Shown: piece after piece, positions 1 through 64,000 of the stretch
Layout of the letters: the number at the start of each line of letters is the position of its first letter
Numbering within the stretch: the stretch's first letter is position 1
Source of the DNA: an uncultured Acidobacteriia bacterium
GTDB taxonomy: Bacteria > Acidobacteriota > Terriglobia > Bryobacterales > Bryobacteraceae
Length of the DNA stretch: 64,000 nt
Assembly: GCA_903900705.1 (NCBI GenBank)
Contig: CAIUOG010000052.1
Coordinates: 1 to 64,000 of the forward strand
Reading direction: 5' to 3'
The notes under the pieces: generated by a model
The model's input: the letters and a program-made list of their open reading frames with translations, nothing else
Told to the model about the DNA's origin: nothing
The model's database searches: none
Position numbers and translations under genes: made by a program

Positions 1-468
1 CCGCTCAAGTGGGGCAACCTGCCGGGCGGCGAGACCTTCACGACCCCCGGCGAAGTGAACGGCACTTTTGTGGTGGATGGCGTGGTTGGCGACTATCTCT
101 GCGCGCGCTACGGCGATCTGAAAGCTGCGCCGTTAACTCTCAAAATCGTCGGCAACCGGCTCACGGAGGCTCGCAGTGAGAACAAGGAGCTGGAGAAAGA
201 GTTCTGGGAATACTGCCACACCGATGAGAATTCCGACCGCGTTGGTGAGTTTGCCATCGGGACGAACATCGGCTGCCATGATGTGATCGGGAATATTCTG
301 CAGGATGAAAAGATCCCCGGAATTCACATCGCTTTCGGCAACCCCTACGGCGCACACACTGGTGCGGACTGGTATTCCTCCACTCATATTGACGTGGTGG
401 GACGCGAGTTCGATATCTGGCTCGATGATCGCCAGATCATGAGCCACGGCAAATTCCTGATCGATTGA
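1..468 (+). CDS. M29-like (aminopeptidase T family) metallopeptidase, C-terminal part
   Basis: The gene is cut by the left edge; the frame is open from base 1 and ends with TGA at 466-468. The visible 155 residues include GNLPGGETF, then GEFAIGTN, IPGIHIAFGNPYG, then HTGADWYSSTHIDVV near the end. This is the pattern of the C-terminal half of thermophilic aminopeptidase T-like proteins (family M29), in which Glu, His and Asp residues of this region bind two metal ions. The likely role is removal of N-terminal residues from peptides in the cytoplasm; the exact substrate cannot be told. The next gene starts 7 bases downstream, so the two are probably co-transcribed. An internal ATG-like start inside the fragment is not the real start, because the conserved sequence runs upstream of it. 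Confidence 0.75.
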   Translation, partial: PLKWGNLPGGETFTTPGEVNGTFVVDGVVGDYLCARYGDLKAAPLTLKIVGNRLTEARSENKELEKEFWEYCHTDENSDRVGEFAIGTNIGCHDVIGNILQDEKIPGIHIAFGNPYGAHTGADWYSSTHIDVVGREFDIWLDDRQIMSHGKFLID

Positions 469-475
469 GCCCGCC

Positions 476-1627
476 ATGATTCCTGAACTGCGGCGCGTTT
501 TCAATCAGCGTTTCACGAGTGAAAAGTACACGCGATTCCTGGCTCATCTTGCAGGTCGCAGTGGCACACCAGTGAAGTTCCGGGTCTCGGAAACGCCCTG
601 TTTCTTCCCGGCGGATCTGATCGCCACCATGCAGCGCGCAGGGGCGGAATTAATCCACCAACTGGTGGAGAATCCCGCTTATCTGGCGCAGGCGAGGCGG
701 CAGATTCCGGAAGGTTTTCTGACTCCGAATGAGGCGGCAAAGCCATTGTTTCTCCAGGTGGATTTCGGACTCATCCGCGACGCCGGCGGGCAAATCGCGC
801 CGCGTCTCGTCGAGATCCAGGCTTTCCCCTCGCTCTACGCTTATCAGCCGGTGCTGGAAGAGTCATATGCCGAGGCTTATGGTCTGGATACACGCCTGCT
901 GACGCCGCGCTACGACGGCCTTCTGCGCAGCGCGATCCTCGGCAACCATGCCCCTGAAAACGTGATTCTGCTGGAGATTGATCCGCTACATCAGAAGACG
1001 CTGCCGGACTTCCTGCTTACTGAAGAGCTGACCGGTATCCGGACCGCGGACATCCGTGATCTGCGACGGCGCGGCCGGAAGTTGTATCGGGGAGATACGC
1101 CCGTCCACCGCATTTACAACCGAGCCATCGCCGACGAACTGATGCGGCGGGGCGTGCATGCGGCCTTCCGCTTCAGTGATGATCTCGACGTGGAATGGGC
1201 CGGGCACCCGAACTGGTTCTTTCTCATCAGCAAGTTTTCCATCCCGTTTCTGCGCCACGAGACAGTGCCGGAATCGTACTTCCTGGACCAGATTCCCGCC
1301 ATTCCGGACGATCTGGACGACTGGGTTCTGAAGCCGCTCTACTCGTTCGCCGGGCTCGGCGTGAAGGTCGGGCCGGTCCGCGAAGACATTGCTTCCATTC
1401 CGCCCGGGGAGCGCAATCAGTATCTGCTGCAGCGGCGGATGCGCTTTGAGCCCGTGATCGAAACACCGTTCGGACCCACGCAGGCGGAACTGCGGGTAAT
1501 GTACATCTGGCAGGACGAACTCACGCCGGTCAACCTGATCGTTCGCATGGGTCGCGGTCGCATGATGGGTGTTGATCACAATCGCGACCTCGAATGGGTG
1601 GGTGCTTCCGCCGGGTTGATTTTCTGA
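476..1627 (+). CDS. ATP-grasp-like protein of unknown substrate
   Basis: A 383-residue soluble protein with no signal peptide or membrane segment. The C-terminal third has a WVLKPLYSFAGLGVKV stretch (about residues 283-298) followed by QYLLQRRMRFEPV and an acidic/basic strand (QAELRVMYIW). This looks like the ATP-grasp nucleotide-binding lid plus the metal-binding strand. The N-terminal half resembles no domain I can name. It starts 7 bases after the M29-like gene and is followed by a pepsin-like protease, so a peptide-processing or peptide-ligating context is possible but is inference. The ATP-grasp assignment rests on motif shape only and could be wrong. Confidence 0.55.
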   Translation: MIPELRRVFNQRFTSEKYTRFLAHLAGRSGTPVKFRVSETPCFFPADLIATMQRAGAELIHQLVENPAYLAQARRQIPEGFLTPNEAAKPLFLQVDFGLIRDAGGQIAPRLVEIQAFPSLYAYQPVLEESYAEAYGLDTRLLTPRYDGLLRSAILGNHAPENVILLEIDPLHQKTLPDFLLTEELTGIRTADIRDLRRRGRKLYRGDTPVHRIYNRAIADELMRRGVHAAFRFSDDLDVEWAGHPNWFFLISKFSIPFLRHETVPESYFLDQIPAIPDDLDDWVLKPLYSFAGLGVKVGPVREDIASIPPGERNQYLLQRRMRFEPVIETPFGPTQAELRVMYIWQDELTPVNLIVRMGRGRMMGVDHNRDLEWVGASAGLIF

Positions 1628-1686
1628 CAGAACGTTGGCGCTTTCTTCTTTCTTTTCCCGCTTGTAGAGATGAAGGAGAAACGAAC

Positions 1687-2820
1687 ATGCCCCAGGTTGT
1701 ACGAATCCCAATCACAAACGTTTTTAGTGGTGACTACACCGGAGTCATCCAGGTAGGCCCGAACCGGCAACCCATGAACGTGCTGCTCGACACGGGCAGC
1801 AGTGCGCTCGCCGTCGACGGCAAAAAATACCAGCCCGATACGGCGAACGGAGACCAGTCCACAAACCTCGCACAGACCGAGAGCTATGGCGACGGGAGCA
1901 GTTTCACCGGCGCCGTGATCAGCAGCACCGTCACTGTGGGCGACGGAGAAGCGGCCGTCGCGTTGCCGGGTTGCAGCGTGGCTGTGGCCTATCAGGCTAC
2001 CGATCAGATGTTCGGGCAGACCGATGGCATTCTGGGCCTGGCCTACGCGCCGCTGGATGATGCTTTTGAGTTGCCCGGCGATACACTGGCCAATCAGTTC
2101 CCGGCCGATCAGGTCCGCGGGGGCATTCAGGCCACGGTGACTCCGTACCTGACGCAACTGGCGCAATCCGGCATTGTCTCCGATAAGATCGCCTTCCTGA
2201 CGCGCCGATCCTTCATTCAGGATGGCCCCGACCCCGCCAGTGACCCGATGAACCAGGGCGTGATGATCATTGGCGGCGGCGAAGAAAGTACAGACCTCTA
2301 TCAGGGTGAATTCCAGGTGGTGAAGGTGGTTTCGGACGATTGGTACAGCACCGTGCTGCGGTCCGTGATCGTCGGTTCCGGTTCTCCCATTGCGGCCCGC
2401 CTGCAGGGTCCGCAGGGTATGCCCTCCAATTCGATCATCGACAGCGGCACCAACAGCCTGAACATCAGCCCGCAGATGCTCTCCGCGATGATCGCAAAGT
2501 TCACGCCCGCCCAGCAGAGGCTTCTGAAACAGTCGATTCAGGACCAGCAGGCCGTTTCGATGTCGGATCTTGACCTCAGCCAGTGGCCCGTGATCACTTT
2601 CGTGATGCAGGGTGACGCGGGCGATGTCCGGCTCGATGTGTCTCCGTCGAATTACTGGCAGGTGAACAGCCCGCAGGTGGGCTTCGCGCAGGCTGCCATT
2701 ACGGAGGGTGATCCCGGGTTGGTGATTCTTGGTCTTCCGCTGATGAATGGTTATTTCACCATCTTCGATGGTGAGGCCGACGGCGGCAGAGGCGTTGTGA
2801 AATTCGCCAAAGCCCGATAA
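1687..2820 (+). CDS. Bacterial pepsin-like (family A1) aspartic protease
   Basis: The 377-residue product carries both catalytic motifs of a two-lobed pepsin: LLDTGSSALAVDG with Asp35 and IIDSGTNSL with Asp252. It also has a flap-like SYGDGSSFTG with Tyr67 and a C-terminal ILGLPLMNGYFTIFD strand typical of A1 enzymes (vLGd.fl..yy.vfD). I chose ATG 1687 because GAAGGAG lies just upstream; an in-frame start at 1594 would add a Cys/Arg-rich tail unlike the family. There is no signal peptide, no recognisable propeptide and only one Cys, so the enzyme may be cytoplasmic and active without zymogen processing. A1 proteases are common in eukaryotes and rare in bacteria. Confidence 0.85.
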   Translation: MPQVVRIPITNVFSGDYTGVIQVGPNRQPMNVLLDTGSSALAVDGKKYQPDTANGDQSTNLAQTESYGDGSSFTGAVISSTVTVGDGEAAVALPGCSVAVAYQATDQMFGQTDGILGLAYAPLDDAFELPGDTLANQFPADQVRGGIQATVTPYLTQLAQSGIVSDKIAFLTRRSFIQDGPDPASDPMNQGVMIIGGGEESTDLYQGEFQVVKVVSDDWYSTVLRSVIVGSGSPIAARLQGPQGMPSNSIIDSGTNSLNISPQMLSAMIAKFTPAQQRLLKQSIQDQQAVSMSDLDLSQWPVITFVMQGDAGDVRLDVSPSNYWQVNSPQVGFAQAAITEGDPGLVILGLPLMNGYFTIFDGEADGGRGVVKFAKAR

Positions 2821-2832
2821 AGACGTGCGGCC

Positions 2833-2865
2833 CGGGGCTTCCGGTTAAGATAGCAGGAAGCCCCG
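2833..2865 (+). promoter_or_regulatory. Perfect 10-bp stem-loop just upstream of the next start codon
   Basis: CGGGGCTTCC (2833-2842) and GGAAGCCCCG (2856-2865) form a perfect 10-bp stem with a 13-base loop. The hairpin ends 6 bases before the ATG of the downstream gene and begins 12 bases after the stop of the protease gene. No T-run follows on the plus strand, so it is not a classical intrinsic terminator. It could limit translation initiation of the downstream gene or stabilise an mRNA end. Confidence 0.5.
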
Positions 2866-2871
2866 ACAAGC

Positions 2872-4935
2872 ATGACCAGCCAGCACACCAGCCAGCATCC
2901 CAGGGAACCACAGCGCCGCGACGCCTGGCTCTACGCTTTCACTATCTTTGTTTCCGCCTTTCTGCTCTTCCAGGTGCAGCCAATTATCGCCAAGATGATT
3001 CTGCCCTGGTTCGGCGGCACCTCCGCGGTCTGGAGCACCTGCATGCTGTTCTTCCAGATGACGCTGCTGCTGGGCTATCTGTATGCGCACTGGCTCCATG
3101 AACTGCCCGGAAAGAGGCAGGCAATGGTGCACACCGCATTGCTGGTGGTCAGCCTCGCCCTCCTGCCCATCATTCCGAACCCATCGTGGAAGCCGAAGGA
3201 CGCGAACGATCCGCTGCTGCTGATTCTGGGGCTGCTGTCCGTCACCATCGGCCTGCCTTACATGATTCTGTCCACCACCAGCCCGCTGCTGCAGTCCTGG
3301 TATGCGCGGCGCGCGGGTTCGGTGCCCTACCGGCTGTTTGCGCTGTCGAACCTGGCGAGCATGCTCGCGCTGCTTTCGTACCCAATTTTGATTGAGCCGA
3401 ATCTGTCAGTAAAAATGCAGAGCTACGTGTGGTCCGCGGGCTATATTGGGTTCGCTTTTTCGTGTATCGCGGCGGCGTGGCTGGCGGCGAAAGCGCCTGT
3501 GGCCGCGGCTTCGGAAGGCTTTGTGGCCGACCGTGGCCCTGCTCCTTCCGCCGGCATGCGGGCCATCTGGATCGGCCTCGCCGCCTGCGCCTCCACACTG
3601 CTGCTGGCCGTGACCACATTCCTCACGCAGGATGTTGCCGCCATTCCGTTCCTCTGGGTTCTGCCGCTCAGCGTGTATCTGCTCAGTTTCATCATCTGTT
3701 TCGAATCACCCCGTCTTTACAACCGCGGCGTCTACTTCCCGCTGTTGCTCGCCGCGCTGGGCTGCTTCGCGTACTTTCTGTGGCCGAAGTCGATGAAGGT
3801 CCATATGGGCCCCACCATCACGCTGCTGGCGATCTCGCTCTTCATCTGCTGCATGGTCTGCCATGGCGAACTGGCGCGGCTGAAGCCGCACCCACGTCGT
3901 CTGACCGGCTACTACGTGATGATCTCCGTGGGTGGCGCCATCGGCGGGTTATTCGTGGGACTGATCGCGCCCAATATCTTCAACGCCTATTACGAATTCC
4001 CCATTGGTCTTGCGGTCTGTGGCGGCCTCGCGATTCTGCTGCTGATCCGCGATGGGGTGAAGCCTGTCTTCCGTTTCGCGCTGGTGGCCGGGTTGCTGGC
4101 TTACGTGATCACGCTCGGCGTCATCACGAAGAACACGGTGACCGGGTATCGCGCGATTGTCCGCAACTTCTACGGCGAACTGCGCGTGCAGGATGAAGGC
4201 ACACCGGAAGACATCGATCAGGACCGCAAGCTGCTTCATGGCCGGATCAATCACGGCATCCAGATGCTGGACCCGCAGTATCGCCGCACCCCGGTCGCCT
4301 ATTTCTGCGCGGAAAGCGGCATCGGCCATGTGATGCGCTCCCGCCCTGCCGGCGCCCACTGGAAGGTGGGCATTCTGGGCCTCGGAGCGGGTGCGCTCGC
4401 GCCGTATGGGCAGCCTGGCGATACCTTCCGCATCTATGAGATCAATCCGCTGGTGCTGGACCTGGCAAAGTCGGAATTCACTTATCTCAAAGACACGCCG
4501 GCAAAGGTGGAAGTGGCGCTCGGCGATGGTCGTCTGATTCTGGAACGTGAGCCCTCCCAGCAGTTCGATCTGCTGGTGATGGACGCCTTCTCGGGCGATT
4601 CCGTGCCGGTGCACCTGATCACGCTCGAAGCTTTCCAGACCTACTTCCGGCACCTGAAGCGAGGCGGCATGCTGGCCGTCAATATTTCAAACCGCTATCT
4701 GGGGCTGGAGCCCGTGATGGAGCGCGCCGCCGCCCACTTTCACAAGCAGAGTCTTGCCTTTGACTACACGGCGGGCGATGAGGACTTTTTGTGCAACTCC
4801 TCCGGCTGGGCACTGCTGCTGGATCACGATCAGCCGCTTGCGGAGTCGCTCCGGACGGGGCGCGTGCTGAAGCCGCACAACGGCTTCCGGATGTGGACGG
4901 ATGACTTCTCCAACATGTTCAGCATTCTGAAGTAA
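2872..4935 (+). CDS. Fused MFS-like membrane / spermidine-synthase-like protein
   Basis: 687 residues in two parts. Residues 20-430 hold about 12 hydrophobic segments (for example FTIFVSAFLLFQVQPIIAKM near the N-terminus). Residues 480-680 hold a spermidine-synthase-like Rossmann methyltransferase fold with LGLGAGALAPYG, an acidic strand end (YEINP), a GDGR motif and LLVMDAFSGDSVPVHL. This is the known 'fused MFS/spermidine synthase' architecture. True aminopropyltransferase activity has not been shown for the fused family as far as I know, so the substrate is open. The gene starts 6 bases after a strong hairpin (2833-2865) with no clear Shine-Dalgarno. Confidence 0.85.
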   Translation: MTSQHTSQHPREPQRRDAWLYAFTIFVSAFLLFQVQPIIAKMILPWFGGTSAVWSTCMLFFQMTLLLGYLYAHWLHELPGKRQAMVHTALLVVSLALLPIIPNPSWKPKDANDPLLLILGLLSVTIGLPYMILSTTSPLLQSWYARRAGSVPYRLFALSNLASMLALLSYPILIEPNLSVKMQSYVWSAGYIGFAFSCIAAAWLAAKAPVAAASEGFVADRGPAPSAGMRAIWIGLAACASTLLLAVTTFLTQDVAAIPFLWVLPLSVYLLSFIICFESPRLYNRGVYFPLLLAALGCFAYFLWPKSMKVHMGPTITLLAISLFICCMVCHGELARLKPHPRRLTGYYVMISVGGAIGGLFVGLIAPNIFNAYYEFPIGLAVCGGLAILLLIRDGVKPVFRFALVAGLLAYVITLGVITKNTVTGYRAIVRNFYGELRVQDEGTPEDIDQDRKLLHGRINHGIQMLDPQYRRTPVAYFCAESGIGHVMRSRPAGAHWKVGILGLGAGALAPYGQPGDTFRIYEINPLVLDLAKSEFTYLKDTPAKVEVALGDGRLILEREPSQQFDLLVMDAFSGDSVPVHLITLEAFQTYFRHLKRGGMLAVNISNRYLGLEPVMERAAAHFHKQSLAFDYTAGDEDFLCNSSGWALLLDHDQPLAESLRTGRVLKPHNGFRMWTDDFSNMFSILK

Positions 4936-4993
4936 CCGCTGCAGTAAATCCGGCAGGCTAAATCAGCCGGTCCGAATATGCCAACATGGCTAT

Positions 4994-5926
4994 TTGATCG
5001 TCACACTTACCATGAATCCGGCCATCGACCGGACCATCGGCGTGGATCGTCTTGCCTTTGACGACCGCGCGTATATTCTTTCGAGCAAAGACTCTCCGGG
5101 CGGGCGCGGTATCAATGCGGCCTGCGTGATCCATTCCTTTGGCGGCGAGACGCTGGCTATCCTGCCCGCGGGCGGTGACCGTGGCGTCCGCTTTGAACAC
5201 TACATGCAGAAGTGCGGTTTCCCGGTGGCCACCGTGCCGGTCCGCAATGACATCCGTCTGAACCTCACCATCACAGACCGCCACGGCCTGACCGTGAAGC
5301 TCAATGAGATTGGTCCGCGCCTCGATCGCGGCGAGATCGCCAGCATCGAGGGCACTGTGGAAGCACAACTGGCGAACGCCACGTGGCTGATGCTTTGCGG
5401 CAGTCTTCCGCCCGGCGTGCCGTCCGAGTTCTATGCGCAGTTGATCACCCGCGCCAAGAGAAAGAACGTGAAAACACTTCTCGACACCGATGGCGAGGCG
5501 CTTTCCCAGGGCATCGAAGCCGGGCCCACGGTAGTGACGCCGAACCAGCAGGAGGCCGAACGGCTGCTGAATACCGTGCTGCTCACGCGGTCGCAGTCGC
5601 TCGCGGCGGCCCGGCGCATTCAATCGCTCGGCGCGGATTCGGTGGTGCTCTCGCTCGCCAGTCGCGGCGCCATCGGCGTTTCTTCGGAAGGTATCTGGGA
5701 AGCGATTCCGCCGCGCGTCGATGCCATCTCTCCCATTGGGGCGGGGGACGCTCTGGCCGCCGCGCTCACCTGGGCTTTCGATAACGGCAGCGACTTCTCA
5801 GACGCGCTGCGGTGGGGCGTCGCCGCCGGTACCGCTTCGGCGACTCTTCCCGGCATGAGCTTCGCTTCCCTGGAGCAGGCCCGCGTGATTCACGACGAGG
5901 TGGACTTACGCCGGCTGGAAGCGTAA
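4994..5926 (+). CDS. PfkB-family hexose kinase (1-phosphofructokinase type)
   Basis: A 310-residue ribokinase-fold kinase. It opens with IVTLTMNPAIDRTI, the typical N-terminus of 1-phosphofructokinase/tagatose-6-phosphate kinase proteins, has the substrate-binding GGRGINAA (residues 36-43), and ends with the PfkB signature SPIGAGDAL in which Asp252 is the expected catalytic base. The predicted reaction is ATP-dependent phosphorylation of a sugar phosphate in the cytoplasm. The start is TTG 4994; ATG 5012 is also in frame but would cut conserved residues. No PTS genes are nearby, so the exact sugar (fructose-1-P, tagatose-6-P or other) is not set by context. Confidence 0.85.
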   Translation: MIVTLTMNPAIDRTIGVDRLAFDDRAYILSSKDSPGGRGINAACVIHSFGGETLAILPAGGDRGVRFEHYMQKCGFPVATVPVRNDIRLNLTITDRHGLTVKLNEIGPRLDRGEIASIEGTVEAQLANATWLMLCGSLPPGVPSEFYAQLITRAKRKNVKTLLDTDGEALSQGIEAGPTVVTPNQQEAERLLNTVLLTRSQSLAAARRIQSLGADSVVLSLASRGAIGVSSEGIWEAIPPRVDAISPIGAGDALAAALTWAFDNGSDFSDALRWGVAAGTASATLPGMSFASLEQARVIHDEVDLRRLEA

Positions 5927-5958
5927 AGAAGGAACCCGGCATCCTCCGCTCGGCCGGC

Positions 5959-7524
5959 GTGGTCTCCGCCGCCATCGCGGTGAGCCGCGTGACGGGGTTG
6001 CTACGGGAAGGGGTGCTGGGCTGGCTGTTTGGAGCGAGCGCGGTCTTTGACGCCTATGTTCTGGGCTATCGCATCCCGAATCTGGCGCGTGATCTTTTTG
6101 CCGAAGGCGCGCTGTCTTCGGCGTTTGTCCCCACTTTCACCCGCTACCTCGCGACGAAGAGCAAAGCAGAAGCGCGGGAGCTTTCGAACATTACGGCCAC
6201 CATGCTGATGGTGATTGTTGGCACGCTCTGCGTGCTGGGCATGATCTTCAGTCCGGCCTTTGTAACGCTTTTCGCGTCGGGCTTCCACGCGGTACCGGGC
6301 AAGTTTGAACTGGCCGTGCAACTGGTGCGCATTGTCTTCCCGTTTCTGCTGCTGGTGGCGCTGGCCGCGCAGGCGCAGGGGATCCTGAATGCGACCCACC
6401 AGTTCGGGATCCCGGCGCTTTCGTCGAGCCTGTTCAATATCGGCTCCGTGCTTTTCGGCCTGGCGCTGGGCTACTGGCTGGGGCCCCGGCTCGGCGTCGA
6501 CCCGGTGCACGGCATGGCCTTCGGCATTGTCTTTGGCGGTGTGGCACAGCTGGGCTTCCAGTTGCCCGCGGTCTGGCGCGCCGGGTTTGCCTTTCGGCCG
6601 CGCTGGAACCTGCGGCACGAAGGGCTGCACACCATCCTGAAGCTGATGGGACCCGCGGTTCTGAGCGGCATCTCGGTGCAGATCAACATGCTGGTGAACA
6701 CGAACTTTGCGGCGGGCCTGACGGACGCCGCGGGCCATGTAATGAACGGCCCGGTCAGCTGGCTTTCCTACGCGTTCCGCTTCCAGCAACTGCCGCTGGG
6801 GCTGTTCGGAATCAGCATTGCCTCCGCCACGCTGCCGCGCATCGCCCGCAGCGCCGCGCACCGGAATCTGGATGAGTTCCGCGAGACTCTGTCGCGCTCC
6901 ATGGTGATGATTCTTCTGATGACCATCCCTTCGTCCGTCGGCCTCGCGGTGTTGGGCGAAAGCATGATCGGCCTCGTCTATCAGCACGGGCGCTTTCAGG
7001 CTTCGGACACACACCAGACCGCGCTCGCGCTTACCTGTTATGCGGTGGGCCTCGCGAGCTTTTCCATCCTGAAATTGGTGACGCCCGCCTTTTACGCGCT
7101 GGGCGACGCGCGCACCCCCATGTTCGTCAGCCTTGCTTCCATCCTGGTAAATGCGGCATGCGCGTTCACTATGGTGAAGGTGTTGCACTTCGGGCATGCG
7201 GGTCTGGCGCTCTCGCTCTCGCTGGTTTCCATCTTCAATCTGCTCACGCTGCTTGGCCTGCTGGGCCCGAGGATGGGCGGGCTGCGGGTTCGCGCCCTCG
7301 CGATCAGCTTTCTAAAAATCCTGGCGGCGTCCGGGCTGATGGGCCTTGCCTGCCTGCTGGTGTTGCGCGCCACGCCGTCGCGGGCGCTCCACATTCTGGC
7401 TGGTGTTCCGCTCGGCGCGGCGGTGTATTACGCCGCCGCGTCCACGTTGCGGGTTCCGGAACTGGCCGAAACGCGTGACACTGTCATGCGGAAATTCCGC
7501 CGCAAAGCCCCCGAACTCTCCTAA
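5959..7524 (+). CDS. murJ: MurJ/MviN lipid II flippase
   Basis: A polytopic inner-membrane protein with about 14 hydrophobic segments. It carries the MurJ hallmarks SRVTGLLRE near the N-terminus, FDAYVLGYRIPNLARDLFAEGALSSAFVP, and later LPLGLFGISIASATLPRIA. It flips lipid II across the membrane for peptidoglycan synthesis. The start is uncertain. GTG 5959 is the first standard start that does not overlap the kinase gene much, but family-like sequence (KKEPGILRSAG) begins upstream at about 5924. A Shine-Dalgarno-like AAGAAGGA at 5926-5933 sits 7 bases before an ATC codon at 5941; the only upstream standard start is GTG 5812, deep inside the kinase gene. Function is secure, the exact start is not. 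Confidence 0.9.
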   Translation: MVSAAIAVSRVTGLLREGVLGWLFGASAVFDAYVLGYRIPNLARDLFAEGALSSAFVPTFTRYLATKSKAEARELSNITATMLMVIVGTLCVLGMIFSPAFVTLFASGFHAVPGKFELAVQLVRIVFPFLLLVALAAQAQGILNATHQFGIPALSSSLFNIGSVLFGLALGYWLGPRLGVDPVHGMAFGIVFGGVAQLGFQLPAVWRAGFAFRPRWNLRHEGLHTILKLMGPAVLSGISVQINMLVNTNFAAGLTDAAGHVMNGPVSWLSYAFRFQQLPLGLFGISIASATLPRIARSAAHRNLDEFRETLSRSMVMILLMTIPSSVGLAVLGESMIGLVYQHGRFQASDTHQTALALTCYAVGLASFSILKLVTPAFYALGDARTPMFVSLASILVNAACAFTMVKVLHFGHAGLALSLSLVSIFNLLTLLGLLGPRMGGLRVRALAISFLKILAASGLMGLACLLVLRATPSRALHILAGVPLGAAVYYAAASTLRVPELAETRDTVMRKFRRKAPELS

Positions 7525-7556
7525 ACCTTCGCCGTTTGTTAAACTTAGCACTGAAA

Positions 7557-8300
7557 ATGCTTCCCGACATTCAGCACGCCATCCGGTTACAGGTTCTTGA
7601 CGACCGCATTACGTTGTTGACCAAAGAAATTGCCGCCCTTCCGAAGCACATTGCGGAGATCGAGAAGAAGCTGGAAGGCCATATTCGCCGTCTCGAAGCG
7701 GACAAAGCCGCTCTGCAGGGCAACCTGAAGGATCGTAAGAAGAACGAGACCGACATCCAGACCCATGAGCAGAAGATCAGCAAGCTCAAGGGCCAGATGA
7801 TGGACGCGAAAACCAACGACCAGTACAACGCGTTCAAAAAGGAAATCGAGTTCTGCGAGCAGGAAATCGCCCGCTGCGAGGAGCGGATCATTGTCCTCAT
7901 GACGGATTCCGAACCCCTGGACAAGGCCGTGAAGGCCGCCGAAGTCGCCATGGCCGCGGAGAAGAAGGAAGTCGACGCGGAAAAGAAAGTGGCGCAGGAC
8001 CGCACCGCCGCTCACAAAGCCGAAATTGCGAAGCTCAACGAAGACCGCAAGACGATTGTGGCGCAGATGACGCCGAAGATCGCCTCGGAATACGAGCGCA
8101 TTCGCAAGGGTCGTCTCGGCGTGGCGATGGCGGAGGCCGTGAATGGCCGCTGCGGTAAGTGCAACATCCTGCTGCGTCCGCAGTTCCTGCAGGAACTCAA
8201 GCTGGGCCAGTCGATCATGGTCTGCGAAAGCTGCCGCCGCATGATGTACTACAACGCGCCCGAGAGCTTTGACGATCTGGTGCCGCCTTCGGTCCGGTAG
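7557..8300 (+). CDS. Coiled-coil C4-type zinc-ribbon protein
   Basis: 247 residues. Residues 1-180 are a long charged alpha-helical hairpin rich in Glu/Lys/Gln heptads (for example IAEIEKKLEGHIRRLEADKA). The C-terminus is a zinc ribbon GRCGKCNILLRPQ...VCESCRRMMYY with two CxxC pairs. This is the widespread bacterial zf-RING_7 family, of Helicobacter HP0958/FlgZ type, implicated in RNA or protein binding; its role outside flagellated species is unclear. ATG 7557 is the natural start (MLPDIQHAIRLQVLD); a TTG at 7536 would add seven unconserved residues. It lies 32 bases after murJ. Confidence 0.8.
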   Translation: MLPDIQHAIRLQVLDDRITLLTKEIAALPKHIAEIEKKLEGHIRRLEADKAALQGNLKDRKKNETDIQTHEQKISKLKGQMMDAKTNDQYNAFKKEIEFCEQEIARCEERIIVLMTDSEPLDKAVKAAEVAMAAEKKEVDAEKKVAQDRTAAHKAEIAKLNEDRKTIVAQMTPKIASEYERIRKGRLGVAMAEAVNGRCGKCNILLRPQFLQELKLGQSIMVCESCRRMMYYNAPESFDDLVPPSVR

Positions 8301-8303
8301 CTG

Positions 8304-9497
8304 TCACCAGGTGGGGCGGTCCCGGGGCGGCGCGGACGCGTGGAAGTCGTCCCTGACGCGCGCCGTCAGGCTCTCCAGCAGTTCCGAAATCCTGTCATTG
8401 CGGGGCGAGACGACGATCACGCCGATGTGATGCGCCTTTTGCATCCGCCAGACAATTTCCGGTTCCGTCCAGGCCGAAGAATCCGGCCATTCCTGACGCG
8501 CGAGCGAGACAATCAACCCGGCGTAGTCGGTCCGCGGGACGGGCGCCTGGTAGTTCGGATCCGATTCCACTTTGGCCCACTCCACCCACATATTCACGCC
8601 GGTGGCAGCCTCCACCAGATCGGAAATATGCGCGCCGCCCACACGGGCGGACGTTTCGAGGAAGTATAGTTGTCCGTCCGCCGCCCGAATAAATTCGGTG
8701 TGGGAAACACCCCGCTGCAGTCCCAGGGCCGGCAGTACCCGCGCATTCATTTCGAGCAGCGCGTTCCCGGTTTCGGAGCCATGTTCCACAATCCGGGTGG
8801 TAAAGATCCCGCCGCCATGCGCCACCTCCATGGGTGGCCGTCCGTAGGCGCTCGCCACCGCGAGAATCACTTCCCGGTCTCGCACGATGGAATCCACATG
8901 GAAGACGTCGCCGGGTATGAATTGTTCCAGCAGATGGAAGGTTCGTTCGTCGCCCAAAATCCGGTCGAACTCTTCCAGTTGTTCCCGGGAATGCACCAGT
9001 TTGATGCCCATCGCACCGGCCAGCGAGCGCGGCTTCAGCACCCAGGGCGGAGGGACTCGCTCCGTGAACTCGCGCACCGCTTCGTCATTCAGCAAATGCA
9101 CAAAAGCCGGAACCCGGATGCCATTCTCCTGAGCCCGCATTCGCATCGCCAGTTTGTCCCGGAAGTAGCGCGTGGTGGATTCGCCCATCCCCGTTATTCG
9201 CAAATGTTCCCGGACTGATGCCGCCAGTTCCAGATCGAAATCGTCCAGCGCGACAATCCGGTCAATCCGTTGAGACCGCGCCAGATGACTGATGGCGAAG
9301 ATGCTCTGGTTGTGGTCCCACTTGCCCTGGTCGTCGGGCATGTAGAAGATGTCGTCCAGCGCTTCACGCGGCCATTGGGCGGTGTCTTTCAGGCTGAGAG
9401 ATGTCAGCAGGAATACGCGGCAGCCCTGCGCTTTGGCGCTGCGGAGGAAGGCGTGTCCTTTTTCGTAGCTCGCAAGGCAGAGCAGCGTGAGTGGCAT
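8304..9497 (-). CDS. ATP-grasp domain carboxylate-amine ligase-like enzyme
   Basis: 397 residues with a clear ATP-grasp core. PPWVLKPRSLAGAMGIKLV matches the nucleotide-binding lid, LLEQFIPGDVFHVDSIV the second lid strand, and YFLETSARVGGAHISDLVEAATGVN the metal-binding loop (E..ARxGG) seen in carbamoyl-phosphate- and biotin-carboxylase-like ligases. It would couple a carboxylate to an amine using ATP; the substrate is unknown. ATG 9497 (MPLTLLCLASYEKGHAF) begins the first Rossmann strand and is preferred over an upstream ATG at 9566. That start leaves 29 bases between it and the divergent endonuclease IV gene. Confidence 0.75.
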   Translation of the reverse strand: MPLTLLCLASYEKGHAFLRSAKAQGCRVFLLTSLSLKDTAQWPREALDDIFYMPDDQGKWDHNQSIFAISHLARSQRIDRIVALDDFDLELAASVREHLRITGMGESTTRYFRDKLAMRMRAQENGIRVPAFVHLLNDEAVREFTERVPPPWVLKPRSLAGAMGIKLVHSREQLEEFDRILGDERTFHLLEQFIPGDVFHVDSIVRDREVILAVASAYGRPPMEVAHGGGIFTTRIVEHGSETGNALLEMNARVLPALGLQRGVSHTEFIRAADGQLYFLETSARVGGAHISDLVEAATGVNMWVEWAKVESDPNYQAPVPRTDYAGLIVSLARQEWPDSSAWTEPEIVWRMQKAHHIGVIVVSPRNDRISELLESLTARVRDDFHASAPPRDRPTW

Positions 9498-9526
9498 CTC
9501 CACGATTTTGGCAGATTTCTGGTACC

Positions 9527-10390
9527 ATGGCCGTCTTGCGTATCGGAATCCATACATCAGTCTCAAAGTCGCTGGAAGACGCGGCCCTCAAAGCGCACGA
9601 ACTGGGCGGCAACACGTTCCAGATCTTCTCCGCCAGTCCGCGGATGTGGCGCGCCGCGAAACCGGACCCCGCCGCCGTCAAACGTTTGCGAGCGGTTCGC
9701 GAGCGGCTGGATATCTCGCCGCTGGTGATCCACACGAATTACCTGGCGAACCTGGCCAGCCTCGACCCGGAAGTGCGCCCGAAATCCATCGCGTCCTTTC
9801 GGGGCGAACTCGAGCGCGCGGCGGCCATTGGCGCGGAGTACCTTGTGCTGCACCCGGGTAATCACAAGGGACAGTCGATGGAGCAGGGTATTGCGGCGTT
9901 CGTGCTGGGGCTGGCGGAAGCAGCCAAAGGCCTCGCGCTGCCGGGCGTGATGGTGCTGCTCGAGAACACGGTCGGCTCACTGAATCAGATCGGTTCGCGC
10001 TTTGAAGAACTGCGGCTCATCCGCGACCTTGCGGCGCGCGAGACCGATCTGCCTCTGGGCTATTGTCTCGATACCTGCCACCTGCTGGGCGCGGGTTTCG
10101 AGATCACCACCGGGGCGGGTCTGGAACGCACGCTCGACATGGCCGCGCAGACCCTGGGGCTGGACCTGGTGCGCGTGATCCACGCCAATGATTCGAAAGG
10201 CGCACTCGGTTCCCATCTGGACCGCCACGAGAATATCGGCAAGGGGAAAATCGGTGACGAGGCGTTCCGGCGCATTCTCACTCACCCGTCACTGCGGGAC
10301 AAGCCCTTCATCCTGGAAACTCCCGTGGAAGACGACGCCATGGCGCGCGCCGACATCGAGGCGCTCAAACGCCTTTCGGCACTGACATAA
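9527..10390 (+). CDS. nfo: Endonuclease IV (AP endonuclease)
   Basis: 287 residues, the usual length for Nfo. The TIM barrel begins RIGIHTSVSKSLEDAALKAHELGGNTFQIF and carries the metal ligands in order: VIHTNYL, VLHPGNH, LLENT, YCLDTCHLLGAG, VIHANDSK and GSHLDRHENIG, which together bind the three-zinc centre. It cleaves abasic sites 5' to the lesion in base-excision repair. The start ATG 9527 fits the conserved first strand; an upstream ATG at 9491 would overlap the divergent gene. RlmB follows 7 bases downstream and an Fpg gene lies 1.8 kb away. Confidence 0.93.
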   Translation: MAVLRIGIHTSVSKSLEDAALKAHELGGNTFQIFSASPRMWRAAKPDPAAVKRLRAVRERLDISPLVIHTNYLANLASLDPEVRPKSIASFRGELERAAAIGAEYLVLHPGNHKGQSMEQGIAAFVLGLAEAAKGLALPGVMVLLENTVGSLNQIGSRFEELRLIRDLAARETDLPLGYCLDTCHLLGAGFEITTGAGLERTLDMAAQTLGLDLVRVIHANDSKGALGSHLDRHENIGKGKIGDEAFRRILTHPSLRDKPFILETPVEDDAMARADIEALKRLSALT

Positions 10391-10397
10391 TAGTCAG

Positions 10398-11120
10398 TTG
10401 GCCGTACTTACAGGAATCCACCCCGTCGCGGAAGCCCTCCGCGCCAAACGCCCTCTGGAGCGCATTCTCATCGCGAAGGGGCTCGCCGGTCCCCGCATTC
10501 AGGAAATCATCGAACTGGCCCGCGAGAACGGCACGCCGGTGCGGTTTGAAGACCGTGGCGCGCTGGACCGCATGTCCGCCTCCAAGGCTCACCAGGGCGT
10601 GGTGGCGCTGGGCTCGGCGAAGCAGTATGCCGATCTGGTGGAGGTCGCGCCGCACTCGAAGCTGCTGGTGGTGCTGGATGGCGTGGAAGATCCCCACAAC
10701 CTGGGCGCGATTATCCGCACCGCGCACGCGGCCGGGGCCGGGGCGGTCATCATCCCGGAGCGCCGCGCGGTTGGCCTCACGGACGTGGTGGCGAAGGCCG
10801 CCGCCGGTGCGATGGAGCATCTGCCTGTGGTCCGCGTCGGCAACATCAACAGCACGCTGCGGAGCCTGAAGGACATGGGCTACTTCATTTACGGCCTGGA
10901 TGAGCGTGGCACAACCCCTTATGACGCCGTCGACTGGGCCGAATATTCCGTGATCGTGATGGGCGCGGAAGGCCATGGTCTGCACGACCTGGTGAAGAAG
11001 AATTGCGATGTTCTGCTGCGCATCCCGATGGCGGGCGCGATTGCTTCTCTCAACGTATCGGTGGCTACCGGCGTGGTTCTCTTCTCCTGGCTTTCGAAAA
11101 CGTCCGCAACCTCCCGATAG
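10398..11120 (+). CDS. rlmB: 23S rRNA guanosine-2'-O-methyltransferase, RlmB/TrmH family
   Basis: 240 residues: an N-terminal substrate-binding domain (TGIHPVAEALRAKRP) and a SPOUT knotted methyltransferase domain. The motifs are VLDGVEDPHNLGAIIRTAHAAG (motif 1), VMGAEGHGL (motif 2) and IPMAGAIASLNVSVATGVVLF (motif 3, the knot). The protein would methylate the ribose of a guanosine in the peptidyl-transferase loop of 23S rRNA using SAM. It starts with TTG 10398, 7 bases after nfo, so the two are probably one transcript. Confidence 0.9.
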   Translation: MAVLTGIHPVAEALRAKRPLERILIAKGLAGPRIQEIIELARENGTPVRFEDRGALDRMSASKAHQGVVALGSAKQYADLVEVAPHSKLLVVLDGVEDPHNLGAIIRTAHAAGAGAVIIPERRAVGLTDVVAKAAAGAMEHLPVVRVGNINSTLRSLKDMGYFIYGLDERGTTPYDAVDWAEYSVIVMGAEGHGLHDLVKKNCDVLLRIPMAGAIASLNVSVATGVVLFSWLSKTSATSR

Positions 11121-11133
11121 AATAGGCAACGAA

Positions 11134-12201
11134 ATGAAAAAACTGCTGCTGCTGTCGCTGCTCGCCGCCGCCACGTGCGCGGCGCAGACACCTTACAAGA
11201 TGGCCGTCGTCGGCCTGGTTCACTCGCACGTCTGGGGGCACCTCTCCGACATGCTGAAGAGCAAAGAAGTCACGCTGGTGGGCGTTGCCGAACCGAACCA
11301 GGAACTGCTGGCCGAAGCGAAGAAGGCCGGCGTTCCCGACAATCTTCTCTCCACCGACTATAAGAAAATGCTGGACGAAAAGAAGCCGGACCTGATCTGG
11401 GCTTTCGTTGAGAACAACCGGCATCTGGAGATTGTGGAATACGCCGCGCCTCGCAAAATCAATGTGATCTTCGAGAAGCCGCTGGCCTCAACATTCAAGG
11501 ACGCGCAGAAGATCCAGGAGATCGCGGGCAAGGCCGGCATCAAGGTCATGTGCAACTACCAGATGGCCTGGTGGCCCGCCAACTATACGGCGAAGAAGGT
11601 TTCCGATTCCGGAGAACTGGGCCAGGTGTACCGCCTGCACGGCGTGGTTGGCCATGGCGGCCCGGGTTCGGACGGAGTCCGCAACGCCGCGTTCTTCTCC
11701 TGGCTGACTGACCCGGTTAAAAATGGCGCCGGTGCGCTGATGGATTTCGGCTGCTACAACGCGCTCTGGTCGCTCTGGTACATGGGTCGCCCGGAGACCG
11801 TGTTTGCCCACGTGAATCACCTGCGCCCGTCCGTCTTTCCGAAGGTGGAAGACAATGCCGATCTGATGCTCACCTACAAGAACGGCATCGGCCTCTTCGA
11901 AGGCAGTTGGGATCTTCCCCGCAGCTATCAGGATCTGGAAGTCTTCGGCATCAAGGGCAGCGTTTACATGAAGAATGGCAGCGTGGAAAAGCAGGAAGGC
12001 CGGAACAAGACGGCTGTCGATATCACGCCGCTCGCGCCGGAAGACGCCGAGCCCATCGCCTACATGGTGAGCCGGATGCGGCAGAACAAGCCGATTGAAG
12101 GCATGACCTCTCTTGAAATGAACGTGCAGGTGGTGGAGATCATCGAAGCCGCTAAGGAATCGATCAAAACCAACCGGCCGGTCGCGCTGGCAAAGCACTA
12201 A
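11134..12201 (+). CDS. Secreted Gfo/Idh/MocA-family oxidoreductase
   Basis: 355 residues. An N-terminal signal peptide (KKLLLLSLLAAATCAAQ) precedes a Rossmann fold that begins YKMAVVGLVHSHVWGHL. The dinucleotide-domain motif EKPLA is present in NVIFEKPLAST, and a C-terminal Gfo/Idh alpha/beta domain contains GALMDFGCYN. Members reduce or oxidise sugars or inositols with NAD(P). Here the usual GxGxxG is degenerate (VGLVHSH), so cofactor use could be altered, and export by the Sec route is predicted. ATG 11134 is chosen because it begins the signal peptide; upstream sequence belongs to rlmB in another frame. Confidence 0.8.
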   Translation: MKKLLLLSLLAAATCAAQTPYKMAVVGLVHSHVWGHLSDMLKSKEVTLVGVAEPNQELLAEAKKAGVPDNLLSTDYKKMLDEKKPDLIWAFVENNRHLEIVEYAAPRKINVIFEKPLASTFKDAQKIQEIAGKAGIKVMCNYQMAWWPANYTAKKVSDSGELGQVYRLHGVVGHGGPGSDGVRNAAFFSWLTDPVKNGAGALMDFGCYNALWSLWYMGRPETVFAHVNHLRPSVFPKVEDNADLMLTYKNGIGLFEGSWDLPRSYQDLEVFGIKGSVYMKNGSVEKQEGRNKTAVDITPLAPEDAEPIAYMVSRMRQNKPIEGMTSLEMNVQVVEIIEAAKESIKTNRPVALAKH

Positions 12202-12220
12202 CAGCAGTACAATCGGGCCA

Positions 12221-13120
12221 ATGCCCGAATTGCCGGACATTGCCGCTTATCTTGTCGCGCTGGAACCGCGCGTGCTCCATCAGAAGCTGGAGCGCGTGCG
12301 GGTGGCCAGTCCGTTCCTGATCCGGACGCTTGCGCCGGCCGTGACGGAGGCGCAGGGGCTTACCGTGACAGGGCTTCGGCGTATCGGCAAGAAGATCGCA
12401 TTCGGCCTTGAAGGCGAGCTCTGGCTGGTCCTGCATCTGATGATCGCGGGAAGGCTGCACTGGCGTCCCGCGAATACCGCGCTGAAGGGGCGTCAGTATC
12501 TTGCGGCTTTCGACTTCCCTTTTGGCTCCCTCACGCTGACGGAGGCCGGCAGCAAACGCCGCGCCTCGCTGCATGTGGTGCGCGGTGAGGAAGGCCTTGA
12601 GGCGCTCGATCCGGGCGGGATCGACGTGCTTTCCTCTGATCCGCCGGCGTTTCGGGCCGCACTGAGCGCCGAAAATCACACGCTGAAGCGCGCCCTGACA
12701 GACCCGCGTGTTCTCAGCGGGATCGGCAATGCCTACTCCGATGAAATACTCCACGCGGCCGGGCTTTCTCCGCTGGCGCAGACACAGAAGCTGAAGCCGG
12801 AGGAGTGGGATCGGCTGTACCTGGCTACGCAGGCGACTTTGCAGCTTTGGGTGAGCCGTCTAAGCGCGGAGGCACGGGTCGCATTCCCTGAAAAAGTAAC
12901 CGCATTCCGTGAGGATATGGCTGCCCACGGGCGCTACGGCAAGCCGTGCCCGGTGTGTGGCGGGAAGATTCTGCGCATTCGTTACGCCGATAACGAAACC
13001 AACTACTGCGCGCAATGTCAGACGGGCGGCAAGGTTCTGGCGGATCGCGGTCTTTCGAGACTGCTGGGTGCGGACTGGCCCCGTACGCTCGAAGAACTCG
13101 AAGCGTTGCGGCGGCGCTGA
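12221..13120 (+). CDS. mutM: Formamidopyrimidine-DNA glycosylase (Fpg/MutM family)
   Basis: 299 residues. After Met removal Pro2 is the expected Schiff-base nucleophile, with Glu3 next to it and Lys57 in GLRRIGKKIAF. The middle has the H2TH region (DPRVLSGIGNAYSDEILHAAGLSP) and the C-terminus a zinc finger with CPVCGG and YCAQCQTGG. It excises oxidised purines and nicks the strand by beta/delta elimination. The conserved PELPE is PELPD here, a mild change, so Nei-like specificity is possible. It lies downstream of the Gfo/Idh gene with a 19-base gap. Confidence 0.88.
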   Translation: MPELPDIAAYLVALEPRVLHQKLERVRVASPFLIRTLAPAVTEAQGLTVTGLRRIGKKIAFGLEGELWLVLHLMIAGRLHWRPANTALKGRQYLAAFDFPFGSLTLTEAGSKRRASLHVVRGEEGLEALDPGGIDVLSSDPPAFRAALSAENHTLKRALTDPRVLSGIGNAYSDEILHAAGLSPLAQTQKLKPEEWDRLYLATQATLQLWVSRLSAEARVAFPEKVTAFREDMAAHGRYGKPCPVCGGKILRIRYADNETNYCAQCQTGGKVLADRGLSRLLGADWPRTLEELEALRRR

Positions 13121-13128
13121 GGGCGCGG

Positions 13129-14247
13129 CTAAACTTCCAGGCTCCCGTCGCTCGCGACCACCAGCTTCCGCCCGCGCCAGTCGATGGTCTTGCCGAAGAA
13201 GCCCAGCACCCAGGTGGTGAAACTCGCCACGTCTTCCACCGGCAGCAGCCACCAGTAGCGTTCCACCAGAGGATCGCGCAGAATCTCCACCGCCGTCATC
13301 CAGGCCACGCAGGCCCGGAAAAACAGCGCGATCAGCACGAAGCCCCAGGCTCCCGGGGCGGCCATCCACAACAGCAGGGAAATGGCGAAGGGCTTTGTGA
13401 AGAGTTCCCCGACGTAGCCCCAGCGGCGCGACCGCCGCGTGCTTCGCGCCCAGCGCAGCCGGTGCCGCCAGTTCTTTAAGAACGCATCGTTCCCGATGTG
13501 ATGCTCAATCACGCTCCGGGAGAGGACCACTCGCCGTCCGCGCGCGTGCATCAGATTTCCCATCATGAAATCCTCCGCGAGGTAGCGCTGCAGGCCTTCC
13601 AGGCCGCCAATCGCGGAAAGCTCCGGCTGCCGCGTGGCGATGGTGCAGCCGATGGCGAAATCCATGCCGTTCAGAAAGCGCTGTGTCAGCATGCCGGCCA
13701 GAAAGTCGGTATTCAGCCCCAGTGATTCGATGCGCGACCAGAAGCCCGGTCCGCCCGCCGCGCGATACGGGCAGGTCACAAGAGCGGCTTTCTCCTGGCT
13801 CGAAGGGTCCTGCCGCTCCAGTTCGGAGATCACCACCTGCAGACAGGTGCGCTCCCAGCGGATATCGCTGTCGGCCATCACCACATGTTGGCGCCGCGCT
13901 GCCGGCAACAGCGCCCGCAGGCTCCAGACCTTGGCATTGGGGAGAGGCGACACTCCGGCAACAAGCAGGCGTGAGGGAATCGCCGGGAACTCCGCCATCA
14001 CGCGCCGCGCCACTGCAGCCGCGGGATCGCTTGCCTCGTGTACGGAGAGCAGGACCTCGAAATCCGGATACTGCTGGGTAAACACGCTCCGCAGGTTTTC
14101 TTCGGTGTTGTCCGCAGCCCCGGATAAGGGACGCAGCACGCTGACGGGCGGAAACACCTTCAACAGCGGCGCGCCGCTCGCTTTGTAACGAGCCGCGCCG
14201 AGCATGGCAAGAACGCAATAAACCAGCGACCCGGTCAGCAGCGCCAT
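13129..14247 (-). CDS. HpnI-like / ceramide glucosyltransferase-like membrane glycosyltransferase
   Basis: A GT2/GT21-type enzyme with an N-terminal membrane helix (LLTGSLVYCVLAMLG), a cytoplasmic GT-A domain and C-terminal helices. Visible motifs are VSVLRPLSGAADNTEENL, PNAKVWSL, VMADSDIRW (metal-binding DxD-like), YLAEDFMMG (catalytic ED) and the product-binding HRLRWARSTR (Q/RxxRW type). This is the pattern of HpnI, which adds an N-acetylglucosamine to bacteriohopanetetrol in hopanoid synthesis. No other hopanoid gene is in the window, so a lipid substrate is inferred only from the family. The start is uncertain: ATG 14247 fits the first helix, while ATG 14349 would overlap selB. Confidence 0.7.
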   Translation of the reverse strand: MALLTGSLVYCVLAMLGAARYKASGAPLLKVFPPVSVLRPLSGAADNTEENLRSVFTQQYPDFEVLLSVHEASDPAAAVARRVMAEFPAIPSRLLVAGVSPLPNAKVWSLRALLPAARRQHVVMADSDIRWERTCLQVVISELERQDPSSQEKAALVTCPYRAAGGPGFWSRIESLGLNTDFLAGMLTQRFLNGMDFAIGCTIATRQPELSAIGGLEGLQRYLAEDFMMGNLMHARGRRVVLSRSVIEHHIGNDAFLKNWRHRLRWARSTRRSRRWGYVGELFTKPFAISLLLWMAAPGAWGFVLIALFFRACVAWMTAVEILRDPLVERYWWLLPVEDVASFTTWVLGFFGKTIDWRGRKLVVASDGSLEV

Positions 14248-14296
14248 CAGAATGACTTTCAACAGCAAAGCGGGGTAATACCATGAGAACGGCGCA

Positions 14297-16153
14297 ATGA
14301 GCAGGATTCCGGGCACTCGTAACATCATAGTCGGCACCGCCGGACACATCGATCACGGCAAAACCTCGCTGGTGAAAGCGCTCACCGGCACGGACGCCGA
14401 CCGCCTGGCCGAGGAGAAGCGCCGGGGCATCACCATCGACCTCGGCTTCGCCCATCTGCAACTCGCGCCGGACGTGCGACTGGGCTTTATCGACGTTCCC
14501 GGTCACGAGCGTTTCGTTCGCAATATGCTGGCCGGGGCCGCCGGCGTCGACCTGGTGCTGTTCGTGATCGCGGCCGATGAATCCATCAAGCCGCAGACCC
14601 GCGAACACTTCGAAATCTGCCGGCTCCTGGGGGTTCAGGCGGGCGTGATCGCGCTCACGAAAGCCGATCTTGTCGATGCCGATCTGCTGGAACTGGTCCG
14701 CCTTGAAGTGGACGAATTCGTGGCCGGTTCGTTCCTCGAAAACGCGCCCCGCGTGGCCGTGAGTTCCACCACGGGGCTGGGGCTGGAGGAGCTTCGGGCA
14801 GAACTGGAGCGGGCCGCCCGCGCCGCCCGCCAGAAGATTGCCGAAGGCTGGTTCCGCCTGCCCATCGACCGCGCTTTCACCATGAAAGGCTTTGGCACCG
14901 TCGTCACGGGAACACTGATTTCCGGCACGCTGCGGCGGGATCAGGAAGTGGAACTTTACCCGGCGGGACGGCGTCTGCGGGTCCGCGGCCTGCACGTTTA
15001 TGGCGAGGCATCTGACAAAGCGCGCGCCGGTGAGCGCACCGCCGTGAATCTGGCCGACATTGAGCCCGGCGACATTCAACGCGGCATGGTGCTAAGCGAG
15101 GCTGGTCGCTTTCAGCCGGTCCGAATGTTCGATGCCCGCCTGGATCTTCTTGCTTCCGCGAAGCCGCTGAAGAACAATGCGCCGATTCACCTGCACATCG
15201 GCGCGGCGGAAATCGGGGCGGAGGTGCGTTTGCTGGATCGCACGGCGGCACTCAAGCCCGGCGCGGCCGCCTGGGTCCGCATCACGCTGCGCGAACCCGC
15301 CCTGGTGCTTCCCGGGGACCGCTTCATTGTTCGCATGTTCTCGCCGGTCGTTACCATCGGCGGTGGCATGGTCGCGGACATTTCCGGGCGCAGGTATAAG
15401 AAAACGGATGACGTTCCCGGGCGTCTCTCGGTGTTGCTGCACGGCACTCCTCGGGAGCGTGTGGAACTGCTGATCGCGGAACGCCCGAATGGCATCGTGC
15501 ATTCCGAGCTCATTGCGCTGACGGGGTTGGCTCAGATCGCGCAGCCCAACGGGGCGTGGCACATTGCTCCGTCGCGCGCCGCGGAGCTAAAGCAAAAGCT
15601 CAGCGACGAAGTGCGCAAGTTCCACAAAACGAACTCGCTGCTGCCGGGGATTCCGAAGCAGGATCTGAAGAGCCGCGTCCTCAAAGACGCCGCGCCGGAG
15701 ATCTTCCGGCATATTCTCGAACTGGCCGCGCCGGAGGTGGTGCAGGACGGCGAAGTGGTCCGTCTGAAAACCCACAGAGTGGTGCTGAAAGTGGATGAGG
15801 AGCAGGCGCGCGCCACCATGGAGGCGGCGTTTGAAACGGCGGGGATGACGGCTCCGTCCGTGCAGGAGGTGCTGAAGGCCTCGGGGCTTGAGCCGGTGCG
15901 CGCCCGGGGCGTGCTGCAGATTCTGCTGCGGGAAGGCCGGCTTGTCCGCGTGAATGACGACCTGGTGCTGCACGCAACGGCAGTCGATCAGCTGCGGGCG
16001 ATTCTCACCGCCCGCAAGGGCCTGCGTTTCGCGGTGCCCGAGTTCAAAGACTGGACCGGCGTGTCCCGCAAGTACGCCATCCCGCTGCTGGAATTCCTCG
16101 ACCGCGAACACGTTACCGTGCGCGAAGGCGAACTGCGCCGCGTGCTCGCCTGA
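14297..16153 (+). CDS. selB: Selenocysteine-specific elongation factor SelB
   Basis: 618 residues, the usual size. The GTPase domain opens [22 protein letters not shown] (P-loop, residues 10-31), then [10 protein letters not shown] (switch I), [13 protein letters not shown] (switch II) and LTKADL (NKxD-like). EF-Tu-like domains II and III follow ([17 protein letters not shown]), and the C-terminal 240 residues are winged-helix repeats that bind the SECIS hairpin. It delivers Sec-tRNA to UGA codons. No selA, selD, tRNA-Sec or obvious UGA-containing selenoprotein gene is in the window, so the partners must lie elsewhere. It diverges from the HpnI-like gene. Confidence 0.92.
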
Positions 16154-16165
16154 TACACTCGCGGA

Positions 16166-16531
16166 CTACTCCAGCGGCAGTCCGGACTCTTTTAACGCCC
16201 GCCAGCCGCCATCGAGCGAGATGGGGTTGGCGTAGCCCATTTTCATCAGATTGTCTGCCACCAGCGCGGAGCGGAAGCCGCCGCCGCAGTAGCAGACCAG
16301 CGTCGTGTCCTTGTCGGGATACTTCGCCTCGATGTCGCGTTCAATGGTGCCTTTGCTCATGTGCACCGCGCCCTTCACGTGCGCGGCGGCGAATTCGTGG
16401 TCTTCGCGAACATCCACCAGCACATGCGGCTGCCCCGCGGCCAGCATCTGTTTGTAGCCTTCCAGATCCGTTTCTTTGACCCGGGTTTTCGCGTCGTTCA
16501 CCAGTGTGAGAAAGCCGTGACTGTGCTGCAT
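16166..16531 (-). CDS. Single-domain rhodanese-like sulfurtransferase
   Basis: 121 residues forming one rhodanese domain: VLVDVREDHEFAAAHVKGAVHM for the first half and LVCYCGGGFRSALVADNL for the active-site loop. Cys82, followed by GGGFR, is the expected persulfide-carrying residue, and a second Cys (Cys80) sits two residues before it. It transfers sulfane sulfur to an acceptor in the cytoplasm. It is the last gene of a leftward run, 21 bases after murA, and converges on selB with a 12-base gap. Its proximity to selB could hint at a selenium or sulfur link, but there is no direct evidence. Confidence 0.88.
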   Translation of the reverse strand: MQHSHGFLTLVNDAKTRVKETDLEGYKQMLAAGQPHVLVDVREDHEFAAAHVKGAVHMSKGTIERDIEAKYPDKDTTLVCYCGGGFRSALVADNLMKMGYANPISLDGGWRALKESGLPLE

Positions 16532-16552
16532 CCTTTTTACTCTAACCGCAAC

Positions 16553-17801
<1,249 letters not shown>

Positions 17802-17809
<8 letters not shown>

Positions 17810-18671
17810 TTTTTCTATCTTCTCTTGAACCGCTTTGTCGTGAACCGTTCTGCCAGGCGGTGATCGCCGCCCGTACGTTGTTGCCCGCCTCGGCCAGCAT
17901 CACGCCCGCTTCCTCGTATGTGACGCCCGTGGCGGCGGAGACGATTCGCGTCGCGCGGTCCAGCAGCTTCACATTCTTCGGCTGCACGTTCACCATCAGG
18001 TTGCCGTACACATAGCCCAGACGAATAAACGAACCCGTGGTCAACATGTTCAGCACCAGTTTGGTGGCGGTGCCGGCCTTCAGGCGCGTGGAGCCCGCCA
18101 CCACTTCGGGGCCCGGCAACGGGGTAATTGCAATCTTCGCGACTTTGCTCAGTTCCGACCCCGGCGAGCAACTGATCCCGATGGTGAGCGCCCCCATGCG
18201 ATTCGCCTCCGCCATCGCGCCCAGCACGTATGGCGTGCGCCCGCTCGCCGCGATGCCGCACAGCACATCCGCCGGACCGAAGCCTCGCGCCAGCAGATCC
18301 CGCACGCCGATCGCCGGATCATCCTCGGTGGTCTCGGTCGCGCGGGACAGCGCGGGCTCACCGCCTGCGATAATGCCCTGCACCAGATCGGGAGAAACGT
18401 TGAAGGTCGGCGGACATTCCGAGGCGTCCAGTACGCCCAGTCGTCCGCTGGTGCCCGCGCCAATGTAAAACAGGCGTCCGCCCTTGCCGAACGCTTCGAC
18501 AATGCCATCCACGGCGAGAGCAATCTGTCCCAGTTCCGCGGTGACGGATTCGGCAACCTTGCGGTCTTCGTCGTTAATCACCCGCAGCATCTCGAAAGTG
18601 GAAAGCCGGTCGATCTGCAGCGAGGCCGGATTCTGCTGCTCCGTCATCAGGCTGGCGATTGGTTCCGCCAT
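17802..18671 (-). CDS. murQ: N-acetylmuramic acid 6-phosphate etherase MurQ
   Basis: 289 residues with a SIS sugar-isomerase fold. YIGAGTSGRLGVLDASECPPTF contains Glu85 in the place of the family's catalytic acid, and TETTEDDP (about Glu116) matches the second one. It cleaves the lactyl ether of MurNAc-6-P to give GlcNAc-6-P and D-lactate in peptidoglycan recycling. It abuts the upstream TIM-barrel gene directly and overlaps murA by 8 bases, so TIM-barrel, murQ, murA and rhodanese look like one operon. The C-terminal tail is polar and probably disordered. Confidence 0.95.
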
Positions 18672-19505
18672 TTACAGCACCCCCGCCGCGCGCATGACTT
18701 TGTTGGCCGCTTCGAGGCCCAGTCGCGCCGCTTCGTCCACAGGCATTTCCTTCAGGCCGCGGCCAAATACTTCCACCGACAGCGCGTCTTCATACCCAAT
18801 CTTTTTCAAAGCCTGCAAGAACCCTTTCAAGTCGATTACGCCCTCCCCTGGCAGCAGTCGCTGGTTGTCGCGCACCTCTTCGGGTGGCAGCTTCGCCGCG
18901 TCGTTGAAATGCACGTGGACGATGCGCTCTTTTCCCGCCGCCAGGATGTCCGCCACGGTCGCGCCGGCGTGGTGCCAGTGCCAGACATCCAGCAGCAGAC
19001 CGCAGTTCGGACCGCATTCCCTGGCGAACTCCAGCATTTCGTCCATACGCCAGATGAATTCGTACGGTTGCGCTTTCCGGATGTGCAGCGGCCCCAGAAA
19101 CTCCAGCCCGAGGCGCACTTTGGCTTTCGCCAGGACGGCGCTCGCGGCCTGAAAACGGTCCAGCAGGAGCTTCCGCTGTTCAGGCTTTGGTTTATCGGAG
19201 GAGGAAAGCAGGTACGTCACCATGCGTGGACAGCCGATGGCCGCCGCGAAGGCCGCCGCATCCGGCAGCGTGGTGAGGCCCCGGCGGAAGGTCTCGTCGT
19301 CTTTCCTGAAGTCCACTGGCAGATCGACGGCGGCGGGGCGAAGGTGATTCATGGCCAGGATCTGCCGGGTCTGTTCCAGGCCACCGCGCATCGCGGAGGT
19401 GAGGCCAACGTCCACCCCGGGGAAGCCCGCCTGGGCCGCCAGCGCAGCCGATTCCGGCCATTGCACGCGACCGCCTGTCAGCTGGGGATTGTATGCCGGA
19501 TACAT
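18672..19505 (-). CDS. TIM-barrel sugar phosphate isomerase/epimerase-like protein
   Basis: 277 residues of the xylose-isomerase-like (AP_endonuc_2) barrel. The supporting strands are AAQAGFPGVDVGL near the N-terminus, RLGLEFLGPLHI (a metal-binding Glu region), GLLLDVWHWHHAG (Asp and His ligands), IVHVHFNDAA and LSVEVFGRGL at the C-terminal Glu. No signal peptide is seen. It is the first gene of the operon leading into murQ and murA, which suggests an amino-sugar or lactate-related substrate, but that is inference from position. It starts 62 bases from the divergent HupE-YHYH gene. Confidence 0.75.
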   Translation of the reverse strand: MYPAYNPQLTGGRVQWPESAALAAQAGFPGVDVGLTSAMRGGLEQTRQILAMNHLRPAAVDLPVDFRKDDETFRRGLTTLPDAAAFAAAIGCPRMVTYLLSSSDKPKPEQRKLLLDRFQAASAVLAKAKVRLGLEFLGPLHIRKAQPYEFIWRMDEMLEFARECGPNCGLLLDVWHWHHAGATVADILAAGKERIVHVHFNDAAKLPPEEVRDNQRLLPGEGVIDLKGFLQALKKIGYEDALSVEVFGRGLKEMPVDEAARLGLEAANKVMRAAGVL

Positions 19506-19567
19506 CCCTCAATTGTATGAACAGCGGCACATCAAACACTCACACTCTTCTGCTATTCCTGATTGCA

Positions 19568-21436
19568 ATGCGGAAAAGTCTGACTTTCGCGGCCCTGTGT
19601 CTGGCGATGACGCCAGCCTTCCTGCTTGCGCACAATCTGCTGGTTTCCGCCATCGATCTTACGGACGGTGGCATCACGGTAAACGTTCCTCTGACCGAAC
19701 TGGCCCGCGCGGAACATGTCCAGGCAATTTCCGCGCCGGCCGCGGATGCCGCCATTCGTCGCCGCCTGGAGATTGCGGGACTGGGCCCGTCGACGCTCTC
19801 GATCGACCCGGTTACGGATCGAATCGTCTGGACCGCCCGCCTTGCCGGGAGCGTCCGGATTACGAAGCCTCTGTTCCCGGAAATCGCCCAATCCGCAACG
19901 CGGCTGCGACGAGCCAATACGCCGGAGGTCTGGCTGAACGCGGAGCAGCGGCGCCCGTCCGGCGGAGATTTTCTGCTCACCGGCTTCCGGCATGTACTGG
20001 AAGGCCAGGACCATATCGCGTTCCTGCTGGGTCTGGTCCTCCTGGGTGGCTCTCTCGGTTCGCTGGCGTGGACAGTGACGGCTTTTACCCTCGCTCATTC
20101 GATCACTCTCGGACTCGCCGCGCTGGGAATCCTCAACCCGCCGTCGCGCCTGATTGAGCCGATGATCGCACTCTCTATCATCGCCGTTGCACTTGAAAAT
20201 CTGTACCGGCGCGGCAGTCTTCACCGCCGCCCTTACATTGCGTTTGTCTTCGGACTGGTCCACGGCTTTGGCGTGGCAGCGCCGCTGCGGGAACTGGCGA
20301 TCACGCCATTCTCGCTGCTGCCATTGAACGCGGGCGTGGAGGCCGCGCAGGCGCTGATTGTCCTGACAACCTGGCCGGTGCTTCGCTGGTTCGGCCGCCA
20401 CCAGCCGGTGATAATGGCGCGGCTGGCCCTGGCCGGGTCCTGCATCATCGGGATCGCCGGAGCGTACTGGTTGGCCGACCGGACGGTGGTCTTCGCGCAA
20501 TCGCCGGACGATGTCGCCGCGAAGATCGAGGCGACCTTCCGACCGTGGAAGCCGAAGGTTGTGACGCGGCACGATGCGGCGTACTTCTACGTGGAATCGA
20601 ACGGTATGCCGGATCACCGCATGATGGTGGGCATCACCGCCTGGCAGCAGCAGACTCCGCTGCCGCAGCCATACACAGGTGACAACGCGTGGCGCTTTCC
20701 GCTTTTCGCGCGCCCCGCCACCGCGCCACTCTCGGCGAAGGATCACTTCTTCCGCGGCGCCATTGCGATCGCGGCGAACGGGGTGCCCATCTTTAATCCG
20801 ATCAAAAACGACGGCCATACCGACACGTTTCTCGCCGGCGAACTCGACGAATTTGGCGGCCACGGTGGCCGCGCCGACGATTACCATTACCACACCGCGC
20901 CACTGCACCTGCAGAAGGAACTGGGTCCCGCGACCCCGATAGCCTGGGCTCTCGACGGGTATCCCATTCTTGGTCTCACCGAGCCGGATGGCTCCACACC
21001 CGCCCGGCTGGACGCCTTCAACGGGCACACCGGCAGTGAAGGTTACCACTACCACTCCACGAAGACATATCCGTATCTGAACGGCGGTTTTCATGGCGAA
21101 GTGAGCGAGGTGGAAGGACAGGTGGATCCGCAGCCGCGCGCAATACCAGTGCGGCCTTCGGGCGAGCCCCTCCGCGGCGCAACCGTCACGGGTTTTGAAA
21201 AGAATGCGGAGAACGAATACACGCTGACCTACATGCTGCGAGGGCAGACCAACCGGATTCACTATGTGATCCGGCCGGATCAAACGTACGTGTTTGACTA
21301 CATTGATGGTGCGGGCAAAGTTACGACTGAAACGTATGTCGCCGGGCGGGGCCGGGGCGGTGAGAACGCTTTCTCTGATCATCCTCTGTCTGCTCGCCCA
21401 GCGGGGTCCCTCTGCGCGCCCGAGGGTGGTTTCTGA
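19568..21436 (+). CDS. HupE/UreJ-like membrane domain fused to a YHYH-domain
   Basis: 622 residues. A signal-like N-terminus (KSLTFAALCLAMTPAFLLAHN) leads to a periplasmic segment. Then comes a HupE/UreJ_2-type region of about six helices with FRHVLEGQDHIAFLLGLVLLGG and FTLAHSITLGLAALGI. After about residue 330 a soluble domain follows, ending in two YHYH motifs (DDYHYHTAPLHLQ and EGYHYHSTKTYPY) around AWALDGYPILG, as in the YHYH family. HupE/UreJ proteins handle nickel or cobalt; YHYH proteins are uncharacterised but His-rich. The joining of the two suggests a metal- or small-molecule-handling surface protein. ATG 19568 is the start that begins the signal sequence. The end overlaps the next gene by 77 bases. 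Confidence 0.75.
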   Translation: MRKSLTFAALCLAMTPAFLLAHNLLVSAIDLTDGGITVNVPLTELARAEHVQAISAPAADAAIRRRLEIAGLGPSTLSIDPVTDRIVWTARLAGSVRITKPLFPEIAQSATRLRRANTPEVWLNAEQRRPSGGDFLLTGFRHVLEGQDHIAFLLGLVLLGGSLGSLAWTVTAFTLAHSITLGLAALGILNPPSRLIEPMIALSIIAVALENLYRRGSLHRRPYIAFVFGLVHGFGVAAPLRELAITPFSLLPLNAGVEAAQALIVLTTWPVLRWFGRHQPVIMARLALAGSCIIGIAGAYWLADRTVVFAQSPDDVAAKIEATFRPWKPKVVTRHDAAYFYVESNGMPDHRMMVGITAWQQQTPLPQPYTGDNAWRFPLFARPATAPLSAKDHFFRGAIAIAANGVPIFNPIKNDGHTDTFLAGELDEFGGHGGRADDYHYHTAPLHLQKELGPATPIAWALDGYPILGLTEPDGSTPARLDAFNGHTGSEGYHYHSTKTYPYLNGGFHGEVSEVEGQVDPQPRAIPVRPSGEPLRGATVTGFEKNAENEYTLTYMLRGQTNRIHYVIRPDQTYVFDYIDGAGKVTTETYVAGRGRGGENAFSDHPLSARPAGSLCAPEGGF

Positions 21437-22790
21437 GCTGACACAACTGCTGGGACGGCCCACCGGCCAATCCATTGCGCTCAGTGTTCTTGCTCCGGAC
21501 GAACTGGAGGTTCAGGTGGAGTACGGTCTCCAATCGGGGACGTACACCGAAAAAACGAAGCCAGTCCGCATCCCCGCCACGACGCCACACGAAATAGAGA
21601 TCACCCGGCTGGCGCCGGACACGCAGTATTTCTACCGCCTGAACCAGCGCCGCCGTGGCGAAAGCGTCTTCACCTCCGGCCCGGGGTATTCCTTCCACAC
21701 CCGGCGGGCGTCCGGTTCGTCCTTCACTTTCGATGTGCAGGGCGACTCCCATCCGGAACGCCCCGACCGCATGTACAACCCCGCCCTGTACCGCCGCACC
21801 CTGCAAGGCGTGGAGTCTGATCGGCCCGATTTCTACTTCACGCTGGGTGACGACTTCAATGTCGATCCGCTTTTTAATCGCAATACTCTGAATGCCGACA
21901 CCGTTTCGCAGCTCTACATCAACCAGCGTGGTTTCCTCGGTCTTGTGGGCCGCTCCGCTCCGCTTTTTCTCGTCAACGGCAACCATGAACAGGCTGCCGC
22001 GGCGTTGCTGGATGGCACCCCGGAGAGCGTTCCGGTGCTGGCAGGCCGGGCGCGCAATCTCTATTACCCCCTTCCTGAGCCGAATGGTTTTTACACCGGC
22101 GATCCGGAACTGGTCGGGCATCTGGGTCTGCGCCGCGACTACTATTCGTTCACCTGGGGCGACGCGCTGTTTGTGACGCTGGACCCTTACTGGCATTCCC
22201 CGGTTCAGGTGGACGAAGGCATTGGCGGACGTGGCGGCCGCGGTTCCGGTGCTGCCCCGCGGAATCGCGATGGCTGGGCCGTCACCATGGGGGACGCGCA
22301 ATATCAATGGTTGCGAGAGACCCTCCGCACCAGTCAGGCGAAATACAAATTCGTCTTCGCCCACCACGTGAACGGGACTGGACGGGGCGCGGTGGAGATT
22401 GCGGACCTCTTCGAATGGGGCGGGCGCAACCGGCGAGGCGAGTGGGAATTCGTGGCAAAACGTCCCGGCTGGGAAATGCCTGTTCACCAACTGATGGCGA
22501 AGTACGGCGTCACAATCTTTTTTCAGGGGCATGACCACCTTTTTGCCCGTCAGGAAAAAGACGGTGTGGCCTACCAGGAAACACCCAACCCGGCGGATGC
22601 CTCTTACACTGCTTTCAATCGCGAAGCCTATACGTCAGGGGATGTCTTGCCGAACGCAGGCCATCTTCGCGTGAGCGTAACGCCGGGCGGAGTTCGGGTG
22701 GATTACATCCGCGCGTGGCTTCCCGCCGATGAGAACGCGGAACACCGGAATGGCGAGACCGCCTTCACCTACACGGTGAGGCCGAAATAG
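21360..22790 (+). CDS. Secreted purple-acid-phosphatase-like metallophosphoesterase
   Basis: 476 residues. The signal peptide RTLSLIILCLLAQ is followed by a fibronectin-III-like domain (TRLAPDTQYFYRLNQ) and then a calcineurin-like phosphoesterase. The metal motifs in order are VQGDSH, TLGDDFN, LVNGNHEQ, FAHHVNGTG and FQGHDHLFAR. The expected product cuts phosphomonoesters or diesters outside the cytoplasm. GTG 21360 is preferred because the resulting N-terminus MRTLS matches that of the paralogue at 24098-25441. The start lies 77 bases inside the preceding gene, so the two are likely translationally linked. Confidence 0.82.
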   Translation: MRTLSLIILCLLAQRGPSARPRVVSELTQLLGRPTGQSIALSVLAPDELEVQVEYGLQSGTYTEKTKPVRIPATTPHEIEITRLAPDTQYFYRLNQRRRGESVFTSGPGYSFHTRRASGSSFTFDVQGDSHPERPDRMYNPALYRRTLQGVESDRPDFYFTLGDDFNVDPLFNRNTLNADTVSQLYINQRGFLGLVGRSAPLFLVNGNHEQAAAALLDGTPESVPVLAGRARNLYYPLPEPNGFYTGDPELVGHLGLRRDYYSFTWGDALFVTLDPYWHSPVQVDEGIGGRGGRGSGAAPRNRDGWAVTMGDAQYQWLRETLRTSQAKYKFVFAHHVNGTGRGAVEIADLFEWGGRNRRGEWEFVAKRPGWEMPVHQLMAKYGVTIFFQGHDHLFARQEKDGVAYQETPNPADASYTAFNREAYTSGDVLPNAGHLRVSVTPGGVRVDYIRAWLPADENAEHRNGETAFTYTVRPK

Positions 22791-22817
22791 TCTGCGTCAC
22801 GCAATGACCCGGGTGGT

Positions 22818-23978
22818 TCAGGACACCCACAGTACAGGCTGGCGAATGAAGTAATTGCGGATTACTTCATCCACATCGGAATCGGCGGGCAGCTTTTTCC
22901 AAAGGTCCAGATAGTCGGTGCGATGATAGGCGAGGCCACCAAACAGGAGGGCTTCCTGCCGCATAGGCCAGTACTCGAAATACATCACGTCCGGCGTCTT
23001 CTTCCAGGCTTTTTTGTCGGCAATGTACGGGTACATGAATTCGATGGCTTTCTTCATGCCGCGGCCATCCGCCGTGGTGAAACTCCACAGGTCATCGCCG
23101 GATTCGGAGAGAATCCGGCAGAGCGTGGCGAACGCCTCCAGGTTGAACAGGCAATAACCATACGGTTTTGTGCGCGCCATTTCGAGCGGCAGGCTGCCAT
23201 CGGGCTGAATCTGGCCCGGTACCAGCACATTCCGGAAACGATCCGCGCAGAATGCCAGCAGTTCCCGGTTGCCGGTGAGGGTGGCGAAGGCGGCCAGCTG
23301 CAGGAACCAGCAGGTGGCGTGGTTGTTCTTCGTGTCGCGTTCGTCGGTGCCGTTTTTGCTGGTGGTCATCCACGTGGCGTAGTCGGCGAACCATTTCTTC
23401 GCGGTTTCAAGGTCGGACGGAGAAAGCGCCCCTGCCTCCGCCAGCAGCGGAATCGCACGGGCGACTTCCACCAGGTGTATGGTGTCGATCACGCCGGTGC
23501 CTCGTCCGGTGGAGCGGCCATGAATGGCCTGCGCGAACTGCAGATTCGGATTCATTCGTGTGGCTTCGTCCACAAACCACGCCCTCACGTGTCTGGCGGC
23601 GTGCTCCGCGTATTTGCGTTGCTTCGTGACTTTCCAGGCCGCCGTCAGCGCCGGCGCCTGCACGCTCAGCTTCATGAGGAACCGGCGGTGCTGCACGAAG
23701 TTGTCGGGGTTGGTCATGCCGTCGCGCTGCACGTAGGCCCCTTCGGGGTTCGTGGGGTCCGGCCACCAGTAGTCGCCCTCGGAGAAGAAGTCGTGCGGGC
23801 CGCCGGCACTGCGCGGACTGGTGGCTGCAACCACAGTTTCCGGGCGGTCTGAGAGATACTTCTTCGCATTCCGGATCACGCGCCCTCTTTCGAGTTCGTG
23901 GATATTGAATTTCGTGGCGGCGTGGCCGGATTGTGCGGACAGAGCCGCGCAGGTTGCGAGAAACGTTCGTCGGTTCAT
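22818..23978 (-). CDS. Secreted alginate-lyase-family protein (paralogue 1)
   Basis: 386 residues with a twin-arginine-like N-terminus (MNRRTFLATCAALSAQSGHA). An alpha-toroid follows that is typical of the Alginate_lyase (PL5-like) family: GDYWWPDPTNPEGAYVQRDG, FAQAIHGRSTGRGTGVIDT, TSKNGTDERDTKNNHATCW and MYFEYWPMRQEALLFGG. The conserved NNHA and Tyr/His residues fit a lyase active site for uronate-containing polysaccharides; the true substrate in this organism is unknown. A paralogue sits at 56207-57355. It is flanked by two metallophosphoesterase genes that run rightward. Confidence 0.8.
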   Translation of the reverse strand: MNRRTFLATCAALSAQSGHAATKFNIHELERGRVIRNAKKYLSDRPETVVAATSPRSAGGPHDFFSEGDYWWPDPTNPEGAYVQRDGMTNPDNFVQHRRFLMKLSVQAPALTAAWKVTKQRKYAEHAARHVRAWFVDEATRMNPNLQFAQAIHGRSTGRGTGVIDTIHLVEVARAIPLLAEAGALSPSDLETAKKWFADYATWMTTSKNGTDERDTKNNHATCWFLQLAAFATLTGNRELLAFCADRFRNVLVPGQIQPDGSLPLEMARTKPYGYCLFNLEAFATLCRILSESGDDLWSFTTADGRGMKKAIEFMYPYIADKKAWKKTPDVMYFEYWPMRQEALLFGGLAYHRTDYLDLWKKLPADSDVDEVIRNYFIRQPVLWVS

Positions 23979-24097
23979 GGATGCGGCGAATCCTTATTCT
24001 TTCAGCGTATGTCCCACCACTGCGGCGAAGCCGGTAAAAGTCGGCAATCCTTTTATCTGAAACGGCCGGTGGCGGCGTTGTTATGATGGCCTCATTC

Positions 24098-25441
24098 ATG
24101 CGGACCCTCTCTGCCATTCTGCTCGCAGCCCTGGTTCTCTGTGGCCAGCAGGGGCCGGGAAGGGGTCGCGGACCGCAGAGCGGAATATTTCATACGGACG
24201 TCCCGGCGCACCTTTACGACCTGACTCTCGGCCGGCCGGAAGCCTCGCAGGTGACGGCGACGGTGCTCGCATACGAGTCTCTGGAGGGCTGGTTCGATTA
24301 CGCGGGCAGGCGCTCCGTCCTGGTCGTTCTGCCCGCAGCCGTACCGGTTTCGGTGGTTCTCGACGGATTGCAGCCCGATACTCCGTACCCCTACCGTTTT
24401 CACTACCGAAGGCCCGGCGCCGCGGGCTTCGAAGAGTCCGCTGTCCACTCATTTCACACCCGGCGCAAACCCGGCTCCACTTTCACGTTCGCCGTGCAGG
24501 CCGATTCCCATCTCGACGAGAATACGGATACCTCTGTTTACCGCCAGACGCTCGAAAACATAGTGGCTGCGAAGCCGGACTTTCTGGTCGACCTGGGCGA
24601 TACGTTCATGACCGATAAGCATCGGCCGGATTTCCGGGATGCCTTCCGGCAGTACGTTGCGCAACGTTATTACTTCGGACTTCCCGGCCCTTCCGTACCA
24701 CTGTTTCTTGCGCTGGGCAATCACGATGGGGAAGACGGCTCGCGCATGGAGATGGCGGCCTGGTCCCTGGACCTTCGGACCCGCTATTTCCCCAATCCCC
24801 GCCCTGACGGCTTTTATACCGGCAACCCGGAGCCATTCGAAGACTATTACGCCTGGGAATGGGGCGATGCGCTGTTCATCGTGCTCGACCCGTTCCGCCC
24901 CACAACGGGCCGCGGCAGCGAGGACAACTGGTACTGGACGCTGGGCACTCCCCAGTACAACTGGCTGAAGCGGACTCTCGAAGGCAGCCGCGCGCGTTTC
25001 CGATTCGTTTTGCTGCACCATCCCACCGGCGCGAAGGACCAGCCGATTCGCGGCGGCGTGGAAGCGGCGCTTTACAACGAGTGGGGTGGCCGCAATGCGG
25101 ACGGCACGGATGGGTTCGCCGCTCACCGTCCGGGTTGGGCAATGCCGGTCCACCAGCTTCTGGTGAAGCATGGCGTGTCGATCATATTCCACGGACACGA
25201 TCACCTGTATGCGCGCGAGGTGCTGGACGGGGTAGTGTACCAGGAAGTCCCGCAGCCCGGAAATCCCCGCCCGGGCGTGCCGCGCAGTGCGGAAGAGTAT
25301 GGATACACGCATGGCGGCGTGCTGGGTGGCGCCGGGTATCTGCTGGTACGCGTGAGCGCCACGGAGGCGGCGGTGGACTATGTGTTGGCCGGCCCGCGCG
25401 AGAACGGCCGGGTAGCGGCTTCCTATCTGGTTCGGCGGTAA
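24098..25441 (+). CDS. Secreted purple-acid-phosphatase-like metallophosphoesterase, paralogue
   Basis: 447 residues built like the protein at 21360-22790: signal peptide RTLSAILLAALVLC, a Gly/Arg-rich linker (QQGPGRGRGPQ), a FN3-like domain (LDGLQPDTPYPYRF), then a calcineurin-like domain with VQADSHLDE, DLGDTFM, LALGNHDGED, LLHHPTGAK and FHGHDHLYAR. Both paralogues share the GFYTGNPE/GFYTGDPE and EWGG/EWGGRN elements between motifs. ATG 24098 begins the signal peptide; ATGs at 24083 and 24086 are also in frame. It is divergent from the alginate-lyase-like gene with about 120 bases between. Confidence 0.82.
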   Translation: MRTLSAILLAALVLCGQQGPGRGRGPQSGIFHTDVPAHLYDLTLGRPEASQVTATVLAYESLEGWFDYAGRRSVLVVLPAAVPVSVVLDGLQPDTPYPYRFHYRRPGAAGFEESAVHSFHTRRKPGSTFTFAVQADSHLDENTDTSVYRQTLENIVAAKPDFLVDLGDTFMTDKHRPDFRDAFRQYVAQRYYFGLPGPSVPLFLALGNHDGEDGSRMEMAAWSLDLRTRYFPNPRPDGFYTGNPEPFEDYYAWEWGDALFIVLDPFRPTTGRGSEDNWYWTLGTPQYNWLKRTLEGSRARFRFVLLHHPTGAKDQPIRGGVEAALYNEWGGRNADGTDGFAAHRPGWAMPVHQLLVKHGVSIIFHGHDHLYAREVLDGVVYQEVPQPGNPRPGVPRSAEEYGYTHGGVLGGAGYLLVRVSATEAAVDYVLAGPRENGRVAASYLVRR

Positions 25442-25629
25442 CGGGGAGCGCGCCGGGCGGCATTCGTGGCTCGGCGGCAAACTCTGCGCCTGATCGCGCA
25501 ACGCCATGCCCTCCATCTGCGCCAACTCTCCGCGCCAAAACGCGCTTCGCGAAAGTCCTCACTCCTCTAACCTCCTGACAGCTCGATACTTGCCGGTCTG
25601 GCCCGTAACCTGCCCATTCCAGACCATCT

Positions 25630-26148
25630 ATGAATCGCTTCAAAGATTCGGAGCACCTCCTGCGGGTCACCGGCGTCTTTCTGGCAGGAATCGTTCTTTT
25701 CCTTTGCCTGCGCGCCTGGTTCGTCCCGAAGAGCTTTGGCCAATACGGCCACTACCGCGCCGATTCCATTACAGAAATTGCCGCGCTGCCCATCCGGCAC
25801 GCCGGCCATGAAGTCTGCGAAAGCTGCCATGCCGACGTGCTTGAAGTCAAACACACCGGCAAACATGCCAACGTCAACTGCGAGGCCTGCCATGGTCCGC
25901 TCGCGAAACATGCGGAAGATCCGTCCATTAAGCCTGTTCTGCCGGACACTGCTGTCCTCTGCGCGCGTTGCCACGAAGCCAACAGCGCGAAGCCGAAATG
26001 GTTCCCGCAGGTAGTAACCGCGGAGCACTCTCAGGGCCTGCCCTGCAACACCTGTCATCAGCCGCATAAGCCGGGTCTCAAAGACACCGACGCGAAACCC
26101 GCAGACTCGAAAACAGCAGACTCGAAAACAGCAGAGGCTAAGAAATGA
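25630..26148 (+). CDS. Membrane-anchored tetraheme c-type cytochrome
   Basis: 172 residues. An N-terminal membrane anchor (VTGVFLAGIVLFLCLRAWF, residues 13-31) precedes four CxxCH haem sites at Cys63, Cys84, Cys111 and Cys139. The C-terminus is low-complexity with ADSKT repeats. It would pass electrons in the periplasm. Its stop overlaps the ATG of the ferredoxin gene (ATGA), and NrfD follows, so it is the haem subunit of a quinone-linked cytochrome/Fe-S/NrfD complex. No catalytic molybdopterin or nitrite-reductase subunit is present next to it, so the terminal partner is unknown. Confidence 0.85.
   Translation: MNRFKDSEHLLRVTGVFLAGIVLFLCLRAWFVPKSFGQYGHYRADSITEIAALPIRHAGHEVCESCHADVLEVKHTGKHANVNCEACHGPLAKHAEDPSIKPVLPDTAVLCARCHEANSAKPKWFPQVVTAEHSQGLPCNTCHQPHKPGLKDTDAKPADSKTADSKTAEAKK
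26101..26130 (+). repeat. 15-bp perfect tandem direct repeat inside the cytochrome gene
   Basis: GCAGACTCGAAAACA occurs twice without a break (26101-26115 and 26116-26130), followed by a partial third copy (GCAGAGG). It is in frame and encodes the ADSKT repeat at the C-terminus of the tetraheme cytochrome. Copy-number change would alter tail length without a frameshift. Confidence 0.85.
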
Positions 26149-26888
26149 ATCGCCGATTTTTTATTACCCTCACCGGGGCCGCCGCCGTGGCGTGGGATTC
26201 CGTCCTCGCCGGCGCGCCCGAATCGTCGCCCAATTACAAAGTGACCGATCACTGGTGGGCGATGCTCATCGACGTGGATAAGTGCATCGGCTGTGGCAAC
26301 TGCGTCCGGGCCTGCTCGGTGGAAAACGATGTCCCCGAAGGCTTCTTCCGTACCTGGGTGGAACGTTACCAGGTGGACGATATGCACCTTGATGACCCGC
26401 TGGTCGATTCGCCCAACGGCGCGAAGAACGGCTTCCCGCCGCTGCCTCCGGGCAAGGGTCTGACCGGACCGGGCGTGAAAGAATTCTTTGTCCCCAAGCT
26501 CTGTAATCATTGCGCGGATTCACCGTGCACGCAGGTCTGCCCGGTTGGCGCAACCTTCACGACGCCCGATGGTGTGGTGCTGGTGGACGAGACTTATTGC
26601 CTCGGCTGCCGCTATTGTGTGGAGGCCTGCCCGTACGGTTGCCGCTTCATCCATCCGGAGAAGAACGTGGCGCAGAAGTGCACGCTTTGCTACCACCGCA
26701 TCACCAAGGGGCTGACCACGGCCTGCTGCGAAGCCTGCCCCACTTCCTCGCGCATGCTGGCGGACCTGAAAAATCCCAATGACCCGATCCATGAGTTCAT
26801 GAAGAAGCACAGCGTGCAGGTTCTGAAACCGCACATGGCAACCGGAGCGAAGGCTTTTTACGCGAATCTCGACGGGTCGGTGAGGTAA
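26145..26888 (+). CDS. Four-cluster ferredoxin subunit (NrfC/HybA/DmsB type)
   Basis: 247 residues. The N-terminus has a twin-arginine-like MNRRFFITLTGAAAVAW. Four cysteine groups follow: CIGCGNCVRAC, CNHCADSPCTQVC, CLGCRYCVEAC and CTLCYHRITK...CCEACP, the standard arrangement for four [4Fe-4S] clusters in the electron-transfer subunit of NrfD-containing complexes. It shuttles electrons between the quinone site on NrfD and the tetraheme cytochrome or another partner on the outer face of the membrane. The ATG overlaps the cytochrome stop and NrfD starts 2 bases after its stop, so the three are tightly coupled. Confidence 0.9.
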   Translation: MNRRFFITLTGAAAVAWDSVLAGAPESSPNYKVTDHWWAMLIDVDKCIGCGNCVRACSVENDVPEGFFRTWVERYQVDDMHLDDPLVDSPNGAKNGFPPLPPGKGLTGPGVKEFFVPKLCNHCADSPCTQVCPVGATFTTPDGVVLVDETYCLGCRYCVEACPYGCRFIHPEKNVAQKCTLCYHRITKGLTTACCEACPTSSRMLADLKNPNDPIHEFMKKHSVQVLKPHMATGAKAFYANLDGSVR

Positions 26889-26890
26889 CC

Positions 26891-28102
26891 ATGCACTTTA
26901 TTCCCGCTGCAAATTTCACTTATCCGAACGAGATTGAACTGAACTGGAGCATCCTGGTGGTCCTGTACCCGTTCATCACGGGACTGGTGGCCGGAGCGTT
27001 CATCCTCGCTTCGCTCGAACGCGTTTTCAACGTGGAAGCGGTCAAGCCAACCTACCGGTTGGCGCTGCTGACGGCGCTCTCTTTCATGATCGTCGCGCCG
27101 CTGCCGCTCCAGTTGCATCTGGGCCATCCGGAGCGGTCTTTTGAAATGTATCTGACGCCTCACACATCGTCCGCCATGGCGATGTTCGGCTTCGTTTATC
27201 TCTGGTATCTGATGGTGGTGCTCGTGCTCGAAATCTGGCTGGATTTCCGGCATGACATCGTGCTTCTCTCCCGCTCCACCACGGGCCTGAAGCGGGTAAT
27301 CTACCGGCTGATGACGCTGGGTTCCCAGAACATCAGCCCCGGTGCGCTGCGGTTTGACGACCGCGCCGGTTACACCATTACGATCATCGGCATCCCTTCG
27401 GCCTTCCTGCTGCATGGCTACGTCGGCTTCATCTTCGGTTCCGTGAAAGCGAACCCCTGGTGGTCTTCACCGCTCATGCCGGTGGTGTTCATCTTCTCCG
27501 CCATGGTGTCCGGGATTGCGGCGGTGATGCTGCTCTATATGGGCACCACCAAACTGCGCGGCGAGAAGATCAATCAGGACTGCGCCGATACCATCGCGAA
27601 GTACCTGTTCTACGCCTTCATTGTGGATTTCAGCCTCGAAATGCTGGATCTGATTCACCGCATTTATGAGGCCGATGAATCCTTCCGCAGCCTCGATTTC
27701 ATGGTGCACAACAGCCTTTGGATTCCCCACGTCATCATCCAGTTGCTGATGGGCACGCTGACTCCGATCCTGCTGCTGGCCGCCACGCAACTGATGAAAC
27801 TGCCTCCCGTGACGCGCCAGAGAATGTATGCTCTGGCCGGAAGCCTGACCCTGATTGGCATCTTTGCCATGCGCTGGAACGTCGTGATCGGCGGCCAGCT
27901 GTTTTCGAAGAGCCTGCTTGGCTACACCACGTACACCGTACCGCTGTGGACCCGCGAGGGCCTCCTGCCAGCCATTGCGCTGACACTGATGCCTTTCGGG
28001 ATTCTGTTTGTTCTGGTAAAACTGCTTCCGCCCTGGCCGGGCAGCGGCCCTTCGGCGAAACTGGGAGGACTGCATGCAGAGACCTCTGGAGGACGGCTCT
28101 GA
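26891..28102 (+). CDS. nrfD: NrfD/PsrC-type polytopic quinone-interacting membrane subunit
   Basis: 403 residues with about eight to ten transmembrane helices. The N-terminus reads WSILVVLYPFITGLVAGAFI, followed by LQLHLGHPERSFEMY, an NrfD hallmark (LGxPxR) next to the quinone site. The rest carries further hydrophobic helices, including VVFIFSAMVSGIAAVMLLYMG and the terminal LMPFGILFVLVKLLPP. It would anchor the Fe-S protein and exchange electrons with menaquinone. The downstream gene begins 29 bases inside its 3' end. Confidence 0.88.
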   Translation: MHFIPAANFTYPNEIELNWSILVVLYPFITGLVAGAFILASLERVFNVEAVKPTYRLALLTALSFMIVAPLPLQLHLGHPERSFEMYLTPHTSSAMAMFGFVYLWYLMVVLVLEIWLDFRHDIVLLSRSTTGLKRVIYRLMTLGSQNISPGALRFDDRAGYTITIIGIPSAFLLHGYVGFIFGSVKANPWWSSPLMPVVFIFSAMVSGIAAVMLLYMGTTKLRGEKINQDCADTIAKYLFYAFIVDFSLEMLDLIHRIYEADESFRSLDFMVHNSLWIPHVIIQLLMGTLTPILLLAATQLMKLPPVTRQRMYALAGSLTLIGIFAMRWNVVIGGQLFSKSLLGYTTYTVPLWTREGLLPAIALTLMPFGILFVLVKLLPPWPGSGPSAKLGGLHAETSGGRL

Positions 28103-29576
28103 ATTTGAGCGTCTGAAAGAAGAAGTGCGGGCTCTTGAGCGGCGTCTGGCCTGTCTCGAAAGTCAGCGGAACATCACTGTGCCGGAAGTGTCGCCTGCGG
28201 CAACCCCGCGGGCGGCTTCCGTTGCGGAAGGCTTCGCCATGCCGGATGTGGCGGCGGTGACAGGGCGCGCCGTGTTGGGAATCGCCGGCGCATACCTGTT
28301 GCGCGCTCTGGCGGAGACCAGTGTTGCGCCCCGCCTCGCCGTGGTGATGGCAGCGATCGCTTATTCCGGCCTGTGGCTCTTTCTCGCCTGGCGGGAACGC
28401 GCGGGCAGGACGGCGCCCTTCGTCTATGGCGCAACGGCGGCGCTGATCCTTGCCCCGCTGCTGTGGGAGGCCACGGTTCGCTTCGGTCTGTTGCCGAATC
28501 TGGTCACAGCGGCTCTGCTGGTGGGTTTGCCGGCGCTCAGCGGGATTCTTGGCGTCGCGGGCTGGCCCGCCGTAGTGGCCTCCTCCGCCACCGCCATCGC
28601 GCTGATGGTACAAACCGGAGATCTGCTTCCCTTCGTGGTGGCAGTATTGCTGATAGCGGCGGTGGCTGGCTTTGCGGCCAGCCCGGGTCTGCGGGCGGTT
28701 GCCGGTGTTGCCGCGAATGCGTCGGTGCTGCTGCTCATCTGGATTACGGGGCATCCCTCCGGGGACGCGTACCGTCCGGTAGCGTCGGGCTGGGTTGCCC
28801 TTTGCTGTTGCGCGCTGCCTGTGATTCTGGCCGCCGGACCCGCCAAACGTCGTCAGATCGCGATTCCCGAACTCTCCTTCATCGGTGTGGCGCTGGCGCT
28901 GACCGTCTACGGCGCACCGCCTCTGGCTGCGGCGATTCTGCTTCTGGTGGCTTGTGCTGTCTGCATTTGGCTTGCTCCGAATCATCCCGCGCTGGAAATC
29001 TGCGCGCTGCCGGCGGGCCTGGCCGGGAGCTTCCTGCTGGCCCCGCCCTGGGTGACCATTCTCATTTGGTGCGCGGGTTGTGTTGCCCTGTCGCGAATTC
29101 CGCGCCGCATCCCCGCCTTCCATGCGGTGGCGCTGCTTACAGGCGCGGCGGTTCTGGCAAGCCAGGCGCCCCTCGCGGTGGTGCTGCTCGGACTTTCCGC
29201 GGCGCTGGCCTGGTGGTTCAGCGGCGAGTTTGTGTGGCCCCGCGTTCTCTTTGGCTCCATCGCGGTGGCGACCCCGGGAATTCTGTTGTCGGAAATTTCC
29301 GGAGCGGGCCTGAAGATGCTGCCCACCCTGCAGACGCTATACCTCTGCGCGGCATCGCTGGCCATCAGTTTCAGCGCCCGGCGGAACGCACGCCAGGAAC
29401 TGCCGTGGATCGGCTATGGACTGCTTGCCGTGGCGGCGCTGAAGTTGCTCATGGTGGATTTCCGCGAAAGCCCACCCGCGATGCTGGCAGTCGCGCTGGT
29501 CTCCTTCGGCGCCGCACTGATCGTCGTGCCACGCCTGCGCTCCGCAGCCGGGGCGGACGAGTCCGGAAAGTCTTGA
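28074..29576 (+). CDS. Polytopic membrane protein with N-terminal coiled coil, unknown function
   Basis: 500 residues. Residues 8-32 form a short coiled coil (EFERLKEEVRALERRLACLE), then an Ala/Pro-rich linker, then about 14 hydrophobic segments to the C-terminus. The arrangement resembles DUF2339-type membrane proteins (N-terminal coiled coil, many helices), but I cannot see a diagnostic motif. It overlaps nrfD by 29 bases and therefore shares its transcript; a role in the assembly or membrane environment of the complex is only a guess from position. Confidence 0.65.
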   Translation: MQRPLEDGSEFERLKEEVRALERRLACLESQRNITVPEVSPAATPRAASVAEGFAMPDVAAVTGRAVLGIAGAYLLRALAETSVAPRLAVVMAAIAYSGLWLFLAWRERAGRTAPFVYGATAALILAPLLWEATVRFGLLPNLVTAALLVGLPALSGILGVAGWPAVVASSATAIALMVQTGDLLPFVVAVLLIAAVAGFAASPGLRAVAGVAANASVLLLIWITGHPSGDAYRPVASGWVALCCCALPVILAAGPAKRRQIAIPELSFIGVALALTVYGAPPLAAAILLLVACAVCIWLAPNHPALEICALPAGLAGSFLLAPPWVTILIWCAGCVALSRIPRRIPAFHAVALLTGAAVLASQAPLAVVLLGLSAALAWWFSGEFVWPRVLFGSIAVATPGILLSEISGAGLKMLPTLQTLYLCAASLAISFSARRNARQELPWIGYGLLAVAALKLLMVDFRESPPAMLAVALVSFGAALIVVPRLRSAAGADESGKS

Positions 29577-29645
29577 CGGGCCGCGGGGTCAGGTTCTAAA
29601 CTCCAGTAAAGCCGACCCCGCCCCGTCCGCCTTCCGGATTCGCCT

Positions 29646-31397
29646 ATGAAACCTTTCGCACTCCTGTTCCTGGCCGCGCCAGGTCTGCTCTCTGTGTTGA
29701 CGGCCGCGCAACCCGCGCCATTCAACGTGGTGGAAGCCACCATCCCGGAAATCCGTGCCGCGCTCGAACAAAAGCGCCTCACCTCGCATGAACTGGTGAC
29801 GCTCTATCTGGCCCGCATCGGCATGTATGAGGACAAGCTGCACTGCATCATCACGGTGAATCCGAACGCCCTGAAAGAGGCGGACGAACGGGATCGCGAA
29901 CGCGCCGCCGGTCGTATTCGAGGGCCCCTGCATGGCATTCCGATCGCCCTCAAAGACAATATTCTGACGCACGACATCACCACCACCGGCGGCGCGCTCG
30001 CCTTCGATGGCTACCTGCCGCCTTATGACGCCACGCTGGTGAAGAACCTGCGCGATTCCGGCGCGATCATCATCGCCAAGACCGGGCTTTCCGAACTCGC
30101 CAACTGGGTGGCGGGCGCGCCCACGCCCATGCCCGCAAATTACAATGCCATGCGCGGCTTCGGCTACAATCCGTACGATCCGCGCCGCGACCCGCGCCCG
30201 GGCTCAGACGATGGCCGCCCCGTGCTGCAGACCGGCGGCTCCAGTTCGGGCGTCGGTACGGCTGCGAACTTCTGGCCCGGCAACGTGGGCAGCGAGACCT
30301 CCGGGTCGATCCTCAGCCCCTCCAACCAGAACATGCTGGCCGCGGTGAAGCCGACTGTCGGGCGCATCAGCCGCTACGGTGTGATTCCCATCACGGCAGA
30401 TCAGGACACCGCCGGCCCGATGGCGAAAACGGTAACAGACGCGGCCATCATGCTGGGTGCGCTGGAGGGCCCCGCGCCGGATCCGAACGACCCGGCGACC
30501 AAAACCTGTACGCCGCCTCCGGGCCGCGATTACACGAAGTTTCTGCGGCCTGGCGGACTGAAGGGCGCGCGCATCGGCATTCCCCGCGCTTACTTTTATG
30601 AGCGCGCGAAACTACCCCAGCGCTTTGGCAGTCCCGAACCCGGCACTGGCGGCGGGCGCGGTGGTGGCGGGCGCGGCGGCAACGGCGACCCGCTTACGCC
30701 CGAACAGGCGCGCGCCATGACAGAAGCCATCGACATCCTGAAACAGCAGGGCGCAATTATTGTTGATCCCGTGGAGATCCCCAGCCTTGCCACGCAGGAT
30801 CCCGACAAAAACTTCGCCCTCTGGGGCCAGTGCTCCGGACTCAACAACACGAAGGGGCACGACGCGAATTGTTCAGTGGTGCTGAAGTACGGCATGAAGC
30901 GCGATTTCAACGCCTGGCTGGCCACGCTGGGCCCATCCGCTCCGGTGAAAACGCTTACCGAACTGCGCGAATGGAACATCACGCACATTAACTCCGGCGC
31001 AATCCGGTTCGGCCAGTCGCAGCTGGATATTTCCGATGAGATGGACCTCAATGCGGACCGCGCCCGGTATGAACACGACCGTGCGAAGGACCTGGAACTC
31101 GCGGCCACCAACGGCATTGACGCGGCGATGAAAGCGAACAATCTGGATGCCCTGCTGTTCCCCGGACCGAGCGGCGCGGGCATTGCGGCGAAGCCCGGTT
31201 ATCCGACGGTCATCGTGCCGTTCGCCATGGTGCCGAACAACGCGAATCCGCCCTTCCCGGCGGGATTCGATCCAAAGCCCGCGCCGTTCGGCGTGAGCTT
31301 CACCGGCATGAGTTGCAGTGAGCCGAAACTGCTGGAACTGGGCTATGCGTTTGAGCAGGCAACGAAGCGCAGGGTCCCGCCGGCGGCGACGCCGTAA
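29646..31397 (+). CDS. Secreted amidase-signature hydrolase
   Basis: 583 residues. The signal peptide is KPFALLFLAAPGLLSVLTAAQ. The amidase-signature Ser-cisSer-Lys triad is visible: Lys103 in GIPIALKDN, cis-Ser199/200 in TGGSSSGVG and nucleophile Ser221 in GSETSGSI. A Gly/Arg-rich insert (about residues 335-350, GTGGGRGGGGRGG) is unusual and probably a flexible loop. The enzyme would hydrolyse an amide outside the cytoplasm. It stands alone, 69 bases after the membrane protein, and converges on the cobalamin-regulated genes. Confidence 0.88.
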   Translation: MKPFALLFLAAPGLLSVLTAAQPAPFNVVEATIPEIRAALEQKRLTSHELVTLYLARIGMYEDKLHCIITVNPNALKEADERDRERAAGRIRGPLHGIPIALKDNILTHDITTTGGALAFDGYLPPYDATLVKNLRDSGAIIIAKTGLSELANWVAGAPTPMPANYNAMRGFGYNPYDPRRDPRPGSDDGRPVLQTGGSSSGVGTAANFWPGNVGSETSGSILSPSNQNMLAAVKPTVGRISRYGVIPITADQDTAGPMAKTVTDAAIMLGALEGPAPDPNDPATKTCTPPPGRDYTKFLRPGGLKGARIGIPRAYFYERAKLPQRFGSPEPGTGGGRGGGGRGGNGDPLTPEQARAMTEAIDILKQQGAIIVDPVEIPSLATQDPDKNFALWGQCSGLNNTKGHDANCSVVLKYGMKRDFNAWLATLGPSAPVKTLTELREWNITHINSGAIRFGQSQLDISDEMDLNADRARYEHDRAKDLELAATNGIDAAMKANNLDALLFPGPSGAGIAAKPGYPTVIVPFAMVPNNANPPFPAGFDPKPAPFGVSFTGMSCSEPKLLELGYAFEQATKRRVPPAATP

Positions 31398-31424
31398 GCG
31401 CCGCGGTCCCTTTGCCGCCGGAAT

Positions 31425-32213
31425 CTAGTGGAGCAATCGGGAAAGACCAAATGCGGCGAGTGCGCCGAAGATCCGGGCCATCGGGATGCGGGTTCGGCGG
31501 ACTTCCCGCTCGGGCTCTTTCACTAAGCGGGGGCCTTCCTGCGCGGAATCGGGATTCGGTTGCGCGGCTGCCAGCAGCGGGGCGACTTCCACCAGTCGAT
31601 CGATGGAAATAATGAGGCGCTGCAGGTTCAGGTCTGTCTCTTCTGACCGGGCGCGCAGGGCGCTGATGGCCGAAGACTGATCGATCAGAGCCTTTTCGAG
31701 CGACCCGATGCGGTCGCTGATCTTCTGCTCCACCGTGCTCTCAAACCGGGAAACCGCCTGTTTCCATTGCTCCTGCGCATCCGCCTGCAGCCGGACTTCC
31801 AGTTCACTCACGCGGGCCGAGACGGTGGTTTCCACCATCGCCGGAATCTCATGCCGCAGTTCTTCGAAACTGCTGCGCACGGAGTCAAGCGCGGCTCCGG
31901 CGCGCCGTTCCATACTGGCGACGCTGGTCTGCAGCGCGGTAATAGCACTCTCCTGCTTTTCCAGCCGGGCATCGGCCCCGGCGGGCACAGAGCGAACGGT
32001 TTGAGCCGCGTCGACAAAGTGCTCGATGCGTTCCAGACGGTCCAGGATCGGCTCCAGCCGGAGAAGTTCGGAGTCTGAGAGGGGTCTGTTCAGGGGAGTC
32101 CGCGACGGGTTAGGGCGCGCCACGGAGGCCTTCGAAGAGACCAGCACCGCCCCGACGCATACCCCAAAGCCCGCGCCGGCGGCAATCGCGAATCCCTTCC
32201 ACAGTCCGCCCAT
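31425..32213 (-). CDS. Membrane-anchored coiled-coil protein, unknown function
   Basis: 262 residues. A Gly/Ala-rich membrane segment (GFAIAAGAGFGVCVGAVLV, residues 7-25) is followed by a long heptad-repeat coiled coil (about residues 55-200, for example RLEKQESAITALQTSVASME) and a second short hydrophobic stretch at the C-terminus (IFGALAAFGLSRLL). I recognise no domain. It begins 7 bases after the DUF6580 gene and is probably the last gene of the cobalamin-riboswitch transcript. A scaffold or envelope role is possible but unsupported. Confidence 0.65.
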   Translation of the reverse strand: MGGLWKGFAIAAGAGFGVCVGAVLVSSKASVARPNPSRTPLNRPLSDSELLRLEPILDRLERIEHFVDAAQTVRSVPAGADARLEKQESAITALQTSVASMERRAGAALDSVRSSFEELRHEIPAMVETTVSARVSELEVRLQADAQEQWKQAVSRFESTVEQKISDRIGSLEKALIDQSSAISALRARSEETDLNLQRLIISIDRLVEVAPLLAAAQPNPDSAQEGPRLVKEPEREVRRTRIPMARIFGALAAFGLSRLLH

Positions 32214-32220
32214 AAAGGTC

Positions 32221-32760
32221 CTACGCGGTCACGGTGCGCTGCGCGCTCAGTGAGCGGGATGCCAGCGTGTAGATGCCGAAGATTGCCGCGGAGAATGCAA
32301 GATCGCCGGCGAGAGTGCGGCCCCAGAAGGGCAGTGCGGCGGAGTAGCAGGTCATGAGGCCAGCGAGGGACGCGCTGTAAAAGCCCTTGCCGGTGATGGC
32401 GCCGGTCGCCCAGATCGCGAAATTCGTCAGGACGAAGAACTGCAGGCTGCAGAGGAACGCGGTGGCGCCCACGCGCATCGCGGAAACCTGTTTCATCAGG
32501 CGGCGGCCCAGCCAGACGTTCAGCAGGAAGCAGCCGTAGATCACCGGCGAAAGCTTTGTATAGCCGCCGACAAACGGATCGGTCAGGCCCATGACCAGCA
32601 GAGGCAGAAGGTACGCCAGAGGCCCGGAAACTCTGGACCCGGCAAACAGGCAGGAGCCTCCCAGCGGCGTGACGTTTGGCGCGTGCGGCACCAGGCGGCC
32701 CAGGGCGCTCAGTACGGTCAATCCGATGGCGAGGGGCCGTGATTCGATCTTATTCTGCAT
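32221..32760 (-). CDS. DUF6580-family small polytopic membrane protein in the B12 operon
   Basis: 179 residues with four to six hydrophobic helices. The N-terminal HAPNVTPLGGSCLFAG matches the PNfTPvgaialFaGa pattern of the DUF6580 family; SPVIYGCFLLNVWLGRRLM follows. Its size and helix count resemble the substrate-binding S components of ECF vitamin transporters. It lies 71 bases after the cobalamin adenosyltransferase gene in the same direction and so probably behind the B12 riboswitch. The inference is a role in corrinoid or cobalt uptake at the inner membrane, perhaps replacing the BtuCD step, which is not seen here. Cys77 is a candidate cobalt ligand by loose analogy with the solitary B12 transporter BtuM. 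Confidence 0.7.
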   Translation of the reverse strand: MQNKIESRPLAIGLTVLSALGRLVPHAPNVTPLGGSCLFAGSRVSGPLAYLLPLLVMGLTDPFVGGYTKLSPVIYGCFLLNVWLGRRLMKQVSAMRVGATAFLCSLQFFVLTNFAIWATGAITGKGFYSASLAGLMTCYSAALPFWGRTLAGDLAFSAAIFGIYTLASRSLSAQRTVTA

Positions 32761-32831
32761 TTCGGTTCTCCTATCATAGCTCCCGGAGGGGGCGTCCCGA
32801 ACGGACTCCCCGGCGGGGCTGTGCTGTTTCC

Positions 32832-33452
32832 TTATTTATTTTGTGAAGCCGCCTGATTCGGCTCCCAGAGTGTTTCTTCCGCGCGCAGCTGATGACTGGC
32901 CCAACGGCTCCAGACGAACAGGGCATCGCTCAGGCGGTTGAGATACGTCAGCGTCTCGGCGTCGACCCCACCCTCGGCCTCGGCGAGAGTGACGCAGATT
33001 CTTTCGGCACGCCTGCAAATGGTGCGGCAGACATGCAGTTCCGCATTGACTCGGCAACCGCCGGGCAGAACGAACGAACGAAGAGCGGGCAGCCCCTCGT
33101 TCATCCGGTCCATTTCGCGTTCCAGTTGTTCGGCATCGGCAGCTGTAATACGCGGTTGCCGGGGATGCACATCCTCCGGCAGGGTGGCCAGAATCGACCC
33201 CGCGTTAAACAGTTCATGCTGCACCCGCTTCAGTATCGCCGCCAGTTCCGGCAATTCCGCGCATGATTCCCGCGCCAGGCCGATAAAGCTGTTCAATTCG
33301 TCGATGGTGCCGTAAGCCTCAATCCGCAGGTGGTCTTTCGACACGCGTTGTCCGCCCACCAGGCTGGTCTGTCCGGCGTCGCCGCGCCGGGTGTAGACGC
33401 GGTTGATGGCAAGCCGGGGACTGTTGAATTCACTCCCGGAATCAGCGGGCAC
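32832..33452 (-). CDS. PduO-type cob(I)alamin adenosyltransferase
   Basis: 206 residues, the usual length. The ATP-binding N-terminus reads VYTRRGDAGQTSLVGGQRVSKDHLRIEAYGTIDELNSFIG, and the C-terminal helices include CRTICRRAER and LNRLSDALFVWSRWA, both hallmarks of the trimeric PduO/MMAB family. It transfers the adenosyl group of ATP to cob(I)alamin, making coenzyme B12. Its start lies 11 bases inside the end of the TonB-dependent receptor gene, so it is translationally coupled and under the same B12 riboswitch. Confidence 0.93.
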   Translation of the reverse strand: MPADSGSEFNSPRLAINRVYTRRGDAGQTSLVGGQRVSKDHLRIEAYGTIDELNSFIGLARESCAELPELAAILKRVQHELFNAGSILATLPEDVHPRQPRITAADAEQLEREMDRMNEGLPALRSFVLPGGCRVNAELHVCRTICRRAERICVTLAEAEGGVDAETLTYLNRLSDALFVWSRWASHQLRAEETLWEPNQAASQNK

Positions 33453-35637
33453 GGGACAGGCTCCATTTCACGCCGGCCACCATGTTGAGCAGCGGGGCGG
33501 GGAAGCCGTAGATTTCCTCATAGCGCTGATCGAGCACATTGCGCACATTGACGTAAGCGGTAAGGTTGTTTCGCACGAGGTAATTCAGATTGATGCTGAA
33601 ATTTCTGTAACCGGGGTTTTTAAATAGCCCTCCGCCTGCGCCGTAGCTTGGCTCCACGTCCAGCGTCTGCCCCCGGAAATAGCCAGCCACGTTGGCATCG
33701 AGCTTCCCGCGATGGAAGGTCGCCAGCAGCGAACCGGACTGCTTCGGTCTCCGCAGCAACGGCTGTCCCAGGTAGTAATACTTCTGCACCAGCCCGTTGC
33801 CACCATTCAGTGACAGCACCTCCGAGTCGAGCCAGGTGTAGCTGCCCGTCAGATTCAGCCAGGAGTTCGGTCGGAACTGCCCGCTGACTTCGGCGCCGCG
33901 GGCCCGCGCATTTGCCACATTGTCCGTGGAGAACTGTGAGAGCGTGGCGAGGGACCCGCCCAGCGAAACAATCAGATCCTTATAACGGTTGTTGAACCAG
34001 GTGGCATCCAGCGAAAGCCGGTCTTTCAGAAAGCGCTGCGAAACGCCCACATCGTAGCTTTCCGTTTTCTCCGGCTTGAGCGCGGGGTTGTTGGTGAAAG
34101 CGAGATCGGAACCGCCCGGGGGCCGGATGCCTGTGCCGTAAGAAGCGTGCAGATGCTGGCCGCTCTGCAGCGCATAGGCGCCGGAAATCTTGGGATTGAG
34201 GCGCGTATCGGTCCTCTGTGCGAAGTTCGGGCGCGGCGGGTAGCCGTAAATGTTGCCCGGCACAAACGGTGTCTGATAAATCTCCTCGCGCACCCCGGCG
34301 TTGACGAAGAAGCCGCTCCAGGTGATGTGGTTTTCCCAATAGATGCCGCCATTGTCGCGGCGCAGCAGGAAGGGTGTGGAATTCGACGTGGTCACATAGG
34401 TGTTCCGCATCTCTTCGCGGTCGAACGCATAGCCACCGGCCATGGTCCAGTTCTTCATCACCACCCAGGTGCCGCGCGCTTCCGCATTGCCCCGGATGTC
34501 TTTGTTGTAGCTGAACCCATAAGGGCTGCGGTACCCGTTGTTGTTCAGGAAAAAGCCGCCAAACAGGTCCACGCGAACGTTATCGAGCAGATCGTTCTGA
34601 TAATGCGCTCCGTAGGTGGACGTGTTGTTTTTGCTGCGGCTGATCAGATCGATGCCGGAGTAATAGCCGTGCGGGTTTGACCCGAAAGGGCCCGCTTCGC
34701 CCGCATCATTCGAATCGAAATCTCCGAAAGCGAAGAAGTTCTGGGTCATCCAGCGGTGTGACAGTGCCAGGAAAATGTTGTCGTTCCGGTAGTCACTGTT
34801 CTTTACCGGTCCGTTGGCCAGCAGGCTGGAGAGCGATCCGGCCAGCCCCCAGGTCTTCCACACTAAGCCGCTCCCGCTCAGCGCAAAGCGGTTCTCGTCA
34901 TGTGAGCCGCCCTCTGCCACAAAGTCGAGAGCAGTGCCGTTCTCGGGCGCGCGTGTCTGGAAGTTGACCACGCTGCCGAGCGCATAGGAACCGTAGATGG
35001 CCGACTGCGGACCGCGCGCCACATCCACTTCTTCCACGAAATCCGCGGGAATGTGCGCGAAGTCGAAGAGCCCGCCGTAATAAAAGCTGTTGATCGCTAT
35101 GCCGTCCAGCAGCACCAGGTTGTACTTCGAGTCACTGCCGCGCACGAACAGGCTCGAGACGGCGCCGCGCGGACCGCTTTGCGACATCACGACGCCCGGC
35201 ACCTGCCGGAGCAGATCCGCCGCCAGCGCTTCATTGCGGTCACGAATCTCGCGGCTCGTGATGACTGTCACGCTGGAGCCCTGCTCGCTGGCCGGCACAT
35301 CCATGCTGGAGCCGATGACATGCACGGAATCGGAAACCGGCGCCAGCGACATCTGAATCCGTGAGGCTCCCGCGCCCACCACCATCGTCCGGAAGCCCTC
35401 CGCGGCGACCCGGAACTGCAGGTTTTCGTAGAGCGGGGAGATGTAGATGTCGAACCTTCCCTGGTCGTCTGTGATCTGTTGTGTGATGATTCCGACGGTA
35501 TTGACCGCGGCGATCTGCGCGCCGGGAATTGGTTTGCCGACCGGGTCGATAACCACTCCGGTGAACTGAGCGGCGCAGACGACACGAAGAGTCGCCCACG
35601 CCAGAGCGGCGTAGAAAAACGGTTTATGGAGTTTCAT
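33442..35637 (-). CDS. TonB-dependent cobalamin receptor (BtuB-like)
   Basis: 731 residues. The signal peptide is KLHKPFFYAALAWATLRVVCAA, then a carboxypeptidase-regulatory-like beta domain (FTGVVIDPVGKPIPGAQIAAV). A plug domain follows (VTVITSREIRDRNEALAADLLRQVPGV...FVRGSDSKYNLVLLDGIAIN), then a 22-strand barrel ending in the aromatic ...NMVAGVKWSLSRAR. The substrate is inferred from the cobalamin riboswitch upstream and the adenosyltransferase downstream. ATG 35637 begins the signal peptide; ATG 35697 is also in frame but adds unconserved residues and sits in the leader RNA. A stem-loop with the Shine-Dalgarno in its loop lies directly upstream. Confidence 0.88.
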   Translation of the reverse strand: MKLHKPFFYAALAWATLRVVCAAQFTGVVIDPVGKPIPGAQIAAVNTVGIITQQITDDQGRFDIYISPLYENLQFRVAAEGFRTMVVGAGASRIQMSLAPVSDSVHVIGSSMDVPASEQGSSVTVITSREIRDRNEALAADLLRQVPGVVMSQSGPRGAVSSLFVRGSDSKYNLVLLDGIAINSFYYGGLFDFAHIPADFVEEVDVARGPQSAIYGSYALGSVVNFQTRAPENGTALDFVAEGGSHDENRFALSGSGLVWKTWGLAGSLSSLLANGPVKNSDYRNDNIFLALSHRWMTQNFFAFGDFDSNDAGEAGPFGSNPHGYYSGIDLISRSKNNTSTYGAHYQNDLLDNVRVDLFGGFFLNNNGYRSPYGFSYNKDIRGNAEARGTWVVMKNWTMAGGYAFDREEMRNTYVTTSNSTPFLLRRDNGGIYWENHITWSGFFVNAGVREEIYQTPFVPGNIYGYPPRPNFAQRTDTRLNPKISGAYALQSGQHLHASYGTGIRPPGGSDLAFTNNPALKPEKTESYDVGVSQRFLKDRLSLDATWFNNRYKDLIVSLGGSLATLSQFSTDNVANARARGAEVSGQFRPNSWLNLTGSYTWLDSEVLSLNGGNGLVQKYYYLGQPLLRRPKQSGSLLATFHRGKLDANVAGYFRGQTLDVEPSYGAGGGLFKNPGYRNFSINLNYLVRNNLTAYVNVRNVLDQRYEEIYGFPAPLLNMVAGVKWSLSRAR

Positions 35638-35641
35638 AGCA

Positions 35642-35658
35642 GGCAGCCCTTCGCTGCC
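35642..35658 (-). promoter_or_regulatory. Stem-loop holding the ribosome-binding site of the BtuB-like gene
   Basis: On the minus strand GGCAGC (35658-35653), a GAAGG loop (35652-35648) and GCTGCC (35647-35642) make a 6-bp hairpin whose loop is the only Shine-Dalgarno-like sequence, 4 bases before ATG 35637. It is a candidate expression platform for the B12 riboswitch acting on translation. Confidence 0.5.
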
Positions 35659-35720
35659 ATCCTTTCCGCTTTCAACATTGGTCGGGCAGCCGTCCAATCT
35701 TTAAAGACTGGGCCGGAACT

Positions 35721-35899
35721 GCCGGATCACGCGGGCCGGTCTCCTGACTCGCGCGTCATCGGAGTCCGCTCGCCTTCCCATCCGGTAAAGGACAGTGGCT
35801 GTGTGTGAACGGATCCTCGGCGCTTACAGTGGCGGGGGCCGTGCCGGATTTTCACCGGCTTCCCAAAACAACGCCTGCGTGCTGCTGAAGCACCTTTAG
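35721..35899 (-). promoter_or_regulatory. Cobalamin (B12) riboswitch
   Basis: The minus strand shows the class I cobalamin aptamer in order. First comes AAAGGTGCTTCAGCAGCACG at the 5' end, then GGGAAGCCGGTGAAAATCCG, then CACGGCCCCCGCCACTGTAA (the core J-region motif), a variable arm, GGATGGGAAGGCGAGCGG, and the B12 box GAGTCAGGAGACCGGCC at 35750-35734. It lies 84 bases upstream of the BtuB-like start codon. Binding of cobalamin would reduce expression of the receptor, adenosyltransferase, DUF6580 and coiled-coil genes. Ends are approximate. Confidence 0.93.
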
Positions 35900-35942
35900 C
35901 GTAGCAGAAACGGCGGTGACTCGATTTCAGTCTGAGACGAAA

Positions 35943-36422
35943 TCAGCTGCCGAGCGCCAGAAGCGCCGGTCCGGTCAGACGGAAGGTCGTCCACTCATCC
36001 ATCGGCGCCGCGCCCAGCTTTTTGTAAAAACCGATCGAGGGTTCGTTCCAGTCGAGTACGGACCATTCCACACGCCCGCAGCCCCGCTGCACGGCGAGCT
36101 GCGCAATCCGTGTCAGCAGCGCCAGACCCAGCCCACGGCCCCGGGCGTGCGGTTTCACGAACAGGTCTTCCAGATAAATCCCCGGCTTTGCCAGGAAAGT
36201 CGAATAGTTCGGAAAGAACAGCGAAAAACCGGCGCACTCGCCGTCGAGAAAGGCGAGCAGCACCTCGGCGCCGGGGCGAGCGCCGAACAGAGTGGCCCGC
36301 AGTTGGTCCTCCGTCGCCGTCACCATGTGTGACAGCTTTTCATATTCGGCCAGACCCTGGATCATCTCCAGAATCACCGGCACGTCTTTCTCTGTTGCTT
36401 CCACTACGCGGATGTCTGGCAT
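35943..36422 (-). CDS. GNAT-family N-acetyltransferase (diamine acetyltransferase-like)
   Basis: 159 residues of one GNAT fold: IRVVEATEKDVPVILEMIQGLAEYEKL at the N-terminus, the acetyl-CoA site in YLEDLFVKPHARGRGLGLALL (RxxGxG/A), and a C-terminal WNEPSIGFYKKLGAAPMDEWTTFRL. The last motif is typical of the spermidine/spermine- and thialysine-acetyltransferase-like subgroup. Its substrate is probably an amine. It starts 4 bases after the VWA gene and ends 43 bases before the riboswitch, so read-through from it could feed the cobalamin genes. Confidence 0.85.
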   Translation of the reverse strand: MPDIRVVEATEKDVPVILEMIQGLAEYEKLSHMVTATEDQLRATLFGARPGAEVLLAFLDGECAGFSLFFPNYSTFLAKPGIYLEDLFVKPHARGRGLGLALLTRIAQLAVQRGCGRVEWSVLDWNEPSIGFYKKLGAAPMDEWTTFRLTGPALLALGS

Positions 36423-36426
36423 GTGT

Positions 36427-37449
36427 CTAATTGGTCGGCATCGCGTAATAACCCTTGCGAACCTCTACCTTCTGATCCCGGCTCTTCGTCTTCAGGTCGA
36501 TTTTTCGATACGACCCGTCTTTCTTTGAATTCGTGGGCGTGTATCCGATCAGATACTGCGTCCGCATTTCTTCCTGAATCTGGGTGAAAATACTGTCGAG
36601 CGTGTCGCGCCGGTTTACCTCGAACATGTGCCCGCCGGTCTCTTCCGCCATGTGCTTCAGTACGCTCGCCCCGCTGTAACCGCTGCCGAAAGCTCCGTAG
36701 AACTGCCGGTCCACATAGAGAATTCCGTAAATGATGGCATCCGCCTTTTGCGCGGCCTCAATAGCGGCCTTTTCATTGAGCGTGCTGCCCTCATCCTCGC
36801 CATCCGTGATGAGGATGATCGCCTTGCGCCCCACTTCCTTCGACAGCATGTCATTCGCGGCCAGATAGACCGCGTCGTAAAGTACCGTCCCGCGCTGCTT
36901 CGACATCGTGGGCACCGGACCTGGGTGCAGACCGCCGACTCCCGCGTTCAGCCGCAGCCGCCGAAGCCCTTCCTGCAGCAGGCGCGGTGAGCCCGTAATG
37001 TCCTGCAGCAATTCCGAATCCGCCCCGAAGCTGATCAGAAACGCCACGTCCTTCTTCTTCAGAACGCTGGAAAAGAACGACGAAGCCGCGCGCCGCTCGA
37101 TTTCGATCAGATTCTGCTGGCTGCCCGAAACATCCACCAGCAGTCCGATGGTGAGGGGAATTCCGGTTTCCCGGCTGAAGTATTTGATGGTCTGGGTCTT
37201 GCCGTCCTCGGCGAGATCGAAATCGCCTTTATCCAGGTTATTAATCAGCGCATTCTGCTTGTTGCGCACGGCGCAGTAAAGGCTGACCACGTCGACATCG
37301 ACCTTGATCGGGTCCCCCAGATCTTCCTCGGCCTTTTGTGCGTCCGGCTTCGGTGGCTGCTGGGCCGGCGCCTGCACCAGCAGGAATGGAATCATCAGCA
37401 CTGCCGCCAGCGGCAAACCGGTGGCGAATGGAAGGCGAAGTTTTTTCAT
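36427..37449 (-). CDS. Secreted VWA-domain protein (acidobacterial VWFA-related type)
   Basis: 340 residues. The signal peptide (KKLRLPFATGLPLAAVLMIPFLLVQA) is followed by a Pro/Gln linker, a short beta domain (NLDKGDFDLAEDGKTQTIKYF) and a von Willebrand A fold with the MIDAS motif DVSGS at residues 106-110 and ITDGEDEGS later. This layout matches the VWFA-related proteins strongly expanded in Acidobacteriota. It probably binds a protein or glycan partner outside the cytoplasm in a metal-dependent way. It diverges from an AlkA-like gene with 57 bases between. Confidence 0.88.
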   Translation of the reverse strand: MKKLRLPFATGLPLAAVLMIPFLLVQAPAQQPPKPDAQKAEEDLGDPIKVDVDVVSLYCAVRNKQNALINNLDKGDFDLAEDGKTQTIKYFSRETGIPLTIGLLVDVSGSQQNLIEIERRAASSFFSSVLKKKDVAFLISFGADSELLQDITGSPRLLQEGLRRLRLNAGVGGLHPGPVPTMSKQRGTVLYDAVYLAANDMLSKEVGRKAIILITDGEDEGSTLNEKAAIEAAQKADAIIYGILYVDRQFYGAFGSGYSGASVLKHMAEETGGHMFEVNRRDTLDSIFTQIQEEMRTQYLIGYTPTNSKKDGSYRKIDLKTKSRDQKVEVRKGYYAMPTN

Positions 37450-37506
37450 ACAATCAGAAATGCGCAGCTACTATGCCGTACGCGCGGCGCACGAAACCGT
37501 TTCAGC

Positions 37507-38103
37507 ATGCGATCTGCTATCCAGCATCTCAAAAAAGACGCCGTCCTGGCGAAGATCGTCAAAGCCGTGGGCCCGTATCGTATGGAATACGGAGCGCCGA
37601 AGTTTGAAAACCTGGTTCGATCCATCGTTTACCAGCAGTTGCACGGCAGGGCCGCCGCCGTCATTTATGGGCGTCTGCGCGAAGCGGTGGGCGAAGAGGA
37701 ACTATCGCCGACCGGGATTCTGCGGCTTCGCCCGGACCGCATGCGCAAGCTGGGACTCTCCGCGCAGAAGACTATTTATATACGGGAACTGGCGAAGCAC
37801 ACACGGCGGGGTTCGGTGGTCTTTGAAAGCCTGCCGGAGATGGACGACGCGACCGTCATCAGCCATCTGACCCAGGTCAAGGGCATCGGCGTCTGGACGG
37901 CCCACATGTTCCTGATCTTCTCGCTCCGCCGTCCTGATGTGCTGGCCACCGGCGATCTTGCCATCCGCATGGCCATCAAACAGGCGTACGGACTGGACGA
38001 TCTGCCGAAGCCCGCTGAGATGGAGCGCATCGCCGCCGGCTGGCGACCCTGGGCTTCCGTCGCCTGCTGGTATCTCTGGCGAAGTCTGGACACAGCCCGC
38101 TAG
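37507..38103 (+). CDS. DNA-3-methyladenine glycosylase, AlkA/HhH-GPD family
   Basis: 198 residues of the HhH-GPD glycosylase core: FENLVRSIVYQQLHGRAAAVIYGRL (residues 34-57), then the helix-hairpin-helix LTQVKGIGVWTAHMFLIF, then the catalytic Asp150 in VLATGDLAIRMA. It lacks the N-terminal AlkA beta domain, as do many short bacterial and yeast-Mag1-like members. It would remove alkylated purines. ATG 37507 is the natural start; longer frames run into the divergent VWA gene. The last 4 bases overlap the convergent hydrolase gene. Confidence 0.88.
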   Translation: MRSAIQHLKKDAVLAKIVKAVGPYRMEYGAPKFENLVRSIVYQQLHGRAAAVIYGRLREAVGEEELSPTGILRLRPDRMRKLGLSAQKTIYIRELAKHTRRGSVVFESLPEMDDATVISHLTQVKGIGVWTAHMFLIFSLRRPDVLATGDLAIRMAIKQAYGLDDLPKPAEMERIAAGWRPWASVACWYLWRSLDTAR

Positions 38104-39440
38104 CGCTCTGAGGCACTGCAAGACATTTCGAGGCCCAGAGCCCACCGCCGCTGGAAGCCCTTCCAGAAGGAATTCCCCTCCGCGTCCCGACCGGTGCTGT
38201 AAGCGCCCGTGTCCGGCGTCCCCTGCGGCAGGGTCCACCTGCCGTCGCCGGAGTGGGCCGGCGCAACGTGAAGATAGTCGCTCCGCGTCTGGTCGTGCTT
38301 CAGATTGAGGTCCAGAAAGGCGGTAATGAAGTGCTGATTGATCGCGATGATGCGGTTCTTACTCCACACGGGCTCATCGAACCCCTGTACAAAGCGAAGG
38401 TCCGTCAGGCCCGGCGGCGGAGGGTTGGCGCCGGTATTGTGGCGCGCTCCTTCGAACACCAGCATGCAGCGTTCGGAGTGGATGGCCCGGTCGAACGCCC
38501 GCTTCACCCCGGCGTCGTAAACAGCCACGTCATCATGGTCGCCCACGATGAAAAGGGAGGGAATGCGAATGCCGGCCAGTCCCTCCTCATCCCAGGCGTT
38601 GTAGGGCGGCTGCTCACCCCAGGGCGCAATCGCGACAATCGCCTTGATATGGTCGCGACGGATGGCCTGGTACTTCGGACTATCCGCCAGCCAGTCCCCG
38701 ATATAGCCTCCGGGCACGGCGGCGGCAATCCCTCCGGTGCTGCTGAACCCGGCGCCTGCGCTGGTGAGGGCTCCGTAGCCACCCATGGAATAGCCAATGA
38801 TCGCCACATTCCCGGCGTCGGCGAGACCATTCAGAAAGCTGGTCCGGTCACTGGCCAGTGCGCCGATGGCATCGATGGTAAACAGCTGATCGGCGGAGCG
38901 GTTCAGCAGGGTGCTCGGGAACGGCCGCACCTCTCCGAACACGGAATCGGTATGGTCGATGGCCGCCACCACGTAGCCTTTCGAGGCCAGATTTTCCGTG
39001 AGATAGCTCATAAACGTCCGCGAACCGGGATAGCCGTGCGAAACGACCACCAGAGGGAACTTCTGCCCGCTGACCGGTGGCGCGTCGCGCAGAGCCTTCC
39101 CCGCGATGTCGAAGGAGCCCCCCGCGTTCTGCGTTCCGAACATCGCACTGACGTAGGTCGTCTTTTCCTCCCGGCCTGCCGGGATCGCCGCCGGGTACCA
39201 GACTTCCACATTGAGTGGCCTGTCATATAAGGGGGCCTTGCCCGTGGCCTTATCGAACTTCAAAATGTCGACCTGATCCCGGTGCAGCAGTTCAAGCGTG
39301 CGGACTCCCACCGAAAAAGGCCCGCGTTTGGCGAGTTCCGGCGCATCCGGCCCCGGCACGCTGAAATAAACAGGCTGCGCGGTTGCAATCAAACTGAAAC
39401 AGAGGGGGCTGAGCCACAGGCAGCGAAGAAGGAGCTTCAT
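38100..39440 (-). CDS. Secreted alpha/beta hydrolase (PAF-acetylhydrolase/dienelactone-hydrolase-like)
   Basis: 446 residues with a signal peptide (KLLLRCLWLSPLCFSLIATA). The alpha/beta-hydrolase core has VEVWYPA, PLVVVSHGYPGSR (oxyanion region), nucleophile elbow IIGYSMGGYGAL, an acid in IVGDHDD, and a late His in FEGARHNTGA. This order fits platelet-activating-factor acetylhydrolase-like esterases. The substrate is unknown. It overlaps the upstream cupin-like gene by 4 bases (ATGA) and converges on the AlkA-like gene. Confidence 0.82.
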   Translation of the reverse strand: MKLLLRCLWLSPLCFSLIATAQPVYFSVPGPDAPELAKRGPFSVGVRTLELLHRDQVDILKFDKATGKAPLYDRPLNVEVWYPAAIPAGREEKTTYVSAMFGTQNAGGSFDIAGKALRDAPPVSGQKFPLVVVSHGYPGSRTFMSYLTENLASKGYVVAAIDHTDSVFGEVRPFPSTLLNRSADQLFTIDAIGALASDRTSFLNGLADAGNVAIIGYSMGGYGALTSAGAGFSSTGGIAAAVPGGYIGDWLADSPKYQAIRRDHIKAIVAIAPWGEQPPYNAWDEEGLAGIRIPSLFIVGDHDDVAVYDAGVKRAFDRAIHSERCMLVFEGARHNTGANPPPPGLTDLRFVQGFDEPVWSKNRIIAINQHFITAFLDLNLKHDQTRSDYLHVAPAHSGDGRWTLPQGTPDTGAYSTGRDAEGNSFWKGFQRRWALGLEMSCSASER

Positions 39441-39787
39441 TTGATCTCGATGACCAGCGTACGATAAGGCTTCTTTTCCAGATTCGTCAGCACCGGCGCC
39501 GCTTCGCCTTTGTTGTGCCAGATCACATCGCCGGATTTGCGCACCCGAACCTCCTTCGCACCCGTATCCGGATCGATCCGCTCATATTTCGAATCGTCCA
39601 GAAATACGATTACCTGATCGGAGGGCCGGATGGATTTCTCCCTCGGCTGGCCGGGTTCATAGTCGAGTTCCGTCACCCGGACCCGTGCGTTTTCCAGCTT
39701 CGCGCTGCGCGAAACGTCCGCCCGGCCCGCCATCCACGCCCCCGCCAAAGCCGCCGCAAACAGGGTTTTCTGAACGATTTGTCTCAT
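39437..39787 (-). CDS. Secreted cupin-like small protein
   Basis: 116 residues with a signal peptide (VQKTLFAAALAGAWMAGRA) and then a single small beta-barrel: NARVRVTELDYEPGQ, SDQVIVFLDDSKY, and SGDVIWHNKGEAAPVLTN. This spacing resembles a one-domain cupin but lacks the full His-x-His metal site, so metal binding is doubtful. It is coupled by a 4-base overlap to the hydrolase gene downstream and diverges from glgC. Confidence 0.6.
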   Translation of the reverse strand: MRQIVQKTLFAAALAGAWMAGRADVSRSAKLENARVRVTELDYEPGQPREKSIRPSDQVIVFLDDSKYERIDPDTGAKEVRVRKSGDVIWHNKGEAAPVLTNLEKKPYRTLVIEIK

Positions 39788-39907
39788 CCCCCGCTACGCT
39801 ATCACAAGCGAAAACAGCCGGATGCGCCTTCGCCGGAACGGCGCGGACCAGAAATGTTTTGGTTTGCTGTTGCGGAATCCCGCAGCATGATACACAATGG
39901 CCTTGCC

Positions 39908-41161
39908 ATGCGACTGCGCGTGCTCGGACTCATTCTCGCCGGCGGTAAAGGTACCCGTCTCTACCCGTTAACCAAAGAGAGGGCGAAACCAGCCGTCCCC
40001 TTTGGCGGCAAATACCGCATCGTCGATTTCGTGCTCAGTAACTTCATAAACTCCGGAATCTATTCGATTTACGTTCTCACTCAGTTCCGCAGCCAGAGTC
40101 TGCTGCAGCACCTGAGCGAGGGCTGGCAATCGGGCGGAATCCTGAAGAACCAGTTCATTATTCCGGTTCCGGCGCAGATGCGCTCACCGGGTGAAACGTG
40201 GTACCAGGGGACGGCGGACGCCATCTACCAGAACATTAACCTGATCGAACAGGCGGAGCCGCATGTGGTGGCGATCTTCGGCGCGGATCATATCTATCGT
40301 ATGAATCTCGCGCACATGATCGAATTCCATGAGAATCTGAACGCCGCCTGCACGATCGCCGCGATTCCGGTCCACAGGAAGTACGCGCACGAATTCGGCG
40401 TGATCGAAACCGGTGATGACAACCGGGTGCTCAACTTCCACGAGAAGAACCCGGATGCCCCGCACATCCCGGGCGACCCCACGCAGGTCTTCGCCTCCAT
40501 GGGCAATTACCTGTTTTCCACCCGTACCCTGCTCAAGGCGCTCCATGAGGACGCGGCGGACGAGAACAGCACCCACGACTTTGGCCGCGACATTCTGCCG
40601 AAACTCGTTGCCGAGCAGCAGGCCATCTACGCCTACGACTTCCAGACCAACAAGATTCCGGGCGAGCCGCCGGGAGAAGCCTACTGGCGCGACGTCGGCA
40701 CCATTGATGCCTATTGGGAAGCCAATATGGATCTCCGCGCGGTCAAGCCGGCACTGAATCTCTATAACCGGCAGTGGCCGCTGCGCACCAGCAGCTACGC
40801 CGATCCACCGGCGAAGTTTACCTTCGACGAGCAGAACCGCAGGGGCGAGGCTATCGATTCGATCGTGTCCGGCGGCTGCATCCTCTCTGGCGGCAAGGTC
40901 AAGAACTCCATCATCGGACGCGGCGTCAAGATCCATGCCGGCGCGAGCGTTGAGGATAGTGTGATTCTGGATAATTGCGATATCGGTCGCCGCGCAAAAG
41001 TGCGCCGGGCCATCCTCGACAAAAATGTTCGGGTTCCGGAAGACGCCACGATCGGTTACGACCTCGAGAGCGACCGCAAACTGTATCACGTGACGGAAAC
41101 CGGCATTGTGGTGGTGGAAGGCGCGCGGACGCCGGTCGATATCTCCACCGTGTTTGTTTAG
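39908..41161 (+). CDS. glgC: Glucose-1-phosphate adenylyltransferase GlgC
   Basis: 417 residues, normal for GlgC. GLILAGGKGTRLYPLTKERAKPAVPFGG is the pyrophosphorylase signature; FVLSNFINSGIYSIYVLTQF and WYQGTADAIYQN follow, with the metal Asp in FGADHIYRM, and a left-handed beta-helix at the C-terminus (IVSGGCILSGGKVKNSIIGRG). It makes ADP-glucose for glycogen. The start is either ATG 39908 or the in-frame ATG 39887, which adds seven residues; no strong Shine-Dalgarno decides. No other glycogen gene is in the window. Confidence 0.93.
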   Translation: MRLRVLGLILAGGKGTRLYPLTKERAKPAVPFGGKYRIVDFVLSNFINSGIYSIYVLTQFRSQSLLQHLSEGWQSGGILKNQFIIPVPAQMRSPGETWYQGTADAIYQNINLIEQAEPHVVAIFGADHIYRMNLAHMIEFHENLNAACTIAAIPVHRKYAHEFGVIETGDDNRVLNFHEKNPDAPHIPGDPTQVFASMGNYLFSTRTLLKALHEDAADENSTHDFGRDILPKLVAEQQAIYAYDFQTNKIPGEPPGEAYWRDVGTIDAYWEANMDLRAVKPALNLYNRQWPLRTSSYADPPAKFTFDEQNRRGEAIDSIVSGGCILSGGKVKNSIIGRGVKIHAGASVEDSVILDNCDIGRRAKVRRAILDKNVRVPEDATIGYDLESDRKLYHVTETGIVVVEGARTPVDISTVFV

Positions 41162-41186
41162 ACGCGATAAAATAGCGGCAACTTCC

Positions 41187-42200
41187 GTGGTTGCCGCTCT
41201 CTTACTTTTCCGCCTCGCTTTTGCCGCCCCGGGTGTCACCTTCGAAGACTCCTTCCGGGCTGGTCTTGTCGCTCTGCAAAACAATGATCTGCAGGCCGCT
41301 GAGGCCAATCTGGAAGCGGCGCGACATCTGCAGCCCTCGAACGGGCGCGTCTGGATCGCACTCGCGCAGACCCATCGAAAGCTGCACAACGACCAGAAGG
41401 CGCAGATGGCGGCGGATAACGCTGCCCGGCTCGCGCCCGCCGATCCGCCGGTGCTCCGGAGCCTGGTTATCTATTACTCCGAATCCGGCGCGTTGCTCAA
41501 AGCGGCCGGCGCACAGGCGCGTCTGGCGGCGTTGACACCAGTTGACCAGGCGTTGCGTGACCGTGCCGAAGCAATGTATTTCGAGGCGGTGCAGCCACTG
41601 TTGCGGCAGGAAAAATTTGCCGAGGCCATTCAGGCGCTGGAAACCGCGCGGTTGAGTGTTCCGAACAGCGGGCAACTCGAACTGGCTCTGGGTGTCGCCT
41701 GCTACGGTTTGCGACGGTTCGATGACGCCGCCGCCGCCTTCCTGCGAACCATCGAACTGGCCCCGGACGTTGAACAGCCCTACTTGTTTCTGGGGAAGTT
41801 TCTCGATCAGGTGCCTGCCCGGCTGCCCGCCATCACCACGCGGTTCCTTGCATGGGAGGCGGCGCATCCAGAGAGCGCCACCGGCTATCTGCTCCATGCC
41901 AGGGCCCTCAACGCGCAGTCTTCCGACCCTGCCGTGGCCGCAAAACTACTGGAGAAGAGTCTGTCCCTCAACGACCGCGACGCAGCCGCGCACTTCGAAC
42001 TCGGCACCGTCTACGACCGCCTGAACCGCTTCGCCGACGCCGCGCGGGAATTCAGTATCGCCGCAGAACTGGCGCCGGCGGACCCCGCGAATCACTACCG
42101 GCTGGCCCGGGACTACGACCGCCTGGGTAAACCCGCCGAAGCCGCGGCCGAGCGTGAGAAACACGCGAAACTGACGCTCGCGCAGGACGCGGTCCGATGA
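41187..42200 (+). CDS. Secreted TPR-repeat protein in ASPIC cluster
   Basis: 337 residues. GTG 41187 starts a signal peptide (VAALLLFRLAFAA), and the mature part is a run of tetratricopeptide repeats, for example AEANLEAARHLQPSNGRVWIALAQTH, FAEAIQALETARLSVPNSGQLELALG and FADAAREFSIAAELAPADPANHYRLARDY. Such repeats form protein-binding solenoids. Its stop overlaps the start of the large ASPIC protein by 4 bases (ATGA), so the two are made together. An upstream in-frame start at 41106 would overlap glgC and lacks a signal peptide. Confidence 0.8.
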   Translation: MVAALLLFRLAFAAPGVTFEDSFRAGLVALQNNDLQAAEANLEAARHLQPSNGRVWIALAQTHRKLHNDQKAQMAADNAARLAPADPPVLRSLVIYYSESGALLKAAGAQARLAALTPVDQALRDRAEAMYFEAVQPLLRQEKFAEAIQALETARLSVPNSGQLELALGVACYGLRRFDDAAAAFLRTIELAPDVEQPYLFLGKFLDQVPARLPAITTRFLAWEAAHPESATGYLLHARALNAQSSDPAVAAKLLEKSLSLNDRDAAAHFELGTVYDRLNRFADAAREFSIAAELAPADPANHYRLARDYDRLGKPAEAAAEREKHAKLTLAQDAVR

Positions 42201-45200
42201 CGCGCCGTCAGTTCGCCGCCGCACTTGCCGCCGCCGGACTCACCCCGTCACCCAGTCCCGCGGCCATTCCGTTCCCGGTCCATTTCAAAAAAGCGAACCC
42301 ATTTGACTCGGTGCTGCGCTACGTGGAGCCAGGCGCCGATGAGTTCAAAGGCGAAAAAGAGGCGGCGGACCTCGAAGCGGCAGTCGCCGGTAAGCTGGCT
42401 GGCAGGCCCGGAAGCTCGCGCTACATCGCGCTGCCCGGGGACCGCGTCCGCTTCGAAACGCGGCTCCCGGGCGAGTACCGCACCGGCATCCTGAACGCCA
42501 AAGATCTGTCTGTCATCAGCGAGGAGGTGTTCCGGGCTCCGAATCCGCTGTTCCGCGACGTGACCGGCCACGTGTTCGGCGGCGCGGCTTCGTTCCGTGA
42601 TCAATTGCTGCCGGGCAATACGCACTGGCGCGCCCGCGTCGATTCCGCCGCCGGCTTTGACGTCTACGGCAATCAGGGTATCGCTGTGGGAGATGTGGAT
42701 AACGACGGTTTCGATGAGATTTACGTCTGCCAGCCCGGTGGCATGCCGAACCGCCTGTTCAAAATCCGCGCTGACGGCGCCGCGGAAGATCTGACAGAAG
42801 GTGCCGGTCTGGGCATTCTGGACGAAACGACCAGTGCGCTGTTTGTGGACTTTCGCAACTCGGGTCATCAGGATCTGGTGGTGCTGCGGGGCTCCGGTCC
42901 CTTGCTTTTCCTGAATCAGGGCGACGGCACTTTCAAGGAACACCCGGACGCATTCCGCTTCAAATCCGCGCCGCAGGGTTCTTTCACGGGCATGGCTGCC
43001 GCCGATTATGATCGGGATGGTCGCGTCGATCTTTACCTCTGCTGCTATGTCTATTTCCAGAGCGAAGACCAGTATCAGTACCCCGCGCCGTACCACGATG
43101 CGCAGAACGGCCCTCCCAATTTCCTCTTCCGGAACAAGCTGACGGCGGAAGGCGGCGCGTTTGAAGACGTCACCGAAGAGACTGGTATCAACGAAAACAA
43201 CAACCGGTTCAGCTTCGCCCCGGCCTGGTGCGACTATGATGGCGAAGGCTGGCCCAGTCTCTACGTCGCCAACGATTTCGGACGCAATAACCTCTACCGG
43301 AACCGCAACGGAAAGTTCACGGATGTGGCCGCCAAAGCCGGGGTGGAAGACATGGGGCCTGGCATGAGCGCCTCCTGGTTTGACTACGACGGCGACGGCC
43401 GGCCTGATATCTATGTTTCCGATATGTGGACCGCGCCCGGCCAGCGCCTCATCCGCGACCCCGCCTTCAAGCCCGCGGCGGAAAATGCCGAGGCCTACCG
43501 CCGGCACTCCAAAGGCAATTCACTTTTCCGCAACCGGGGCGACGGCACTTTTGAAGAGACCGGCGCCCGGGAGAATGTCGAAATGGGCCGCTGGGCCTGG
43601 GGTTCGGGCGGTTTCGATTTCGATCTGGATGGCACACCGGAAATCCTGGTCGGCTGCGGGATGCTGACCAACTCTTCTTCTCAGGACCTTGCGAGTTTCT
43701 TTTGGCGTCAGGTGGTGGCAAAAACGCCGCTGGTGAAGGGCGCCGCCGGGGCTGACTACGAAAACGGCTGGAACGCACTCAACCAGCTGATTCGGGAGGA
43801 TTACTCGTGGAATGGCCACGAACCGAACGTTTTCTATGTGCGCCGGGATGGCCGCTATCGGGATGCCTCCGGGGTGAGCGGACTCGACTTCGCGGATGAC
43901 ACCCGCGCCTTCGCTATCACCGATTTCGATGGCGACGGCAAGCCGGATCTGATCCTCAAAAACCGCCTTGGCCCCCAGGTCCGCGCGATGCAGAACGACT
44001 GCGCGGTGGAGCGTGCGGCGATTGCGCTGCGTCTGACCGGCACGAAGTCGAATCGTGACGCGATCGGTGCGCGGGTGGAAGTGAATGGGCAGGTTCAGTT
44101 TGTGAATGCGGGCAGCGGGTTTCTCTCGCAGCATTCGAAGCAACTGCACTTTGGACTGGCGGGCAAGGCTGGGGCCGAGGTCAAAATCAACTGGCCTTCG
44201 GGACTCACCCAGCAGTTCACGGCGCTGGAACCGGGCTATGTCTATCGCATCACGGAAGGCTCCGCCACTTCCGGTCGCACGGCGTTCCGCCCGGGGCGGA
44301 AATATTCCGATGTGCCTGTGCGGCCCCTGAATGCGCCTGTCGCCGCGGATACCTGGCTGATCGAACCGGTACCAACTCCGGAGAAACACAAAGGCCCCGG
44401 TTTCGTGGTGCTTTATGCCGGAACCAGACCGGCGCTTCCTGGAAACCTCACCATAGAGGCCATTGATCTTGCGGACGAAAAGGAAGAAGTGGCCGCCACG
44501 TGGAGCCTCTTCCGCCGCTATCTGCTCGAATACCGCGGCAGCCTGTCGCTGCCGCTGACGATCCTGATCGACGGGGAAAGCCGCGCGCGGCGCATCTACG
44601 CGGCAATTCCGGACGAAGCCACCATGCGGGCGGACCTCCGCAACATCGACAAAAGCCGCGAACTGGCGCTGCCGTTTCCGGGTCGGTATTTCGCGGAACC
44701 CCGCCGTAACTATTTCAAACTGGGCGCGGCCTTTTACTGGGCGGGCTATGCCGACCGGGCGCTGCCGTACCTCGAAGAAACCCTGCGCAACAAGCCGGAC
44801 AACTGGAAGGCGCTGCTCGCCATGGGCCGCATCAACCTCGAACTGGGTCGAAATAACCAAGCCATTTCGACCTTCCGCCAGGTCCTTCGCATCCGTCCGG
44901 ATTACGCTCCCGCGCTGGTGAGCGCCGGGGAAGCGTATGCGCGGCAGAATGATCGCAACGCAGCGCGCAACAGCTTCGAAAAGGCTCTGGAGGCAGACCC
45001 CCGGTGTGCCGATGCCGCGAATCAGATGGGAATCCTCTCCGCCGAAGCGAGCGATCTCAATGCGGCCCGCGAGTGGTTTCAGAAGGCCATCGAATGGCAG
45101 CGCGATCACACCGGGGCGATTAACAACCTTGGTGTCCTTTACGCGAAGATGGGACAGGCGGCCAATTCCGTGGCGGCGTTCCGCTACGGCATGCAGGCGG

Positions 45201-45355
45201 ATCCGGATGACGAGCAACTCTACCTCAATCTGGCGCGCGTTTACGTTACGATGGGCGAACGGGAGCAGGCAAAAGCAGTGCTGAATCAATTAATGGACCG
45301 AAAACCGGGTAACCCGATTGGCGCAAAGGCGCTGCGTGAACTGGAGAGCCGATGA
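42197..45355 (+). CDS. FG-GAP/VCBS beta-propeller, ASPIC/UnbV and TPR protein
   Basis: 1052 residues. A Tat-like N-terminus (MTRRQFAAALAAAGL) is followed by FG-GAP/VCBS repeats with Ca-binding DxDxDG loops (VGDVDNDGFDEIYV, ADYDRDGRVDLYL, FDYDGDGRPDIYV, TDFDGDGKPDLIL). An ASPIC/UnbV domain follows at about residues 600-690 (AIGARVEVNGQ...LHFGLAGKAGAEVKINWPSG), and C-terminal TPR repeats from about residue 840. These proteins are exported and are common in Acidobacteriota and Planctomycetota; their function is unknown, with binding of ligands or matrix often proposed. It is the centre of a five-gene overlapping array. Confidence 0.85.
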   Translation: MTRRQFAAALAAAGLTPSPSPAAIPFPVHFKKANPFDSVLRYVEPGADEFKGEKEAADLEAAVAGKLAGRPGSSRYIALPGDRVRFETRLPGEYRTGILNAKDLSVISEEVFRAPNPLFRDVTGHVFGGAASFRDQLLPGNTHWRARVDSAAGFDVYGNQGIAVGDVDNDGFDEIYVCQPGGMPNRLFKIRADGAAEDLTEGAGLGILDETTSALFVDFRNSGHQDLVVLRGSGPLLFLNQGDGTFKEHPDAFRFKSAPQGSFTGMAAADYDRDGRVDLYLCCYVYFQSEDQYQYPAPYHDAQNGPPNFLFRNKLTAEGGAFEDVTEETGINENNNRFSFAPAWCDYDGEGWPSLYVANDFGRNNLYRNRNGKFTDVAAKAGVEDMGPGMSASWFDYDGDGRPDIYVSDMWTAPGQRLIRDPAFKPAAENAEAYRRHSKGNSLFRNRGDGTFEETGARENVEMGRWAWGSGGFDFDLDGTPEILVGCGMLTNSSSQDLASFFWRQVVAKTPLVKGAAGADYENGWNALNQLIREDYSWNGHEPNVFYVRRDGRYRDASGVSGLDFADDTRAFAITDFDGDGKPDLILKNRLGPQVRAMQNDCAVERAAIALRLTGTKSNRDAIGARVEVNGQVQFVNAGSGFLSQHSKQLHFGLAGKAGAEVKINWPSGLTQQFTALEPGYVYRITEGSATSGRTAFRPGRKYSDVPVRPLNAPVAADTWLIEPVPTPEKHKGPGFVVLYAGTRPALPGNLTIEAIDLADEKEEVAATWSLFRRYLLEYRGSLSLPLTILIDGESRARRIYAAIPDEATMRADLRNIDKSRELALPFPGRYFAEPRRNYFKLGAAFYWAGYADRALPYLEETLRNKPDNWKALLAMGRINLELGRNNQAISTFRQVLRIRPDYAPALVSAGEAYARQNDRNAARNSFEKALEADPRCADAANQMGILSAEASDLNAAREWFQKAIEWQRDHTGAINNLGVLYAKMGQAANSVAAFRYGMQADPDDEQLYLNLARVYVTMGEREQAKAVLNQLMDRKPGNPIGAKALRELESR

Positions 45356-45573
45356 TCCGCTTCGCCATGGTCTTGCTGTTGCTGGCTCCGGCTCCGCTGC
45401 CGGATCTCTCGGAGCTGGTTGTCCAGGCAGGCGAATCCCCTTCGGAACGGCTGAACCCGCCATCGCTTTTTGCTCCGGGCGCGCCCCCGGTCCTCAGCTT
45501 CCGCTATTTCGATGCGAGCGACCGCGGGCGGTTCGGCAATCTGGGGTTAATGACGGATGATGCTGGTCACTAG
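45352..45573 (+). CDS. Small secreted protein between ASPIC/TPR genes
   Basis: 73 residues. The N-terminus MIRFAMVLLLLAPAPLP looks like a signal peptide, and the remainder is Pro/Ser-rich with SFRYFDASDRGRFGNLG. I recognise no family. It overlaps the preceding ASPIC gene by 4 bases (ATGA) and the following TPR gene by 17 bases, which argues that it is a real coupled reading frame. It could instead be the degraded remnant of a longer protein. Confidence 0.5.
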   Translation: MIRFAMVLLLLAPAPLPDLSELVVQAGESPSERLNPPSLFAPGAPPVLSFRYFDASDRGRFGNLGLMTDDAGH

Positions 45574-46462
45574 AATCGCGCCGCTGCTGCTCGCGGTCTG
45601 CCTTGTTGCGAGCGCCCAGACTGCTGTGGAGCGCGCCACGCGCGGGGAATGCGATGCGGTCAACGCCGAACTGGAACGTCTCTTTGCGAAGAAAGACCGC
45701 CTGGCCGGAATTGCGCTTGCGCAGTGCCGCATTGCGGCGAGGCAGTTCGCCGCCGCGGATCCGGTGGTGGCGCAACTGGAACGCGAGTATCCGTCAGACC
45801 CCGACGTGCTCTACGTCGCGGCCAATTATCACATGAAGGCCTGGAACGATGCGATCTACCGCATGTACCAGAAGGCCCCGTCATCCTACCGCGTCGACCA
45901 GCTGTCCGCGGAAGTTTTCGAGACGCAGGGGAAGTTCACGGAAGCGATTGCGGAGTACCGCAAGGCGATTGCGCGGAATCCTAAAGCCATTAATCTGCAC
46001 TACCGGCTGGGGCGCGCGCTGCTGCAGCAGTCTCATGATCCCGCGGCGCTGGAACAGGCCCGCAAAGAGTTTGAGGCTGAACTGGCCCTGAACCCGGGGG
46101 ACGCCGTGGCGGAGTATCAGGTGGCGCAGATCTTCGGCACGCAGAGTCGAAAAAGCGAAGCCAATTTGCACTACGAACGGGCGGCAAAGCTGCGACCGGA
46201 CTTTCCGGAAGCACTCATCGCGGTGGCGAAGATCCGCTCTGAAGCGAAGCGTTATGACGAAGCGGTGGAACTGCTGCAGCGGGCGGTCAAACTGCAGCCG
46301 CGAGGCGAAATCGCCCGTTACAATCTCATGATGGCTTACCGCAACGCCGGTCGCGCCGCCGACGCGCAGCGCGAAAAAGCCGAACTGGACAAGCTGCAGA
46401 AGCCTCCCGAGGGTGAGTTCACGGATTTCCTGAAACGGCTTGGCGAGAAGCCTCCGCAGTGA
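45557..46462 (+). CDS. Secreted TPR-repeat protein in ASPIC cluster
   Basis: 301 residues. A signal peptide (RIAPLLLAVCLVASAQ) precedes TPR units such as FTEAIAEYRKAIARNPKAINLHYRLGRALL, ALEQARKEFEAELALNPGDAVAEYQVAQIF, and YDEAVELLQRAVKLQPRGEIARYNLMMAY. It is flanked on both sides by overlapping genes (17 bases upstream, 4 bases downstream) and pairs with the ASPIC protein that follows, mirroring the TPR-ASPIC pair at 41187-45355. The start is ATG 45557 or the adjacent ATG 45560. Confidence 0.82.
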   Translation: MMLVTRIAPLLLAVCLVASAQTAVERATRGECDAVNAELERLFAKKDRLAGIALAQCRIAARQFAAADPVVAQLEREYPSDPDVLYVAANYHMKAWNDAIYRMYQKAPSSYRVDQLSAEVFETQGKFTEAIAEYRKAIARNPKAINLHYRLGRALLQQSHDPAALEQARKEFEAELALNPGDAVAEYQVAQIFGTQSRKSEANLHYERAAKLRPDFPEALIAVAKIRSEAKRYDEAVELLQRAVKLQPRGEIARYNLMMAYRNAGRAADAQREKAELDKLQKPPEGEFTDFLKRLGEKPPQ

Positions 46463-48069
46463 AGCGCGCTTTGATCATTGCGCTGGTCTGTCTCACGGCC
46501 GGAGCGGCGGATTTCCGCAATGTTGCGAAAGAAGCCGGCCTCGCGCGAACGGCGCCGAATGGCGGCGTCACATCGAAACAGTTCATCATCGAAACCACCG
46601 GCAGCGGCGTGGCGTTTATCGACTACGATAACGACGGGCTGCCGGACATCTTTGTGGTCTCCGGCCCCGGCGAACCGAGCCGCATGTATCACAACGAGGG
46701 CGGCGGGAAGTTTCGCGACGTCACCCAGGCGCTGGGCCTGACCCACGAAGGCTGGGGCCAGGGCGTTTGCGCGGGGGACTACGACAACGATGGCTTCACA
46801 GATCTTTTCGTTACCTACTGGGGCCAGAACAAGCTCTACCGCAATGCCGGGGGCAAGCGTTTTGAAGATGTCACCGCGAAGATGCATCTCACCCAGGACC
46901 GCGTCCGCTACAACACCGGCTGCGCGTTTCTGGATTACGACAATGACGGCAAGCTCGACCTGTTCGTCTCGAACTACCTGAAGTTCGACTTCAATACCAC
47001 GCCGAAGCCCGGCGCCAACCCCTATTGTTTTTATCGCGGCATTACGGTCAACTGCGGTCCGCGCGGGCTGCCCTTCGACCGCAATCTGCTGTATCACCAG
47101 GAAGCGGGCGGATTCCGCGATGTGTCCGATGAATCAGGCATAGCAAAACCGGATGGCAACTATGCGCTGGGCGTGCTCACCGGAGACTTCAATGGCGACG
47201 GTCTCACCGATATCTATGTGGCCTGTGACCAGACGCCTTCGATTCTCTACATCAACCAGGGCAACGGGAAGTTTGTCGATGAGGCGCTGATGCGCGGTAC
47301 CGCGCTCGATGAAAACGGCAAGGCGATGTCCGGCATGGGCGTCGCGGCCGCCGATTATCTGCACCAGGGGCAGCCTTCGATCTTCCGTACAAATTTTTCG
47401 GACGAACTGGAGACGCTCTACCGCAACAGGGGCAAGGGTGAGTTTGAAGACGTCAGCGTGGAATCCGGCCTCGGCCAGAATACCCGTTTCGTGGGCTGGG
47501 GCTGCGGTTTTCTGGACTTCGATAACGACGGCTGGCCCGACCTGCTGCTGGTGAACGGCCATGCTTTCCCGGAAGTGGACCGGCTGAATATCGATATCCA
47601 CTACCGGGAGCGGGCGATCCTGTATCGCAACGATCACGGCCATTTCGTGGACATCTCAGAAGCCTCCGGTCCTGGCATTCTGGAGAAGCATTCGTCGCGC
47701 GGCGCGGCGTTTGCGGATTACGACAACGATGGCAATGAAGAGGTCCTTGTCAATAACCAGAATGAGCCGCCCACGCTGCTTCGTCAGCCGGGGAAACCTT
47801 CGAATCACTGGATCACGCTGAAGCTGGAAGGCGTGAAGGCGAACCGAAGCGCGATTGGCGCGGTAGTGCGGGTGACCGCCGGGGGACTGGTGCAAACCGG
47901 AGAAGTCCGAAGCGGAGGCAGTTACCTGTCGCAGAACGATCTGCGGTTGCATTTTGGGCTGGGTGGCGCAGGGAAGGTCGATCTGGTGGAGATTTTCTGG
48001 CCCGGCGGCACGAAACAGACGCAGAAGGATCTAACGGCGGATCAGGTCGTCTCCATCCGCCAATACTAA
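46459..48069 (+). CDS. CRTAC1-like FG-GAP/ASPIC secreted protein
   Basis: 536 residues starting with GTG 46459 inside the previous stop region. After a signal peptide (KRALIIALVCLTAGA) come FG-GAP/VCBS blades with DYDNDGLPDIFVV, GDYDNDGFTDLFVT, LDYDNDGKLDLFVS and GDFNGDGLTDIYV, then an ASPIC/UnbV domain at the C-terminus (AIGAVVRVTAGG...LHFGLGGAGKVDLVEIFWPGG). This is the CRTAC1 domain order. It is the shorter counterpart of the 1052-residue protein upstream and lacks TPRs, which are supplied by its neighbour instead. Confidence 0.87.
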   Translation: MKRALIIALVCLTAGAADFRNVAKEAGLARTAPNGGVTSKQFIIETTGSGVAFIDYDNDGLPDIFVVSGPGEPSRMYHNEGGGKFRDVTQALGLTHEGWGQGVCAGDYDNDGFTDLFVTYWGQNKLYRNAGGKRFEDVTAKMHLTQDRVRYNTGCAFLDYDNDGKLDLFVSNYLKFDFNTTPKPGANPYCFYRGITVNCGPRGLPFDRNLLYHQEAGGFRDVSDESGIAKPDGNYALGVLTGDFNGDGLTDIYVACDQTPSILYINQGNGKFVDEALMRGTALDENGKAMSGMGVAAADYLHQGQPSIFRTNFSDELETLYRNRGKGEFEDVSVESGLGQNTRFVGWGCGFLDFDNDGWPDLLLVNGHAFPEVDRLNIDIHYRERAILYRNDHGHFVDISEASGPGILEKHSSRGAAFADYDNDGNEEVLVNNQNEPPTLLRQPGKPSNHWITLKLEGVKANRSAIGAVVRVTAGGLVQTGEVRSGGSYLSQNDLRLHFGLGGAGKVDLVEIFWPGGTKQTQKDLTADQVVSIRQY

Positions 48070-48113
48070 AGCTTCATCCCGATTCCGCCGATCTCACTGG
48101 CAAAGGAAATCAT

Positions 48114-50819
48114 ATGAAGTATTCCATTTGCCTATGGACGCTCGTCCTTTGGGGGAACACGGCTATTGCTTCAACGACTGCGTCACCCCGGATGCCGTTC
48201 TCTTTTGTGGAGAACCAGGGGCAAACCGACCCCGCCGTTCGGTTTATCGGGAACGGGCCGCAGTTCCGGGCATGGTTTGAGAATACGCAGGTCAGGCTGC
48301 AGCAGGGTACGGCGGCCACCGGGTTTCACTTTGTGGGCGGTGCGGAGAATCCGCGGATTACAGCAAGTCAGCCGATGGAGGCAGTCACCAACTACTTCCG
48401 CGGAACGGACCCCGGGAAGTGGAGAGCCGGGCTGCCGATGTACAGCCTCATCCGCTATACCGGTGTCTGGACGGGGATCGAGGTTCGTTTCCGCGCCGAC
48501 CAGGCGCATACCAAAGCCGAATATATTGTCGCGCCGGGCGCGAGCGTGGAGACGATCCGGCTGCGGTTTGATGGCGAGCCGGAGATTCAGGCGGACGGGA
48601 GCCTGCTGGTTGCCAATTCTTCCGGTGAATTTCGGGAGGACAGGCCTTTCCTTTTTCAGCAGGACGGCGCGGGACGGGTTAAGGTGGACGGCGGCTTCCG
48701 GAAATACGGCGATGGCGCCATCGGTTTTGAGGTGGGCCCCTATGACCGGGCGAAGGAATTGACGATTGACCCGACGATCCTGTTCAGCGGCCATTTCGGT
48801 GGCTATTCGCAATCCACCATTACCGCCCTCGCGGTGAATTCGGTCTACAACATCATCGCGGTGGGCTGGACCATCGGAACGAATGTGGCCACCACGGGGG
48901 CGGCCTACACCGGCAACGCGGGCGGCGTGGATGCCTTTGTGGCGGCCTTCAGTCCGGCCGGCGGTACGCTGCTGTATTGCACCTATCTGGGTGGGTCGGG
49001 GGACGACCGGGCGTTTGGAGTGGCGGTGGATTCCTCAAATAATACCTATGTGACGGGGTGGACGTCATCTGGCAATTTCCCTGTGGCGAATGCGTACCAG
49101 GGGAAGCTCAAAGGGGCGAGGGATGCCTTTGTCACCAAGCTGAACTCATCCGGCAGCGCGCTTGTCTACAGCACCTATCTGGGGGGGACGGGCGCGGAAG
49201 CGGGGAACGCGATTGTGGTCGATTCCACCAACGCGGCCATCATCGTGGGTGACACCACCTCGACGAATCTTCCGGTTACCGCGGGAGCATATCAGTCCAG
49301 AGCGGGGGGCGGGCAGGATGTGTTTCTGGCAAAACTCAACGCGGCCGGGAATTCGCTGGTCTTCCTGACCTACTACGGAGGCAGTACCACCGAACACAGC
49401 ACGGCGCTCAAGCGCGACTCCGGGGGGAATCTGATCTTTGGTGGCTCCACGCTTTCGACGGATCTGCCGGTGGTGAGCGCGGCTCAGGCTGGAAACGCCG
49501 GAGGTCAGGATGCCTTCCTCGGGAAGCTGACGCCCGATGGCAGGACGCTGCTGTTCAGTACGTATCTGGGCGGAACGGGCGGGGCGGCTGGTTCGCCGGA
49601 ACAGATCAACGGTATCGCCATCCAGAATAACGGGGCAATTCTGGTGGGAGGCGTCACCGGCTCCCGGGATTTTCCAGTGAAGAACAGTACGCTGCAGAGC
49701 GGCTACGGCGGGGGAAATTCGGACGGCTTTGTCAGTCGGTTCTCGGCCGTGGGGGCATTACTGGCTTCGTCCTACGTCGGTGGCTCGGGTGATGACTGCA
49801 TCAACGCCATCGATGTGGACTTTGCGGGTTACATTTATACTGCCGGCTACACGTCGTCCGCAGACATGCCGACCGCGAATCCGCAGCAAAGCGCCAGTGC
49901 CGGAGGGATAGATGCCTTTGTCGCTAAACTCAAGTTCACGTCCATCATTTACGCCACGTATCTGGGCGGGTCCGGCAACGACCAGGCGAATGCGATTGCT
50001 GTCGATTCGCTCACCAACGTGGTAGTGGGCGGCGTAACGAGCTCAACGAACTTCCCGGTTTCGGGCCATCTCTCTTCGCAGACCGGAACTCTTTCCTCGT
50101 TTCTTACGAAGTTGGTGCCTGGGTATAACATGGCTGCCTCTTCCACCCCTTCGGTCTATTTCGACGTGTGGCATGTCACCGGGTTCAATGGGATTCTCAA
50201 CGCCGGCACTTTCGGGATTGCGGGCGATATACCCGTGAGCGGAGACTGGGATGGCACAGGGGTAAAGAGGATCGGGGTCTTCCGGAACGGTACGTGGATT
50301 TTGGACATCAATGGAAACGGAGTAATCGATGCCGCCGACCGGACTGTAGTGTTTGGGCAGGCGGGTGATCGTCCGGTGGTGGGCGATTGGAATGGAACGA
50401 GGCGCGTAAAACTCGGTCTGTTCCGACAGGGCACCTTTATTCTGGATCTCAGTGGCCATCTTTCCGGGGTGCCCACCGGACTATCGGATGCGAGCATTTC
50501 CTTCGGTCTGCCGGGCGACCTGCCGGTGGTGAGCGACTGGAATCAGACGGGGACCACGAAGATCGGAGTTTTCCGCAACGGCTTGTGGCTTGTGGATTTG
50601 TTGGGGAACCAGACCCAGACCGCCACCTACACGTATGGTCAGGCAGGCGACGTTCCCGTGATCGGCGACTGGGATGGGTCCGGGCTTCCCCGGATCGGTG
50701 TCTACAGAAATGGCATCTGGATCCTGAACTATCTGGGGAACAACATGCTGACACTGGGCGGAACGTATGAACTGTATCTCGCGTTTGGAGGTGCCGGATA
50801 CCTGCCGCTGATCTACTAG
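48114..50819 (+). CDS. Secreted SBBP beta-propeller-repeat protein
   Basis: 901 residues with a signal peptide (KYSICLWTLVLWGNTAIA) and an N-terminal domain usual in this family (MPFSFVENQGQTDPAVRFIG). From about residue 240 to 680 there are SBBP repeats of the type YLGGSGDDRAFGVAVDSSNNTYVTGWTSS. From about residue 700 to 890 a different repeat appears four times at about 45-50-residue spacing (GD.PV.GDW....IGVFRNG.W.LD). A Shine-Dalgarno AAAGGAAAT precedes ATG 48114. The protein is probably an exported adhesin- or matrix-like propeller; no enzyme motif is seen. Confidence 0.82.
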   Translation: MKYSICLWTLVLWGNTAIASTTASPRMPFSFVENQGQTDPAVRFIGNGPQFRAWFENTQVRLQQGTAATGFHFVGGAENPRITASQPMEAVTNYFRGTDPGKWRAGLPMYSLIRYTGVWTGIEVRFRADQAHTKAEYIVAPGASVETIRLRFDGEPEIQADGSLLVANSSGEFREDRPFLFQQDGAGRVKVDGGFRKYGDGAIGFEVGPYDRAKELTIDPTILFSGHFGGYSQSTITALAVNSVYNIIAVGWTIGTNVATTGAAYTGNAGGVDAFVAAFSPAGGTLLYCTYLGGSGDDRAFGVAVDSSNNTYVTGWTSSGNFPVANAYQGKLKGARDAFVTKLNSSGSALVYSTYLGGTGAEAGNAIVVDSTNAAIIVGDTTSTNLPVTAGAYQSRAGGGQDVFLAKLNAAGNSLVFLTYYGGSTTEHSTALKRDSGGNLIFGGSTLSTDLPVVSAAQAGNAGGQDAFLGKLTPDGRTLLFSTYLGGTGGAAGSPEQINGIAIQNNGAILVGGVTGSRDFPVKNSTLQSGYGGGNSDGFVSRFSAVGALLASSYVGGSGDDCINAIDVDFAGYIYTAGYTSSADMPTANPQQSASAGGIDAFVAKLKFTSIIYATYLGGSGNDQANAIAVDSLTNVVVGGVTSSTNFPVSGHLSSQTGTLSSFLTKLVPGYNMAASSTPSVYFDVWHVTGFNGILNAGTFGIAGDIPVSGDWDGTGVKRIGVFRNGTWILDINGNGVIDAADRTVVFGQAGDRPVVGDWNGTRRVKLGLFRQGTFILDLSGHLSGVPTGLSDASISFGLPGDLPVVSDWNQTGTTKIGVFRNGLWLVDLLGNQTQTATYTYGQAGDVPVIGDWDGSGLPRIGVYRNGIWILNYLGNNMLTLGGTYELYLAFGGAGYLPLIY

Positions 50820-50829
50820 GAACCAATTA

Positions 50830-50857
50830 TTGAACAATTTAAAGGCCGGTGTATGAT
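50830..50857 (+). promoter_or_regulatory. Predicted housekeeping promoter of the lasso-like RiPP cluster
   Basis: TTGAAC (50830-50835) and TATGAT (50852-50857) are separated by 16 bases and match the -35 and -10 boxes in 4 and 5 of 6 positions. The start codon of the first cluster gene follows 32 bases after the -10 box, with GAGGAA at 50881-50886. No start site was measured. Confidence 0.55.
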
Positions 50858-50889
50858 GAGGTTTCCGTAAGGATTCATTCGAGGAACCA

Positions 50890-51552
50890 ATGATTCATAT
50901 CACGCAGGGCGGAGTGATCATAGACGATGGTGCAATAGAGAAGGCCCGGCTTGAGTACGAGCAGACAGGCCTCGCGATGCTCCCTCGCTTTCTGACTCCA
51001 CCGCTGCTCAATGCGCTGCTGGCCAAGGTTGATGTGGGGGAGTTCCGACACAAGACGGAACAGTACATCAAGGGTGCGACGTTGCTGATGCCCCTGTCCG
51101 ATCCTGCTCTGGTTACTCTGCACTTCATGGTGAACCGTCCGGAACTTTTTGACGCGGTATCCCGAATCACGGGAGTGCCAAAGCCGGGGAACTTCACCAG
51201 TCGGCTGCATCGCACGATGCCAGCGGAAGATCTGCATCTCGACTGGCACGATGACGGCCTGGACTACCGCACTCTCGGCTTGAATATTAACCTGAGCTCC
51301 GTGCCGTACGAAGGGGGTATCCTCGAGATGAGAAGCCCTGACCATACCGTTGTGGGGTCTGTTGGCCAGTTGCCCGCCGGCGATGCCTTCCTCTTTCGCA
51401 TCGGCAATGGCTGGCAGCACCGCCTGACGCCGGTCCGGTCAGGACATCGGACAGTGGCCGTGGGGTGGTTCCGGACCAGGCCGGACTGGAATGACGTTGC
51501 GCTCGCCGGTATTCGGGGATCGGCTATTGATTTGGCAGTATGGGGTGAGTGA
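50890..51552 (+). CDS. 2-oxoglutarate/Fe(II)-dependent oxygenase of the RiPP cluster
   Basis: 220 residues. The double-stranded beta-helix iron site is visible: HxD is His120-x-Asp122 in DWHDDG, the distal His is His177 in GWQHRLTP, and Arg187 ten residues later can bind 2-oxoglutarate. Strands NINLSSVPYEGGILEMR and AFLFRIGNGW lie between. It probably hydroxylates a residue of the precursor peptide or its mature form. In lasso clusters such as canucin, a related enzyme beta-hydroxylates the ring Asp. It starts after a good Shine-Dalgarno (GAGGAA) and overlaps the PqqD-like gene by one base (TGATG). Confidence 0.75.
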   Translation: MIHITQGGVIIDDGAIEKARLEYEQTGLAMLPRFLTPPLLNALLAKVDVGEFRHKTEQYIKGATLLMPLSDPALVTLHFMVNRPELFDAVSRITGVPKPGNFTSRLHRTMPAEDLHLDWHDDGLDYRTLGLNINLSSVPYEGGILEMRSPDHTVVGSVGQLPAGDAFLFRIGNGWQHRLTPVRSGHRTVAVGWFRTRPDWNDVALAGIRGSAIDLAVWGE

Positions 51553-51833
51553 TGAATCAGGCAGAACAGAAAAACATTCAGATCGGTGACACCGTCATTT
51601 ACCAGAAGTTAAAGGAAGAGGTTGTTCTCCTCAACATCGAGAGTCAGCGCTATTACGGACTGGACGATGTCGGTTCCGCCATGTGGGACGCCATCCTGAA
51701 GTATGGCGATGTGGAGTCGGCCGCGGCTGTGCTGGAAAAGATGTATGACGTGGATGGTGCGGTCCTTCGCGCTGATCTGGCTGTTTTCCTCAGGGAATTG
51801 TCGGCGGCAGGTCTCTTGACGACCGCGGCGTGA
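51552..51833 (+). CDS. PqqD-family RiPP recognition protein (lasso B1-like)
   Basis: 93 residues of a stand-alone RiPP recognition element: VIYQKLKEEVVLLNIESQRYYGLDDVGSAMWDAI is the PqqD wing-helix pattern, followed by a C-terminal helical part (ADLAVFLRELSAAGLL). Such proteins bind the leader peptide and present it to the maturation enzymes. GTG 51549 is also possible, but ATG 51552 gives the usual TGATG overlap with the oxygenase stop. The precursor gene follows 151 bases downstream. Confidence 0.85.
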   Translation: MNQAEQKNIQIGDTVIYQKLKEEVVLLNIESQRYYGLDDVGSAMWDAILKYGDVESAAAVLEKMYDVDGAVLRADLAVFLRELSAAGLLTTAA

Positions 51834-51984
51834 ACGGTTTTTGTCTGATCGGAATCGTACTGTTGTAGAACAAACAATCCACCGTTCCGCTGTGTTGCTT
51901 ATTGATCTGGCAAACAAAGACTGCTAAGCTTTTGGGGTAAAGGTTTTTTTTATAGAGCCTCGCTTCAGCCGGAGGGACAGAAAA

Positions 51985-52152
51985 ATGACAGATAACAATA
52001 CGAATTTTACCGCCAGTGAAGGCGCGGAACAGGCAGAATCCCGCCGTCCTTACCACGCACCGAAAGTTGTGAGTCTGGGAGAAATCCATGCTCTCGTCAT
52101 GGCCGGACATTGCGGCTGCGGCGATGCCGGTGTAGCCTGCACGGCTTCCTAA
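51985..52152 (+). CDS. Lasso-peptide-like RiPP precursor, 55 residues
   Basis: An open frame of 55 codons with a strong GGAGG 9 bases before ATG 51985. The leader holds YHAPKVVSLG (residues 23-32), which fits the lasso leader rule Y-xx-P-x-(L/V)-xxx-G. Counting on from Gly32, the residue at the usual Thr place is Val38, so the core would start at Ala40: AGHCGCGDAGVACTAS. Asp47 is then residue 8, allowing an 8-residue ring; if the core starts at Gly41 the ring would have 7. The core has three Cys (43, 45, 52) and ends in Ser55. Lasso precursors usually have Thr at -2 and Gly at 1, so this one is atypical. It is too short to appear in most gene calls. Confidence 0.75.
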   Translation: MTDNNTNFTASEGAEQAESRRPYHAPKVVSLGEIHALVMAGHCGCGDAGVACTAS

Positions 52153-52204
52153 CTTCCTTTTGTGTGTTTGGTGACACCCGAGTGGTGCCGATTCCGGGCC
52201 GCTA

Positions 52205-53968
52205 ATGGGTTTGTTTTGGGGGACAGCGCTCCCTTCTGATGCTAACCCTGAAAATGGGCCGCAAGCCTCTGGCGGTGGCCTTCAGGGGACTGTTTTCTCT
52301 TCGCATCTTGCTCCAAACTGCTTTCTTTCGGGCAGTTTCAGGCTTCATAACCGAGGATCGATCGCTTCGATCCTCGGGATTTCCTCCCCCGCAGAGCAAG
52401 CTTCTCTCTCCGATTCCGAGTTGGTTCTCCTTCTCTACCGCAGTCGTGGTGTTGACTGCGTTCTTTCCCTCGAAGGCGAATTTGCATTTGCCTTGTGGGA
52501 TGGAGATCGAAACCGTCTTTTCTGTGGTCGAGACCACATGGGTGTCGGGCGGTTTTATTATGCTGCCACGCCTCGGGCCTTTCACTTCGCCAGTTCTCCC
52601 GTTGAGATTCTTCGCAACTGTGCGGGCCTTGAACGCCGGCTCAATCGAAAGAAGCTGGCGGCGATGGCTATCCCTCGCGGGCACAATTTCTTTGATGAGC
52701 AGACCTTTCACGAGGGCATTTTGTCCCTTCGCCCCGGTTCAACGCTGATCGCAGATGGGCGTGGAATCCGCACCCAGGTCTATTGGAAACCTGAGATCAG
52801 ACCCGAACTGGTGCCGCAAGCGGATGATGAGGCATTCTCCCAACTCCGCGAACTCCTTTTGAGGGCTGTCGGAAACAGTCTGCGCGGGGCTGAGCGACCT
52901 TGTGTGCAACTGAGCGGCGGCCTGGATTCATCGGCAGTGACCGGCATCGCCGCCCACCTGCTACAGCAAAGCAGCCAGCGACTTCTCGCGTTGGCGGCCG
53001 TACTTCCCGAAGAAACACGAAATCGTTTTTCGGACGAACGGGATTGGATTGAGGAATTCCGAGCCGTACCAAATCTCGACATCCGGTTCGTAACAGCGGC
53101 GGGTCGAGGTCCGTTTGATCTGATCGACGATCCCGGGAACTATGAGCACACGTTTCTGCGCGGAGTGGTTTTCTATCTGGATGACGCGATGGAAGATGAA
53201 GCCCGGGACGCCGGTGCGGATCTTGCTCTGGACGGCATGGGGGGAGAATTCGGAGTGACCACGTTCGCCAGGGGTTACGCACTCGAACTGCTGTCGACAC
53301 TCCGCATCGCACCTGCGATCCGGCTTCTGCGGGAATGCCGTGCGGTTACCGGCGTGTCGCCTGTCCGGGTACTTGGCCGGGAGTTGCTAAGTCAGATGTT
53401 TCCGCTATGGGGGCGAAGACCGCTGGTGTACCTGACGGCGGAATTCCAGCGTGAATGTGAAGCTCGGCCCATTCAGCCGCGTTTCTGGCCCAACCATCGC
53501 CGGGAGCAAATGGAAATGCTGGCGAGCCGATTCCGAACACACGCCGCCCTCGATGGACTCCGGCAAGAATCCCCGATCCGCCACGCATCTCCCTTGCTCG
53601 ACACAAGGCTGATTGAATTCTGTCTCGCGGCCCCGGGTCATATGAAAATCCGCGAAGGTTACACGCGCTATATGATTCGCCGGGCGATGGAGGGTCTGAT
53701 TCCGGAGCGAAATCGATGGAGGGCAACAAAATGCGAGTTCTCGCCCGACTACATTGTTCGATACGCGGCTCAAATCCAGAGGGCCCGGGACTTTGTCCGG
53801 GCGATCCGGCCGAAAGACCCTGTCCGGACGGTGGTTGACGTCGATAAACTTTTGGAGCGGGTGTCTCTGCCGGAGCCCCCCCGTGTAAGCTGGGAACGAA
53901 AGATTCTGGTTCCCACAACAATTGCTTTGATCTGCTTCCTTCGCCAATTCGAGGAATTCCGGCCCTGA
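52205..53968 (+). CDS. Asparagine-synthetase-like lasso peptide cyclase (C protein)
   Basis: 587 residues in two domains. The N-terminal glutaminase-like half (ELVLLLYRSRGVDCVLSLEGEFAFALWD) lacks the catalytic Cys2, as in lasso cyclases. The C-terminal ATP-pyrophosphatase domain has the PP-loop LSGGLDSSAVTG at Ser237-Ser242 and a DGMGGEFG motif. Such enzymes adenylate the side-chain carboxylate of the acidic ring residue and form the macrolactam. It starts 52 bases after the precursor and its end overlaps the CTG start proposed for the kinase-like gene. A role as an amide-forming enzyme on another RiPP class is possible. Confidence 0.82.
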   Translation: MGLFWGTALPSDANPENGPQASGGGLQGTVFSSHLAPNCFLSGSFRLHNRGSIASILGISSPAEQASLSDSELVLLLYRSRGVDCVLSLEGEFAFALWDGDRNRLFCGRDHMGVGRFYYAATPRAFHFASSPVEILRNCAGLERRLNRKKLAAMAIPRGHNFFDEQTFHEGILSLRPGSTLIADGRGIRTQVYWKPEIRPELVPQADDEAFSQLRELLLRAVGNSLRGAERPCVQLSGGLDSSAVTGIAAHLLQQSSQRLLALAAVLPEETRNRFSDERDWIEEFRAVPNLDIRFVTAAGRGPFDLIDDPGNYEHTFLRGVVFYLDDAMEDEARDAGADLALDGMGGEFGVTTFARGYALELLSTLRIAPAIRLLRECRAVTGVSPVRVLGRELLSQMFPLWGRRPLVYLTAEFQRECEARPIQPRFWPNHRREQMEMLASRFRTHAALDGLRQESPIRHASPLLDTRLIEFCLAAPGHMKIREGYTRYMIRRAMEGLIPERNRWRATKCEFSPDYIVRYAAQIQRARDFVRAIRPKDPVRTVVDVDKLLERVSLPEPPRVSWERKILVPTTIALICFLRQFEEFRP

Positions 53969-54834
53969 CCCCAACCTTTCGATATCGCCTATACGGGATG
54001 GTTCTCGACTCCGAGTTGGAGATTGCGGGGCTAAGTCCCGCTTCCGGAGAGCCGGATGTCGTGCTGCGATATGCCGCGGTCCCCCGTCGAGACGATTATA
54101 AGGTTACGCTCCGGGAGGAGTTCGTATTCGGGAAACAGGTTGGTTTTCACATCCGGGATGGCCGAGAGATTCTGATTGATGTTCAGCCGGGTGCGTCGAG
54201 CGCGGCCATTCGGGTGTTTTTGCTGGGACGGGTGATGGCATTTCTGCTGCGGCAACGCGGTTGGCTTCCGCTGCACGCGAGCGGAGTCTCGGTGGGCGGT
54301 CGCGGTGTCCTGTTCGTGGCTCCGTCGGGTTCCGGTAAGTCAACCATGGCGACAGCGTTTCATCTCCATGGGCATACGGTCATTACAGATGATGTCGGCG
54401 CGGTCCGCATCGACAATGGCGTCGGAGTGGTGCAGACGGGTCGGGCACGGGTCCGCCTGATGCCTGATTCCGGAGAGCTGCTCCGGAATCAGATTGTGCC
54501 GGGTGGGTTTGAGCTGGACAAACATAGTTATCAGTTGCATGATCCCGACAACGACCGAAGCATACCGATCGCGAGCATTTACGTCCTCGAAACCGGCGCT
54601 GAGGCAGGAACTCACTCGTTGAGTCCCGTTCTTGCCACCGCGCTGCTCAATCGTCACTCCTTTATTAAGAGGAAGCGATCGGAGCCGGAGTTGCTGGCAG
54701 CGCAGTTCAGCCAATGCGCGGAAATCTGCCAGGCAGTTCCAGTACGGCGGCTCGTACGGACAGACTCGTTGTCCGGGCTTAATGATGTTGTGGCAATGGT
54801 GGAACGGGAAATTGTGGCCAACCCTGCCACTTAG
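53965..54834 (+). CDS. HPr-kinase-like protein of the RiPP cluster (lasso peptide kinase-like)
   Basis: About 289 residues from CTG 53965 (278 from ATG 53998). An HPr-kinase-type P-loop APSGSGKST and the adjacent LHASGVSVGGRGVLF fit the HprK C-terminal domain, with VITDDVGAVRI as the expected Asp-containing strand. Homologues in lasso clusters phosphorylate the C-terminal Ser of the precursor, as known for paeninodin; this precursor ends in Ser. CTG 53965 is favoured because GAGGAA sits 8 bases upstream and the added TFRYRLYG is the usual N-terminal strand of the family, whereas ATG 53998 has no Shine-Dalgarno. No standard start lies between. Confidence 0.72.
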   Translation: MTPTFRYRLYGMVLDSELEIAGLSPASGEPDVVLRYAAVPRRDDYKVTLREEFVFGKQVGFHIRDGREILIDVQPGASSAAIRVFLLGRVMAFLLRQRGWLPLHASGVSVGGRGVLFVAPSGSGKSTMATAFHLHGHTVITDDVGAVRIDNGVGVVQTGRARVRLMPDSGELLRNQIVPGGFELDKHSYQLHDPDNDRSIPIASIYVLETGAEAGTHSLSPVLATALLNRHSFIKRKRSEPELLAAQFSQCAEICQAVPVRRLVRTDSLSGLNDVVAMVEREIVANPAT

Positions 54835-54964
54835 GGTCGGAATTCCTGCCCGAAGATGATATCTATAGTGATGAATCTCACGGTATCCTTGTGCAGGGCG
54901 AGGATAGTAGTTTGAGGCTACAGTACTCTGCCTGGGGCCAGGAAAACAAAATTTTCTTTTGAAC

Positions 54965-55002
54965 GTCCGGTCCGTGTAGTATAGTTGAACTGTTGACCGG
55001 AC
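54965..55002 (+). promoter_or_regulatory. 8-bp inverted repeat in the leader of the PEP-CTERM gene
   Basis: GTCCGGTC (54965-54972) and GACCGGAC (54995-55002) are perfect inverted arms 22 bases apart, lying 29-66 bases before the start codon. A TTGAAC box at 54959 and TATAGT at 54980 in between are 15 bases apart and could form a weak promoter that the repeat would control. Operator role is a guess. Confidence 0.35.
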
Positions 55003-55030
55003 TGTAAATGTCTGGCTCGGAGGATATTTC

Positions 55031-56146
55031 ATGATGCTTCGCTATCTACAAATCTCGATTCTTATTGGTGCTGGAGTGGCAACCCTGAACGCAGGTCAGA
55101 TCCAGCTCTCAGGCACTGGCCCTGTTAATAACAACGTCGCTGGTTTCGGCCTCACGGGCACGACCGCATCGGCAAACCCTGGGCAGTATGTCCAACCCGT
55201 CGGCAGCAACAATTGCGCCGGACTGCAATATAACAGTGCGCCCTGCGCCAATGCGCTGGCCACCAACGTGACCAAAGGGAACTACATCACGGCCCTGTTT
55301 GCTGGCGCGACCGGAATGATCGCGGTGCCGGATGCCGCCCAGAACTCCCCGTCCTCCTCCGGTATGATCACCTCGAGCCTGATCGGTGCCGATGGCACCG
55401 CCATTAGCTTCGATCTGATGAACGCACCGAACCAGGCGGGTGGTTACAGCGGCAGCAGCACCTGTTCAAATTGTGCTGACGCCAATTTCTGGAAGAGCAA
55501 CAATGCCAATGCCGACCTGATTATCGCTGTCGGCCTGAACAACATCGCGTCGGTTTCGACGATGCTGCAGGACTACTATGGCGCAGTTGGGACTTCGAAC
55601 GTCAATATCGCATTTTGCTTTTCGACCACCTCGAACGGTTCCTGCGATGTAGCCCGGACTTCACTGACGCTGGTTGATGGCACTCAGATTCGTGCCGGTG
55701 TCGTCTGCAACCCACTGGTGACTGGAAGCTGCCCCACTGGTACGGGTGCCTCCTCGGTATCGGTCGACAGCTTGGCCTCCACATCCACCATCGGGACCAC
55801 GACGATCAATACCGCACAGGTTTTCAGTTCGTCCTACACCTCGATTCCGACTACGCTCCCGACCGGTGCCACTAACCTGAGCCCCTGGAAGGGCAGCACG
55901 GGCGGTTCGGTGGTTTTGGACGCTCAGCAGTTCCTGTTTAGCGGGCTTGCGAGTTCCACCTACCTTTCGTACATCGAAATAACGGATCCGAACAATATTA
56001 ACTACGCCTCTTCTTCGGTGCTGGGCAGCCACTATGCTCTCTCGGCCGTGACAATCGATCAGGCTCCGGAGCCGGCTTCCATCCTCCTCATCCTGTCTGG
56101 TCTGGGTGTGGTCGGAATTGCCCGCCGTCGCCGCGCTGTTCGCTAG
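55031..56146 (+). CDS. PEP-CTERM sorted exported protein
   Basis: 371 residues. A signal peptide (LRYLQISILIGAGVATLNAG) is followed by a Ser/Thr/Asn/Gly-rich body with many Ala-Thr stretches. The C-terminus has the classical PEP-CTERM signal: APEPASILLILSGLGVVGIARRRR, that is a Pro-Glu-Pro motif, a transmembrane helix and a basic tail. Exosortase elsewhere would cut it and anchor it to the envelope or extracellular matrix. A good Shine-Dalgarno (GGAGGA) precedes it, and a strong intrinsic terminator follows 24 bases after its stop. Not obviously part of the RiPP cluster. Confidence 0.85.
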   Translation: MMLRYLQISILIGAGVATLNAGQIQLSGTGPVNNNVAGFGLTGTTASANPGQYVQPVGSNNCAGLQYNSAPCANALATNVTKGNYITALFAGATGMIAVPDAAQNSPSSSGMITSSLIGADGTAISFDLMNAPNQAGGYSGSSTCSNCADANFWKSNNANADLIIAVGLNNIASVSTMLQDYYGAVGTSNVNIAFCFSTTSNGSCDVARTSLTLVDGTQIRAGVVCNPLVTGSCPTGTGASSVSVDSLASTSTIGTTTINTAQVFSSSYTSIPTTLPTGATNLSPWKGSTGGSVVLDAQQFLFSGLASSTYLSYIEITDPNNINYASSSVLGSHYALSAVTIDQAPEPASILLILSGLGVVGIARRRRAVR

Positions 56147-56170
56147 TTTCGTCAGTAACTTTTGTCCTCC

Positions 56171-56200
56171 GGCGCGCTGCTTCGGCAGCGCGCCTTTTTT
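56171..56200 (+). terminator. Rho-independent terminator of the PEP-CTERM gene
   Basis: A perfect 10-bp GC-rich stem (GGCGCGCTGC, 56171-56180; GCAGCGCGCC, 56185-56194) with a TTCG tetraloop is followed by six T at 56195-56200. The next gene starts only 6 bases after the T-run (ATG 56207). Confidence 0.92.
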
Positions 56201-56206
56201 GTTTCT

Positions 56207-57355
56207 ATGAGACTTCTGCTGCTGCTTTCGCTTTTTCCTTATCTTTCGCCTGCCGCCAACGTGATTCTCACACTGGAGGAGATCGCGCAACTGAAACAAC
56301 AGTTGCGCCCGGGCACACCGCTTGAAACCAACCTTAGACGTGGAGCGGAAGCGGCCCTGAAGCAGGGGCCCTGGACCGTGACCGCGCATCGGCCCTCCCG
56401 GGTGAATCTTCCCGCCAACGAGTACTACAGCGAGGCGCCGTATTTCTGGCCGGATCCGGCTCACCCGGGGAAGATGCTCCGGAAGGACGGAGAGCGCTAT
56501 CCGGACCGGTTCGACGCCAATCACCGCGACATGGGGGTGATGAGCAACGCTGTCCTCGCGCTTGGCGCAGGGGCCTGGTTCTTTGACGACGAACGCTACG
56601 CGCGGAAAGCGGCTGAGGATATCGCAGTGTGGTTCGAGGACCCGAAAACACGCATGAATCCGGAACTCGATCATGCGCAGGCCGTGGTGGGGCAGAACGA
56701 GGGCCGCCCGACGGGCATCATCGACACGGCCTCGCTGATTCGTTGTGCGCAGGGCATGGCGCTGCTGGAGGCATCCGGCAAGTGGGATGCCACTCATGTG
56801 ACTGCGGCGAAGCAGTGGATGGCCGATTATCTTCAGTGGCTGCTCACCAGTAAAAACGGCAAGGCCGAGGCACGGTCCGGCAACAACCATGCCACCTGGT
56901 GGACCGCGCAGGTGGCGGCGCTGGCCACGTACACCGGCAATGAAGCTGCGAAGCAACAGGCATGGGCCTGGTTGAAATCCGACCTGATCCGCCAGATTGA
57001 GCCGAACGGCGCCTGCCCGCGTGAGGAAGCGCGGACGACCTCACTGCACTACTCCTGTTTTGATCTGGACGCGTTCGCGACCCTCTGCCGTCTCGGGACA
57101 GTGAACGGCGTCGACCTCTGGCAGTCCGGCAATCTGCCAAAGGCTTTCCATTACATCGCACCCTTTGTGATCCATCCGGAATCGTGGACGAAGCAGCAGA
57201 TCAGTCCGTTCAATGAGAGCCCGATTTTTGTGGGGTTGGCGGGAACGGCGCTGCCGTCGGCGGAACTGATGTCCGTGTACGCGAAGATGCGACGGCCCGA
57301 CGACGTCTGGAATACGCTGATCAGCGCGCTGGTGGAACTCAGGCAGGCACGGTAA
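56207..57355 (+). CDS. Secreted alginate-lyase-family protein (paralogue 2)
   Basis: 382 residues, the same fold as the protein at 22818-23978. The signal peptide (RLLLLLSLFPYLSPAA) is followed by YFWPDPAHPGKMLRKDGE, HAQAVVGQNEGRPTGIIDT, TSKNGKAEARSGNNHATWW, and SPIFVGLAG. The NNHA and GRPTG/GRGTG motifs are shared with paralogue 1. It begins 6 bases after a transcription terminator, so transcription must begin elsewhere or the terminator must be leaky; an earlier in-frame start at 56162 lies in the terminator itself. The last 17 bases overlap the convergent regulator gene. Confidence 0.8.
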   Translation: MRLLLLLSLFPYLSPAANVILTLEEIAQLKQQLRPGTPLETNLRRGAEAALKQGPWTVTAHRPSRVNLPANEYYSEAPYFWPDPAHPGKMLRKDGERYPDRFDANHRDMGVMSNAVLALGAGAWFFDDERYARKAAEDIAVWFEDPKTRMNPELDHAQAVVGQNEGRPTGIIDTASLIRCAQGMALLEASGKWDATHVTAAKQWMADYLQWLLTSKNGKAEARSGNNHATWWTAQVAALATYTGNEAAKQQAWAWLKSDLIRQIEPNGACPREEARTTSLHYSCFDLDAFATLCRLGTVNGVDLWQSGNLPKAFHYIAPFVIHPESWTKQQISPFNESPIFVGLAGTALPSAELMSVYAKMRRPDDVWNTLISALVELRQAR

Positions 57356-58466
57356 GCAGGCTGTCGTTCGGGTAGAAGTGGTCCACGTTTTCCGGCGTGA
57401 TCATCTGGTGTCTGGTGAAGACGGCCGGTGGCACGGCCTTCCGGGTGAGGACATCGAGAGCGAGCCGAATGAGCCCGTCGCCGTACTGCTCGGGGAAGTA
57501 TGCCACGGAGGCGATGAGGCGGGTGCGCGGGCAGCGCAGTTCGGCGCGGGCTTCCGGCTCGGCATTTTGGCCGACGATGACGCAGTCCTCCGCCCGGCCG
57601 GCTTCTTCAAAAGCGCGTAGCGCGCCGAGCGCACTGGAATCGTTGGCTGCGCCCACCAGAATCCGTTTGGCCTTGGACTGGCGCAGATGCCTGCGGACGC
57701 GTTCGAGCGAAGTCTGGAACTGACCGTCGCCATCGAGGGGAACTACGCGGCAGGTCTCCGGAATGCGGATGACTTCGGAAAGCCCTGCCATCAGGCCTCG
57801 AATGCGGGCCTTGGGCAGCGAACCGGCGCGGTGTAGTTCGATCAGCAGGACTTCGTCCATATCCCCGTTCCAGTGACGTTTGGACCAGCGGCCCAGATAG
57901 TTACCGCCCATCAGCCCGGCCTGATAGTTGTTGGCTCCGAAATAGGTGGCGCCGGGGTGTGGAATGTCGATGGCGATGAAGGGGATGTTGGCTTCGAGGT
58001 ACTTGGAAGCGATGGCCGGAGCGACCACTTCGTCGGCCTGGAACTCGATGACGAGGTCGACTTCCTGGCGGATGAGATAGTCGGCGCTGCGCAGCGCGAT
58101 CTTCGGCTGGTAGCGATTGTCGACCATGATGAGCTCGACCTGTTCGCGTTCGGCGGCGCGCTTGAGGCCGGTGGCGACCTCTTTATCGAAGGACGTGTCC
58201 TGGCCCTGCGCGGCGTACCCGATGCGGTAGAGCCGGCGACGGCGCACTTCGGAGGTGAGGCGATAGGAGTTTTCGCCGACGCGGTCCAGAAAGCCGCACT
58301 GGTGGAGGCTGTAGAGCAGGCGGAAACACATGCCCTTGTTGAAGCCGGTGCGGGTGACCACGTCGCGGAGGCGAAGGGTTTCACCGGCGGACTGGAAGGC
58401 TTCGAGGACTTTGGTGGCGTGGACAAGCGCCTTCACCATGTAGCGGTCGTGGTTGGCGTTTTTCAT
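57339..58466 (-). CDS. Regulator fusing an IclR-type winged helix to a sugar-binding domain
   Basis: 375 residues. Residues 10-70 form an IclR-like winged helix (HATKVLEAFQSAGETLRLRDVVTRTGFNKGMCFRLL...GFLDRV). The rest is a type I periplasmic-binding-like domain (QDTSFDKEVATGLKRAAEREQVELIMVDN...GQNAEPEARAEL) of the ribose/galactose-binding kind. In LacI regulators this sensor follows a LacI helix, and in IclR regulators the helix is followed by a different sensor, so the pairing is unusual. It has no signal peptide and is the last gene of a leftward run with the Wzz-like and TIM-barrel genes; it probably senses a sugar and controls those or the neighbouring lyase gene. Confidence 0.78.
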   Translation of the reverse strand: MKNANHDRYMVKALVHATKVLEAFQSAGETLRLRDVVTRTGFNKGMCFRLLYSLHQCGFLDRVGENSYRLTSEVRRRRLYRIGYAAQGQDTSFDKEVATGLKRAAEREQVELIMVDNRYQPKIALRSADYLIRQEVDLVIEFQADEVVAPAIASKYLEANIPFIAIDIPHPGATYFGANNYQAGLMGGNYLGRWSKRHWNGDMDEVLLIELHRAGSLPKARIRGLMAGLSEVIRIPETCRVVPLDGDGQFQTSLERVRRHLRQSKAKRILVGAANDSSALGALRAFEEAGRAEDCVIVGQNAEPEARAELRCPRTRLIASVAYFPEQYGDGLIRLALDVLTRKAVPPAVFTRHQMITPENVDHFYPNDSLLTVPA

Positions 58467-59149
58467 TTTTTGAGAACCACCATGGAGACCAGGCCGAGCA
58501 GGCCTGTGGCGAGTCCCGCACCGGAAAAGATCCAGCGGTTGGGTTGGACTGGTTTATCCGGGAGACTCGCCGGTTCGAGGACTTGCAGAGTGATGGGCAG
58601 GACATCCGGCAGGCGCCCGGCGGGAACCGGGATGTTGAGCTTCTTTTCGATTGCGGCGAGGCGGGCTTCCAGTTGGTCCACACGCGTGGAAGGTGTTTCG
58701 GCGGCGGCGCGATTGCGTGCCTGGCCGACATCCACGAATTGGGTGATGAGTTTCTGCGTCGCGGCCTGCGCCTTCAACGGATCCGGGTAAGAAAACGCGA
58801 TCTCAAAAACGGTGGAGGTCTCGCGGGGGAAGCCGGGGCGGTCGACGATACGGACTTCGAGATGGGGCCGCATGTTCTGGATCACGTCTTCGATGGGGAG
58901 CCTTCGCAGGTCGTCGGCGTAGAGGGCAAGATCGGGGCTCTGGATCAGAGCGGAAAGAGAGTCCCGGCTCAGCACTTCGGCCTGACATTGCAGGTAGAAG
59001 TCCACGATGGAGCGATGGCGGATGGGCACGGTCACGCTGTCGGCATTCTGATAAACCAGGGTGGCCTTCGACAGATAGGCCGGCGTGACGGCGAAGGAGA
59101 TCAGCAGCCCGGCGACAAGGCCCGTGATGGGGAGCAGGAGCCTCTTCAT
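58463..59149 (-). CDS. Wzz-like polysaccharide chain-length protein
   Basis: 228 residues with two terminal membrane segments: [28 protein letters not shown] at the N-terminus and [21 protein letters not shown] at the C-terminus. The periplasmic part is about 170 residues. The proline-rich [13 protein letters not shown] before the last helix is the classical Wzz signature. Such proteins set polysaccharide chain length. It lacks the cytoplasmic BY-kinase domain. It is coupled by ATGA overlaps to both its neighbours. No glycosyltransferase gene is adjacent. Confidence 0.68.
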
Positions 59150-60072
59150 ACTGGTTGGCGTCCGATGAACTGGCGAATGTAATCGTGCGTCTGCAGCAGG
59201 GCGCGTTTGCGGAGTTCGAGTGTGCCTTCATAGGCGCGATCCTCGACTTCGACACAGACGGGGCCGGTATAGCCGGTATCGCCCAGGACCGAGAAAAAGC
59301 GGCCCCAGTCGACCTCGCCGAGCCCGGGGAGCTTGGGCGAATGGTATTCGAGCGGGTGGGCCAGGATGCCGACCTCGTCGAGGCGGTGGCGGTCGACGCG
59401 GGCATCCTTGAGATGGACGCGCAGGATGCGGGAGGCGAATTCGCGAAGGGGCGTCAGATAGTCCATCTGCTGCCAGACCATGTGGGAGGGGTCGTAGTTG
59501 AGGCCAAAGTTCGGGCTGGGGATGGCTTCAAACATGCGACGCCAGATGGCGGGGGTGGTGGCGAGGTTCTTGCCGCCCGGCCACTCATCCTTCGTAAAGA
59601 GCATGGGGCAGTTTTCGATGCCGACTTTCACGTCGTGATCATCCGCGAAGCGAATCATGTCGCTCCAGACGGAGAGGAAGCGCGGCCAGTTTTCTTCGAC
59701 GGAGAGTGTCCAGTCGCGGCCGACGAAGGTGGTGACGCAGTCGATGCCCAGGGCGCGGGCGGCGCGGATGACCTGGCGGATGTGGGAGGCGGCCATCTCG
59801 GCTTCCTGCGTGTCCGGGGTGAGCGGGTTCGGGTAGTAGCCCAGGCTGCTGATGGCGACGCCGGTGGATTGCACGCGGCTCTGGATGCGGGCGAGGGAAT
59901 CGGTATCGAGGGCGTTGACGTCGAGGTGGGTGACTCCGGCGTAGCGGCGCTCGGCTTTGCCGACGGGCCAGCACATCACCTCGACGCAATCGTACCCGGC
60001 TTGTTCGGCAAAGAGGAACACTTCCCGGAAGGAAAGATCGGGCAGGATGGCGCTGACGAAACCTAAATCCAT
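59146..60072 (-). CDS. TIM-barrel sugar phosphate isomerase/epimerase
   Basis: 308 residues of the AP_endonuc_2/xylose-isomerase-like barrel. It begins [35 protein letters not shown] and has the metal-ligand regions [29 protein letters not shown] and [12 protein letters not shown]. It would isomerise or epimerise a sugar or inositol. ATG 60072 is the true start; the longer frame to 60375 is antisense to the next gene. It is the first gene of the leftward operon with the Wzz-like and regulator genes. Confidence 0.82.
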
Positions 60073-60153
60073 AAGAACCACTTTAATCCTGCGAGGGGCG
60101 TCGGGTTTAATCCGGAAGTGAGGGCGGGGTGGAGAATAGTGGAGGCGAAATCT

Positions 60154-60462
60154 ATGAACGATCCACACGTAATTCTGAATGTGCATATGGAAGCGGCGCC
60201 GGGCCACGAAGAGGAACTGGCGGAACAGCTGAAGGCGCTGGTTGCGCCGACGCAGGCGGAGCCGGGCTGCCTGATTTATCAACTGCACCGGGACCCGGAG
60301 AATCCGGGCAGGTTCATGTTCTATGAGCGGTTTGTGAGCCAGGAGGCGCTGGATTCGCACTCGAAATCTCCGCATCTGGTGAAGTTCCGTGAGTACAGGG
60401 CGGCGGCGACTCCGGATCCGCTGGCGAAGTCTGTGGCGACAAAGTGGAAGGTATTCGCGTAG
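60154..60462 (+). CDS. Antibiotic-biosynthesis-monooxygenase (ABM) family protein
   Basis: 102 residues of one ABM ferredoxin-like barrel: [49 protein letters not shown], and [15 protein letters not shown] strong GGAGG precedes ATG 60154. Members include quinol monooxygenases of the YgiN type and heme oxygenases, so a role in oxidising a small aromatic is possible. The TAG stop overlaps the GTG of the M24 gene by one base, so the two are coupled. It diverges from the TIM-barrel gene with 81 bases between. Confidence 0.8.
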
Positions 60463-61640
60463 TGCATCCCAACGCGTTGCGGGAGGAGCGCATGCGGCAG
60501 GCGATGGAGCGCGCGGGGCTGGACGCCCTGGTGCTCCGGCTGCCGGAGAACGTGCTGCTGCTGAGCGGCTACTGGCCGATGCTGGGAATCTGCGCCCTGG
60601 TGTTTCCGCGCGAGGGCCGGGCGAGCGTGCTGATTCCGGACTACTACGACGAAGAGGCGGGTCCGGACCTGTGGGACGCGGAGCCCGTCTACTTCCGGTT
60701 TGGCGTGCTGGGCGCGCCGGACCCGGTGGAGGTGACGCGTGGATTCCTCGCGGATGCGGCCCGGGACAAGGGCTGGCGCCGGGTGGGGTATGAGGGAAGC
60801 TTTTCCTTGATTGCCCCGGCGTGGCAGGCTGCGGAGACGCTGATTCCGAACGAGACGACGCGACCGTTTTTCCAGAGCGCGCTGGGCGACGTGGAACTGG
60901 TGGACGCCACCACGCTGTTACAGACTGAGCGCCGCCGCAAGACTCCTTTTGAGATCGCGAAGCTGCGGACGGCGAATGAGATCAGTTGTCTGGGTCTTGA
61001 ACTCTTCCGGCAGATGGTGGGGATCGGGATTTCCGGGGTGGAACTGGTGGCGGCGGTGGAGGCGGAGATCATGTCGCGAGGGATCGGATATCAGGGTGCG
61101 CGACGGGTGCGTGCGTGGGCGCAGGTGGCGGGTGGCGCGAAGGAATCGGCCATCGGGTACCGGATGAACGAGATCTCCACGACGCGACGGCTGCAGGATG
61201 GCGATGTCGCGCTGCTTGAACTGGCCGTGGTGGCTGATGGCTACTGGGCGGACCGGACGCGGGTGCGGGTGGCGGGAGAGCCTTCCGCAGAGCAGGTGCG
61301 GGTGTTTGAGACCCTGGTGCGGGCGCAGGAGGCGGCGATCGCGGCGATCCGGCCCGGTGTGACGGGGGCGGAAGTGGATGAGGCGGGGCGCAGCGTGATC
61401 CGGGCGGCGGGCTATGAGCCGCAGTTTCCACATATTACGGGGCACGGACTGGGCTTTGCGTACCATGAGCCGTTCCCGAAGCTGGGGCCAGGGTTGCCGG
61501 ACGTGCTGGAGGAGGGGATGGTGACGTCGGTCGAGCCCGGGATCTACTTCGGCGCGGTGGGCGGTTTCCGGGTTGAGGAGAATGTGCTGGTGACGGCGGA
61601 GGGATTTGAAGTGCTGGGGGAGTTTCCGAAGGAGCTTTAG
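60462..61640 (+). CDS. M24 Xaa-Pro-dipeptidase/aminopeptidase-like peptidase
   Basis: 392 residues. An N-terminal creatinase-like domain ([30 protein letters not shown]) is followed by the pita-bread fold with metal-ligand motifs [44 protein letters not shown] and [12 protein letters not shown]. The usual first Asp ligand is Glu253 here while the second, Asp264, is normal. It should cleave X-Pro bonds or an N-terminal residue, using two metal ions. GTG 60462 is preferred because it overlaps the upstream stop by one base with GGAAGG upstream. Confidence 0.83.
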
Positions 61641-61648
61641 CTTTGGAG

Positions 61649-61676
61649 GAAGGGGCCGGCAACCGCCAGCCCCTTC
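61649..61676. terminator. Bidirectional hairpin between convergent peptidase genes
   Basis: GAAGGGGC (61649-61656) and GCCCCTTC (61669-61676) make an 8-bp stem between the stops of the M24 gene and the leucyl aminopeptidase gene (9 bases from each). There is no T-run on either strand, so termination would be weak or protein-dependent; it may instead stabilise mRNA ends. Confidence 0.4.
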
Positions 61677-61685
61677 AGGAACCCG

Positions 61686-63146
61686 CTATTTCCAGTTCAT
61701 GGCCAGGTTGACGAATGTCACCAGCGGAATGCCGGTGGGGCCTTTCGCCAGGAAGGGTTTCGCATCGTCCAGCCACGCGGTGCCGGCGTTGTCGACGTGA
61801 ACCCAGGGCGTATCTTCCGCGAATTCCTTCAGGAACATGGCGGCCGTGCAGGCGCCGCCCCAGCGGGTACCGATGTTCTGGATATCCGCATAGACGGTCT
61901 TGAGCTGATCGCGATATTCGTCGTCGAGCGGCATGTGCCACATCTTCTCGCCGGATTCCTTTGCGGCGCTCATCCACTTTCCGAGCAGTTCCTCGTTGTT
62001 GGTGAAAACGCCGGAGCTGGTGGGGCCGAGGGCGACGACAATAGCGCCGGTGAGAGTGGCGACGTCCACCAGATGGGTGCAGCCGAGACGCTTCGCATAG
62101 GTGATGGCATCGGCCAGAATCAGCCGCCCTTCGGCGTCCGTGTTCAGGATTTCGATGGTCTTGCCGGAGAGCGAAGTGACGATATCGCCCGGGCGCTGCG
62201 CCTTACTGCCGGGCATGTTCTCGACGCAGGGGACCACGGCCGTTACGGCAATACCGGGCTTCAGTTTCGCAATCGCCCGCATGGCGCCGATGACCGCCGC
62301 TCCGCCCGCCATGTCGTACTTCATCTTTTCCATGCCCTCAGCGGGCTTGATGGAGATACCGCCGGTGTCGAAGGTGACACCTTTGCCGACAAAGCCCAGG
62401 TGACCTTCCGCGGTCGGATTTTCGGGCTTGTATTGCAAGATGATCATTGCGGGCGGTTCGGCGCTACCCTGGGCGACTCCGAGCAGGGCGCCCATACCGA
62501 GTTGACGCATACGGTCCTGATTGAGAACTTCCACAGACAGACCGCACTCATTGGCGACAGCAACCGCCCGGGCCGCCATGGCGGTGGGGGTGAGGACATT
62601 GGGAGGCTCCACCGCGATATCGCGGGTGACGTTCAGCGCCTCACCGATGATGCAACCGCGCTCAAAAGCCGCATCGAGGTCTGAACCTGCATCGGCGGGG
62701 ATGGCGATTGAAACCGTCTCTACGGAACCTTTGGATTTCTCCGGATCGGTCTTGAGCTTATCGGGTTCCCACGCCGCTACCACGACGCCTTCGGTGACAG
62801 CCGCAAGATTCGCCGCTGTTGCCAGCGGGCCGTCGAGCGCGAGAGTGACTTCCTTTACTCCCTTCCCTTTGAGAAATCTGACAGCGGCGGCGGCAAGTTT
62901 CCGCAATGCCGGCGCATCGAGTTTCCCGGGCTTTCCGGCGCCGGCCACGACCACGCGTCTGGCCGCAAGCCCGGTCACGCCATGGAATACCGTGAATTCC
63001 AGCATCTTCCCGCTCAGTTCGCCGGCTTCATAAAATGCAGACAGCGGCGTGGCGAGTTCGGGGCGTTTCTGCCCTTCCGTTTCGACGAAAATCAAGGCGT
63101 CCGTCTCCAGGGCGGAGATTTCCGGACGTGTCAGCCTGACTTGCAT
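61686..63146 (-). CDS. pepA: Leucyl aminopeptidase (family M17, PepA)
   Basis: 486 residues. The C-terminal M17 domain has FVGKGVTFDTGGISIKP (the Lys/Asp metal region) and the family signature LNTDAEGRLILADAI, with DVATLTGAIVVALG close by. The N-terminal domain is typical. It removes N-terminal residues from peptides using two metal ions in the cytoplasm, and family members also bind DNA. It converges on the M24 peptidase gene and is followed upstream by smpB (36 bases) on the same strand, so smpB-pepA may be one transcript. Confidence 0.94.
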   Translation of the reverse strand: MQVRLTRPEISALETDALIFVETEGQKRPELATPLSAFYEAGELSGKMLEFTVFHGVTGLAARRVVVAGAGKPGKLDAPALRKLAAAAVRFLKGKGVKEVTLALDGPLATAANLAAVTEGVVVAAWEPDKLKTDPEKSKGSVETVSIAIPADAGSDLDAAFERGCIIGEALNVTRDIAVEPPNVLTPTAMAARAVAVANECGLSVEVLNQDRMRQLGMGALLGVAQGSAEPPAMIILQYKPENPTAEGHLGFVGKGVTFDTGGISIKPAEGMEKMKYDMAGGAAVIGAMRAIAKLKPGIAVTAVVPCVENMPGSKAQRPGDIVTSLSGKTIEILNTDAEGRLILADAITYAKRLGCTHLVDVATLTGAIVVALGPTSSGVFTNNEELLGKWMSAAKESGEKMWHMPLDDEYRDQLKTVYADIQNIGTRWGGACTAAMFLKEFAEDTPWVHVDNAGTAWLDDAKPFLAKGPTGIPLVTFVNLAMNWK

Positions 63147-63182
63147 GCAGATCCTTTCTGGTACCGCTTGTGACTGATAGCC

Positions 63183-63668
63183 CTAAGAGCGGGCTTTGCT
63201 TTCGCGAACCGCGGCGCGGGCTTCGGCCTCCGCCGTTTTCGCCCGCTCGGACTCACGTTTATCGTGGAACTTCTTGCCCTTTGCAAGAGCAATTTCACAT
63301 TTTATCCTGCCAGCCTTGAGATATAGCCGTATGGGCACGATGGATAAGCCCTTTTCCTTGGTTGCTTCCTGCAGCTTTTGGATTTCCCTGCGGTGTAACA
63401 ACAGCTTTCTTTTTCTTACGGGGCTGTGGTTGAACTGGTTTCCATGGCTGTATTCGCTGATGTGGGCGTTGAGCAGCCAGGCCTCATTGTCTTCCACCTG
63501 CGCGTAGGCTTCCCGCAACTGGACCTTGCCGGCTCGCGCAGCTTTCACCTCTGTCCCGGACAGGACAAGGCCCGCTTCGAAGCGATCCAGGAGGAAAAAG
63601 TCGTGCCCCGCCTTCCGGTTATCGCTCAGGATCTTCTGTGCGTCGGTCCTGGCTTTGTCGCTTGCCAA
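63183..63668 (-). CDS. smpB: SsrA-binding protein SmpB
   Basis: 161 residues, normal for Smp[34 protein letters not shown] at the N-terminus, [32 protein letters not shown] in the centre, and a basic C-terminal tail ([15 protein letters not shown]) that enters the mRNA channel. It works with tmRNA to rescue stalled ribosomes. The ssrA gene is not in the window as far as I can see. Confidence 0.96.
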
Positions 63669-63842
63669 TCTTTCTCCTCAACGTCTCCGCGTCACCGCAC
63701 GTCAGACAATTCGATGATAATTCAGCCGAACGGCTGTCCGCCCTCCCCTTCCGATGTGCCGGTGGAATGGGATGCCGCAAACCGGGCCGGAAGACACAAC
63801 CCAAAGCGCATCAGTCACTTATCGGCCGGGGCGCAGATTTCG

Positions 63843-64000
63843 ATGACGGTGGGGCAGATGCTGGCACTGCTACTCGTGCTGCTGTTGGCCGTGCCTCCGG
63901 TTCCCGCGCAGGCCAAAACCCGCAAGGGCGACAAGCTCCGGGCCGACGCCCGAACCGAGGAACTGAAGGGGAATTACGACCAGGCTCTGGCGCTGGCGGA
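63843..64000 (+). CDS. Exported protein, N-terminal part; probably secretin or TPR type (partial)
   Basis: Cut by the right edge. From ATG 63843 the frame encodes a signal peptide (QMLALLLVLLLAVPPVPAQA) and then KTRKGDKLRADARTEELKGNYDQALALA, a charged helix with a TPR-like DQALALA. Acidobacterial secretin-type proteins often start with such a helical segment. The frame is open up to ATG 63714, which would add a 43-residue Pro/Arg-rich cytoplasmic tail. Only the signal peptide and the frame are secure. Confidence 0.5.
   Translation, partial: MTVGQMLALLLVLLLAVPPVPAQAKTRKGDKLRADARTEELKGNYDQALALA

Follow-up and report, generated by a model that had tools for sequence, protein, structure and literature searches.

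How might a lasso-type gene cluster make its peptide when no leader peptidase is encoded within it? The question is raised by a locus in the window, a 64,000-nucleotide stretch of contig C52 from an uncultured Acidobacteriia bacterium. The first-pass annotation described an oxygenase, B1, precursor, cyclase and kinase on one strand. All five genes are confirmed in place and form one operon-like row:

50830..50857, plus strand: promoter-like site TTGAAC-N16-TATGAT, 32 bp 5' of the oxygenase start (pattern scan, 9 of 12 positions match)
50890..51552, plus strand: 2OG-Fe(II) oxygenase, 220 aa (PF13640, Fe triad, model)
51549..51833, plus strand: B1, a stand-alone PqqD-type leader-binding (RRE) protein (PF05402, NF033536, TbiB1 kinship)
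51985..52152, plus strand: precursor peptide A, 55 aa (sequence, leader spacing, shuffle test)
52205..53968, plus strand: lasso-type macrolactam cyclase C, 587 aa (profiles, motifs, tree, model)
53998..54834, plus strand: HprK-like kinase K, 278 aa from ATG (HprK profiles, catalytic residues)

Gene families, motifs and gene order are established. The TTGAAC and TATGAT boxes first read as a housekeeping-type promoter are present, but sites of this type number three in the window against a shuffle mean of 1.9, which is not above chance. The suggested profile searches for PqqD, lasso cyclase and HprK domains all gave matches, with B1, cyclase and kinase falling below the NCBIfam cut-offs.

B1 starts either at a GTG which overlaps the oxygenase stop by 4 bp or at ATG 51552. 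It matches PF05402 (PqqD) above the Pfam cut-off (E 9.4e-16); its best NCBIfam match is the lasso PqqD chaperone NF033536 (E 1.1e-12, below the curated cut-off), and its closest solved relative is TbiB1 (E 3.8e-9). The PqqD-type RRE protein expected of a lasso cluster is thus present. The other PqqD match in the genome, on contig C151, adjoins an HprK-profile match and a gene judged by eye to encode a radical SAM protein; it appears to belong to a different system. Distant relatives of B1 occur in seven plasmid records, and none was found on viral contigs. The best 80 of 506 relatives were used in the genome-contig scan, and counts from these describe a sample.

The cyclase matches Asn_synthase (PF00733, E 1e-23) and GATase_7, both above cut-offs, and its predicted model resembles a hydroxyamidotransferase as well as synthetases for beta-lactam, carbapenam and asparagine. 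These domains, and the resemblance of the model to AsnB and beta-lactam synthetase, would suit an ordinary asparagine synthetase with unrelated neighbours, a reading to which we give almost no credence. The best NCBIfam match is the lasso cyclase model (E 9.9e-77, below the curated cut-off), and B1 and a precursor are adjacent. The SGGLDSS ATP site is kept, the N-terminal glutaminase domain is shortened and divergent, and Cys2 is absent, as first described and as expected of a lasso cyclase. By a simple pattern, Cys2 is missing from 55 of the 56 cyclases of B1 and B2 loci and present in 29 of the 41 whose loci have neither B1 nor kinase. A tree was built from 76 of 112 proteins: 40 of 56 from B1 and B2 loci, 25 of 45 from loci without B1, all eight from B1 loci without B2, the genome's own two synthetases and the window cyclase; L087 had been removed as a copy of L047 (identical length and scores). 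Grouping with true Cys2-bearing synthetases had been named as an outcome that would speak against a lasso cyclase. The tree instead separates the protein from synthetases that carry Cys2, among them the two encoded in this genome, and from 21 Asn-synthetase-like rows that form a clade; on this placement and the missing Cys2, an asparagine synthetase is rejected. The cyclase sequence has diverged (at most 30% identity in A1, tree branch 2.24) and has GGE, with Glu348 for Asp, versus GGD in 11 of 13 relatives.

Precursor A is preceded by a GGAGGG ribosome site. Its leader carries Tyr-17, Pro-14, Val-12, Gly-8 and Val-2, so that the YxxPx(L/V/I) motif is present at the correct distance from the core; the Thr usual at -2 is replaced by Val. 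The predicted core is AGHCGCGDAGVACTAS, with an Ala1-Asp8 ring and a C-terminal Ser16. Asp8 supplies the acidic residue at core positions 7-9, provided that the core begins at Ala. Precursor A is the only match to the lasso leader motif among 438 window ORFs of 30-100 aa, where shuffles expect 0.02; the motif had been relaxed to accept Val at -2 after precursor A had been seen. Its leader spacing is common to other lasso leaders and to BsfA, as described in the excerpt of PMC10368454. The first-pass annotation looked to conservation of the precursor beside the same genes in relatives. Precursors of the same design do occur there, but no true homologue is present among the fetched loci; a phmmer query matched L048 alone (E 0.008). 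No orthologous cluster that would support this precursor and gene set by conservation was found.

The peptide ends in ...CTAS, and this Ser would suit the kinase. Of the candidate precursors, 24 of 48 at loci with a kinase match end in Ser versus 2 of 8 at loci without one, false candidates included. The kinase matches Hpr_kinase_C (E 5.5e-5, below the Pfam cut-off), and its best NCBIfam match is HprK-related kinase A (E 1.1e-9, below the curated cut-off). His93, Lys114, Ser115, Asp131 and Asp132 are present, as in 12 relatives (one has Glu for Asp131); His93, Lys114, Asp131 and Asp132 make up the PadeK-type His-Lys-Asp-Asp catalytic set. The annotated start is probably too late, since the frame stays open 5' of ATG 53998 and encodes FRYRLYG, similar to the N-termini of relatives; the true start is possibly a CTG overlapping the cyclase stop.

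The oxygenase matches PF13640 (2OG-FeII_Oxy_3) above the cut-off (E 5.7e-7). Its Fe ligands are presumably His120, Asp122 and His177, with Arg187 as the likely 2OG-binding residue. The triad, which is the Fe/2OG facial triad expected of a CanE-type lasso hydroxylase, is invariant in 5 of 5 homologues, and Arg187 is replaced by Lys in one. In Foldseek its model (pLDDT 84.6) matches 2OG oxygenases, prolyl hydroxylases among them. The enzyme is a probable hydroxylase of the precursor. It is the only match in its own genome at E 1e-10, has no counterpart in the remaining 149 of the 150 family genomes and no family member in 104 fetched loci; in a slightly larger set, 63 loci have a cyclase match with B1 or kinase. 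Homologues were found in four other genomes. In G434 (L180) the homologue (32% identity) overlaps a lasso-type cyclase gene, with a YxxP precursor, kinase and B1 alongside. In G308 it adjoins B1 and an ABC transporter, in G300 no lasso gene surrounds it, and the fourth is truncated by a contig end. The four genomes thus include one lasso cluster with a kinase, and the oxygenase-kinase pairing is recurrent but rare. The pairing had been called unusual, and it is, although G434 has both genes; among the open-licence papers listed, none reports an oxygenase and an HprK-like kinase together in one lasso cluster. The G434 cluster differs in its Thr -2 precursor, an extra methyltransferase and a B2 gene, identified by a profile match (E 3.2e-25) 1.7 kb from B1 on the opposite strand.

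The evidence thereby supports a locus of lasso type that encodes a probable hydroxylase and what is probably a C-terminal-Ser kinase, and the locus type and tailoring genes of the earlier interpretation stand. What that interpretation overlooked is the absence of B2. Profile search found no B2 leader peptidase in the cluster or on its contig, which rules out a self-contained cluster. Because of this gap the locus is filed as a variant that would work like a lasso pathway, and not as a canonical lasso cluster. Across the genome a single B2 was found, standing by itself on contig C135, at least 27 kb from the cluster. It scores 65.7 bits against a lasso_biosyn_B2 cut-off of 33, and Cys85 and His119 are intact; 6.8 kb away lies no lasso cyclase but a synthetase that carries Cys2. 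A B2 just past the contig end is ruled out, as the cluster stops 15.5 kb before the end of the 70,343-bp C52, and so is a B2 at a contig edge, as the gene sits 12.2 kb inside the 43,968-bp C135.

The reading that we somewhat favour is a split, doubly tailored pathway: a paeninodin-like lasso variant with an unlinked leader peptidase, whose product would probably carry both a hydroxyl and a phosphate. The alternatives overlap partly with it and with each other, so that their probabilities need not sum to one. One of them, which we regard as unlikely, is that a lasso is made without B2, by way of an unrelated peptidase or a cyclase able to work without B2 leader removal, while the lone B2 serves another role. 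Pseudomycoidin, whose cluster bears a kinase, reportedly forms with neither a leader nor a leader peptidase (cited in the excerpt of PMC9266682), and LPP peptides use an RRE, an HprK-like kinase and a signal-peptidase-like protease (excerpt of PMC13381572). The B1-cyclase-kinase locus L039 of G037 also has no B2 nearby; a precursor was searched for there and none was recognised. Against this, 8 of 8 other genomes with B2-less B1-cyclase-kinase loci have a B2 elsewhere, three as a lone gene, although the split in one of them (G548) may be an assembly break. Ancylobacter dichloromethanicus, which can be cultivated, shows such a split as well (locus L141, B2 in L169), and the relative G124 has a linked B2. 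B2 is found in 31 of 150 family genomes in any case, and for this reason its presence here is weak evidence of pairing. The leader also retains a hydrophobic residue at -2, like the B2 substrate BsfA, which has Ile there; Ile or Val at -2 is noted in Acidobacteriaceae (both from the excerpt of PMC10368454). Among 34 family B2 sites, 30 have B1 or kinase matches nearby, two have a cyclase-profile match alone (L202, L204) and two have none of the three (the window genome and G023). No report of an unlinked B2 was found among the open-licence papers listed.

The missing B2 could also mark a decaying or incompletely transferred cluster which has lost B2 and transporter and whose divergent, short-N-terminus cyclase makes no lasso. 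The long cyclase branch and the absence of the oxygenase from all other family genomes are consistent with this; so is the result of an NCBIfam and Pfam scan of the cluster and three neighbouring genes, in which no transporter was seen. Cluster G+C is 53-59%, below most of the surroundings, but the dip (about 49.5-56 kb) extends beyond the cluster. Decay is rather improbable: none of the five reading frames is interrupted, the genes are tightly packed, the checked catalytic residues of the oxygenase, cyclase ATP site and kinase are retained, and the genome keeps one lone intact B2.

For the split pathway we infer the step order, the ring, both modification sites, threading and the use of the remote B2. 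B1 would bind the precursor leader via Tyr -17, Pro -14 and Val -12. At the linear stage of the precursor, the oxygenase would hydroxylate one core residue and the kinase would phosphorylate Ser16; a linear precursor is likewise the substrate of known lasso kinases and of CanE, which B1 assists (excerpt of PMC9266682). B1 would then pass the precursor to the remote B2 cysteine protease, which would cut after Met -1. The cyclase would activate Asp8 and link it with the amine of Ala1, so that a ring of eight residues is followed by a tail of eight. The predicted tail, AGVACTAS, offers no bulky residue as a plug, so it would be held by a disulfide from Cys13 to Cys4 or Cys6 and perhaps also by the phosphate. 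The same plugless tail, with a core rich in Gly, Cys and His, would also suit a non-lasso product of B1, cyclase and kinase, such as a branched cyclic peptide with no threading or a Cys-rich peptide held by disulfides or metal, and kinship to lasso cyclases is not proof of threading. We give such a product only a minor share of the probability. Leader-to-Asp spacing and cyclase kinship argue for a lasso; class III and IV lassos have one disulfide, and disulfides are described as vital to class I, III and IV topology (excerpt of PMC9266682).

The split pathway is closest to the paeninodin type (PadeA/B1/B2/C/K), which shares B1, cyclase, the HprK-like kinase with His-Lys-Asp-Asp, the leader motif, the C-terminal Ser and the acidic residue at core 7-9 (excerpt of PMC9266682). 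It differs in having an oxygenase and no clustered B2, Val at -2 and a Cys-rich core with a plugless tail. Bradymonas bsf (BsfA/B1/B2/C/K/N) shares Tyr -17, Pro -14, an aliphatic -12 and a kinase, but BsfK phosphorylates Ser3, where the core here has His3; bsf has B2, a nucleotidyltransferase and a transporter, and the excerpt of PMC10368454 mentions no oxygenase. CanE, compared by description, targets the C-terminal Asp of canucin A, which is absent from this core; the excerpted account of canucin A mentions no kinase, whereas the locus has one. LPP clusters share a discrete RRE, an HprK-like kinase and the lack of B2 in the locus, but their conserved gene set, as excerpted from PMC13381572, has no lasso cyclase; the one present here excludes the locus from that group.

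A wider reading is tentative: across several phyla, lasso B2 may be an unlinked and possibly shared gene that serves remote B1-cyclase-kinase loci, and the locus here would add a dedicated oxygenase family and give a lasso peptide with both a hydroxyl and a phosphate, its plugless tail held by a disulfide and the phosphate. Searches for lasso clusters usually look for B1, B2 and C as a set; a locus of the present kind could be labelled incomplete or overlooked. If a lone B2 does serve a distant locus, it would be the lasso counterpart of unclustered lanthipeptide proteases (described in the excerpt of PMC8960859). An oxygenase and a kinase acting on one 16-residue core would show if B1 serves three or four enzymes per precursor, and the same pathway would show if a phosphate or disulfide can stand in for bulky plugs.

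The locus is a real lasso-type cluster of a new variety, in which an oxygenase and a kinase occur together and the leader peptidase (B2) is unlinked. The genome that carries it measures 6.1 Mb, with 99.87% completeness, and the window comes from its contig C52 (70,343 bp).

50890-54834, + strand: five genes, in the order oxygenase, B1 (PqqD-type leader-binding protein), precursor A, cyclase C, and HprK-like kinase K

The first-pass annotation placed all five genes on one strand, and this holds. Profile families are PF13640 (oxygenase), PqqD (B1), Asn_synthase and GATase (cyclase), and HprK (kinase); precursor A was assigned to no family in the profile scan. G+C content is 53-59% at the locus against mostly 59-65% around it, and the dip (~49.5-56 kb) extends past the cluster. 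The locus was probably acquired, since the oxygenase is present in only one of 150 family genomes, its own. A PEP-CTERM protein is encoded on the same strand (55031-56146), 196 bp past the kinase gene. In another genome (G037), an ORF with a PEP-CTERM-like end (L039:5829-6644) lies 6 bp before the B1 gene of a B2-less locus; these neighbours are probably a coincidence. The source genome also has a second RiPP-like set on contig C151 (L012:4014-6171), where PqqD-profile and HprK-profile matches adjoin; by eye, a radical SAM gene seems to belong to it, and the opposite strand has a nucleotidyltransferase-like ORF.

Among the 438 window ORFs of 30-100 amino acids, only the 55-residue ORF bears the lasso leader pattern (0.02 expected in shuffled sets, with the pattern loosened post hoc to admit Val at -2). 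Ile or Val at -2 has been reported in Acidobacteriaceae (PMC10368454). By-eye alignment with other candidate precursors places Tyr at -17, Pro at -14, Val at -12, Gly at -8 and Val at -2 of the leader; the predicted core is thus AGHCGCGDAGVACTAS, with Asp at position 8. The tail lacks a bulky residue, and Cys13 may form a disulfide with either Cys4 or Cys6. A phmmer search of the fetched loci with the precursor gave a single match (L048, E 0.008). Its last residue is Ser. Where kinase matches are present, the same holds for 24 of 48 distinct candidate precursors, versus 2 of 8 at other loci; the candidates surely include false ones. One precursor type recurs in family genomes (L186, L191, L192, L194, L195, L202); it has a YxxPxL...G(K/D)A or GD.. 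leader followed by Ile or Val at position -2, and its core, G-x-D-(I/V/F/L)-D-G, carries an acidic tail. These precursors adjoin B2, and B1 is also present in five of the six loci.

The cyclase was described as lacking Cys2, which the sequence bears out. It has a shortened N-terminus and retains SGGLDSS; residue 348 is Glu, but Asp in 11 of 13 relatives. Its top-scoring model is the lasso cyclase, yet the score is under the curated cut-off. The structure model (pLDDT 75.9) is similar to a hydroxyamidotransferase and to synthetases of beta-lactam, carbapenam and asparagine. A tree of 76 proteins puts the window cyclase in a side of 45 (support 98), together with 34 proteins from loci with B1 and B2, four with B1 only and six without B1. 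Within this side it belongs to a set of 14 (support 97; seven, three and three, respectively). The asparagine synthetase-like clade comprises 21 proteins (support 100), including the source genome's own two. The split is imperfect: 6 of 40 B1+B2 proteins and 4 of 8 B1-only proteins lie across the drawn root, beside this clade. The long branch of the window cyclase leaves its exact position uncertain. No close relative was seen among 150 family genomes, 396 phylum genomes, or the best 80 of 506 relatives from a wider contig search. At the limits used, 6 family and 9 phylum genomes gave matches, own genome counted; those in other genomes had at most 33% identity, and the best segment from the wider search had 37%.

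All residues named for lasso kinases are found in the window kinase. Its translation probably starts upstream of the ATG, at a non-standard codon, because the open upstream frame encodes FRYRLYG, resembling the YxxYG of relatives. The oxygenase has the Fe triad, and prolyl hydroxylases are among the 2OG oxygenases that its structure model resembles. Matches to it are found in 4 of 396 phylum genomes (its own, G308 with two copies, G300 and G434) and in 2 of 148 class genomes (G434 and G560). In G434 it overlaps the cyclase gene, which is followed by precursor, kinase, methyltransferase and B1; a B2-profile match lies 1.7 kb away on the opposite strand. In G308, two tandem paralogues directly follow B1 and ABC transporter genes on a 5.1-kb contig (C70, L178); perhaps they hydroxylate one lasso-like peptide twice. 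The G560 oxygenase is at a contig end with no lasso-type context in the remaining sequence, and no lasso gene was seen in 18 kb around that of G300. The oxygenase is missing from 104 other fetched loci, and a five-sequence profile searched against 115 loci found only its own members. From these contexts, two lasso-type clusters in the phylum have both oxygenase and kinase.

The single B2 of the source genome found by PF13471 is on another contig (C135:12176-12652). It is above the NCBIfam lasso_biosyn_B2 cut-off and retains Cys85 and His119. The 20 kb around it contain no B1 or kinase match; one cyclase-profile match, 6.8 kb off, is a Cys2-bearing synthetase. PF13471 matches occur in 31 of 150 family genomes (30 over the cut-off), and 34 of 35 places were examined, the omitted one being below the cut-off. 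In stretches of varying length, some stopping at contig ends, B1 or kinase matches accompany B2 at 30 of the 34 places, a cyclase-profile match alone at two (L202, L204), and B2 is lone at two, in the source genome and G023 (L189). B2 as such is therefore not unusual in the family; a lone B2 is.

Eight other fetched loci have B1, cyclase and kinase matches without B2 nearby: L039, L090, L092, L098, L103, L114, L141 and L144 (B1 match weak, 2e-10). They come from the matches listed of a cyclase search and are not a random sample. All eight genomes have a PF13471 match elsewhere, a count weakened by the background of B2 in the family. B2 accompanies B1, cyclase and kinase matches of a second cluster in G037 (L070), G545, G544 and Sulfidibacter corallicola, where 3.8 Mb separate it from the B2-less locus. 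It is lone in Ancylobacter dichloromethanicus; Sphingomonas mali has two B2 genes, one lone. In a Pseudomonadales MAG (JAJDYJ010000007.1, L090), a lone B2 seems to share the contig of the cluster, at a distance of ~27 kb. In G548, B2 and L103 may be neighbours split by assembly, as both are at contig ends. Leader-like precursors with terminal Ser are found in L090, L092, L098, L141 and L144; none was recognised in L039, L103 or L114. L039 (G037, contig C44) has B1, cyclase and kinase tightly packed. L090 has several differing Ser-ending precursors with a WxxP leader, two kinases and one cyclase.

Beyond gene identity, we infer the mechanism throughout. B1 would bind the leader of A, A would be hydroxylated and Ser16 phosphorylated, the remote B2 would cleave A, and the ring would close between Ala1 and Asp8. 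Modification before cleavage is proposed because known lasso kinases and the canucin A hydroxylase CanE modify the linear precursor (PMC9266682, PMC10368454). B1 aids both CanE and BsfK, the kinase of the Bradymonas bsf cluster (PMC9266682, PMC10368454). Asp8 is a candidate hydroxylation site, since the G434 core likewise has a ring-position Asp. The individual parts are each already known; neither the combination of oxygenase and kinase nor the split of B2 was found in the literature searched.
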